Below, piece after piece: positions 1 through 34,303 of a DNA stretch of 34,303 bases. Numbering within the stretch: the first letter of the stretch is position 1; each line of letters opens with the position of its first letter. The stretch comes from Bacteroidota bacterium (GTDB lineage Bacteria; Bacteroidota; Rhodothermia; Rhodothermales; Bin80), in NCBI GenBank assembly GCA_026709335.1, contig JAPOTE010000011.1, positions 1 through 34,303 of the forward strand. The letters run 5' to 3'. Made by a program: the position numbers and the translations under genes. The notes beneath the pieces were generated by a model that saw nothing but the letters and a program-made list of their open reading frames with translations, made no database searches and was not told where the DNA came from.

Positions 1-670
1 CTGCACGGGGCACTGCAAGGGGCAATTCCGTGCATCCCATGATGACTGCTTCAGCTCCTTCCTCTCGGCAGTGATATACTGCATCGAGAACCATTTGCTT
101 CGCTTGTGCTGTAACGGGGGCAGATTTGGCTTTGATGCCAAACTCAGGATCAAAGATCGCTCGATGCACAAGATGTTCTGCAACTTGGTTTGAGGGTATT
201 ACAGGTGTCAAGCCAGCATTTTCGAGCGCAGAATGGTAAATCCCCAACCGATGAACGCTCAATGTAGATATGCAACCAATTTGGGTAATATCGGGCAAAG
301 ATTTCTTCAGATATTTCACCGTTTCTTCAATGAGGTGCAAAATACGGATGTTCACACCATCGAGCAATCGTATCATCTCATTAAAGATTTGTGGAGCATG
401 AGCGGAATTGCAGGGTATACCCGCAACTTTGATGTCCATCTTGGCAAGGTCACGGGCTACAGAAGCAATGGCAATTCCAGGATTTGGTATCGATTCCCCA
501 AACACGTATGAACTACGATCTCCAATGAGATGTCCATAGGAGAGAAGGGCCATTGGAAGGTGATCCTGATCCGTGACTGCTTGAGTTTCTGCAATCACTT
601 TGGAAGCTAAGTCTAGTCCTGCTTGTGGTCCCATGCCTCCAATAATGCCAATAATGGGGAATTTCATCAT
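1..670 (-). CDS. Aspartate/glutamate racemase family protein (3' end outside window)
   Basis: About 223 residues are visible, starting MMKFPIIGIIGGMGP at the paired ATG codons at 670 and 667; the gene runs off the left edge without a stop. The N-terminal GIIGGMGP loop and the two cysteines expected for cofactor-independent racemases are present: GIPCNSAHA near residue 88 and MGCTELPL near residue 214. In this family the two cysteines act as the paired acid/base catalysts that invert the alpha-carbon of Asp, Glu or related amino acids in the cytoplasm. The substrate cannot be told from sequence; Asp or a broad-specificity racemase is more likely than MurI because of the GGMGP start. It is divergent from the tRNA-Gln/prs block. 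Confidence 0.88.
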   Translation of the reverse strand, partial: MMKFPIIGIIGGMGPQAGLDLASKVIAETQAVTDQDHLPMALLSYGHLIGDRSSYVFGESIPNPGIAIASVARDLAKMDIKVAGIPCNSAHAPQIFNEMIRLLDGVNIRILHLIEETVKYLKKSLPDITQIGCISTLSVHRLGIYHSALENAGLTPVIPSNQVAEHLVHRAIFDPEFGIKAKSAPVTAQAKQMVLDAVYHCREEGAEAVIMGCTELPLAVPRA

Positions 671-681
671 AATTTGCTCAA

Positions 682-710
682 TTTGTACGAGTAAATGCGA
701 GATAGTTTTT
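682..710 (+). promoter_or_regulatory. Possible Bacteroidota-type promoter for tRNA-Gln/prs
   Basis: TTTG at 682-685 and TAGTTTTT at 703-710 resemble the -33 TTTG and -7 TAnnTTTG elements described for Bacteroidota. The spacing is 17 bases, slightly short, and the last base of the -7 box does not match. The position, about 50 bases before the tRNA, is sensible. This is a weak motif match only. Confidence 0.22.
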
Positions 711-759
711 ATCTTTACGGTCCTTTAACATCATCCCTGACTCAACATATTCAGTGCAT

Positions 760-830
760 TGCCCGGTCGTCTAATGGCAGGACAGCGGCCTTTGGAGCCG
801 TCGGTGGAGGTTCGAGTCCTCCCCGGGCAA
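760..830 (+). tRNA. tRNA-Gln (anticodon UUG)
   Basis: A complete cloverleaf can be folded by eye. The acceptor stem TGCCCGG (760-766) pairs with CCGGGCA (823-829). The D stem GTC/GAC is at 769-771/781-783. The anticodon stem GCGGC/GCCGT (785-789/797-801) encloses loop CTTTGGA with anticodon TTG at 792-794. A 4-base variable loop is followed by T stem GGAGG/CCTCC with loop TTCGAGT. The discriminator is A830. CCA is not encoded, so it must be added after transcription. It sits 16 bases before prs and may share its transcript. Confidence 0.95.
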
Positions 831-846
831 CATTGATGGATAGAAT

Positions 847-1803
847 ATGCTGAATAGCACTATGTCATATCGGGAATTACCCATTGGGATATTCACGGGA
901 AGTAGTAATCCGGTTCTTGGCGAACAGATTGCACAAGCCTATGGACAGCCATTGGGTAAATTGGATCGTGTTGTTTTCTCAGATGGAGAATTATACGCAA
1001 AATATCAGGAATCCATTCGGGGAAGAGATCTTTTTATTGTGCAGAGTACATATCCCAATGCAGACAACTGGATGGAGTTGCTTCTACTGATTGATGCGGC
1101 GAAACGTGCATCTGCCGCCAGGATCAATGCAGTGGTTCCATACTTTGGGTATGCACGTCAGGAGCGAAAGGATCAGCCCCGAGTTCCAATTGCCGCCAAG
1201 CTCATGGCAGATTTGCTGCAGACCGCAGGGATCAACCGTCTGCTCACGATGGACTTGCATGCATCACAAATTCAGGGATTTTTTGACGTTCCTGTGGATC
1301 ATTTGTATGCCTCAGCAGTATTCGTGGACTTCCTGAAAAAATTCCGCTTAACGAACCTTGTAGTTGTGGCTCCTGATGTGGGGGCAATCAAGATGGCAAG
1401 GGCCTATGCCAATCAGTTGGATGCAGAGCTTGCCGTGATTGACAAGCGCAGACCCCACCCGAATGAAGCAGAGATTATGAATATTATTGGCGAAGTCAGA
1501 GGACGGAACGTACTTCTGATTGACGACATTATTGATACAGCTGGAACCTTGGCAAATGCTGCCAATGCTCTCAGAGAGGCCGGAGCCCATGAGATCATGG
1601 CTGCATGCACACATCCGCTTTTGTCAGGAAAAGCCTACGATCGGATTGAGTCTTCCGTTTTGAGCAAGCTTCTTGTTACGGACAGTGTTCCTCTCAGGCA
1701 GAAATCTGATCGCATAGAAGTCGTCAGTGTTGCAGAGATGTTTGCAGATGCAATTCGACGGATCTCAACGGATGATTCAGTCTCAACATTGTTCAATCCC
1801 TAA
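847..1803 (+). CDS. prs: Ribose-phosphate pyrophosphokinase
   Basis: This 318-residue cytoplasmic enzyme makes PRPP from ribose 5-phosphate and ATP for purine, pyrimidine, His, Trp and NAD synthesis. The length is normal for class I PRPP synthetases. Visible landmarks are the ATP-side segment YFGYARQERKD (residues 99-109), DLHASQIQGFF (136-146) with the metal-binding His, the catalytic flexible loop containing DKRR (199-202), and the PRPP signature VLLIDDIIDTAGTL (222-235). The ATG at 847 is used; a second in-frame ATG at residue 6 (MSYRELPIG) is a possible alternative and neither has a Shine-Dalgarno. rplY follows after 9 bases, so the two are almost certainly cotranscribed. Confidence 0.97.
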   Translation: MLNSTMSYRELPIGIFTGSSNPVLGEQIAQAYGQPLGKLDRVVFSDGELYAKYQESIRGRDLFIVQSTYPNADNWMELLLLIDAAKRASAARINAVVPYFGYARQERKDQPRVPIAAKLMADLLQTAGINRLLTMDLHASQIQGFFDVPVDHLYASAVFVDFLKKFRLTNLVVVAPDVGAIKMARAYANQLDAELAVIDKRRPHPNEAEIMNIIGEVRGRNVLLIDDIIDTAGTLANAANALREAGAHEIMAACTHPLLSGKAYDRIESSVLSKLLVTDSVPLRQKSDRIEVVSVAEMFADAIRRISTDDSVSTLFNP

Positions 1804-1812
1804 GATTTAGTT

Positions 1813-2427
1813 ATGAACGTTATTTCAATTACAGCACAGGCGCGCACACCGGGCAAAGCATCTGCTCGGGAAGCACGCAGGCATGGAAATGTCCCGTGCA
1901 TTCTCTATGGACGCCATGTGAATCCACATCCTTTTGTAACGAGTGAGCGGAGCCTCCATCCTCTGATTTACACCAACAGAACCCACATTGTCAATGTGGG
2001 TATTGGAGATGATAATTGGGAATGCATCATAAAGGATATAGCCTTCCATCCGGTTACGGACCGTCCCATGCATGTTGATTTTCAGGTACTCCAGGCTGGT
2101 GAGAAAGTGACACTTTCAGTGCCGATTAATTTTGTAGGTGTTTCGGTAGGGCAATCCAAGGGTGGAATTCCGAGTTACGTATTGAATGAACTTACGGTCA
2201 CCTGTTTTCCTCGAGATATTCCCACTCAAATTGACGTCGACGTTCACCAGGTGGAGATTGGTGAATCTATTTTTGTGAGAGATCTTCAGAAAGAGTCTCT
2301 GGAATTTCTCGCGCCGGAAGATCAAATTTTGATGTCTGTCGTACGTCCGCGTATTGTTGAGGAGACTGATGATAGTACAGAGGATGTAGGAGAAGGTGAT
2401 GTTCAAGAAAGTGAGGTTGAGGAATAA
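1813..2427 (+). CDS. rplY: 50S ribosomal protein L25 (Ctc/TL5 form)
   Basis: This 204-residue protein of the long L25/Ctc type binds 5S rRNA in the large subunit. The N-terminal L25 domain (about residues 3-92) shows ARTPGKASAREARRHGNVPCILYG and VTDRPMHVDFQVL. The C-terminal TL5-type beta domain (about 95-180) contains VPINFVGVSVGQSKGG and the conserved LEVFCLPRDIP-like segment seen here as LTVTCFPRDIP. The tail after residue 180 is strongly acidic (ETDDSTEDVGEGD), as is common in long L25 proteins. The prs-rplY-pth order is widely conserved in bacteria and supports the assignment. Confidence 0.96.
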   Translation: MNVISITAQARTPGKASAREARRHGNVPCILYGRHVNPHPFVTSERSLHPLIYTNRTHIVNVGIGDDNWECIIKDIAFHPVTDRPMHVDFQVLQAGEKVTLSVPINFVGVSVGQSKGGIPSYVLNELTVTCFPRDIPTQIDVDVHQVEIGESIFVRDLQKESLEFLAPEDQILMSVVRPRIVEETDDSTEDVGEGDVQESEVEE

Positions 2428-2456
2428 GTGCCCTAGGCAATCGGTTTCGTCCTGTG

Positions 2457-3089
2457 ATGGCACAGAAACAGCGCTTAATCCTTGGATTGGGCAACCCCGG
2501 ACGGCCGTATGAAGGTACACGCCACAATGTCGGTTATGAAGTGATTGACAGGATTGCCGAGCGATGTGGGATTACCCTGAAAACGAATTCTCGGACCAAC
2601 TCGATTATGGGTAAAGGCCGTTGGCAGGGGCGAGCTTTTGTAATTGCTAAACCTCTGACCTGGATGAATCGAAGTGGCGAATCGGCCCGCAGTTTTCAGC
2701 GACGAATGAAACTTAGCGGGGAGGAGTTCCTCGTTGTGGTAGACGATATTCATTTACCATTGGGTGCATTACGGTTGCGTCAGAATGGGAGTGCTGGCGG
2801 ACATAACGGAATGCAGAATATTATTGATGCTTTGAGATGCGAGGACATTCCCAGGTTACGCATCGGCATTGGAGGGGAGTTTGAGCGGGGAGCGCAGTCA
2901 GATTACGTACTGTCTCCATTTGCTCAGAAAGAACAAATTATAGTTAATGATACACTTGATCATGCTCGGGATGCAGCACTGGCGTTCATTGTAGAAGGGA
3001 TAGTTCCGGCCATGAACCGATTCAATCGGCGTACTCGGTTGCTCGAAACATGTACCGAGACGGCTTCAAGTGAGTTTAAGACCAACTAA
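2457..3089 (+). CDS. pth: Peptidyl-tRNA hydrolase
   Basis: This cytoplasmic esterase recycles peptidyl-tRNA that drops off stalled ribosomes. From the ATG at 2457 it has 210 residues; the GTG directly before it (2454) is a less likely start. Family landmarks are GLGNPG with Asn13, the catalytic His23 in GTRHNVGY, MNRSG with Asn71, the catalytic Asp96 in VVVDDIHLPLG, and the GSAGGHNGMQNI loop with Asn117. It lies 29 bases after rplY in a translation-related operon. Residues after about 190 form a short basic then polar tail without a recognised role. Confidence 0.96.
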   Translation: MAQKQRLILGLGNPGRPYEGTRHNVGYEVIDRIAERCGITLKTNSRTNSIMGKGRWQGRAFVIAKPLTWMNRSGESARSFQRRMKLSGEEFLVVVDDIHLPLGALRLRQNGSAGGHNGMQNIIDALRCEDIPRLRIGIGGEFERGAQSDYVLSPFAQKEQIIVNDTLDHARDAALAFIVEGIVPAMNRFNRRTRLLETCTETASSEFKTN

Positions 3090-3096
3090 CATCGCC

Positions 3097-3143
3097 ATGG
3101 ATTCCGGATTATTGATGAGTTCTCTCGACTCCTCGGAATCCAT
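3097..3143 (+). promoter_or_regulatory. Long stem-loop between pth and hppA
   Basis: ATGGATTCCG (3097-3106) and CGGAATCCAT (3134-3143) form a perfect 10-bp inverted repeat with a 27-base spacer. The spacer contains a smaller GAGT/ACTC stem (3117-3120/3128-3131). No U-run follows, so it is not a textbook intrinsic terminator. It lies 8 bases after the pth stop and ends 18 bases before the hppA ATG. It could end the upstream operon, protect mRNA ends, or regulate hppA. Confidence 0.6.
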
Positions 3144-3161
3144 TTGAATTTTCTGATAGAT

Positions 3162-5267
3162 ATGCAAGTCAATCTGATTCTTTTAGTATGCGCCTGTGGC
3201 GCAATTGCACTTTTATTTGCCTGGATTCGGGCGCGCTGGATTTCCAAGCAGGATCCGGGTACGGAGCAAATGATTGAGATCGCGGGCTATATTGCTCGAG
3301 GTGCACAAGCGTTCCTGAATCGCGAATATCGTGTGATTGCCATCTTTGTGGCTTCCGTGGCTGCGATTTTGGTATTTAGCGGTCTTCTGAGCGATTCGGA
3401 GTCAGGGCAATCTCCGATGGTTGCTGTCTCTTTCTTCGTCGGAGCGCTTTGTAGTGGTGCTGCAGGATTTATTGGAATGCGGGTAGCTACGAAGGCGAAT
3501 GTGCGGACCACAAACGCAGCTCGGACCGGTCTTGCTCCAGCTCTGGATATTGCCTTTTCCGGCGGGCTTGTCATGGGTTTATGTGTGGTAGGACTCGGAA
3601 TTTTGGGACTTGGAGGTCTATTTCTGGCCTATGATCAGTTGACGGATTGGTCGACCATTCGGGTTATAGAGGTGCTTTCCGGGTTTTCCCTTGGTGCGTC
3701 TTCGATTGCTCTTTTTGCGCGTGTCGGAGGCGGGATTTACACCAAGGCCGCAGACGTTGGCGCAGACCTCGCTGGGAAAGTCTATGAGGGTATTCCGGAG
3801 GATGATCCGCGTAATCCCGCCACGATTGCCGACAATGTAGGGGATAACGTTGGGGATGTTGCCGGTATGGGTGCCGATCTTTTTGAGAGTTATGTGGGCT
3901 CAATCATTGGTGCCATGGTACTGGGAACCGGATTTCTTGCCGTCTTTGATGGATCCAGTGCTGCACTGGGGAGCCTGAGCGCCGTGCTGTTGCCATTAGC
4001 TCTTGGGGCGGTCGGAATTATCGTTTCCGTGCTGGGATCATTCTTCGTGCGCGTAAAAGAGGGCGGCAACCCCCAAAGAGGGTTGAACCTTGGCGAATTT
4101 GGTGCGAGTTTCGTCATGGCAGGAATCGCATATTTTGTAATCTCATGGATGCTACCGAGTGAATGGGTAGCATCCACCAGTATAGTAGGGGAGCGAGCCT
4201 ATACTTCACTCGGAGTATTTTGGGCCATGTTGATTGGATTGTCAGCAGGAGTTCTGATTGGCTTAGCGACAGAATATTTTACTGCAACGACCACGCAGCC
4301 CACCTACCGGATTGCAAAACAAAGTATCACCGGTGCGGCGACAAACATTATTTCAGGGTTGGGTACAGGGATGTATTCTACCGGGGTTCCCGCATTAGTG
4401 CTTGCGTTGGCAATTATTGGTGCTTTCAGCACGGCAGGTTTATACGGGATTGCGATTGCTGCCGTCGGAATGCTGTCTGTTACGGGGATTCAACTGGCGG
4501 TTGATGCCTATGGGCCAATCAGTGATAATGCAGGCGGGATTGCTGAAATGACTCACCTGCCTCCGGAAGTTCGAGAGAGGACCGATACGCTCGATGCTGT
4601 CGGAAACACAACTGCTGCAATTGGAAAGGGGTTTGCAATCGGTTCCGCAGCTCTGACTGCGCTGGCACTGTTTGCCGCATTCATGCAGCAAACAGGTTTA
4701 GAAACGATCAACGTAGCTCAGCCCAATATTTTGGCTGGCCTTCTGATTGGAGCGACTCTTCCCTATGTGTTTAGCGCAATGGCAATGGCTGCAGTTGGGC
4801 GTGCATCGGCGGATATGATTACGGAGGTGGGGCGCCAATTCAATGAAATTCCCGGGTTACGTGAAGGAACGGCCACTGCGGAGTACGCCAAGTGCGTAGA
4901 TATTTCGACGGCTGCCGCGATCCGGGAGATGGTTGCCCCTGGTTTGCTAGCAATTTTATTGCCGGTGATCATTGGTATCATCAGCATTGATATGTTGGGT
5001 GGTTTGTTAGTCGGTGTTACCGTGTCAGGGGTTCTGTTTGCAATATTTCAGTCCAACGCTGGGGGCGCTTGGGATAATGCGAAGAAGCGTATTGAGGCAG
5101 GAATGGATATCAATGGAATTGTTTTAGGTAAAGGTACAGAGGCACACAAAGCAGCTGTCGTAGGAGATACAGTAGGAGATCCATTCAAGGATACATCCGG
5201 CCCGAGTCTGAATATTCTGATCAAGCTGATTGCAGTCGTTGCTCTTGTGATTGCACCATTGTTGTAA
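3162..5267 (+). CDS. hppA: Membrane-bound ion-pumping pyrophosphatase, K+-dependent type
   Basis: This 701-residue inner-membrane protein has about 16 hydrophobic segments. It hydrolyses pyrophosphate and pumps H+ or Na+. The substrate-binding signature [20 protein letters not shown] begins near residue 197 and is followed by [20 protein letters not shown]. The C-terminal [19 protein letters not shown] motif is intact. The segment [10 protein letters not shown] near residue 480 has Ala, not Lys, at the position that separates K+-dependent from K+-independent enzymes, so K+ dependence is inferred. Pumped ion cannot be decided safely. The ATG at 3162 is chosen over an in-frame TTG at 3144 because the TTG would abut the stem-loop ending at 3143. 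Confidence 0.96.
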
Positions 5268-5270
5268 TAT

Positions 5271-5315
5271 CGTGGAAAACATCCCACGTTCATCAGGTAG
5301 GTAGCTCCCTGATGA
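5271..5315 (+). terminator. Tandem hairpins after hppA (possible transcript end)
   Basis: CGTGG (5271-5275) pairs with CCACG (5284-5288), and TCATCAGG (5290-5297) pairs with CCTGATGA (5308-5315). The first hairpin starts 3 bases after the hppA stop. Neither is followed by a T tract, so intrinsic termination is uncertain; mRNA 3'-end protection is an alternative. The remainder of the 296-base gap up to 5563 holds a small TGCCTgAGGCA palindrome (5330-5340) and no gene that I can recognise. Confidence 0.4.
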
Positions 5316-5563
5316 TCTCAGTATAGAAATGCCTGAGGCAGTAAAATTATAGCGTGGTTACGTGTTTTCTGAAAGGGCATGGAGCAAGGGTATGACATGG
5401 CCGATCCGGGTATAAAACCAAATAACTGGAATCAGGTATAGGATCAAAGTATCCCGGGCGCCATAAGGTAATGAGAATAGGCGCGAAAACAAGGTCAAGA
5501 CTTCCTATCTTAGGTGTGGTTTCGACTTAGTGGGAACTGCTGCGAAAATATTACTTCTGATTG

Positions 5564-6814
5564 ATGACTGTGACTAACCTGCAGGAGGTGATCGCGACTG
5601 GTGAGAATTCCCGCGTTGAGTTCAAGCATGATAGTGTAACTCCTGAATCTCTTGCCAAAGAGATATCGGCAATGCTTAATCTTGTCGGAGGGATAATTCT
5701 CTTGGGCGTAGAAGATGACGGTAAAATTACCGGGATGATAAGAGATACGAAGATCACAGAAGAATGGGTGATGAATATTGCACGTCAAAATATTCAACCT
5801 TCGATCATACCGGTATTCACCACGATCAAGATAAATGAAGATAAACTGGTGGGTATTATCGAACTCCATTCTGATAGCCCAAGCAAACCCTATAAGGCAA
5901 AACAAGGCAAGGCTTGGGTTACTTATGTACGTATTGGGAGCACCTCAAGAGAAGCAACACGCGAGGAAGAGGGTAGGCTCTATCAAGCCGCACGATTGGT
6001 GAGATATGAGACGAAACCTGTTTTGAACACGAGCTTCGAGAATCTGGATATCAACAGGATTGAGAACTATTATCGCACAATTCTGAAAATGGATGCGATT
6101 CCTGATCGAAAAAACATTAATGCTTGGCAACAACTGCTTCTGAATTCTGATCTACTCATTCAATGCGGTGACGATATATGTACGTCAGCTGCAGGACTTC
6201 TTCTCTTTGGACATACTCCGAACCGTCGGTTACCACAGGCAGGTGTAACGGCGGTAGTATTTCCAGGCACCGAAAAAGAATATAATACGATAGACGAAGA
6301 GAGAATCCGTGGTCCACTGACCCCAATCAAATCGGAGGATGGTTTCAAGACTTATCGAGGTGTGATTGATCGGTCAATAGATTTTGTTAAGCGGAATATC
6401 GGGAGTGTGGCGTGGCTTGATGGTGGAATACGACGAGTAGAGAAGGCACTTCCCCTTGATTCTGTGCGTGAAGCAATTATAAATGCAGTTGTTCATCGAG
6501 ATTACTCTCGAGAAGGCACTGATATCGAAATATCCATGTATACAGATCGGCTTGAAATCATATCTCCCGGGGGGCTTCCGAATGGTGTGACTGTAGAAAA
6601 AATGAAACAAGGTGTCGTAAGAGTAGCTCGTAATGAGCTTATCAAAGAGATACTTCGAGACTATGGGTATATAGAACATTTTGGCATGGGTGTTCGCAAT
6701 CGTATTATTCGACTCATGAGAGATTATAATAACACTGATCCGGACCTTATTGGATACGAGGATCGCTTCAAAGTCTGTCTTCGATACCGTGCATTACGTC
6801 AGAGGCTCAGGTAG
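5564..6814 (+). CDS. AlbA_2 (Schlafen-like) domain regulator with C-terminal HATPase_c_4-like domain
   Basis: This 416-residue cytoplasmic protein resembles the COG2865 group of predicted transcriptional regulators. Residues about 10-135 form an AlbA_2 domain: VEFKHDSVTPESLAKEISA followed by NLVGGIILLGVEDDGKITG. Residues about 300-390 look like an HATPase_c_4 module, with REAIINAVVHRDYS as the N box and DRLEIISPGGLPNGVT as the G1-like loop. Many relatives continue into a winged-helix domain; this one ends soon after (FKVCLRYRALRQRLR), so that domain is missing or very reduced. It stands alone, with 296 and 238 bases of gene-free DNA on either side. Some AlbA_2 proteins occur in defence islands, but nothing beside it supports that here. 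Start: ATG 5564; TTG 5561 precedes it. Confidence 0.85.
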   Translation: MTVTNLQEVIATGENSRVEFKHDSVTPESLAKEISAMLNLVGGIILLGVEDDGKITGMIRDTKITEEWVMNIARQNIQPSIIPVFTTIKINEDKLVGIIELHSDSPSKPYKAKQGKAWVTYVRIGSTSREATREEEGRLYQAARLVRYETKPVLNTSFENLDINRIENYYRTILKMDAIPDRKNINAWQQLLLNSDLLIQCGDDICTSAAGLLLFGHTPNRRLPQAGVTAVVFPGTEKEYNTIDEERIRGPLTPIKSEDGFKTYRGVIDRSIDFVKRNIGSVAWLDGGIRRVEKALPLDSVREAIINAVVHRDYSREGTDIEISMYTDRLEIISPGGLPNGVTVEKMKQGVVRVARNELIKEILRDYGYIEHFGMGVRNRIIRLMRDYNNTDPDLIGYEDRFKVCLRYRALRQRLR

Positions 6815-7052
6815 ATTGATTGAGATGGAGCGAGGAATTTGAAGTAGTCATTACGGTAGTCGTAGCTATGGGAGATACATTGATTCATGGTTATGGATGT
6901 CATTCGGTCTTGCCTTCCACTCGTGAATATTCGCCAACCCTAAGAGTAGCGCGTCAATCTCTGACTCTGCATTCCGTATCGTTACGCAATAATTAAATTT
7001 GGGGTTATAAAATGTACGTTGACTCCATTGAAAAAAAGAAACAAATCGGATC

Positions 7053-9464
7053 ATGTTAAAACCGGTATTGCATGTAATCTGGGCCACTGCATTACTTTGG
7101 GCGCTGCATTATGGGCCGGGTGGGCTCGCACCTTTGGGAGACCTTATAGATCCCTTACATGGACTATATCATAATGCACGTATTGCCGAGTACGATGCGA
7201 GTGATGAAATCAGTATCCCGGGGCTTGTCAGCTCAGTTATCATTGAGCGAGATGAACGAGGTGTTCCTCATATCTTCGCGGATAGTGACCAGGACGCAGT
7301 CGTTGCACTGGGATATGTCACTGCCCAGGATAGGCTTTTTCAGATGGATTTTATGAGCCGTGTCACGGGAGGGAGGTTATCTGAAATTTTCGGAGCAGGC
7401 TCAATTGAGGCAGATAAATACCTGCGATCAACTGGAATGAGATGGGCGGCAAAGCAGATCACAGAAGCACATATTGCAGAGAACAGCTTTGACTATGAGC
7501 TACTTACGTGGTTTGCAGATGGTGCAAATGCATACATTGACAATCTTTCTTATGCAGAGTGGCCATTTGAATTCAAGTTGTTCGGGTACTCTCCGGAGCA
7601 GTATACCCCCCTACATTCTCTGCTACTCGTACAGTACTTCAACTTCGATCTGACATTTGAATCCGATGATCCTGCATACGGTATTGCCTTGGAGCGTTTT
7701 GGTTCTGAGGAGTATGCCAAATTGTACCCACGGTTTTCCTCGCGATACATTCCGGTTATTCCTGCCGAGGAATCAATTTCAAAAGAATCTGCCCCAGATA
7801 CAGAGCCTGTTCCATTGGCCTCTTCGGATGGATTAGCATTGTTGAGGCGTGTGCATGATACTTTGCGAGATCATGGCATTGAAGGATTTCAACCCTCCAA
7901 GGGATCTAACAATTGGGGGGTAACAGGTCATCGCTCAGCCACAGGAGCATCTATTTTGGCGGGAGATATGCATCTGTCACTTTCGCTGCCTGCCATTTGG
8001 CATGAAGTACATATGGTTACCCCATCAATGAATACTTATGGTGTGGCTTCACCCGGTACGCCGGTGCCGATTGAGGCGTTTAATGATCACGTATCCTGGG
8101 CGTATACCAATTCCGAAATTGATGCGATAGATCATTATCTGTTGAAGTTAAGTGATGACGGTCTTCGATATGAGTTTGATGGAGAATGGCTTCCCCTGAA
8201 AATGCAGCCGGATACGATTCATGTAAAAGGGGCCCAGTCTATTATAGATACGTTGGTGCTATCGCATTTGGGGCCCGTTGTAAGGGATTCAAGCGTTGCA
8301 TTTGCAATTAAGTGGATCGCTCAGGAAAAGGGACATGTCATCAGTACGCTCTGGAAAATGAACCATGCAAAGAATGCGATTCAACTTGACAGTTTACTAC
8401 AGCACTGGCACTCACCAGCTCAAAACATACTCTATGCTGATGTAAACGGAAATCTTGGCATCAGGACTGCCGGCAAGATACCAATTCGAGCTTCGGGGCA
8501 TGGGATAGGATTTCTTGATGGCAGTACCAGTGATACCGAATGGATTGGGATAATTCCTGCTGAGGAGATGCCAAGTTCACAAAATCCCGCCCATGGATAT
8601 CTTACTGCAACCAATCAGCAGCCAACCACAGAAGATTACCCGTACTATTTGAGTCATAACTGGACACCAGCTTATCGATCACTGCGCATTGATGCACTTC
8701 TTTCGGGTAAAGACCAGCATAGCTTAGAAGATCTGATGGAGTATCAGGGTGATGTATATGTAGGTCAGTATCATACTTTCGTGCCGTTGTTAGACTCTAT
8801 ACAGTCGCTGACACCACAAGGTGAGATGGTCCGAAGGACATTGAAAGAATGGGATGGTATCGCAGTAGGGGAGGCGACTGGGCCGCTTGCTTTGCATGAA
8901 TACTTACGCGCATTAAAGCGTCTGACTTGGGATGAACCCCACTTTAAAGATCTTCCACAGCCAAGTGAAGTAGTTCTGGTCACGTTTCTTGAGCAGGGAT
9001 CGAGATGGCTTGATATTCAAGGGACACCTGAAATTGAGGATGCCCAAATGATCATGGCAATTGCTCTTGCGGAAGCTGCAGATTCGTTGCAGAGTAAATA
9101 CGGAGAAGATTGGAGCTGGAAATCCAACCATAAAGTTATTTTCCGCCATCTTACACGCTCCTCTGCATTGAATGTGTTATGGAGAGGGCCATACAGTTAT
9201 CCCGGTTATGATGAGACATTGGGGCCAGGAGGTGGACTGGAGGTCACACAAAGTGCCAGTTGGAGGATGGGTGTAGATTTCACTGAGCATCCACCACGTG
9301 GATTCGGGATTTATGCGGGTGGCCAGAGTGGCAATCCACTTAGTTATTTCTATGACCTGCATGTGCAGGATTATGTGAACTACAATTATTATACGTTGCA
9401 TAACCCCAGAGGACCGGGAAGCCTTAACGAGATCTCATCGCGCCTGATACTGCGGAAAAAATAG
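7053..9464 (+). CDS. Penicillin acylase (penicillin amidase) family N-terminal-nucleophile hydrolase
   Basis: This 803-residue protein is of the penicillin/cephalosporin/AHL acylase family. Members hydrolyse amide bonds after self-cleavage into alpha and beta chains. The predicted cleavage site and nucleophile is Ser285 in PSKGSNNWGVTG; the following Asn-Asn-Trp is typical. Other family segments are ERDERGVPHIFADS (65-78), VALGYVTAQDRLFQMDF (84-100), and after the nucleophile DMHLSLSLPAIWHEVHM and SWAYTNSEID. The N-terminus has a short hydrophobic stretch (residues about 4-19, HVIWATALLWAL) without a clear signal-peptidase site, so export or membrane anchoring is inferred. The substrate is unknown; acyl-homoserine lactones, beta-lactams or N-acylated peptides are all possible. 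It stands alone as a single-gene unit. Confidence 0.92.
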   Translation: MLKPVLHVIWATALLWALHYGPGGLAPLGDLIDPLHGLYHNARIAEYDASDEISIPGLVSSVIIERDERGVPHIFADSDQDAVVALGYVTAQDRLFQMDFMSRVTGGRLSEIFGAGSIEADKYLRSTGMRWAAKQITEAHIAENSFDYELLTWFADGANAYIDNLSYAEWPFEFKLFGYSPEQYTPLHSLLLVQYFNFDLTFESDDPAYGIALERFGSEEYAKLYPRFSSRYIPVIPAEESISKESAPDTEPVPLASSDGLALLRRVHDTLRDHGIEGFQPSKGSNNWGVTGHRSATGASILAGDMHLSLSLPAIWHEVHMVTPSMNTYGVASPGTPVPIEAFNDHVSWAYTNSEIDAIDHYLLKLSDDGLRYEFDGEWLPLKMQPDTIHVKGAQSIIDTLVLSHLGPVVRDSSVAFAIKWIAQEKGHVISTLWKMNHAKNAIQLDSLLQHWHSPAQNILYADVNGNLGIRTAGKIPIRASGHGIGFLDGSTSDTEWIGIIPAEEMPSSQNPAHGYLTATNQQPTTEDYPYYLSHNWTPAYRSLRIDALLSGKDQHSLEDLMEYQGDVYVGQYHTFVPLLDSIQSLTPQGEMVRRTLKEWDGIAVGEATGPLALHEYLRALKRLTWDEPHFKDLPQPSEVVLVTFLEQGSRWLDIQGTPEIEDAQMIMAIALAEAADSLQSKYGEDWSWKSNHKVIFRHLTRSSALNVLWRGPYSYPGYDETLGPGGGLEVTQSASWRMGVDFTEHPPRGFGIYAGGQSGNPLSYFYDLHVQDYVNYNYYTLHNPRGPGSLNEISSRLILRKK

Positions 9465-9521
9465 ATCGTCAGGAAAGATACCCCCATCTACCTGGATAAA
9501 ATCATCTGTTGAGCAGAATGT

Positions 9522-9555
9522 GAACCTCCGCAAGTAATCTACTTGATCGAGGTTC
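9522..9555 (+). promoter_or_regulatory. Composite hairpin leading into the 74-bp repeat
   Basis: GAACCTC (9522-9528) pairs with GAGGTTC (9549-9555), and inside it CAAGTA (9531-9536) pairs with TACTTG (9540-9545) across a 3-base loop. The 7-bp and 6-bp stems are separated by a small 2/3-base internal loop. The outer right arm is also the first seven bases of repeat copy A, so the repeat start can pair either upstream or downstream. Confidence 0.6.
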
Positions 9556-9622
9556 TTGCAAAATCTCTGTTTTAAGACAGAAAAGATCCCCACAGATATT
9601 CTCATAGCAATATTTGTACTCA
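9549..9622 (+). repeat. 74-bp structured dispersed repeat, copy A
   Basis: This ungapped 74-base stretch matches 34147-34220 at 63 of 74 positions by direct comparison. The first 19 bases can fold as GAGGTT-loop-AATCTC. The following CTGT-loop-ACAG gives a second small stem. A shorter echo, GAGGTTTTGCAA, occurs at 9629-9640. The copy lies in the gene-free DNA after the acylase gene. It does not appear to code for protein. It could be the end of a mobile element, a MITE-like remnant or a structured RNA. Confidence 0.75.
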
Positions 9623-10080
9623 ATCTTGGAGGTTTTGCAATAGATTGGATCTTTTCCCGGGAAAGATTATGATAGAGGTATTAGTATTCTTCAATTGATA
9701 GGCAAGATCTGATATTCAGAAAGTATTTGCTGGCAAGAGAGTTGTCGACGTAGCGACCACACATTTCTGGCCGGCATTCGGTATAGATCGGGATGGTTCA
9801 ATCAAATATAGCACATGGGGGTAGGTACAGAGGTTCATTCCCTTCGCCTTGATCACAAAGGAACACATAGAGGCATACAAAGAATAATTGGGATGTGCTG
9901 CGGGCAAACAAACTTCACTTCGACTGCTTTCATGACGATGTTTGTCGTAGGAACAAACTTGCCAATCATGACAGATTACGCCGAAGATCTATCTTTACGA
10001 ATTCTTGTTTTGTGGATACGATCAGATCAGTGATGATTCTTTCAATCAGTCTTAAAATTAATTTCAAATAATATGGTGCC
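9623..10080. other. Gene-free stretch before the E2 gene
   Basis: No convincing coding region was found on either strand; the short open frames here (up to about 72 codons) resemble no family I know. The only structure that I see is the 12-bp palindrome TTTCCCGGGAAA at 9653-9664 and the partial repeat echo at 9629-9640. The E2 promoter presumably lies in the AT-rich part just before 10081, but no clear motif can be named. Decayed mobile DNA is possible. Confidence 0.5.
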
Positions 10081-11700
10081 ATGGCCAAGGTAGAAGTCGT
10101 AATGCCTAAGATGGGCGAAAGTATTACTGAAGGAGATGTAAATGTCTGGCATAAAAAGGAAGGAGATTCTGTAGAACTGGATGAGGTACTCCTGGAAATT
10201 GGGACGGACAAAGTTGATACCGATGTTCCTGCACCCGCAACAGGAGTGATTGCAAAAATTTTTACCCCCGAAGGAGAAACCGTTCCGGTAGGACATGTGA
10301 TCGCTCTGATTCAAACCGAGGCAGAAGAGATAAATGGCTCAGAAAAAGAAGCACCACCCCCTTCGCCCGAAATAGCACAATCAAATAACACGGAAACCCA
10401 AGATACACCTGTCGTAATGCCTAAGATGGGTGAGAGTATCACTGAGGGGACTGTGATTACATGGCATAAACAGGTGGGAGATGCAGTGGAACTGGATGAA
10501 ACCCTACTGGAAATCGGCACGGACAAGGTAGATACGGATGTCCCGGCTCCCGCCGGGGGCATTCTGAAGGCAGTTCTGGTTTCGGAAGGAGAAACGGTCG
10601 AAGTGGGGACAACTATCGCAATTATTGGTGTAGAAGGGAGTGAGCCTATTCCTTTGCCGATACCAGAAACATCCGCAGAGATTCCTCCCGAGTCAACCCT
10701 TGAGAGCACACAGTCTATTGCATCTGAAGCACAGCCTGAGAGTAATCGACATCTGGAAGATGGTCGTTTCCTGAGCCCATTGGTGCGCAGTATCGCGCAG
10801 GCCGAAAATATTTCACGCGATGAGTTGGTCACAATCAAGGGCTCTGGACGTGATGGTCGAATTACCAAGACAGACATAATAGATCATCTGGAATCACGTG
10901 AGCGGGTTCCAAAGTCAATCAAGCCCCAGGCCAAACCTGCCCGAAGAAAAGGGCTGCCACTGGTTACACCTCATACGGTCAGCGAATCCAACGAAGTGCA
11001 GGTTGTGAAGATGGATCGGATGCGTCAGTTGATCGCGGAGCATATGATTGAATCGCGCCGCACCTCAGCTCATGTTACCTCGTTTGCAGAGATTGATGTG
11101 ACCCGTCTGGTTCGGATTCGCGAAGCAAACAAGAAGGATTTTTTTCAGCGAGATGGGATAAAATTAACCTATTCTCCGTTTCTCGTGTACGCTGCTGTAG
11201 AAGCTCTTCGAGATTTTCCAATATTAAACAGTTCTGTAGAAGGAGACAAGATTCTTATTCGGAAGAATCATCATATTGGGATGGCAGTCGCAATTGAATC
11301 AGGATTGATTGTCCCCGTAATTCGCCATGCAGGGCGATTGAGTATTACAGGACTTGCACATGCGACGAATGATCTGGCACACCGTGCCCGCTATTCAGAA
11401 TTGGTTCCGGATGACCTCCAGGGCGGCACCTTTACTCTGACGAATGTTGGCTCCCTTGGATCAATGATGGGAACTCCCATTATCTTACAGCCTCAAGTAG
11501 CAATTTTAGCCACCGGAACAATCAAAAAACGCCCCGTAGTGGTTGAGCATCCTGAACTGGGGGACAGTATTGCAATACGGCATATGATGATTCTTTCGCT
11601 ATCGTATGATCACCGGATTATTGACGGCGCAATGGGAATTGCATTTCTTCGTAGATACGCGGAAGTGATTGAAAACCTTGATCCAAATATGGAGTTGTGA
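10081..11700 (+). CDS. 2-oxo acid dehydrogenase E2 (dihydrolipoamide acyltransferase), two lipoyl domains
   Basis: This 539-residue core subunit of a 2-oxo acid dehydrogenase complex transfers acyl groups from E1-bound thiamine diphosphate to CoA through swinging lipoyl arms. It has two N-terminal lipoyl domains with lipoylated Lys44 and Lys149, each in EIGTDKVDTDVPAPA. A Pro/Ser/Glu-rich linker follows. The E3-binding domain covers about 231-271 (LSPLVRSIAQAENISRDELV, GRITKTDI). The catalytic domain covers about 305-539, with SYDHRIIDG giving His511 and Asp515. The lipoyl-site sequence resembles Bacteroidota E2s for branched-chain or 2-oxoglutarate substrates more than PDH. No E1 or E3 gene is adjacent, so substrate is unresolved. 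Confidence 0.94.
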   Translation: MAKVEVVMPKMGESITEGDVNVWHKKEGDSVELDEVLLEIGTDKVDTDVPAPATGVIAKIFTPEGETVPVGHVIALIQTEAEEINGSEKEAPPPSPEIAQSNNTETQDTPVVMPKMGESITEGTVITWHKQVGDAVELDETLLEIGTDKVDTDVPAPAGGILKAVLVSEGETVEVGTTIAIIGVEGSEPIPLPIPETSAEIPPESTLESTQSIASEAQPESNRHLEDGRFLSPLVRSIAQAENISRDELVTIKGSGRDGRITKTDIIDHLESRERVPKSIKPQAKPARRKGLPLVTPHTVSESNEVQVVKMDRMRQLIAEHMIESRRTSAHVTSFAEIDVTRLVRIREANKKDFFQRDGIKLTYSPFLVYAAVEALRDFPILNSSVEGDKILIRKNHHIGMAVAIESGLIVPVIRHAGRLSITGLAHATNDLAHRARYSELVPDDLQGGTFTLTNVGSLGSMMGTPIILQPQVAILATGTIKKRPVVVEHPELGDSIAIRHMMILSLSYDHRIIDGAMGIAFLRRYAEVIENLDPNMEL

Positions 11701-11732
11701 ATGGATGATCTCTTTTCACAGAATCTGTAGCC

Positions 11733-12650
11733 ATGCCAAAAGATTCCGATTTAGTCAAAAAAATGACAACGGATACGATTCTCGCACGAATAGATTTCTT
11801 CATCAGTGTTCTGGCACATACTAGAAGCAAGTCAACGGTAGATACATATAGACGATCACTGGGAGTTTTCACTCTGTGGGTGGATGAGCAAGGTGGAAGT
11901 ATAGAACTTTCACAGAAAAATCTGGAGAAGTATCCGGTGTACTTGAGAACGCAAAGAAAAGTGACCTCCAGAACCATCAAAATCTACCTGACCGCGTTGC
12001 GGGGCTTTTTCACTTTTCTGTCAAAAGAGGGGTTATTACATCACGACCCGCTTGTGAATCTCAATATAAAACCTGACACGTCTGGCGAGGGTAAGGCCAG
12101 AGCTATTCTGACGAAGGAAGAAATTAAATCTTTGTTTGAAGCTTCAAAAGGGGAACAGATCGTTAAATTACGTGATCGAGCCATTCTGTGCTGCATGCTC
12201 CTTGAAGGAATAACAGAAACAGAGGTCAGCAATTGTAATTATGGAGATTTGGAACATACTCTGATGGGAGAAGAGTTGCGTATCTGCGGCAGTGGAGGTC
12301 CTCTGTGCATCCCATTAGATCAGAGAACTTATCGGAGTCTGACGGCCTATCTCACGAAGCGAAATGAAACACTTCGATCCCAAGATCCACTGTTTATATC
12401 CCATGGACCGCGAGAAGTAGGCGAACGGCTGAAGGTTCGATCTGTACGATCCCGTATGCGCGTGTTGCTGGATCGAGCTAAGGTTCTACGTACCGAAGTA
12501 TCTCCCCAGAGTTTATCACACACATCTATTTATTTGCAGATTTTGAATGGGGTCACCAGAGAACAACTTCGTGAGCGTACTCGTCCGTGGAGACTCTTTC
12601 ATCGAATTGAATATCTCAAGTCAAGAGGACTTATTGATCCCTCCTATTGA
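11733..12650 (+). CDS. XerC/D-like tyrosine recombinase homologue with lost catalytic residues
   Basis: This 305-residue intact frame has the two-domain layout of XerC/XerD. The N-terminal SAM-like DNA-binding domain (about 15-105) contains STVDTYRRSLGVFTLWV and SRTIKIYLTALRGFFTFL. The C-terminal catalytic-fold domain (about 125-300) contains RAILCCMLLEGITETEV. Aligning by eye to XerD, the GLRxSE Arg is Thr161 (GITETE), the beta-hairpin GKGxK Lys is Ser187 (CGSGGPL), and HxLRH reads QSLSH with Gln259 and Ser262. A Tyr at 294 (RIEYLK) may sit near the nucleophile position. Strand exchange is therefore unlikely, although the frame is open and of full length. It starts 32 bases after the E2 gene, and its last 20 bases overlap the convergent porQ-like gene. 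A DNA-binding role is inference. Confidence 0.8.
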   Translation: MPKDSDLVKKMTTDTILARIDFFISVLAHTRSKSTVDTYRRSLGVFTLWVDEQGGSIELSQKNLEKYPVYLRTQRKVTSRTIKIYLTALRGFFTFLSKEGLLHHDPLVNLNIKPDTSGEGKARAILTKEEIKSLFEASKGEQIVKLRDRAILCCMLLEGITETEVSNCNYGDLEHTLMGEELRICGSGGPLCIPLDQRTYRSLTAYLTKRNETLRSQDPLFISHGPREVGERLKVRSVRSRMRVLLDRAKVLRTEVSPQSLSHTSIYLQILNGVTREQLRERTRPWRLFHRIEYLKSRGLIDPSY

Positions 12651-13605
12651 AATGGGTCATGACAGTAAACTGGTGCAACCCGGCGAATGACCAAGAGCTG
12701 AATGAATAGTCAAGGTGGAACCGGCGGATTCGAAGCCCAAAGCCAACAGCCGTTCCCGCCAGATCAAGCCGTTGGTCAGACTTGAGATTCCGTTTACGGT
12801 GATTGTAGCCCAAGCGTAAATGGAAAACAGGAATTGCTCGGAATTCCAGGCTAAATATCGCATGACGAAATCCCTTGTCGACAGAAGTAATTTGATGGAC
12901 GTTTTGCAGGTTGTTCAGGGTCAGGCCGACGAGTACAGGGATGTATCTCAACTGTTTGGATACGGCAATGCGGAGATCCAAGGGGACTTCATCCCTTGTT
13001 TGACCAAGGCTTGAAAGAGTTACCCCGATGTTTGAAGCCCCCGCGGAAAGTGTAAATTCTTGTTCAGGAATGTAATAGACAATTCCTGCGTCTATTGCAA
13101 CGGCAAGGGCGTTGAACTCTGCAATGGAGGTGTAGGCGATATGCAGATTTGCCCCATAGCGAAGTTGGGGGAGCCATGAACGGGACAGTCCGGCCGTGAG
13201 AGCAATATTACCTGAAGAAAACGAGCTACTGGATTCCCCGTACTGATCAGATCGAGGGATTCGGCCCCAGTAAATAAATCGCGTACCGACAGCCGCCATG
13301 CCAAGAACGCCGAGGTCACGGCTATATGTGACTGTACCTGCCTGGAGATCGCTGAGGTGGTTGAGCCATGAAATAGAAAGGGCCCCATCAGCCTTCTTAT
13401 CTAACAAGGCCGGATTGTAAAACATTGCACTAGCTTGGGAGGAAGTAGATGTCAGAAGGGTTCCCCCGAGAGCCGCAGCTTGCGCAGAAGGAGCAAGTCG
13501 AAGAAAGTCGAAACTGGACAGCGACTGGCTCCGCACATTCACGGCTCCAGACAGGGCGATCATCAGTACAATCAACCAGAAAACAACAAAATTCCTGCTC
13601 ATCAT
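12631..13605 (-). CDS. porQ: PorQ-like outer-membrane protein (PorV/PorQ family, type IX secretion)
   Basis: This 324-residue predicted outer-membrane beta-barrel has a signal peptide (FVVFWLIVLMIALSGAVNVRS) before Gln27. The start of the mature region, FDFLRLAPSAQAAALGGTLL, and FYNPALLDKK are typical of PorV/PorQ proteins. The rest alternates Gly/aromatic strands (YGANLHIAYTSIAEFNALA, AGASNIGVTLSSLG) and ends in a barrel strand (FAGLHQFTVMTHF). In type IX systems PorQ-PorZ helps attach secreted proteins to the surface; PorV is the alternative, but length and motifs fit PorQ better. The start is one of the paired ATGs at 13605/13602. It is divergent from secA and overlaps the recombinase gene tail-to-tail by 20 bp. 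Confidence 0.8.
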   Translation of the reverse strand: MMSRNFVVFWLIVLMIALSGAVNVRSQSLSSFDFLRLAPSAQAAALGGTLLTSTSSQASAMFYNPALLDKKADGALSISWLNHLSDLQAGTVTYSRDLGVLGMAAVGTRFIYWGRIPRSDQYGESSSSFSSGNIALTAGLSRSWLPQLRYGANLHIAYTSIAEFNALAVAIDAGIVYYIPEQEFTLSAGASNIGVTLSSLGQTRDEVPLDLRIAVSKQLRYIPVLVGLTLNNLQNVHQITSVDKGFRHAIFSLEFRAIPVFHLRLGYNHRKRNLKSDQRLDLAGTAVGFGLRIRRFHLDYSFSSWSFAGLHQFTVMTHFNRRDQ

Positions 13606-13766
13606 TGAAAAACACGAAGAACACGGTGTATCCCAGGGAAGTTGAACGAATTCACGCTAAATCGTTTCAAACGTTCCGAGTTTACTCCATCACACCAAAC
13701 TGGTCAAATTTTCTCCAATCAGGTATTAAGAACATTCCAAGCGAGTATTGATAATCCTTTAGCAAC

Positions 13767-16700
13767 ATGTTGAATTTCGTCAACCAGCTATTCGGTGATA
13801 AGAATCAGCGGGAGATTCGTCGCAAGTATGAACCCGTGGTGACTCAGATCCACGAAGCTATTTCTGCAGTAAAGGCTTTGTCAGATGATGAACTGCGTGA
13901 CCGCACAGAAAAGTTTCGAGCGCAGATCCAGGACGCCGTCGCAGAAATAGAAGAAAGAAAACAGGAAATCCAGACGATCCTGCGTACGGGATATTCCGAT
14001 GAAGAGAGGAAAGATGCGCTCACACTGGAGGATCGACAGGATTATTTCGAGGAGCTTGATGAATTAGAAGATGAGTGGCTGGATGTTGCAGAAGATACAT
14101 TGAATGAGATTCTACCCGATGCTTTTGCATTGATCAAGGAAGTCTGTCGCCGCCTGACGGAAAGAGGCTCCCTTAAGGTGCGTGCCACTGAGCACGATCA
14201 CGAGATCCGTCGTCGTCGCGCATATCCTGATATTCAGGGTTCCTGGGCCATATGGCCTAATGAATGGGAAGCGGGTGGCACCATCATCAAATGGGAAATG
14301 ATTCCCTATGATGTGCAGTTAATTGGTGGAGTGGTTCTCCATAATGGTAATATTGCGGAGATGAAGACAGGAGAGGGCAAAACCTTGGTTGCGGTAGCGC
14401 CGGTATATTTGAATGCACTTCTTGGCCGTGGAGTACATTTGATCACAGTGAACCCTTATCTCGCACAGCGTGACTCAGAGTGGATGGGCCCTATTTTCGA
14501 GTTTCTGGGGTTAACGGTAGATGTGATTGACGAATATGATGCACACTCCCAAGAGAGACGCTCTGCCTATCGGGCAGATATTACCTACGGCACAAATAAT
14601 GAATTCGGATTTGATTATCTGCGAGATAACTCTTTTGTCATTGACTCAAATCAGCTCGTCCAGCGAGGACATCACTTTGCAATTGTAGATGAGGTGGATT
14701 CTGTATTGGTGGATGAAGCCCGAACCCCGTTGATCATTAGTGGCCCGGTCCCGCAGTCGAGCAAGAGTAGGTTTGATGAACTCAAACCGGCTGTAGATCG
14801 ACTGGTACATGCGCAGAAGCGACTGGTCGCGGGATTTGTATCTGAGGCAGAAAAAAAATTAAAGGAACGAGATCTTGCTCTAGAACGTGGAGAAGAGAAA
14901 GAAGCGAAAGAGCTTGAGTCAGAGGCAGGTCTGAGTTTGCTCCGGGCAGCACGGGGATTTCCTCGCAATAAACGATTGATGAAGATCTTGCAGGAACCCG
15001 GGGTTGAGCAACTCAGGCGAAAAACAGAATATTTCTATCTGCAGGATAATGCCAAGAGAATGCCGATTGTAGATGATGCAATGCATTACGCCCTTGACGA
15101 AAAGCAACACGCACTTGAACCTACCGATCAGGGGCGCGAATTCATTGCTCGGGCTGCAGGTGAAGATGTGAATTTGTTTATTCTCCCAGATGTAGGGGAG
15201 GAGACTGCGCGCTTGAAGCGAGAATACGAAGCTCAGAAAGAGAAACTCTATGAATCCATTCGCGACCGTGAAGATCTTTCCGATGAGAAACGAGAGCATA
15301 AGCTGCAGAATGATTTGCGGGTTCTAAAAAATAAGCTTGATGAGGAGACGCGTAAATTGTATTCCACATATTCAGATCGAGCGGAGAGATTGCACGCAAT
15401 TGAACAGCTTTTGAAAGCGTATACTCTGTACGAACGTGATACGGAATATATCGTCCAGGATGGGAAAGTGCAAATCGTGGATACCCATACAGGACGTGTA
15501 CTTTCTGGACGTCGATATTCGGATGGATTGCATCAGGCCATTGAGGCGAAAGAAGGCGTAAAAGTTCAGGCGGCCACTCAGACCTACGCCACAATTACGC
15601 TACAGAACTACTTCCGGATGTATAGTAAACTGGCTGGTATGACTGGAACTGCCGAAACGGAGGCCGAAGAGTTTCATAAGATTTACAAAATGGATGTTGT
15701 AGTCGTCCCGACCAATAAACCTATAGATCGAGACGATCTCGATGATCTCGTTTTCAGATCAAAACGCGAAAAATACGGTGCGGTAATTGAGAAAATTGAA
15801 GAGTACCACGACAAGGGACAGCCCGTTCTCGTGGGAACTACCTCGGTTGAAGTTTCCGAAACCTTGAGTCGGATGCTCAAACGTGCCCGGATACAGCATA
15901 ACGTACTCAATGCGAAGCGGGATCGTGCTAAGCAGGAATCTCTGATCGTAGCAGAGGCAGGAAAGCGTGGTGCAGTGACGATTGCCACTAACATGGCCGG
16001 CCGTGGTACAGACATTAAACTCGGAGACGGAATTGTAAAACTTGGAGGTCTTGCCATTATTGGTACTGAACGTCATGAGAGTCGCCGCATTGACCTTCAG
16101 CTCAGAGGGCGATCCGGACGCCAGGGCGATCCTGGAGAAAGCCAGTTTTATGTATCGCTCGAAGATGATTTGATGCGACTCTTTGGACCTGATCGGGTAG
16201 CGGGAGTTATGGATCGACTTAAGCTCGAGCCCGGGGCTGTGATCACACATCCATGGGTTACCAAGAGCATTGAGCGGGCGCAAAAAAAGGTAGAACAGAA
16301 CAATTTTGCCATTCGAAAACGGCAGCTTGAATATGATGATGTGTTGAATTCTCAGCGTGAAGTGATTTATGATCGCCGGATGCATGCACTCAAGGGAGAG
16401 CGATTTCGAGGGGAGATTCTGGATATGCTTTTCAAACTGATTGAACGGCTTGTAAAGCGCTATCACGGTGAAGGAGAAATGGAGGAATTGCGTGATGAGT
16501 TCCGCCGGCTATTATCGTTTGACTATGACATTGATCGTAAAAGATTCTTTGATCTTGGTGATGATGGTGTGACTGAGGATGCATACAATAAAGCAGTTGA
16601 GTATTACGAGGCCAAGCGCAGCGCACTCGCGGCTCCGTTTTTTGAGAGTATGAAGAAGGTTCAGGAAAGCAATGCAGAGAATAAGCCCGAACGTGCGTTT

Positions 16701-17240
16701 GTTGATTTTTCGGATGGCCATCGCAGGCTCCGAACGATTGTTCGGATTGAGGATGTTGTAGAATCAGAAGGGCAGGAGATCAATGATAGTCTCGAGCGAA
16801 CGGCGATGCTTTCGTTGATTGATGAGCACTGGACCGAGCACTTACGCTCACTCGATGAAGTGAAGGAGGGGATTGGTCTTCGGGCATATGGCCAGAGAGA
16901 TCCGCTTATAGAGTATAAAATGGAGGCGTTTCGTCTGTTCGCAGAAGTGATTGAGCAGATTGGGGAAAATGTGGTGACTTTTCTGTTCCGGGCAGGGCCT
17001 GTGGTGGAAAAGCGTGGAGGTAATGCAAGGCAGACCAGTCGGTTGGATCACAAACGCGCTCAGGCGAGGCAACAATCTCCTCCTGCTTCATTTGGAATCG
17101 CAGCAACCAATTCAAATGGTGCGAGCCGTGACCCAAGTGCAAAACGGCAACCTGTTCTGGCCGGACAGCATGTTGGTAGAAATGCACCCTGCCCATGCGG
17201 GAGTGGGAAGAAACATAAGCAGTGCTGCGGACGCATATAG
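13767..17240 (+). CDS. secA: Protein translocase ATPase SecA (long Bacteroidota form)
   Basis: This 1157-residue ATPase drives preproteins through SecYEG. Landmarks are Walker A MKTGEGKT (199-206), DEVDSVLVDEARTPLIISGP (308-327), the SDGLHQAIEAKEG segment (585-597), KLAGMTGTA (621-629), NMAGRGTDIKLG, the ATPase arginine region RGRSGRQGDPGESQFY, and the C-terminal zinc motif CPCGSGKKHKQCC (Cys1142, 1144, 1153, 1154). Compared with the 901-residue E. coli protein, Walker A is about 95 residues later and the segment between ISGP and the YIV-DG motif is about 110 residues longer and highly charged, probably coiled coil (about 355-385 and 480-535). These insertions are typical of this phylum. No Shine-Dalgarno precedes ATG 13767. 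recN follows after 11 bases. Confidence 0.97.
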   Translation: MLNFVNQLFGDKNQREIRRKYEPVVTQIHEAISAVKALSDDELRDRTEKFRAQIQDAVAEIEERKQEIQTILRTGYSDEERKDALTLEDRQDYFEELDELEDEWLDVAEDTLNEILPDAFALIKEVCRRLTERGSLKVRATEHDHEIRRRRAYPDIQGSWAIWPNEWEAGGTIIKWEMIPYDVQLIGGVVLHNGNIAEMKTGEGKTLVAVAPVYLNALLGRGVHLITVNPYLAQRDSEWMGPIFEFLGLTVDVIDEYDAHSQERRSAYRADITYGTNNEFGFDYLRDNSFVIDSNQLVQRGHHFAIVDEVDSVLVDEARTPLIISGPVPQSSKSRFDELKPAVDRLVHAQKRLVAGFVSEAEKKLKERDLALERGEEKEAKELESEAGLSLLRAARGFPRNKRLMKILQEPGVEQLRRKTEYFYLQDNAKRMPIVDDAMHYALDEKQHALEPTDQGREFIARAAGEDVNLFILPDVGEETARLKREYEAQKEKLYESIRDREDLSDEKREHKLQNDLRVLKNKLDEETRKLYSTYSDRAERLHAIEQLLKAYTLYERDTEYIVQDGKVQIVDTHTGRVLSGRRYSDGLHQAIEAKEGVKVQAATQTYATITLQNYFRMYSKLAGMTGTAETEAEEFHKIYKMDVVVVPTNKPIDRDDLDDLVFRSKREKYGAVIEKIEEYHDKGQPVLVGTTSVEVSETLSRMLKRARIQHNVLNAKRDRAKQESLIVAEAGKRGAVTIATNMAGRGTDIKLGDGIVKLGGLAIIGTERHESRRIDLQLRGRSGRQGDPGESQFYVSLEDDLMRLFGPDRVAGVMDRLKLEPGAVITHPWVTKSIERAQKKVEQNNFAIRKRQLEYDDVLNSQREVIYDRRMHALKGERFRGEILDMLFKLIERLVKRYHGEGEMEELRDEFRRLLSFDYDIDRKRFFDLGDDGVTEDAYNKAVEYYEAKRSALAAPFFESMKKVQESNAENKPERAFVDFSDGHRRLRTIVRIEDVVESEGQEINDSLERTAMLSLIDEHWTEHLRSLDEVKEGIGLRAYGQRDPLIEYKMEAFRLFAEVIEQIGENVVTFLFRAGPVVEKRGGNARQTSRLDHKRAQARQQSPPASFGIAATNSNGASRDPSAKRQPVLAGQHVGRNAPCPCGSGKKHKQCCGRI

Positions 17241-17251
17241 GTATAAATCTG

Positions 17252-18970
17252 ATGTTGCGTTCCCTCTACATTCGGGATTACGCCATCATTGATGAGCTTG
17301 AGGTCGAATTTGGGCCTGGTCTCAACGTTCTGACAGGAGAGACTGGTGCGGGGAAGTCCATCATGATTGGTGCACTTAAGTTGATTTTGGGTGAACGTGC
17401 TTCATCGGATACGATTCGTTCGGGTGCGAGAAAAGCAATTGTGGAAGGAGTCTTTGATCACGCGGCGTTACCAGAGTTACAACAGCTTCTTCAGGAACAT
17501 GAAATTCCGGTTGAGCCTGTATTGATCATGAGGCGGGAAGTAGCTAAAACCCATAGTCGAGGATTCATTAATGATTCACCTGCAACGCTCCCTGTGATGC
17601 GAGATGTTGCAGCACAGTTGATTGATCTGCATGGTCAACATGAACACCAGTCCCTGCTCAGGGTGCAGACTCATCTGCAGTTGATAGACGATTTTGGCGG
17701 GCTTGCAAGTTTGCGTTCAACCTACTTGGAAGTATATGAGCAAGTAGAGAACCTAATAGATAGGCACGAGGCGCTTAAGGCACGTCAGAATAACTTGGAG
17801 GCATCTCGGGAGCGGCTGACTTATGAAATTACAGAGATTGATACCATTGCTCCACAGGAAGGAGAAGAAGAGAAACTCCAGGGAGAAATGCGTCGACTTG
17901 AACATGCAGAGCACCTCTATAATGCCACAGCATCTCTTCATTCCATCCTCTATGCTCGCGATCATTCTGTCACAGATCAATTGGTGACCGCATTAAATGA
18001 GCTCCAGACTCTTGCAAGTATTGATCAGATACTGGAAGCATCCAGTCAGGAGATCAACCAAGCATATATCTTGGTGAAAGAAAATGCTTCATTCCTGCAG
18101 GAATACAATATGTCTATTGAGTTTAATCCTTCCCGGCTGGAAGAAATACGTAATCGACTGGGGGACTTGGATACTCTAAAAAGAAAGTATGGTGGCAGCT
18201 TGGCTGCGGTACTTGAGTATCGTGAGCAGATTGCAGCGGAGTATGATGATTTAGTCAATTATGATGCCGCTCTTGAAAAACTTGAGCAGGAGCTTGTACA
18301 GACTAAGAAGGTACTTTCTCACGCTGCAATCAAGTTGTCAGGCAAACGATACGAAGTAGCTCGGAAGGTTGAGTATTCTGTTACAGCAGAGTTTACCAGT
18401 CTTGGAATGGCATCAGGGCAGCTTCGTGTTCAGATGCAGAAGCAGGAAGATCCTGCCGGCTGGATTACACCACAAGATCCAGGAAATCAGAAAAGAAGAT
18501 ATAAAGCTTATCGTCATGGGATGGATGTAGTTGAGTTTCTGATTACAACGAATACAGGAGAAATTCCCCGCCCTTTAGCGCGGATAGCTTCTGGGGGAGA
18601 GATTAGTCGTATTATGTTAGCAATAAAGCGTGTTCTGGCAAAGAGTGCCCAGCTTCCCATCTTGGTATTTGATGAAATTGATGTTGGAATCAGTGGAGCC
18701 ATTGCACGCAAAGTGGGGAGGAGCATGGAGGATTTAGCCCGCTGTCATCAAATTATTGCTATTACTCATCTGCCTCAAATTGCTGCATTGGCTCACACAC
18801 ATCACATAGTTGAAAAACGCATCTCTGATGCGAGAACTACAACACGAATCAGACAGCTCCAGAATGAAGAATCGTTGGAGCAAATTGCAATGCTTATCAC
18901 GGGTAAAGAGGTCACAGATGCCGCCCGACAGAGTGCCCGGGAGCTAATGAATATCAGCCATGAAATCTGA
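17252..18970 (+). CDS. recN: DNA repair protein RecN
   Basis: This 572-residue SMC-like ATPase acts in double-strand break repair. The start MLRSLYIRDYAIIDELEVEF at ATG 17252 matches the family; an upstream in-frame GTG at 17222 lies inside secA and is rejected. Walker A GETGAGKS is at about residues 29-36. The Q-loop-like IDLHGQHEHQSLL is near 126-138. A long coiled-coil region spans about 165-400. The ABC signature (LARIASGGEISRIMLAIKRVL) lies before Walker B, LPILVFDEIDVGISG (about 468-482), and ITHLPQIAALAHTHHIVEK supplies the His switch. Its last 11 bases overlap pgm, indicating translational coupling within a secA-recN-pgm-phosphohexomutase run. Confidence 0.97.
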   Translation: MLRSLYIRDYAIIDELEVEFGPGLNVLTGETGAGKSIMIGALKLILGERASSDTIRSGARKAIVEGVFDHAALPELQQLLQEHEIPVEPVLIMRREVAKTHSRGFINDSPATLPVMRDVAAQLIDLHGQHEHQSLLRVQTHLQLIDDFGGLASLRSTYLEVYEQVENLIDRHEALKARQNNLEASRERLTYEITEIDTIAPQEGEEEKLQGEMRRLEHAEHLYNATASLHSILYARDHSVTDQLVTALNELQTLASIDQILEASSQEINQAYILVKENASFLQEYNMSIEFNPSRLEEIRNRLGDLDTLKRKYGGSLAAVLEYREQIAAEYDDLVNYDAALEKLEQELVQTKKVLSHAAIKLSGKRYEVARKVEYSVTAEFTSLGMASGQLRVQMQKQEDPAGWITPQDPGNQKRRYKAYRHGMDVVEFLITTNTGEIPRPLARIASGGEISRIMLAIKRVLAKSAQLPILVFDEIDVGISGAIARKVGRSMEDLARCHQIIAITHLPQIAALAHTHHIVEKRISDARTTTRIRQLQNEESLEQIAMLITGKEVTDAARQSARELMNISHEI

Positions 18971-20555
18971 AGATACACTAATCACTGCCGGAGATATCCC
19001 CGGTTTGGTAAGTGCCTATTACACTGAATCTCCGGAAGGGGAGGTCACCTTTGGAACCTCCGGTCATCGGGGATCCTCACTGAATGGTACCTTTAATGAA
19101 GCACATATTCTGGCAATCAGTCAGGCGATCTGCGAGATTCGTATGGCAAAGGGGCCAGTCATCATAGGAAAGGACACGCATGCCTTGTCTGAGCCGGCTT
19201 CTAGGACTGTACTGGAGGTTTTTGCCGGTAACGGTGTTGATGTGATTCTAGCGGAAGGCTATGCACCCACCCCGGTGGTATCTCATGCACTGCTGAAATG
19301 GAACTTTGCTCATGAGATCAATGAGATTGATGCAGTAATTTTGACACCTTCGCATAATCCCCCAGAGGATGGCGGACTGAAATATAATCCCTCACATGGT
19401 GGGCCAGCGGATGGGTATTGTACAGGGAGAATTCAGGAGCGGGCTCGTGAATTGATGGCGTCTGGATTAAAAGGAGTTAAGCGAATTCCTTACAAAAAGG
19501 CACTGAATGCCTCGAGAACCTCTGTAAAGGATTTGATGACGCCATATATCGAAGATTTATCTTCTGTGATTGATATGGAGGCAATTCGTGTTGCGAATCT
19601 GGCAATTGGAGTGGATCCAATGGGAGGTGCAGCTGTGCATTACTGGGGCAGGATTGCTGAACATTATAATGTGGAGATTAGCATGTTCAACGATAAAATC
19701 GATCCTGCATTTGAGTTTATGCCACTGGATCATGATGATAAGGTCCGAATGGATTGTTCTTCATGGTATGCAATGCAGAATTTGATAGGCATGCTGGAAT
19801 TTTTTGATATTGCTTTCGGCAATGATCCGGATGTGGATCGGCATGGAATCGTCACCAAGAGCAGTGGGTTATTGAATCCAAATCATTATCTGGCAGCGGC
19901 CAGCGAGTATTTACTCACCAATCGTCCTGAGTGGCCAGCAGATGCTCACTTTGAAAAGACAATTGTAACAAGCTCTATGATTGACCGAGTTGCAAAAAGG
20001 CGGCGTCGCAAGGTTCTTGAAATGCCAGTCGGGTTCAAATGGTTTGTGGATGGGTTGTACGATGAAACCTGTGGGTTTGCCAGCGAAGAGAGTGCGGGCG
20101 CATCATTTCTCCGCAGGGACGGTACAGTATGGACTACGGATAAAGATGGAATCATTATGGGGCTGCTGGCTGCGGAAATGCTTGCCGTCACCGAACTTGA
20201 TCCAGGAGAGATCTATGAAGATTTGATCAATAGACATGGCGAAATGTACTATAAACGAATTGACTCTCCGGCTACATCGGATCAGAGGGAAATCTTGGCA
20301 GAGTTATCAGTAGGTAATGTGAAAGCCAAGGAGCTGGCAGGAGATCGGATCACAGCGAAACTCACGAAAGCACGGGGAAATCATGAGCCAATTGGTGGCC
20401 TCAAAGTGACAACGAAGAATGGCTGGTTTGCGGCTAGGCCATCTGGAACAGAGAATTTGTATAAGATTTATGCAGAGAGTTTTGTGAGCGAAGAGCATTT
20501 ACATCAGATCCTGGAGGAAGCACAATCTATTGTAAAGGAGGCTCTCTCAATATGA
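18960..20555 (+). CDS. pgm: Phosphoglucomutase (alpha-D-glucose phosphate-specific)
   Basis: This 531-residue cytoplasmic enzyme interconverts glucose 1-phosphate and glucose 6-phosphate. It closely resembles E. coli Pgm (546 residues) along its length. VTFGTSGHRGSS (29-40) gives the substrate loop. ILTPSHNPPEDGGLKYNP (127-144) carries phosphoserine Ser131. NDPDVDRHGIV (about 288-298) is the metal loop. The segments PVGFKWFVDGLYD, EESAGASFLRRDGT and AARPSGTENLYKIYAESF form the sugar and phosphate sites. The start ATG 18960 lies inside the end of recN (11-bp overlap), and its stop overlaps the next gene by 4 bp (ATGA). Confidence 0.96.
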   Translation: MKSEDTLITAGDIPGLVSAYYTESPEGEVTFGTSGHRGSSLNGTFNEAHILAISQAICEIRMAKGPVIIGKDTHALSEPASRTVLEVFAGNGVDVILAEGYAPTPVVSHALLKWNFAHEINEIDAVILTPSHNPPEDGGLKYNPSHGGPADGYCTGRIQERARELMASGLKGVKRIPYKKALNASRTSVKDLMTPYIEDLSSVIDMEAIRVANLAIGVDPMGGAAVHYWGRIAEHYNVEISMFNDKIDPAFEFMPLDHDDKVRMDCSSWYAMQNLIGMLEFFDIAFGNDPDVDRHGIVTKSSGLLNPNHYLAAASEYLLTNRPEWPADAHFEKTIVTSSMIDRVAKRRRRKVLEMPVGFKWFVDGLYDETCGFASEESAGASFLRRDGTVWTTDKDGIIMGLLAAEMLAVTELDPGEIYEDLINRHGEMYYKRIDSPATSDQREILAELSVGNVKAKELAGDRITAKLTKARGNHEPIGGLKVTTKNGWFAARPSGTENLYKIYAESFVSEEHLHQILEEAQSIVKEALSI

Positions 20556-21952
20556 CGAGTTATTTGAGAATGGCTGACTCGTTACGTTTTGGCACAGATG
20601 GCTGGCGGGCTGTAATTGGACGGGAGTTTACGTTTGCAAACCTTAGCCGAATGGCTCGAGCAACCGTTAAATGGCTCAAGCTGTCAAACCCTGCCCCCCG
20701 TGTCGTTGTTGGCCACGACACACGATTCATGGGGCGTTTATTTGCAGAGCATGTCGCACAGGAATTCGCAAATGAAGGTGCAACGGTCATCCTCGCTTCC
20801 GGCCCCACACCTACTCCTGCAATCAGTTGGGCGGCAACTCGTCAAGGGATCAGCGCAGGCGTTGTCATTACTGCGAGCCACAATCCTCCGGAGTATAGTG
20901 GATACAAGATCAAAACACATTTTGGTGGTCCGGCTACGGATATGATGACCGGTGCAGTGGAAAAGTTGATGGAGCCTTATGCACCGAGTTCGCGAAGGCA
21001 CGGCCGTGAGTTAGTAGAAGAGAGGAATATCACGGCCGAGTATACAGAATATTTGCGCAGTTTATTTGATTTGGGCTCAATAGATGTAAGACTTGTCCAT
21101 GATCCGATGTACGGGGCAGGGCAGGGGATTCTTTCCAGACTTCTTAGCAGTAAATGTGTTACAGAAATTCGTAGTGAAATCAATCCGGGGTTTGGTGGTA
21201 TAGCACCGGAGCCGATTGAGAAAAATCTGGGAGAACTGATGGAGAGCGTTGTACGGCAAGGTGCGACAGTTGGCATTGCACATGATGGAGATGCAGATCG
21301 AATTGGTGTTGTAGATGAGCGTGGAGATATTGTCACGTCCCATTTGGTAATGGCACTTTTGGCTGCACACTTACATAAGTATCACAGTTTGAAGGGAGCA
21401 ATTGTACGGACGTTTGCAACTTCTGCAATTCTGACAAAAATGGGGGCGGCTTGGGGGATACCGGTGGAAACCTATCCGATCGGATTCAAACATGTAGCTC
21501 CCCGCTTTTTAGAGACGGATGTTTTAGTCGGTGGTGAAGAATCCGGTGGCATTGCAGTTGCAGGGCACATTCCGGAGCGTGACGGGATATACGTGGCTCT
21601 TGTGTTATTGAACATGTTGGCGGAACGACAGAAGCCTCTCACCGCATTGGTTCAGGAGTTGTTTGATGAATTCGGGCCACATGCCTATTATCGCTCAGAT
21701 GTACATACACAGAAACAGCCGGAAATTATTGCAGACTTGCGTCGAATGGGCGGTCTGCGGCAAATTGGAGGGCGTAAGGTAAATTCAATGGACTTGCTTG
21801 ACGGATTCAAGCATTTGATGGAAGATGCATGGCTGTTGATCCGTCCTTCGGGCACAGAGCCTGTGCTTCGGATTTACGCTGAAGCTCCAACCGGTTCCGA
21901 GGCAGAAACGTTGGTCCATGATGTTCTGACCCAGTTTGATCTGCCAACTTGA
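20552..21952 (+). CDS. Phosphohexomutase (phosphoglucomutase/phosphomannomutase family)
   Basis: This 466-residue cytoplasmic alpha-D-phosphohexomutase has the four family loops in order: SLRFGTDGWRAVIG (10-23); VVITASHNPPEYSGYK with phosphoserine Ser109; the metal loop HDGDADRIG (about 244-252); the sugar loop GGEESGGIA (about 326-334); and the phosphate loop RPSGTEPVLRIYAEA near 430-444. It is distinct from the Pgm encoded just upstream and probably acts on mannose or glucosamine phosphates or has mixed specificity; the GEESGG loop allows both Glc and Man. It overlaps pgm by ATGA and is preceded by an AGGAGG about 10 bases before its ATG, one of the few good Shine-Dalgarno sequences in the window. 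It is the last gene of the secA-recN-pgm run. Confidence 0.93.
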   Translation: MTSYLRMADSLRFGTDGWRAVIGREFTFANLSRMARATVKWLKLSNPAPRVVVGHDTRFMGRLFAEHVAQEFANEGATVILASGPTPTPAISWAATRQGISAGVVITASHNPPEYSGYKIKTHFGGPATDMMTGAVEKLMEPYAPSSRRHGRELVEERNITAEYTEYLRSLFDLGSIDVRLVHDPMYGAGQGILSRLLSSKCVTEIRSEINPGFGGIAPEPIEKNLGELMESVVRQGATVGIAHDGDADRIGVVDERGDIVTSHLVMALLAAHLHKYHSLKGAIVRTFATSAILTKMGAAWGIPVETYPIGFKHVAPRFLETDVLVGGEESGGIAVAGHIPERDGIYVALVLLNMLAERQKPLTALVQELFDEFGPHAYYRSDVHTQKQPEIIADLRRMGGLRQIGGRKVNSMDLLDGFKHLMEDAWLLIRPSGTEPVLRIYAEAPTGSEAETLVHDVLTQFDLPT

Positions 21953-21994
21953 TGCTCCTTTGATATTGAGGTGCAATGATGAATCAACTTTTTA

Positions 21995-22060
21995 TCTCCG
22001 AAGATGTGATATTATCAATCCGGGTTCATTGGCACACACGCCGAATATTCGCCTCGGAGA
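21995..22060. promoter_or_regulatory. Inverted repeat between convergent genes
   Basis: TCTCCGA (21995-22001) and TCGGAGA (22054-22060) are 7-bp complementary arms, with the perfect 10-bp palindrome CGAATATTCG (22042-22051) between them. They lie in the 214-base gap between the phosphohexomutase stop and the convergent dienelactone hydrolase stop, where a two-way transcript end would be expected. No T tract is visible on either strand. The gap holds no convincing gene. Confidence 0.25.
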
Positions 22061-22166
22061 CTGGACAACTTCTTATACAATCTCTTTCGATTTGGGCGCC
22101 GGGGAATTAGCAGGCAGCATAAGGTTATTTATCGGAGGGAGGAGATACAGAGATGCTGTGAGAAAG

Positions 22167-23063
22167 TTACCCTTGATTTTGAAGATGCTTGTTAAAGAAT
22201 GCCACGGTTCGTTTCCAGGCAAGCTTGGCTCCCTCTGCATCAAAGCGAGGCGTCGTATCATTGTGAAATCCATGCTGTAGTCCTTCATAGATATAGGCGG
22301 TGTATTCTTTGCCATGCTCTTTTAACGCAGCTTCGTATGCCGGCCAGCCGGTATTAACGCGTCGATCGTTTTCAGCAAAATGGAACAGGAGTGGAGACCG
22401 GATTTGAGGTACGAGTTCTATGTCGGGTTGTCCACCATAAAATGGAACGGCTGCGCCGAGGCCGGGAAGACGTGTGGCCATCATATTGGAAATCCACCCA
22501 CCAAAACAAAACCCTACAACGCCTACGCGACCCGTGCATTGATCATGTGTGCGGAGATATTCGTATCCGGCAATGAAATCTTCCAGCATCTCATTGCGGT
22601 CACGTTGCCGCTGTAATTCACGACCCTCATCATCCGTACCGGGATATCCACCAAAAGGAGTTAGTGCATCCGGTGCGAGGCTGATGAATCCGGCCAAAGA
22701 GGCGCGCCTACAGACATCTTCTATATGTGGATTCAATCCACGATTCTCATGAACTACAACAACACCAGGTAATGCTCCAGAAACATCCTTTGGAATGCAG
22801 AGCAGAGCACGCATTGTGCCGGCTCCGTCAGGGCTATCATAGGTGATATATTCCTCAGAAAGTCGAGAATCTCCTCTGCGGATCTGTTGGGCAGATGTGT
22901 ATTTTGGGGAGAGAAAATCAAGCATTGCAGACGCTGTCATCGTACCGACAGCATATTTGGAGGCTTGATCCAAAAACTGTCTTCGTGAGATCAGACTGTG
23001 AACATAGCTGTCAAACAAGTCAAAGACTTCACGCGGGAGGTTTTCTTTGATAATCTCTTTCAT
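22167..23063 (-). CDS. Dienelactone hydrolase family protein with twin-arginine-like N-terminus
   Basis: This 298-residue alpha/beta hydrolase has the dienelactone hydrolase catalytic set: Cys186 in GVVGFCFGGW, Asp233 in FAENDRRVN, a His in LQHGFHND (264 or 267), and Glu106 in VVVHENRGLNPHIEDV, which activates the Cys in this family. A SRRQFLDQASKYAVGTMTAS segment (26-45) resembles a Tat signal, preceded by 25 mainly polar residues, so export to the periplasm is likely but the signal is unusually deep. The substrate is unknown; relatives act on lactones and small esters. It starts 61 bases from the divergent DsbA-like gene and may share its control region. Confidence 0.9.
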   Translation of the reverse strand: MKEIIKENLPREVFDLFDSYVHSLISRRQFLDQASKYAVGTMTASAMLDFLSPKYTSAQQIRRGDSRLSEEYITYDSPDGAGTMRALLCIPKDVSGALPGVVVVHENRGLNPHIEDVCRRASLAGFISLAPDALTPFGGYPGTDDEGRELQRQRDRNEMLEDFIAGYEYLRTHDQCTGRVGVVGFCFGGWISNMMATRLPGLGAAVPFYGGQPDIELVPQIRSPLLFHFAENDRRVNTGWPAYEAALKEHGKEYTAYIYEGLQHGFHNDTTPRFDAEGAKLAWKRTVAFFNKHLQNQG

Positions 23064-23101
23064 GCTTTAATGAAGCAACATTTAATGGTCAAGGTTGTTT
23101 T

Positions 23102-23118
23102 CCTGTCAAATATACAGG
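23102..23118. promoter_or_regulatory. Small dyad just before the DsbA-like gene
   Basis: CCTGT (23102-23106) and ACAGG (23114-23118) form a 17-bp dyad in the 61-bp divergent promoter region, ending 6 bases before ATG 23125. The arms are short, so chance occurrence is possible. It could be an operator or a leader hairpin. Confidence 0.25.
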
Positions 23119-23124
23119 CTTTCC

Positions 23125-24027
23125 ATGCGTTGGACTCTACTACTGATGAATTTTCTTGTTGCATTTTCTGTTACTGCGCAGGAAATAGATCAGGAGCAGC
23201 TTCTGGCAAATTTACGATTTCGCATACCTGATCTGCAAGAGGCGGAATTAACGATTGGAGAATTAGAGCCCAGTCCTTATGGAGATCTCAAGCAAGGAGC
23301 GCTCACGATCAATGGCCAACAAACGGTTCAATTTTTGCTTTCGGAAGAACAGATGCATCTGATTCTTCTTACAGCAGCCCCGATAGATGTCAGCCTTACA
23401 CCGGATCAAATAGCCATGGAGCGCGAAGAGCAGGCGAGGCAGGAAACTCTGATTGCCGCGGAGTCGCACAGAGCATTAAGTCGATTTGCAGAAGGGAAAC
23501 CGAGTAGAGGACCTGCAGATGCTCCAATCACAATTTACGAATTCAGTGATTTTCAATGCCCTTATTGTGCAAGGGCCAGTTCAGTTGTTGAGAAAGTCCT
23601 TGAAAAATATCCAGAGGATGTTCGTTTTGTTTACTTGCATTTTCCGCTGGATATCCATGACTGGGCAAAGCGGGCGGCAATCGCTGCTGATTGTGCATCA
23701 AGGCAGAGTCATGAAGCTTTCTGGATTCTACACGATAATTTATTCAAATTTCAGAAGGAAGTCACGAGTGAGTCAATGTTGGAACAGATTGGTTCTTGGT
23801 TGGAAGAAACTACCCTTGACCTTGATATGTGGAGGGCATGTGCCTCCGACGAAAGTGCTCCATCCAATCAGGGAGTTTCACTCGATGTTGATATTTCCAC
23901 CGCAACAGCCAAGCGGTTCGGTTTGACAGGTACGCCTGCCTTTTTTGTGAATGGATACCTATTGAGCGGAGCACAACCACTGGAAGCCTTTGATGATCTG
24001 ATCAACACGATCAAGGCGGATTTCTAA
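23125..24027 (+). CDS. Exported DsbA-like thiol-disulfide oxidoreductase
   Basis: This 300-residue protein has a clear signal peptide (MRWTLLLMNFLVAFSVTA before Gln19). A poorly defined N-terminal region (about 20-125) is followed by a thioredoxin-fold DsbA/thioredoxin_4 domain (about 130-300). The active site is CPYC at residues 145-148 in YEFSDFQCPYCARAS. The cis-Pro loop is GLTGTPAFFVNGYLLSGAQP near the C-terminus, and the helical insertion contains HEAFWILHDNLFKFQ. It should form or shuffle disulfides in the periplasm. The ATG at 23125 is preferred over TTG 23095 because it gives a clean signal peptide. It is divergent from the Tat-type hydrolase. Confidence 0.9.
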   Translation: MRWTLLLMNFLVAFSVTAQEIDQEQLLANLRFRIPDLQEAELTIGELEPSPYGDLKQGALTINGQQTVQFLLSEEQMHLILLTAAPIDVSLTPDQIAMEREEQARQETLIAAESHRALSRFAEGKPSRGPADAPITIYEFSDFQCPYCARASSVVEKVLEKYPEDVRFVYLHFPLDIHDWAKRAAIAADCASRQSHEAFWILHDNLFKFQKEVTSESMLEQIGSWLEETTLDLDMWRACASDESAPSNQGVSLDVDISTATAKRFGLTGTPAFFVNGYLLSGAQPLEAFDDLINTIKADF

Positions 24028-24184
24028 CAAGTACGTTTCTGTCTCTCATTCAGAGAGTACGGACATATTGCCCGAACCTGTATTGATTTACCTCGGATTT
24101 TGATCGACAGAATTTACATCATGATAATTCGGTTATTGAATCAGGATTTTTCCTGCCAGTTAGGTTCGATTCAGCTGTCAGCCA

Positions 24185-24231
24185 GCCAACCTTGGCGGCA
24201 GAGGGATACAGATGTTCTCGCAATGGGAACA
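24185..24231 (+). promoter_or_regulatory. Hairpin-forming leader region before the M16 peptidase gene
   Basis: The 265-base gap 24028-24292 has no gene but several small dyads: CTCTC/GAGAG (24043-24047/24053-24057), CAGGA/TCCTG (24142-24146/24151-24155), GCCAA/TTGGC (24185-24189/24192-24196) and TGTTCTC/GGGAACA (24213-24219/24225-24231, one G-T pair). The first may mark the 3' end of the DsbA-like transcript. The functions of the others are not evident. Confidence 0.25.
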
Positions 24232-24292
24232 CGGATCTGCATTGAGTGTAGGTAATACTTCATTTTTATCTTAGTCTAAATATCTTTTTCCA

Positions 24293-27130
24293 ATGTTCAC
24301 CCGGTCACTATCTCTAAAAGCCATCCGTTTATTCTGTTTCGTGCCCTTGGCAGTTTCTCTATGGGCTACAAATCTACAGGCACAATCATCGCTTGATGCT
24401 CCCATTCCAATGGACAGTGATGTAACGATTGGTCAACTTGAAAATGGTGTAACCTATTATTTGCGTGAGAATCATGAGCCGGAGTCGAGGCTTGAACTTC
24501 GACTGGTTATTAATGCAGGGAGTATACTGGAAGAAGAGGACCAACTTGGGTTGGCTCATTTTGTAGAGCATATGCTCTTTAATGGTACGAGGCGCTATCC
24601 TAAACAAACGCTGATGGAATTCCTGCAGCGTGTTGGTATGCAAATCGGGCCAGATGTGAATGCATATACTAGCTTTGATGAGACCGTCTATCAACTTCAG
24701 GTGCCCACGGACAGTATGGAAATTGTGCGCAAGGCATTTGAGGTCTTGGAGGACTGGGCGGCTTATGCCACAATGAGTGATGAAGAGATTGATTTGGAGC
24801 GCGGTGTAGTGATTGAGGAGTGGCGCAGTGGACGCGGCGCCTCCGGACGCATGTTAGATGAACTAATTCCGACTCTTTTGGGTGATTCCCGCTATGCCGA
24901 GCGACTACCCATTGGTGATACACTGGTCATCAAACAAAGTAGCTACGAGTCTGTACGTCGTTACTACAAGATCTGGTATCGGCCTGATTTGATGGCCGTT
25001 GTTGTAGTTGGAGCGCTGGATATGGACACAATGAAATCTCTTGTGGAAGAACATTTTGGAACGCTTCCTGTCGTTGAAGACCCTGTGCCGCGTTTGACGT
25101 ATGATATTCCGATGCAGGATATACGATACAAAGTTGTAAGCGATCCGGAGTATGATTTTTTTCCAATCATTTCCGTGCTATACAGGCAGCCAAAAATGGA
25201 CATGAAAACTATTGGTGACTATCGCCAATCTCTTGTGGGATCCATAGCAAGGGGCATGCTTTCTCGACGTTTTTCCGAGATTGCCCAGGATGGTACACGT
25301 TCTCCTTTTCTCATTGCAAATGCAGGCCTTGGGGATATGGTACGCGGCGCATCCTTTTTCAATTTGCAAGCCTTTGCGAACGAGGACAGTCTGACCGCGG
25401 CACTTCGCACGCTGATTCTCGAATCAGAACGGGCCAAACAGCATAATTTCACCCCGGGGGAATTTTCTAGATTCAAGGATTCATTCATGCGTTCGCTTGA
25501 AGAGGCCTACAACGAGCGTGACAATACGCCATCAGCCCGGCTTGTATCCTCGTATGTCTCTCACTTTCTTGAAGATGAGCCAATCCCGGGTGTCGTGAAT
25601 GAATATGAGCTTGCCCAAATGTTGGTTCCTACGATCACACTGGAAGAAGTAAGTGCATATCTTCCTGAAGCATTAAGCAGTCAGGATCGGGCAATCACTG
25701 TAGATATCACTGAGAAAGAATCTTTAGAATGGGTCACCGAAGATCTTTTGGCTGCCATTTTCGAAAAACACAGTGGCACAGAAATGGAGCCATATGTTGA
25801 CACCGCTGTAGACGCTCCTCTTTTTGACGTAGAACTGACTCCGGTAGCTGTCACAAATAAAGATTCAATTCCGGAGCTTGGAATTACAGAAATTACACTC
25901 GAGAACGGGATTCGTGTTGTGATGAAACCCACTGATTTTCGCGCGGATGAAGTTCAGTTTACTGCCTTCAGCGAAGGTGGAACGTCTTTGTATGACGACG
26001 ATGAATATCACGCAGCAGTATTTGCATCGGCTACGGTCAGTAATAGCGGGGTTGGGATGTTTGATGAGACGGCATTACGCAAAAAGATGGCAGGAAAGCG
26101 TGCATCCGTAAGAGCATCAATCAGCTCGTTATTTGAAGGATTCCAAGGAAATGCATCCCCGGAGGATCTGGAACTCTTGTTTCAATTGATTCACCTTCGT
26201 GCTACACAAGCCCGGCTTGACTCGTCATCATTCCTGTCCCAGATCAACCTGAATCGTACGTTCCTTGAGAATCGAAATAATTCCCCTGATGCTGCGTTCA
26301 GTGATACCCTTCGCACCACGCTATACAAAAATCATCTGCGATATAGGCCACGTACGATTGAAGAACTGGAAGCTATTGATATGGATCGTGCGTTACAAAT
26401 CTATCGGGAGCGATTCGAAGATATGGATGATTTTGTTTTTGTTTTCGTCGGAGCTTTTGAGGTTGATACGCTGACTGCACTTGCCCAGACCTATCTTGGT
26501 ACGCTACCTGTAACGGACAGGGAAGAAAGCTGGAAAAATATAAATGTACAAACTCCTGACGGCACAGTTGTCAAGACTGTTCATAAGGGAGAGGAACCAC
26601 AGAGTCGTGTCAATATCACCTTCAATGGCTCATATTCTGCTTCGCGCGAGACCTTACATCATATGGAATCTCTGGAAATGTTGCTGGATATTGTATTGTT
26701 TGAAGAATTACGGGAAGAGCGAGGCGGTATTTATGGTGCGAGCGTAAATGCTACGGCGATTCAACGTCCACAAGAGCGATTTACTTTTTCAATCGCTTTT
26801 GGCTGTGATCCGGAGCGTGTGGAAGAGTTGACCAGTGCAGTTTTTGAGACCATTGAAGAAATTCAGCGTGATGGTATTTCGGAAGATTATATTGCAAGAG
26901 TGCAGGAGCAACAGCGTCAGGCGCGTACTGTAGATCTTGAAGAGAATGGATTTTGGGTGAGCAGGCTTCGCTCTGCATACTATCAGGATAGCCTTTCGGA
27001 GCCATTGGACATCCTGCGTTACAATGAGCTCGTGGATAACCTAACAGCAAAAGATATGCAGCAGGCTGTATCGAATTGGTTGACAGATCGATACGTCCAA
27101 GTGACTCTATTCCCCGAGGAGACTGAATAG
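24293..27130 (+). CDS. M16 family zinc metallopeptidase (pitrilysin/insulinase-like), exported
   Basis: This 945-residue protein has a signal peptide (residues 1-30 ending LQA before Gln31), placing it in the periplasm or outer membrane. The N-terminal M16 domain has the inverted zinc motif HFVEH (His89, Glu92, His93) in LGLAHFVEHMLFNGTRRYPK. VNAYTSFDETVYQLQVP follows, and the third ligand Glu lies within ERGVVIEEW (169-177). A second M16-like half starts near residue 525 (GITEITLENGIRVVMKPTDF), where no zinc motif is seen, as usual for the non-catalytic half. The length fits the two-domain periplasmic forms. It probably degrades peptides or unfolded proteins in the envelope. It has its own gene-free leader and no operon partner. 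Confidence 0.93.
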   Translation: MFTRSLSLKAIRLFCFVPLAVSLWATNLQAQSSLDAPIPMDSDVTIGQLENGVTYYLRENHEPESRLELRLVINAGSILEEEDQLGLAHFVEHMLFNGTRRYPKQTLMEFLQRVGMQIGPDVNAYTSFDETVYQLQVPTDSMEIVRKAFEVLEDWAAYATMSDEEIDLERGVVIEEWRSGRGASGRMLDELIPTLLGDSRYAERLPIGDTLVIKQSSYESVRRYYKIWYRPDLMAVVVVGALDMDTMKSLVEEHFGTLPVVEDPVPRLTYDIPMQDIRYKVVSDPEYDFFPIISVLYRQPKMDMKTIGDYRQSLVGSIARGMLSRRFSEIAQDGTRSPFLIANAGLGDMVRGASFFNLQAFANEDSLTAALRTLILESERAKQHNFTPGEFSRFKDSFMRSLEEAYNERDNTPSARLVSSYVSHFLEDEPIPGVVNEYELAQMLVPTITLEEVSAYLPEALSSQDRAITVDITEKESLEWVTEDLLAAIFEKHSGTEMEPYVDTAVDAPLFDVELTPVAVTNKDSIPELGITEITLENGIRVVMKPTDFRADEVQFTAFSEGGTSLYDDDEYHAAVFASATVSNSGVGMFDETALRKKMAGKRASVRASISSLFEGFQGNASPEDLELLFQLIHLRATQARLDSSSFLSQINLNRTFLENRNNSPDAAFSDTLRTTLYKNHLRYRPRTIEELEAIDMDRALQIYRERFEDMDDFVFVFVGAFEVDTLTALAQTYLGTLPVTDREESWKNINVQTPDGTVVKTVHKGEEPQSRVNITFNGSYSASRETLHHMESLEMLLDIVLFEELREERGGIYGASVNATAIQRPQERFTFSIAFGCDPERVEELTSAVFETIEEIQRDGISEDYIARVQEQQRQARTVDLEENGFWVSRLRSAYYQDSLSEPLDILRYNELVDNLTAKDMQQAVSNWLTDRYVQVTLFPEETE

Positions 27131-27240
27131 ATCGGTAGAATAAGAAAACTTTGGTGTTTTCGATAGGGGAATTTATAGGAAAAACCCAAAGATCATGTCA
27201 CAGAGTTTTCCTCCGATATACAGGGGTAGCGCAAGTTGAA

Positions 27241-28062
27241 TCAGATCCCCAGCCCGCCCGTGACTTCCAGGGTATGACCTGTAATATAGCTGGCAAGAGG
27301 TGAAGCCATCAGGAGAATTCCCGCGGCAGCCTCTTCTGGTGTACCAGCTCTTTCCAGGGGAATTGCTGAGAGAGATGCCTCTCTTACTTTTGGAGGAATC
27401 CCCAGTGCAATAGATTGCCCTTCAATCGTAAGGACATGTCCTTCATCCGTAGAGCGCGTCAACCTGGTATCAATATATCCAAAGGCCACAGCGTTACATC
27501 GAATGCCAAAACGCCCCCATTCCCGGGCAACAGTCTTCGTCATTCCAATTACAGCCATTTTAGCTGAGGCATAGTTGATTTGCCCTATATTTCCGTGTAG
27601 TCCAGATGTGGAGGAGACGTTTACGATGCATCGATGGGGATGCGGTTGGTCAGTTTCTGCCTCTTTTTTTGCCAAGGGCCGCCATACTTGAGCAAGGGCT
27701 CGGATCAGACGAAAGGGAGCCGTGACGTGCACATCCTGAATTCGCTGCCACTGATTATCTGACATCTTATGCAGCATTCCGTCCCAGGTGAATCCTGCAT
27801 TATTGACAAGGATATTGAGTTCACCACATTGATCGATTACCTGTTGAATTAACGACTGAGGAGTTTCAGATTCTGTAATATTTCCGGGTAGAGACCATGC
27901 AGTATTGCCATCCTCTCGGATTGATTGCGTACTCTTCGCGCATGCATCAGCATCTAGGTCATTCAGAAATACCCGGGCCCCCATGGCTGCAAACTGCCTG
28001 GCAGCCGCATATCCAATTCCATTTGCAGCTCCTGTAATTAAAACACTTTGATTTTCAAACAT
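27241..28062 (-). CDS. Short-chain dehydrogenase/reductase (FabG-like)
   Basis: This 273-residue classical SDR has the NAD(P)-binding TGAANGIG (10-17), NNAG (87-90), and the catalytic Ser151, Tyr164 and Lys168 in NVSSTSG and YASAK. An Asp in the FLNDLDADA segment after beta strand 2 (residues 32-40) suggests a preference for NAD(H). The C-terminal ASYITGHTLEVTGGLGI is the usual substrate-binding end. A short insert at about 130-144 (AKKEAETDQPHPHR) is longer than in FabG. No fatty-acid genes are nearby, so a 3-oxoacyl-ACP/CoA or general alcohol dehydrogenase role cannot be chosen. It is divergent from the DUF5916-type gene; 110 bases separate its stop from the convergent M16 gene. Confidence 0.92.
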   Translation of the reverse strand: MFENQSVLITGAANGIGYAAARQFAAMGARVFLNDLDADACAKSTQSIREDGNTAWSLPGNITESETPQSLIQQVIDQCGELNILVNNAGFTWDGMLHKMSDNQWQRIQDVHVTAPFRLIRALAQVWRPLAKKEAETDQPHPHRCIVNVSSTSGLHGNIGQINYASAKMAVIGMTKTVAREWGRFGIRCNAVAFGYIDTRLTRSTDEGHVLTIEGQSIALGIPPKVREASLSAIPLERAGTPEEAAAGILLMASPLASYITGHTLEVTGGLGI

Positions 28063-28134
28063 TCGGGTTCCTACAAAAGAAATGAATTAGGTTGGCGTAA
28101 CAATACGGCAGTACTTTCGTAACGAGTCAGGTGA

Positions 28135-28154
28135 CTTGTATGATCGAATACAAG
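28135..28154. promoter_or_regulatory. 20-bp dyad in the divergent SDR/DUF5916 promoter region
   Basis: CTTGTAT (28135-28141) and ATACAAG (28148-28154) form 7-bp arms around a 6-base centre, the size of a typical dimeric repressor site. A smaller AGTC/GACT dyad (28125-28128/28133-28136) overlaps its left end. It lies 28 bases before the DUF5916-type start and 72 bases before the divergent SDR start. An operator role is inference. Confidence 0.4.
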
Positions 28155-28182
28155 AAAATCCTCACCATCAACTTACGAACGA

Positions 28183-30495
28183 ATGCTGAGATTTGCATCA
28201 GTAGTTTCCTTGTGCCTCTGCCTTATAACTCCCGCCCAGTCTCAGTCACTGAATGGAGATTCAGATGAAATTAGATTGAGTTCCATCTCTGAAGATTTTG
28301 GCGAATTTCAGCCTAACATTAAACCATCTCTGACTCTTCGAAGAGTCAAGGGAAGCATACAAGTTGATGGGAATCTGAGCGAAGATGCATGGAAATCGAT
28401 CCTTCCTGTCAGTAATTTTACAGAATTCTTCCCAAATGATATGACTCAACCGCCGGTGGAGATAAAAGGGATGATGACGTATGATGAGGATTATCTATAT
28501 GTAGGCATCATTGTCGTAGATGATCCGAAATTCATTCGCGCCAACATTAGTGATCGGGATGAGATTTGGCAAGATGATTATGCTGGTATTATACTTGACC
28601 CCAATCGCGACGGTCAAGGGATGTATTTCATTGCTTCAAACCCTCTCGGAATACAGGCTGATACATTTATATCACCAAATAACGAAGATGATGGATTTGA
28701 TATCCTGTTTCGGTCAAGTGGTCAGATCACCGAAAATGGTTATCAGATTGAACTGGCAATTCCCTTCAAGAGTCTCCGGTTTCCCAATGCAGGCTCTCAG
28801 ACATGGGGAGCTACATTCTGGGTTACCAGACCACGCGAGAGCAGGAGTCAGTATTCCTGGGCCGCTGTGAGTCAGGATAATCCCTGTATGAGTTGTCAAC
28901 TTGGTGAAATTAACGGAATTCAGGGAGTTCGGGCAGGGCGGAATCTCGAAATTCTTCCTTCACTGACGGGCGGGGGAGTAGGTGCACTTCGAGACGCCGA
29001 AGTACCCGCGTCAGGTTTCAAGAATGAGCGCATGACGGTTGAACCATCACTGAATCTCAAGTATGGAATTACTTCAGAACTGACAGCAGATGTTACGGTA
29101 AATCCAGATTTTAGCCAAATTGAATCCGATGAAGCTCAGATCGATGTGAATTCAACGTTCGCACTGTCTTTTGATGAACGGCGCCCATTTTTCCAAGAAG
29201 GGTCAGGATTATTCAATACCGAGATTCAGACCGTCTATACTCGATCGATTAATGATCCAATTGGAGCGGCCAAGTTGACTGGCCGCTTTGGGTCTGTGGA
29301 TGTAGCCTACATTGGAGCAAGAGATAATAACTCTCCGCTGCTATTACCTTTTGAAGAAGAAAGTCGATTGCTAGAGGGTGGTCGTAGTGTTTCAAATATT
29401 TTGAGAGTAAGACATAACTTCGATAACGATTCGTTCGTTGGTGCGCTCTTGACGGACCGCAGACTTGATGAAGGTGGCTCAGGATCTACTGTCAGCGTCG
29501 ATGCTGCAGCAAGATTTCTGCAGAAGTATACACTTAGTGGACAATTCGTGTACAGTAATCACATAGAGCCGGTGGACGATAAATTGAGCGAGGGACTTGA
29601 AGATCTCACATTTGGTGACCAGGGGTATACGGGTGCACTGGATGGAGAGTCATTCAGTGGGTATGCAGGGAGAATTGAATTTGACAGGGACTCCCGTTAC
29701 TGGTCATTTGAGGGGGCTTATGAGGCCTTGAGTCCCACCTTTCGTGCGGATAACGGGTTTGTTCGTCAGAACAATAATCAGACCGCTTATCTCTGGCAGG
29801 GTGTGACGATTTATCCTGAAAAAGTTTTTTCATTTGTGGAACGAATCAGGCCAAATCTATTGATTGGAGGCAACTGGAATTTTGATGCTCTGCAAAAAAG
29901 TTTTTTCCTTCGCTCATCCATGTTTTTCCAGTTTAAGCGACAAACGAATATGCAAATCAACTGGTTGTACCGAGAGGAAAATTTTGCTGGCCTCCAGTTT
30001 GATGGAATTACAAGTGTGAACGGATTTGTTTCCAGCAACTTCAGCAAGCAGTTTAATCTGGGAGTCAATATAAGTGTGGGTGAATCAATTGCCCGTTTTC
30101 TTGATGAGCCTGAAATTGGAAACAGTCTTGAGTTCAATGTTTGGGGGGTGATTCGTCCGACACAGCGTATGGCCATTCGCCCGCAATTCTCTTACTCCAG
30201 GCTTTCAGATAAAGAGACAGGTAACGAGTTTTTCAGCGGGTACATTGCCCGTGCACGGGTAAAATATCAGTTTAGCCGCCATTTTTTCCTACGTACTGTG
30301 GTTCAGTACAGTGATTTTGCAAAATCATTGGAAATTGATCCACTGTTAACGTACAAAATCAATGCATTTACAGCGCTTCATGTAGGTTCGACACATGATT
30401 TGGATCAGTACACGCGGCTGGATGAAATCCAAAAATATTTTAGGCAGAGTAGTCGGCAGATCTTTTTTAAGGTTCAATATTTTTTTAGAAAATAA
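28183..30495 (+). CDS. DUF5916-type outer-membrane barrel protein with CBM9-like N-terminal domain
   Basis: This 770-residue exported protein has a signal peptide (FASVVSLCLCLITPAQS) followed by Gln. Residues about 45-240 look like a CBM9/family-9-like carbohydrate-binding fold: GSIQVDGNLSEDAWKSI, YDEDYLYVGIIVVDDP, DDYAGIILDPNRDGQGMYF and YQIELAIPFKSLRFP. Residues about 250-770 are DUF5916-like and rich in alternating beta strands: VNPDFSQIESDEAQIDVN, FDERRPFFQEGSGLF. The protein ends with aromatic FFKVQYFFRK, as in outer-membrane barrels. The biochemical role of this family is unknown; uptake or surface processing of glycans is a reasonable guess only. The Gfo/Idh/MocA operon starts 55 bases downstream. 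Confidence 0.88.
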   Translation: MLRFASVVSLCLCLITPAQSQSLNGDSDEIRLSSISEDFGEFQPNIKPSLTLRRVKGSIQVDGNLSEDAWKSILPVSNFTEFFPNDMTQPPVEIKGMMTYDEDYLYVGIIVVDDPKFIRANISDRDEIWQDDYAGIILDPNRDGQGMYFIASNPLGIQADTFISPNNEDDGFDILFRSSGQITENGYQIELAIPFKSLRFPNAGSQTWGATFWVTRPRESRSQYSWAAVSQDNPCMSCQLGEINGIQGVRAGRNLEILPSLTGGGVGALRDAEVPASGFKNERMTVEPSLNLKYGITSELTADVTVNPDFSQIESDEAQIDVNSTFALSFDERRPFFQEGSGLFNTEIQTVYTRSINDPIGAAKLTGRFGSVDVAYIGARDNNSPLLLPFEEESRLLEGGRSVSNILRVRHNFDNDSFVGALLTDRRLDEGGSGSTVSVDAAARFLQKYTLSGQFVYSNHIEPVDDKLSEGLEDLTFGDQGYTGALDGESFSGYAGRIEFDRDSRYWSFEGAYEALSPTFRADNGFVRQNNNQTAYLWQGVTIYPEKVFSFVERIRPNLLIGGNWNFDALQKSFFLRSSMFFQFKRQTNMQINWLYREENFAGLQFDGITSVNGFVSSNFSKQFNLGVNISVGESIARFLDEPEIGNSLEFNVWGVIRPTQRMAIRPQFSYSRLSDKETGNEFFSGYIARARVKYQFSRHFFLRTVVQYSDFAKSLEIDPLLTYKINAFTALHVGSTHDLDQYTRLDEIQKYFRQSSRQIFFKVQYFFRK

Positions 30496-30511
30496 TTGAT
30501 TTTATTGCCTA

Positions 30512-30546
30512 TTGTGTTGTAAATTCTTTCCGAACCTACAACACAA
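30512..30546. promoter_or_regulatory. Perfect 10-bp inverted repeat just before the Gfo/Idh operon
   Basis: TTGTGTTGTA (30512-30521) and TACAACACAA (30537-30546) are perfectly complementary with a 15-base spacer. The right arm ends 4 bases before ATG 30551, so an mRNA hairpin would include the ribosome entry site; as DNA it could be an operator. It starts 16 bases after the upstream stop and has no T tract, which argues against a simple terminator. Confidence 0.6.
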
Positions 30547-30550
30547 ACAC

Positions 30551-31873
30551 ATGAGGCAATTGACCAATCGGCGAAATTTTATTAAAACAGCGACTGCCGG
30601 CGTAGCCGGCGCTTCTCTGCTTGGCGCTGCACGAGGCTTGGCTGCGCCATCAAATCGGTTGACTGCAGCCGTAATGGGGGTAAACAGCCGGGGTGGGGTG
30701 CTCGCGACAGCTTTTGCGCGGGCAGAGGGCTGTGATGTCACGCATATTTGCGATGTGGATGAGCGTGCGATTGCAAAGTCGATCAAAGAAGTCTCCGAGG
30801 TAGAGAACGGAAATGCCCCGATTGGAGTTACTGATATCCGCGAGGTTCTCGAGAATCCTGACATAGACATTCTTGTCATTGCCGCACCAGATCATTGGCA
30901 TGCGCCCGCAGCGATCATGGCTTTACAGGCGGGAAAGCATGTCTATGTGGAAAAACCGGGGAGTCATAATCCCGGAGAGGCTAAAATGCTGGTTCAGGCC
31001 CAACAGCAATATAATCGCGTAGTTCAGATGGGAAACCAGCAGCGCTCCTCTGTGGAGTCTGCCCAGATCATTGATGCAATTAGGCAGGGAATCATTGGAC
31101 GACCATATTTTGCCAGAGCATGGTATGCAAATACTCGAGGATCTATTGGTCGGGGACAGCCTGCACCTACGCCCGACTGGCTTAACTATGATTTATGGCA
31201 GGGGCCAGCACCACGATCACCCTACAAGGACAATTTGATCCACTATAATTGGCACTGGTTCTGGCACTGGGGGACTGGTGAGATTTGTAATAATGGCACA
31301 CATGAAATTGATGTGTGCAGGTGGGCTCTTGGTGTTGATTTCCCTGTCAGGGTTACCTCTTCGGGGGGGCGATATCACTATGATGATGACTGGGAGTTCT
31401 TCGATACACAAATTGCAACGTTCGACTTTGAAGGCGAAAAGACTATTATGTGGGATGGGCGCAGTTGTAACGGTCATCTAGTTGAGGGACGCGGTCGAGG
31501 TTCGTCCATTCACGGTGAATATGGAACGGTGATTATTGATCGCGACGGTTATACTGTATACGATCAGGATAATGAGGAGATATGGAAGCGCTCCCGAGTG
31601 TCGGGTGAAGCAAGTCTTGACATCCGAGGTGGGGGAGGGTTAACGGATCGTCATATTGCAAATATGCTTCATTCCATTCGAGACGGAGTTCCGCAGAATT
31701 CCCCCATTGATGAAGGGCAGAAGACTACACTACTCTGTCACTTGGGTAATATTGCACAGAAAACTGGACGTGCACTTCAATGCGACCCGACAAATGGTCA
31801 TATTCTCAATGACGAGGAGGCAATGAGCATGTGGGCAAGAGACTATGAGCCTGGCTGGGAAGTCAAGGTGTAA
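30551..31873 (+). CDS. Gfo/Idh/MocA family oxidoreductase with Tat-type signal (first of pair)
   Basis: This 440-residue protein has a twin-arginine-like N-terminus NRRNFIKTATAGVAGASLLG (residues 6-25) followed by Ala-rich residues, so it is probably exported folded with its cofactor. The Rossmann part covers about 37-155, with the VMGVNSRGG loop in place of the usual GxGxxG, and VEKPGSHNPGEA carries the conserved EKP (134-136). The C-terminal domain contains the conserved NNGTHEIDVCRWAL with His251. The family oxidises or reduces sugars, sugar acids or inositols with NAD(P). The ATG at 30551 is chosen; an upstream in-frame TTG at 30512 would run through the inverted repeat. It is followed after 42 bases by a second family member. 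Confidence 0.93.
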   Translation: MRQLTNRRNFIKTATAGVAGASLLGAARGLAAPSNRLTAAVMGVNSRGGVLATAFARAEGCDVTHICDVDERAIAKSIKEVSEVENGNAPIGVTDIREVLENPDIDILVIAAPDHWHAPAAIMALQAGKHVYVEKPGSHNPGEAKMLVQAQQQYNRVVQMGNQQRSSVESAQIIDAIRQGIIGRPYFARAWYANTRGSIGRGQPAPTPDWLNYDLWQGPAPRSPYKDNLIHYNWHWFWHWGTGEICNNGTHEIDVCRWALGVDFPVRVTSSGGRYHYDDDWEFFDTQIATFDFEGEKTIMWDGRSCNGHLVEGRGRGSSIHGEYGTVIIDRDGYTVYDQDNEEIWKRSRVSGEASLDIRGGGGLTDRHIANMLHSIRDGVPQNSPIDEGQKTTLLCHLGNIAQKTGRALQCDPTNGHILNDEEAMSMWARDYEPGWEVKV

Positions 31874-31915
31874 TTTGCTGAATTTCAGAGAGACTAACAA
31901 TAAACTAATAATAAA

Positions 31916-33241
31916 ATGAAACGACGTGAATTTATTCGAGCAGGGGGGACCGCTGCCGCCGGAAGCTTATTCGTACGACCAGGTCTCACCAAGAAACAAC
32001 GGATTAAGATCGCATTGGTTGGAACGGGAGTTCGTGGCCAGGGCATGTGGGGGCATGATTTGGTAGAGGATTATTCAGACGTAGTTGAGTTTGTGGGTTT
32101 GTGTGACATAAACCCCGGCAGGCTTGAATATGTGAAGCAACACATAGGTGTTACTTGTCCGACGTATACGGATTTTGATCGGATGATGCTGGAGACTCAA
32201 CCCGATATGGTCATTGTTGCAACGGTTGACTCGACCCATCATCAGTATATTGTTCGGGCGATGGAATTGGGCAGTGATGTGATCACAGAAAAGCCGATGA
32301 CTACAGATGCCGAAAAATGCCAAGAAATTCTGGACGCACAGGCGCTTACGCGTAAGAATGTAACGGTAACGTTTAACTACCGATACTCCCCTCATCGTGC
32401 GAAAATGAAGGAACTCCTGATGAATAACCGGATTGGCAAGGTGACCTCAGTAGATTTCCATTGGTATCTAGATATCTATCATGGAGCGGATTATTTCCGG
32501 CGGTGGCATGGAAAGGAGCGTTTTGGGGGTACATTGTTTGTTCACAAGGCGACGCACCATTTCGATCTCTTGAATTGGTGGCTTGAATCAGAACCTGAAG
32601 AAGTTTTTGCATACGGAGAACTCGAGTATTATGGGCATAACAACGATTTTCGTCATACAAATTGTCGGGGCTGTCCTCACACTGATAAGTGTGAGCATTA
32701 CTGGGATATTACTCAGAGTAAATTCTATATGGATTTCTATGTCGCGAACGAGCATCATGACGGCTATTTGCGGGATGGATGCGTGTGGAGTGAAGAAATC
32801 GATATCTATGACAAGATGAGCGCTCAGATTAAGTATGCCAATGGAGTTCACGTCAGTTATTCTTGCACTACCTATTCTCCCTATGAGGGATATCGAATTG
32901 CATTCAATGGAACCGAGGGGCGACTTGAAGCCTGGATTAAGGAGCGCCAGCCTTGGGAGGATCTACCGTATGATGAACTTCGTGTGACTGATAATTTTGG
33001 AGAGACAGAGTTGATTCAGATCCCGCATGGTGGAGGTGGTCATGGTGGGGGAGATCGAAGATTAAAAGATCATATATTTAAGGGCGAAGATACTCCCGAT
33101 CCATATCGTCAGGCAGCGGGTGCCAGAGATGGTGCCATGTCCATTCTCATTGGAGTTGCAGCAAGAGAAAGTGTCAAAACAGGTGAGCCGATTCGAATTG
33201 AGTCACTCACTTCTCTCAAGCCCAGAGTGGTACGACCTTAA
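31916..33241 (+). CDS. Gfo/Idh/MocA family oxidoreductase with Tat-type signal and Cys cluster (second of pair)
   Basis: This 441-residue protein begins MKRREFIRAGGTAAAGSLF, a short Tat-like signal with a weak hydrophobic core. IALVGTGVRGQG (32-43) has the GxGxxG nucleotide motif, ITEKPMTTDAEKC carries EKP (125-127), and KATHHFDLLNWW supplies the family His pair (214-215). Residues 245-262 hold Cys250, Cys253 and Cys259 in CRGCPHTDKC, which could bind a metal or Fe-S cluster. A Gly/His-rich segment (HGGGGHGGG, 371-379) lies near the C-terminus. It diverges clearly from the adjacent paralogue. The pair may act in sequence on a sugar in the periplasm; the substrate is unknown. Confidence 0.92.
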   Translation: MKRREFIRAGGTAAAGSLFVRPGLTKKQRIKIALVGTGVRGQGMWGHDLVEDYSDVVEFVGLCDINPGRLEYVKQHIGVTCPTYTDFDRMMLETQPDMVIVATVDSTHHQYIVRAMELGSDVITEKPMTTDAEKCQEILDAQALTRKNVTVTFNYRYSPHRAKMKELLMNNRIGKVTSVDFHWYLDIYHGADYFRRWHGKERFGGTLFVHKATHHFDLLNWWLESEPEEVFAYGELEYYGHNNDFRHTNCRGCPHTDKCEHYWDITQSKFYMDFYVANEHHDGYLRDGCVWSEEIDIYDKMSAQIKYANGVHVSYSCTTYSPYEGYRIAFNGTEGRLEAWIKERQPWEDLPYDELRVTDNFGETELIQIPHGGGGHGGGDRRLKDHIFKGEDTPDPYRQAAGARDGAMSILIGVAARESVKTGEPIRIESLTSLKPRVVRP

Positions 33242-33259
33242 AAATAAATACTTGAAATT

Positions 33260-33688
33260 ATGCGCATTATTACACCAAAAACGATAGTATTTTCCTTTCT
33301 CATATTATTTGTTCTACCACCCCTTGGTGTAAGCTTATCGTTTGGACAAGAAGTGGCCTCTGATCCCGCAAGTCCTGTTGTCGGTAGCTGGGACTATATC
33401 GTTGACTCCTCCGACGGTGTTTTTACTGGAAAGATCATGGTAGTAGAAACAGAAACGGGACTTGATGCCACCATTATGGCAGATGTAGGAGAAGAGGTGG
33501 ATGTTGTTCAGACAGAGAAAGTTGAGTTTGATACGGAGACACAAACCTTCTCATTTTCAATTCCACAATCTGATTATGGAGAAATAGAAGGTTCTTTAGT
33601 ACTTAGTGAAGAGGGTATGAGTGGGACATTATATCTCGTTGAATCTGACATAAGTGCTCCGATTACGGCGACTCCTACTGAGGAATAG
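33260..33688 (+). CDS. Small secreted beta-rich protein of unknown function
   Basis: This 142-residue protein is not one I recognise. It has a clear signal peptide (IVFSFLILFVLPPLGVSLSFG, followed by Gln30). The mature part is acidic and predicted mostly beta: VVGSWDYIVDSSDGVFTGKI, TETQTFSFSIP, GEIEGSLVLSEEGMSGTLYL. The repeated G-x-W/G-x-L pattern resembles small lipocalin-like or calycin beta barrels often found as accessory domains in Bacteroidota secreted hydrolases. It has no Cys in the mature part. It lies 18 bases after the second Gfo/Idh gene and 8 bases before the next gene, so it belongs to that operon. Confidence 0.8.
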   Translation: MRIITPKTIVFSFLILFVLPPLGVSLSFGQEVASDPASPVVGSWDYIVDSSDGVFTGKIMVVETETGLDATIMADVGEEVDVVQTEKVEFDTETQTFSFSIPQSDYGEIEGSLVLSEEGMSGTLYLVESDISAPITATPTEE

Positions 33689-33696
33689 GCTGGATC

Positions 33697-33975
33697 ATGT
33701 ATGGCCTTTTGGGTAAGCGGGTTCGCGTCCATCTTTATACCCATGAGGGCATTGCCATTGGGGTAGTATCTGGTCGTGTAGCCGACGTGGCGGCCAAGGT
33801 CGAAGTTTCGCCAGGCATGCAAAAGGATCTTGCACTGGTGGTAGATATCGAAGTGTCAGGAGACAGTTCAGAGGTATATACGAATAGTAATGGGATGGAG
33901 AATGAGGGATGGTTTGCGGTCCAGGATCTTGAGATTTTAGAGGATGAGGGCATACCGGGCTGGTTTCCAAATTGA
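33697..33975 (+). CDS. 92-residue conserved-looking protein of unknown function
   Basis: This small cytoplasmic protein lacks a signal peptide and matches no family I know. The sequence is acidic and beta-rich: LLGKRVRVHLYTHEGIAIGVVSGRVADVAAKVEV resembles an SH3-like or Sm-like barrel start, and it ends with FAVQDLEILEDEGIPGWFPN. Eight bases separate it from the upstream secreted protein, which supports a real operon gene rather than a chance frame. Codon use appears similar to that of its neighbours. Confidence 0.68.
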   Translation: MYGLLGKRVRVHLYTHEGIAIGVVSGRVADVAAKVEVSPGMQKDLALVVDIEVSGDSSEVYTNSNGMENEGWFAVQDLEILEDEGIPGWFPN

Positions 33976-34303
33976 AATATGCCTCGCCTGATCGAGCTCT
34001 GTAAACAGTCAATACCTCCCTGGTTTCAGAACTGTTGATCAACCCGCTGGACAGGGCATGGCACGGATATTGCTGGCATATCAACAGATCAGTGGAGGAT
34101 TCCCTATACAGACGAACCTACTGCGTTACAGAAAACTTAAACATTTGAGGTTCTTGCAAAACCTCTGTTTTCAGACAGAAAAGACTCCTTCAGGTACTTT
34201 CAGAGCAATGTTTGTACTCAGGGATTCCCACTAACTCGTTTTATGCTCATCAAAATCAAGATTTTCAGGGAAATGGCCTGTGGATTGTTTGTATTTCTGC
34301 TAC
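33976..34303. other. Gene-free right end of the window
   Basis: No convincing coding frame was found in the last 328 bases. The stretch contains copy B of the structured repeat (34147-34220), preceded by GAACCT at 34114-34119, which can pair with AGGTTC at 34148-34153. The next gene must start beyond the window. Confidence 0.5.
34147..34220 (+). repeat. 74-bp structured dispersed repeat, copy B
   Basis: The 74 bases match copy A (9549-9622) without gaps at 63 positions and in the same orientation. The first 19 bases form GAGGTT (34147-34152) and AACCTC (34160-34165) with a 7-base loop. The next part holds TCTGT/ACAGA around TTTCAG. Where A and B differ in the first stem (T versus C), pairing to G is kept (G-U versus G-C), which hints at selection on RNA structure. 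It lies in DNA without a gene. Confidence 0.75.

Follow-up and report, generated by a model that had tools for sequence, protein, structure and literature searches.

A 99-bp MITE family of an uncultured Rhodothermaceae-type genus and its probable parent insertion sequence

Two copies of a dispersed repeat, one of them interrupted

The window, by which we mean the whole stretch of 34,303 nucleotides analysed here, contains two segments, at positions 9549-9622 and 34147-34220, that are identical at 63 of 74 bases without a gap. An earlier note on this DNA had judged the likeness to be beyond chance and both segments to be non-genic. The present analysis agrees on both counts: the highest score of any ungapped repeat in the window is 65.5, where 20 first-order Markov simulations gave 14.5-17.5, and no convincing gene lies over either segment. 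The unit itself has to be redrawn. When copies are aligned, similarity extends beyond position 74 to about position 99, where it closes with the first 19 bases in inverted form. The 74 bp thus make up three quarters of a 99-bp element, counted from its left end, and they end where they do because an unrelated insertion interrupts the second copy.

Copy 1 is complete and occupies positions 9549-9647 on the plus strand. Its left terminal inverted repeat, GAGGTTCTTGCAAAATCTC, spans 9549-9567 and its right one, GAGGTTTTGCAATAGATTG, a decayed form of the consensus GAGGTTTTGCAAGAGGTTC, spans 9629-9647, both on the same strand. The tetranucleotide GATC flanks the element on either side, at 9545-9548 and 9648-9651; we assign these bases as target-site duplications from the 4-bp duplication statistics given below. 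A scan of copy 1 for terminator-like and promoter-like sites returned none inside the element; outside it there was one hit of the former kind and there were two of the latter, close to the chance number.

Copy 2 begins at 34147, directly after the bases ATTT (34143-34146), and its left 74 bp run to 34220 on the plus strand. From 34221 to the end of the window at 34303, on the same strand, lie the first 83 bp of a second element of 213 bp, which runs off the contig. The final 55 bases of the window contig are also the first 55 of another contig of the same genome, C96, which reads, beyond the shared stretch, ...TTAGTGGGAGTAGCTGG, then TTTATACTCA, then ATTTCGAGAGTTTCCCAAGAGGTTC, then ATTT. The inserted element continues at G000:C96:56-185, and the 25 bases at G000:C96:196-220 are the right end of the MITE lacking in copy 2. 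TTTATACTCA repeats, with one difference, TTTGTACTCA, the ten bases with which the MITE part in the window closes, and the ATTT directly past the completed element agrees with the ATTT that precedes copy 2. From these three agreements (the 25 bp, the 10-base repeat and ATTT) we infer that the window contig and C96 adjoin; copy 2 would therefore be a full MITE into which a second element has inserted. Its joined parts amount to 99 bases, 91 of them identical to the consensus. Truncation by decay was considered for copy 2 and rejected, as the missing end is located on C96. The inserted element is non-coding and dispersed, has the ends TCCCACTAA ... TTAGTGGGA and makes a target duplication of about 10 bp. 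Its relatives in the sister genome G006 (contigs C17, C36 and C10; L240, L241 and L242) are mutually 91-92% identical and, when inspected by eye, also have flanking 10-bp repeats (GTTCTTGATA, TGCTTCTATC and ATTCACCCAG). Mobile elements are nested in one another at the end of the window.

A third dispersed repeat lies directly upstream of copy 2, at 33989-34135 of the window (extending to about 34145). It recurs with 77-81% identity at no fewer than ten places in the same genome (L243-L252), where the other copies are longer, and may be what remains of an IS or of the end of a gene.

Terminal repeats, target duplications and folding

The element is non-coding and has imperfect terminal inverted repeats of 18-19 bp, GAGGTTCTTGCAAAACCTC on the left and GAGGTTTTGCAAGAGGTTC on the right, in which 87.8% of cells are complementary across 19 pairs. 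Element sizes range from 91 to 102 bp, mostly 96-100 bp, and so fall below the 500 bp that bounds MITEs; 100 bp leave no room for an open reading frame of useful length. Of the 75 candidate elements collected from the host and sister genomes, a set that includes a few chance pairings of end-like sequences, 35 lie between perfect 4-bp direct repeats; in a control that joined the left flank of one element with the right flank of another the frequency was 0.9%. Duplications of 5 bp occur in 2 of the 75 candidates and those of 6-9 bp in none. The homologous elements of sister species also show the 4-bp duplication.

The earlier note had left three options for the repeat: a small RNA family, a REP/MITE-like element or the end of an insertion sequence. 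It had pointed, in particular, to a hairpin in the 19-mer with which both copies open. Such a hairpin, of 6 bp, can indeed form (-2.5 kcal/mol, z -1.4), and the T/C difference between the copies does keep the stem paired, changing G-C to G-U. The covariation that would speak for a conserved structure is missing: 84.1% of cells are paired in the 5' hairpin, as compared with 83.9% in shuffles, and pair 4-16 is broken in 13 of 42 aligned elements, with many sister-species copies affected. The whole consensus also folds well (-36.2 kcal/mol, z -3.36), which would suit a small structured RNA family or a cis-regulatory RNA having the conserved 5' hairpin as its functional unit. However, once the terminal repeats are taken away, the interior is no more stable than shuffled sequence (z 0.02), so that the excess stability comes entirely from those repeats. 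RNAalifold yields no consensus pair, and searches of Rfam at gathering and permissive thresholds gave no match above the cut-off. Target duplications and the nested insertion, moreover, indicate mobile DNA. We regard an RNA family as very improbable.

The size of about 100 bp, the two inverted ends, the mostly intergenic location and the dozens of copies would also suit a REP/REPIN-type palindromic repeat moved by a RAYT (Y1 HUH) transposase. Large REP super-families are defined by GTAG or CGTC tags (PMC3733652). The ends of the present element read GAGG/GAGC in all main subfamilies and carry neither tag; moreover, the element makes 4-bp target duplications, and the full-length element that matches it encodes a DDE transposase. 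A REP/REPIN origin is accordingly the least credible of the readings considered. It is the MITE half of the second option that proves apt, on account of the terminal inverted repeats, the 4-bp duplications and a copy number of 40 or more.

Copy number, host range and placement

The host is an uncultured, Rhodothermaceae-type genus of the Bacteroidota, and the genome to which the window belongs (G000) is a fragmented draft of 2.81 Mb in 125 contigs. The search of the whole genome and of relatives that the earlier note had proposed was carried out. With copy 2 as query, at least 40 clear matches were found in the host genome; a model built from 42 elements returned 98 there at E <= 0.001, decayed and partial copies included. 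The copies in this genome average 91% identity to the consensus. Of the ten genomes of the genus, eight, counting the host genome, contain homologous elements of 96-100 bp, and the sequence type is species-specific. Model matches number 144 in G001, 45 in G002, 32 in G004, 22 in G005, 12 in G006, two in G003 (the same sequence as VXLY01000088.1, from the MAG Rhodothermaceae bacterium SB0661_bin_24) and one in G009. It is the identity of G003 with this MAG record that assigns the window to a Rhodothermaceae-type genus. There were none in G007 and G008, and none in 49 genomes outside the genus, which were searched with stricter filters. An exact 26-base pattern had no match in GTDB contigs, nor did a distant search of plasmids give one. 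We found no description of MITEs from this lineage in the open literature, the coverage of which was incomplete, and the family appears to be undescribed.

Thirty-three of 37 copies are free of overlap with any open reading frame of 100 aa or more. The earlier note had been struck by the position of both window copies at the downstream edge of transcription units, a pattern that does not hold for the family: with gene edges called crudely from open reading frames, the edges facing the elements comprise 30 gene ends and 28 gene starts, and thus there is no preference for downstream edges. Orthologous empty sites were sought around both window copies in sister species, where the intergenic DNA on either side has diverged too far to be aligned across the site.

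The probable parent and proposed mobilisation in trans

The terminal repeat GAGCCTCTTGCAAAACCTC, with 0-2 mismatches, is not confined to the short elements. It also terminates larger elements at which contigs of the host genome break off in a 55-base overlap, as would be expected of collapsed multi-copy insertion sequences. These IS ends, GAGCCTCTTGCAAAACCTCTG, include the species-specific CTCTG that also follows the repeat in the MITE. One of the larger elements, on contig C46, encodes the N-terminal half of a DUF772 transposase, and one such IS end sits just upstream of a transposase fragment belonging to the same family as the transposase of a full-length element in G006. The G006 element is 1646 bp long, carries the MITE's terminal repeats at both ends and is bordered by an ATTA duplication; the option of an IS end thereby proves well founded, inasmuch as the repeat is IS-derived and a full-length IS has the same ends. 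MITE and IS are alike in these terminal repeats only, and their interiors differ.

The IS of G006 encodes an intact transposase of 430 aa with DUF772 and DDE_Tnp_1 domains (PF01609, 2.2e-14). The protein contains YRQRTTVERAFGRLK, which fits Y-(2)-R-(3)-E-(6)-K, the signature of IS4-superfamily DDE transposases. Its best NCBIfam match is to IS1182 (NF033551, 5.2e-24), at 85 bits against a cut-off of 270, and it also scores under the cut-offs of the NCBIfam IS5 models. Since all these scores are below the cut-offs, we call the element IS1182/IS5-like and not a confirmed member of the IS1182 family. A point of divergence from that family is that the probable parent makes a 4-bp duplication, whereas IS1272, of the IS1182 family, replaces palindromic targets (PMC5678879).

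Two further sets of end-like sequences in the host genome deserve mention. On contigs C4, C32 and C110 (L059, L068 and L065), longer sequences open with the terminal repeat and go on with TGAGCTCGAA / TGGGCTCGAA; these are probably additional copies of the IS or non-autonomous derivatives of greater length. At G000:C1:44833 (L210:334) a similar end, GATCTTCTTGCAAAACCTC, has some 320 bp away, on the minus strand, a broken transposase ORF of ISNCY type that matches NF033593 at 3.5e-27. This transposase was examined as a candidate parent and set aside, no second end having been found within 4 kb.

One could envision that a different, unsampled transposase was mainly responsible for moving the MITE and that the likeness to the G006 IS goes no further than the ends. 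The host genome yielded no intact copy of the G006-type transposase, only the fragment cut by a contig end and decayed pieces, although contigs of a multi-copy IS may be missing from so fragmented a draft. In G001 and G005, which have 144 and 22 MITE matches, no relative of this transposase is detectable. G001 is the sister genome richest in elements, and its copies may therefore use another transposase; a different mobiliser, loss of the IS or IS contigs lacking from the drafts could each explain the gap in the two genomes. Against a different main mobiliser stand the terminal repeat and the 4-bp duplication that the G006 IS shares with the MITE, the CTCTG of the host-genome IS ends and the location of one such end beside a transposase fragment of the same family. 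On balance we consider this alternative unlikely, if less so than the RNA and REP readings.

Terminal repeats, 4-bp duplications, copy number and a matching full-length IS, all supported directly, as are the mostly intergenic placement and the nested insertion, lead us to conclude with high confidence that the repeat is a MITE: a non-coding, non-autonomous transposon of about 99 bp whose terminal inverted repeats, of 18-19 bp, are those of an IS4-superfamily (IS1182/IS5-like, DUF772 plus DDE) insertion sequence, by which it is presumably mobilised in trans. A full-length IS at another site in the cell, presumably of the G006 type, would supply the transposase that recognises the terminal repeats of the MITE; the element would then be cut out or copied and inserted by way of a 4-bp staggered cut, which would leave the 4-bp target duplication. 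Such movement may be recent or continuing.

The two ends of the MITE are not quite equivalent. Position 4 of the terminal repeat is non-complementary in 39 of 42 aligned MITEs, and the asymmetry is present in every well-sampled species, while the full-length IS is symmetric at this position, with C at both ends. Relative to the shared core, the asymmetric base is on the left in G000 and on the right in G001. If the ends were kept different by selection, the asymmetry could let the transposase recognise them in a set order, or make it harder for cruciforms to form. Copies from the same species are not independent, however, and the asymmetry may therefore be inherited chance; selection strikes us as unlikely.

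Prokaryotic MITEs derived from insertion sequences have been reviewed (PMC10969869), with archaeal examples described (PMC3852290), and in a Cardinium symbiont a MITE is moved by an IS982-family element (PMC9769881). Like these, the present element is short and non-coding, shares its terminal inverted repeats with a full-length IS, makes target duplications, exists in tens of copies and resembles its parent at the borders only. Unlike them, it has an IS1182/IS5-like DUF772 DDE parent, a different sequence and a 4-bp duplication, and it is present genus-wide in species-specific subfamilies. By description it may also be likened to the Correia element of Neisseria (PMC10969869), a MITE of about 100-200 bp with high copy number, whose terminal inverted repeats can fold when transcribed; the promoter, IHF and RNase III functions form no part of the likeness.

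The 99-bp MITE accounts for the repeat in the window and corrects its limits from 74 bp. As its ends match those of a full-size mobile element in a relative, it is best seen as an ordinary genome parasite. It embodies no new principle, but the family and its probable parent IS should help to annotate genomes and to date their rearrangements.

Follow-up and report, generated by a model that had tools for sequence, protein, structure and literature searches.

A Xer-like protein with lost catalytic residues, probably retained as a DNA-binding protein in Bacteroidota

DNA-binding proteins with a dead recombinase fold are already known from phages and transposons. A Xer protein can also act without recombination, as does XerD of B. 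subtilis, which, unlike the protein described here, is an active recombinase as well. This XerD unloads SMC (PMC12322038, partial text, citing Karaboja 2021). In TnsF of Tn6022 an inactivated tyrosine recombinase domain is used for DNA targeting, in combination with N-terminal zinc fingers and Tn7-type partners (PMC10293859, partial text). MrpR (YopR) of the prophage SPbeta has lost the recombinase function and works as a DNA-binding repressor; its catalytic arginine and histidine are lost, with Ser/Val at the first arginine and Asn at the histidine (PMC10516654, partial text). SroF of phage phi3T has the same fold, and its title in the PDB list is that of a phage repressor. By analogy, MrpR would be the closest functional precedent for our gene, with TnsF and XerD as SMC unloader as further ones.

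The gene, which we call pseudo-Xer, lies in a window of 34,303 nucleotides (the whole stretch of DNA that was analysed). Its open reading frame runs uninterrupted over 305 codons from an ATG. The gene and its conserved neighbours are:

10081..11700, plus strand: 2-oxoacid dehydrogenase E2, conserved upstream neighbour (Pfam, locus comparison)
11733..12650, plus strand: pseudo-Xer gene, 305 amino acids, stop included
13767..17240, plus strand: SecA, conserved downstream neighbour (Pfam, locus comparison)
17222..18970, plus strand: SMC_N protein which we take to be RecN-like, conserved downstream neighbour (SMC_N domain, locus comparison)

A further conserved neighbour (12631-13605, minus strand) has no Pfam match, is convergent with pseudo-Xer and overlaps the last 20 bases of its frame.

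The protein has the core-binding plus catalytic-domain fold of the XerC/XerD recombinases, as indicated by Pfam, by an AlphaFold2 model and by the match to XerH. The N-terminal SAM-like domain PF02899 was found from residue 28 at 7e-8, over the cut-off, and the Phage_integrase domain PF00589 at 7.9e-6, its 26.2 bits lying just under the cut-off of 27.1. The model, in which both domains are formed, has a mean pLDDT of 91.7. By this prediction of high confidence the 305-codon frame is a real protein with an intact fold. The initial annotation had described a full-length XerC/D-like protein, and this description holds. Among solved structures, the nearest to the model are those of Xer, Cre and similar tyrosine recombinases. 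For XerH we obtained Z 19.2 and an rmsd of 3.9 over 284 aligned residues, for the repressor SroF Z 16.2 and 5.3 over 261 residues, and for the repressor MrpR Z 12.8 and 17.3 over 249 residues, where the large rmsd may reflect a different domain arrangement. Similarity of fold alone does not show the function of the protein. The best sequence match in the PDB was E. coli XerD (3.6e-8), but the scores against the curated NCBIfam equivalog models were far below the cut-offs for both XerD (88.8 against 329.6 bits) and XerC (83.3 against 335.15 bits). The following parts could be assigned:

11829..11888, plus strand: helix of residues 33-52 in the core-binding domain, counterpart of alphaB, which faces the DNA in XerH (model, conservation; PMC5241119, partial text)
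11967..12026, plus strand: helix of residues 79-98, counterpart of alphaD (model helix and conservation)
12093..12647, plus strand: domain of catalytic fold, residues 121-305 (model and structural matches over the range)
12435..12476, plus strand: helix of residues 235-248, counterpart of alphaK, the major-groove helix in XerH (model, conservation; PMC5241119, partial text)

The catalytic set R-K-H-R-H-Y is absent from the window protein, which has T, S, Q, S, P and an unconserved Y at these positions. The catalytic residues are numbered as in E. coli XerD (sequence taken from MG1655), and the alignment with XerD gives:

12213..12215, plus strand: T161 in place of catalytic Arg I (R148)
12291..12293, plus strand: S187 in place of the beta-hairpin Lys (K172)
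12507..12509, plus strand: Q259 in place of the catalytic His (H244)
12516..12518, plus strand: S262 in place of catalytic Arg II (R247)
12585..12587, plus strand: P285 in place of His/Trp (H270)
12612..12614, plus strand: Y294, aligned with the nucleophile Y279, unconserved in the genus

The first four replacements had been named from the window sequence before and are confirmed exactly; the change of H270 to P285 is an additional loss. In the tyrosine column the eight remaining genus sequences carry D, N, D, D, D, A, D and S, and judged by this comparison Tyr294 is therefore not a conserved nucleophile.

To see the losses in context we tabulated the residues of 149 family rows, in which collections overlap and some genes are counted twice. 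Alignment with these rows does not bring back the window protein's catalytic residues at shifted positions. The first catalytic position is Ser in 121 rows and Arg in 6. Among the matches listed, 50 of 79 named loci have the set S-K-H-T-H-Y; these 50 belong to the window's order outside its family, and the 79 include other lineages. Members of the Ignavibacteria type typically show S-K-Y/F-R-L/I-Y. The sets of the Chlorobi-related members vary between S-K-H-R-H-Y and R-K-H-Q-H-Y, and L127 alone among them has all six residues, as does L273, a very divergent long-branch row. In the window's family we found N-S-N-T-E-D, T-K-Q-T-V-H, A-K-K-R-T-Y, T-A-K-T-A-Q and N-A-G-R-P-F, and the set of the window, T-S-Q-S-P-Y, has similar ones in its genus. 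From these rows the loss of the first arginine appears near-universal in the clade and either old or frequent, and the further losses appear lineage-specific, with the window's family having lost most. The active site would thus have been lost stepwise, different residues being gone in different lineages of the same gene. A regain of the arginine in the Chlorobi rows is possible, because the rows which bear it are nested in the tree. For XerH a change from R to K at the first arginine position served as the catalytic mutant control (PMC5241119, partial text). Beyond the window's family, the majority of the order's members retain the lysine, both histidines and the tyrosine, so the catalytic pocket is still partly constrained there and some residual chemistry may persist.

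Could the protein still be a recombinase with relocated residues, in which a gained Arg-x-Arg before the His/Trp position replaces the lost arginines? Among the matches listed, 75 of the 79 named loci do have an arginine directly before this position and 74 have one at minus three, and the complete sets of L127 and L273 also speak for such a reading. However, the intact type B Xers described below carry the arginine before the histidine of the His/Trp position in addition to both catalytic arginines, and it is thus not evidently a substitute. Moreover the window's genus has lost the lysine in part and both histidines and Arg II in 9/9 sequences, and the tyrosine is found in the window alone. 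We consider this explanation highly improbable.

The gene is embedded in a recurring order of housekeeping genes, which is the same in the window as in relatives from its order: PRPP synthetase, ribosomal L25-like protein, peptidyl-tRNA hydrolase, membrane pyrophosphatase, E2, pseudo-Xer, SecA and the RecN-like protein. For L25, peptidyl-tRNA hydrolase and RecN these names are what we presume from the sequences. Among the matches listed, E2 was found at 42, SecA at 30 and the RecN-like gene at 24 of 80 loci (79 and the window), many of which lie on short contigs. No mobile-element genes were recognised among the neighbours of pseudo-Xer. The neighbours in Ignavibacteria are different from those in the order. 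Between the pyrophosphatase and E2 the window has an AlbA_2/HATPase gene (5561-6814) and a penicillin-amidase gene (7053-9464), mostly with no counterpart in the relatives compared, and a tandem pair of phosphoglucomutase/phosphomannomutase-type genes covers 18960-21952.

For the window's genus we computed dN/dS by NG86, using open frames read from the upstream stop onwards. The ratio was between 0.124 and 0.196 in the six unsaturated pairs out of 36; the other 30, including all pairs with the window, were saturated or undefined. The RecN-like neighbour gave similar ratios (0.12-0.24) and SecA lower ones (0.03-0.05). It is hardly credible that pseudo-Xer is a decaying gene or the remnant of a mobile element. 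The gene does change faster than its neighbours, with identities of 53-60% within the genus (SecA: 84-89%) and 32-35% within the family, and it sits on a long branch. However, the frame is open in 9/9 full-length copies of the genus, dN/dS is low and the synteny among housekeeping genes is order-wide. The initial annotation had assumed selection for something other than recombination, and the ratios of 0.12-0.20 in six pairs together with the presence throughout the order agree with this. The two findings it had named against its reading, residues merely shifted in the alignment or a neutral ratio with absence in close relatives, did not appear: the residues are not shifted, dN/dS is not neutral and the close relatives carry the gene.

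We then asked which parts of the protein have been kept. In the rest of the order 102 positions are at least 95% conserved, as calculated from 56 rows (the fragmentary loci L109, L120 and L123 are outside this set), and the genus, represented by eight sequences (the near-duplicate L009 is outside), keeps 59% of them overall. Retention is 78% for alphaB, 73% for alphaK and 64% for alphaD. It amounts to 81% in the segment around Arg I (whose arginine had already been replaced), 56% for the beta-hairpin and 55% around HxxR, and falls to 29% for the His/Trp and 4% for the Tyr motif. Since alphaD (64%) and HxxR (55%) are near the average and the Arg I segment stands at 81%, what carries the contrast in these alignments is alphaB and alphaK on one side and the two lost motifs on the other. 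In XerH the N-terminal helices and alphaK are used in the DNA major groove (PMC5241119, partial text). Because the fold and the DNA-facing helices are kept and catalysis is lost, the sequences point to DNA binding.

Matches to the window protein were found in 57 of 59 genomes (its own and relatives of the order). A true ortholog is missing in three of the 59, namely G037, where the weak match is another Xer, and G009 and G030, which have no match. A profile built from proteins of the order (A2, without the window protein) matched 106 of 244 genomes of the class at E<=1e-60, of which 104 belong to the order (104/114) and two do not. Several of the ten order genomes without a match are incomplete assemblies. 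We looked at three of the genomes lacking pseudo-Xer; there the adjacent E2 gene is likewise absent or broken by the end of a contig, which suggests gaps in the assembly. A wider profile (A3, which contains the window protein as a row) gave matches at E<=1e-45 in 83 of the 394 genomes taken from the whole phylum, with no match in the listed genomes of families f16 and f17 of the same class. The window protein scored 356.1 bits with A3 and 211.6 bits with A2; canonical XerC/D proteins scored 65-108 with A3. The named loci among the matches listed come from Salinibacter, Rhodothermus, Longimonas, Roseithermus and Rubrivirga and further from Ignavibacteria, Candidatus Thermochlorobacteriaceae, Chloroherpetonaceae and Kryptonium. 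One Ignavibacteria assembly has two copies on two contigs (L133 and L135, PMJR01 contigs).

In a tree of 85 rows (a quick tree calculated without bootstrap, with the three long rows L272, L273 and L270) 47 pseudo-Xers fall on one side of a branch with an SH-aLRT of 97, separate from both types of intact Xer as well as from XerC and XerD. By this grouping the clade spans genomes of the window's order, Ignavibacteria, Chlorobi-related bacteria and Kryptonia. The window gene has both the clade membership and the order of E2, gene, SecA and RecN-like protein. In 10 of 14 genomes reached via named loci, pseudo-Xer occurs beside a XerD over the curated cut-off and a XerC-like protein; the remaining four are all of the window's order. 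Because of this coexistence pseudo-Xer is a third paralogue and not an altered XerC or XerD, and the tree and the coexistence together rule out that it is an ortholog of either. With XerC and XerD it shares the two-domain fold, the chromosomal location and vertical inheritance; it differs from them by the lost catalytic residues, the scores below the curated cut-offs and the separate clade. The literature searched, largely from outside subscription journals and including PMC5357621, PMC2731167 and PMC3025954 (partial texts), held no description of the clade. One copy is atypical of its family: L016, from a genome with 8% contamination (G013), belongs to the window's family by kinship and groups elsewhere, possibly on a foreign contig. 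It was excluded from the counts for family f1 and the genus and included in the tree.

It had also been suggested that the protein might regulate XerCD/dif recombination. In this form the suggestion is not supported, as nothing in the order (59 and 12 genomes examined), the window's genome included, scored close to the cut-off for XerD or XerC. Such proteins are present in two other families of the class and in several other members of the phylum. Genomes of the order have instead an intact Xer with the full catalytic set, either of type B (about 317 aa) or of type A (about 300 aa), and this is the case for nearly all that were examined. A search of the window's genome for active XerC and XerD thus yielded neither; it has one intact Xer, of type A, and a dif-like site on the same contig (L037, G000:C49:44166-44185).

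The site has the form of a palindrome, ATGYAACATAA-N6-TTATGTTRCAT, which lies beside the type A Xer. The core was found with at most one mismatch near 14 of 23 type A loci, 13 of which are clearly palindromic. Genome-wide, AACATAA-N6-TTATGTT occurred with at most one mismatch in 20/20 type A genomes, exactly in 17 of them, with background matches in some genomes, notably G018, where a reversed control pattern gives as many. There is usually one exact copy per genome, and in 17/20 type A genomes the site and the type A gene share a contig. It was found in 0/8 other genomes, namely G028 and seven type B genomes, and among four further genomes with XerC/XerD-like proteins G151 alone has a site, with one mismatch. 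In the single contig of G011 the GC skew (40 stretches) flips near 1.44-1.52 Mb, which places the opposite point at about 3.1 Mb. The type A gene (3,134,605) and the dif-like site (3,136,374) both lie near that point and thus about opposite the GC-skew origin. We read the type A Xer with its symmetric site as a putative single-recombinase Xer/dif system; to our knowledge no such system has been described.

Might pseudo-Xer join the intact Xer at dif as a regulatory or structural subunit which controls recombination without cutting? FtsK retains its gamma domain, the activator of XerD, in 17/17 genomes tested, and together with the intact type A or B Xer in nearly all order genomes this is consistent with such a role. 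However, the site is symmetric or nearly so in type A genomes and fits one recombinase on both arms. Pseudo-Xer is also found beside a complete XerC plus XerD and beside two unrelated Xer types. In addition, the genus has 11 residues after the Tyr column as opposed to 19 in XerD and 23 in XerC (4 to 33 elsewhere in the family), and with this short tail the helix for cyclic docking in the tetramer is probably missing; a C-terminal helix is absent from the model of the window protein. We therefore regard a role as dif subunit as unlikely. A narrower version, in which pseudo-Xer is the second-arm partner in a half-dead XerCD pair, is disfavoured in view of the symmetric site and of the genomes with a complete XerC plus XerD beside pseudo-Xer. 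A symmetric dif does not require pseudo-Xer to bind a second arm, and pseudo-Xer is retained where XerC and XerD are both present; what it does probably lies outside dimer resolution.

The explanation we prefer, with moderate confidence, is that pseudo-Xer is a catalytically dead, chromosomally inherited Xer paralogue which works as a non-enzymatic DNA-binding protein. It would still clamp specific DNA sites with its two domains, would be unable to cleave them, and would act by occupying or shaping the DNA, as the repressor MrpR does. Promoters or chromosome-organising sites are candidate targets. Binding, target sites and cellular role are all inferred here. Long retention across several bacterial lineages likewise suggests that the protein now holds DNA rather than cuts it. 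With MrpR it shares the recombinase fold and the loss of catalytic arginine and histidine, but it differs from the precedents in its setting. MrpR and SroF are phage regulators, and a repressor of the MrpR type is a prophage gene which controls lysogeny, whereas pseudo-Xer is a bacterial gene of a separate Xer lineage, has housekeeping neighbours and is inherited vertically. Unlike TnsF it has neither zinc fingers nor Tn7-type partners: Pfam found no zinc finger in the window protein, and there are no transposon genes among the annotated neighbours.

One specific form of this explanation is that pseudo-Xer organises the chromosome, for example by unloading SMC at the terminus or elsewhere. The activity of B. 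subtilis XerD speaks for it, and so does the fact that pseudo-Xer is a third paralogue maintained separately from dif recombination. The link to SMC or the terminus is drawn by analogy, however, and in G011 the gene is mid-arm (688 kb), a location that is uninformative on binding sites. As a specific role we therefore hold it to be doubtful. Tentatively, a third Xer paralogue in several Bacteroidota lineages may have lost its first arginine early and become a dedicated chromosome-organising or regulatory DNA binder, which was kept after the order dropped XerC/XerD for dimer resolution by a single recombinase; we see this history as possible rather than likely. A chromosomal dead Xer, vertically inherited across deep lineages and found beside two modes of dimer resolution, would be a recombination-free test case for other roles of Xer proteins.

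The type of intact Xer was also considered as a correlate of the additional decay of pseudo-Xer. This link is not supported, as families f4 and f5 have type A and keep the usual residues. Beside type B Xers (for example L148, with intact residues) we found no convincing palindromes, and for the E. coli-type dif pattern the reversed control was as frequent. In G028 the type B Xer (L179) looks degraded and adjoins a type A-like one.
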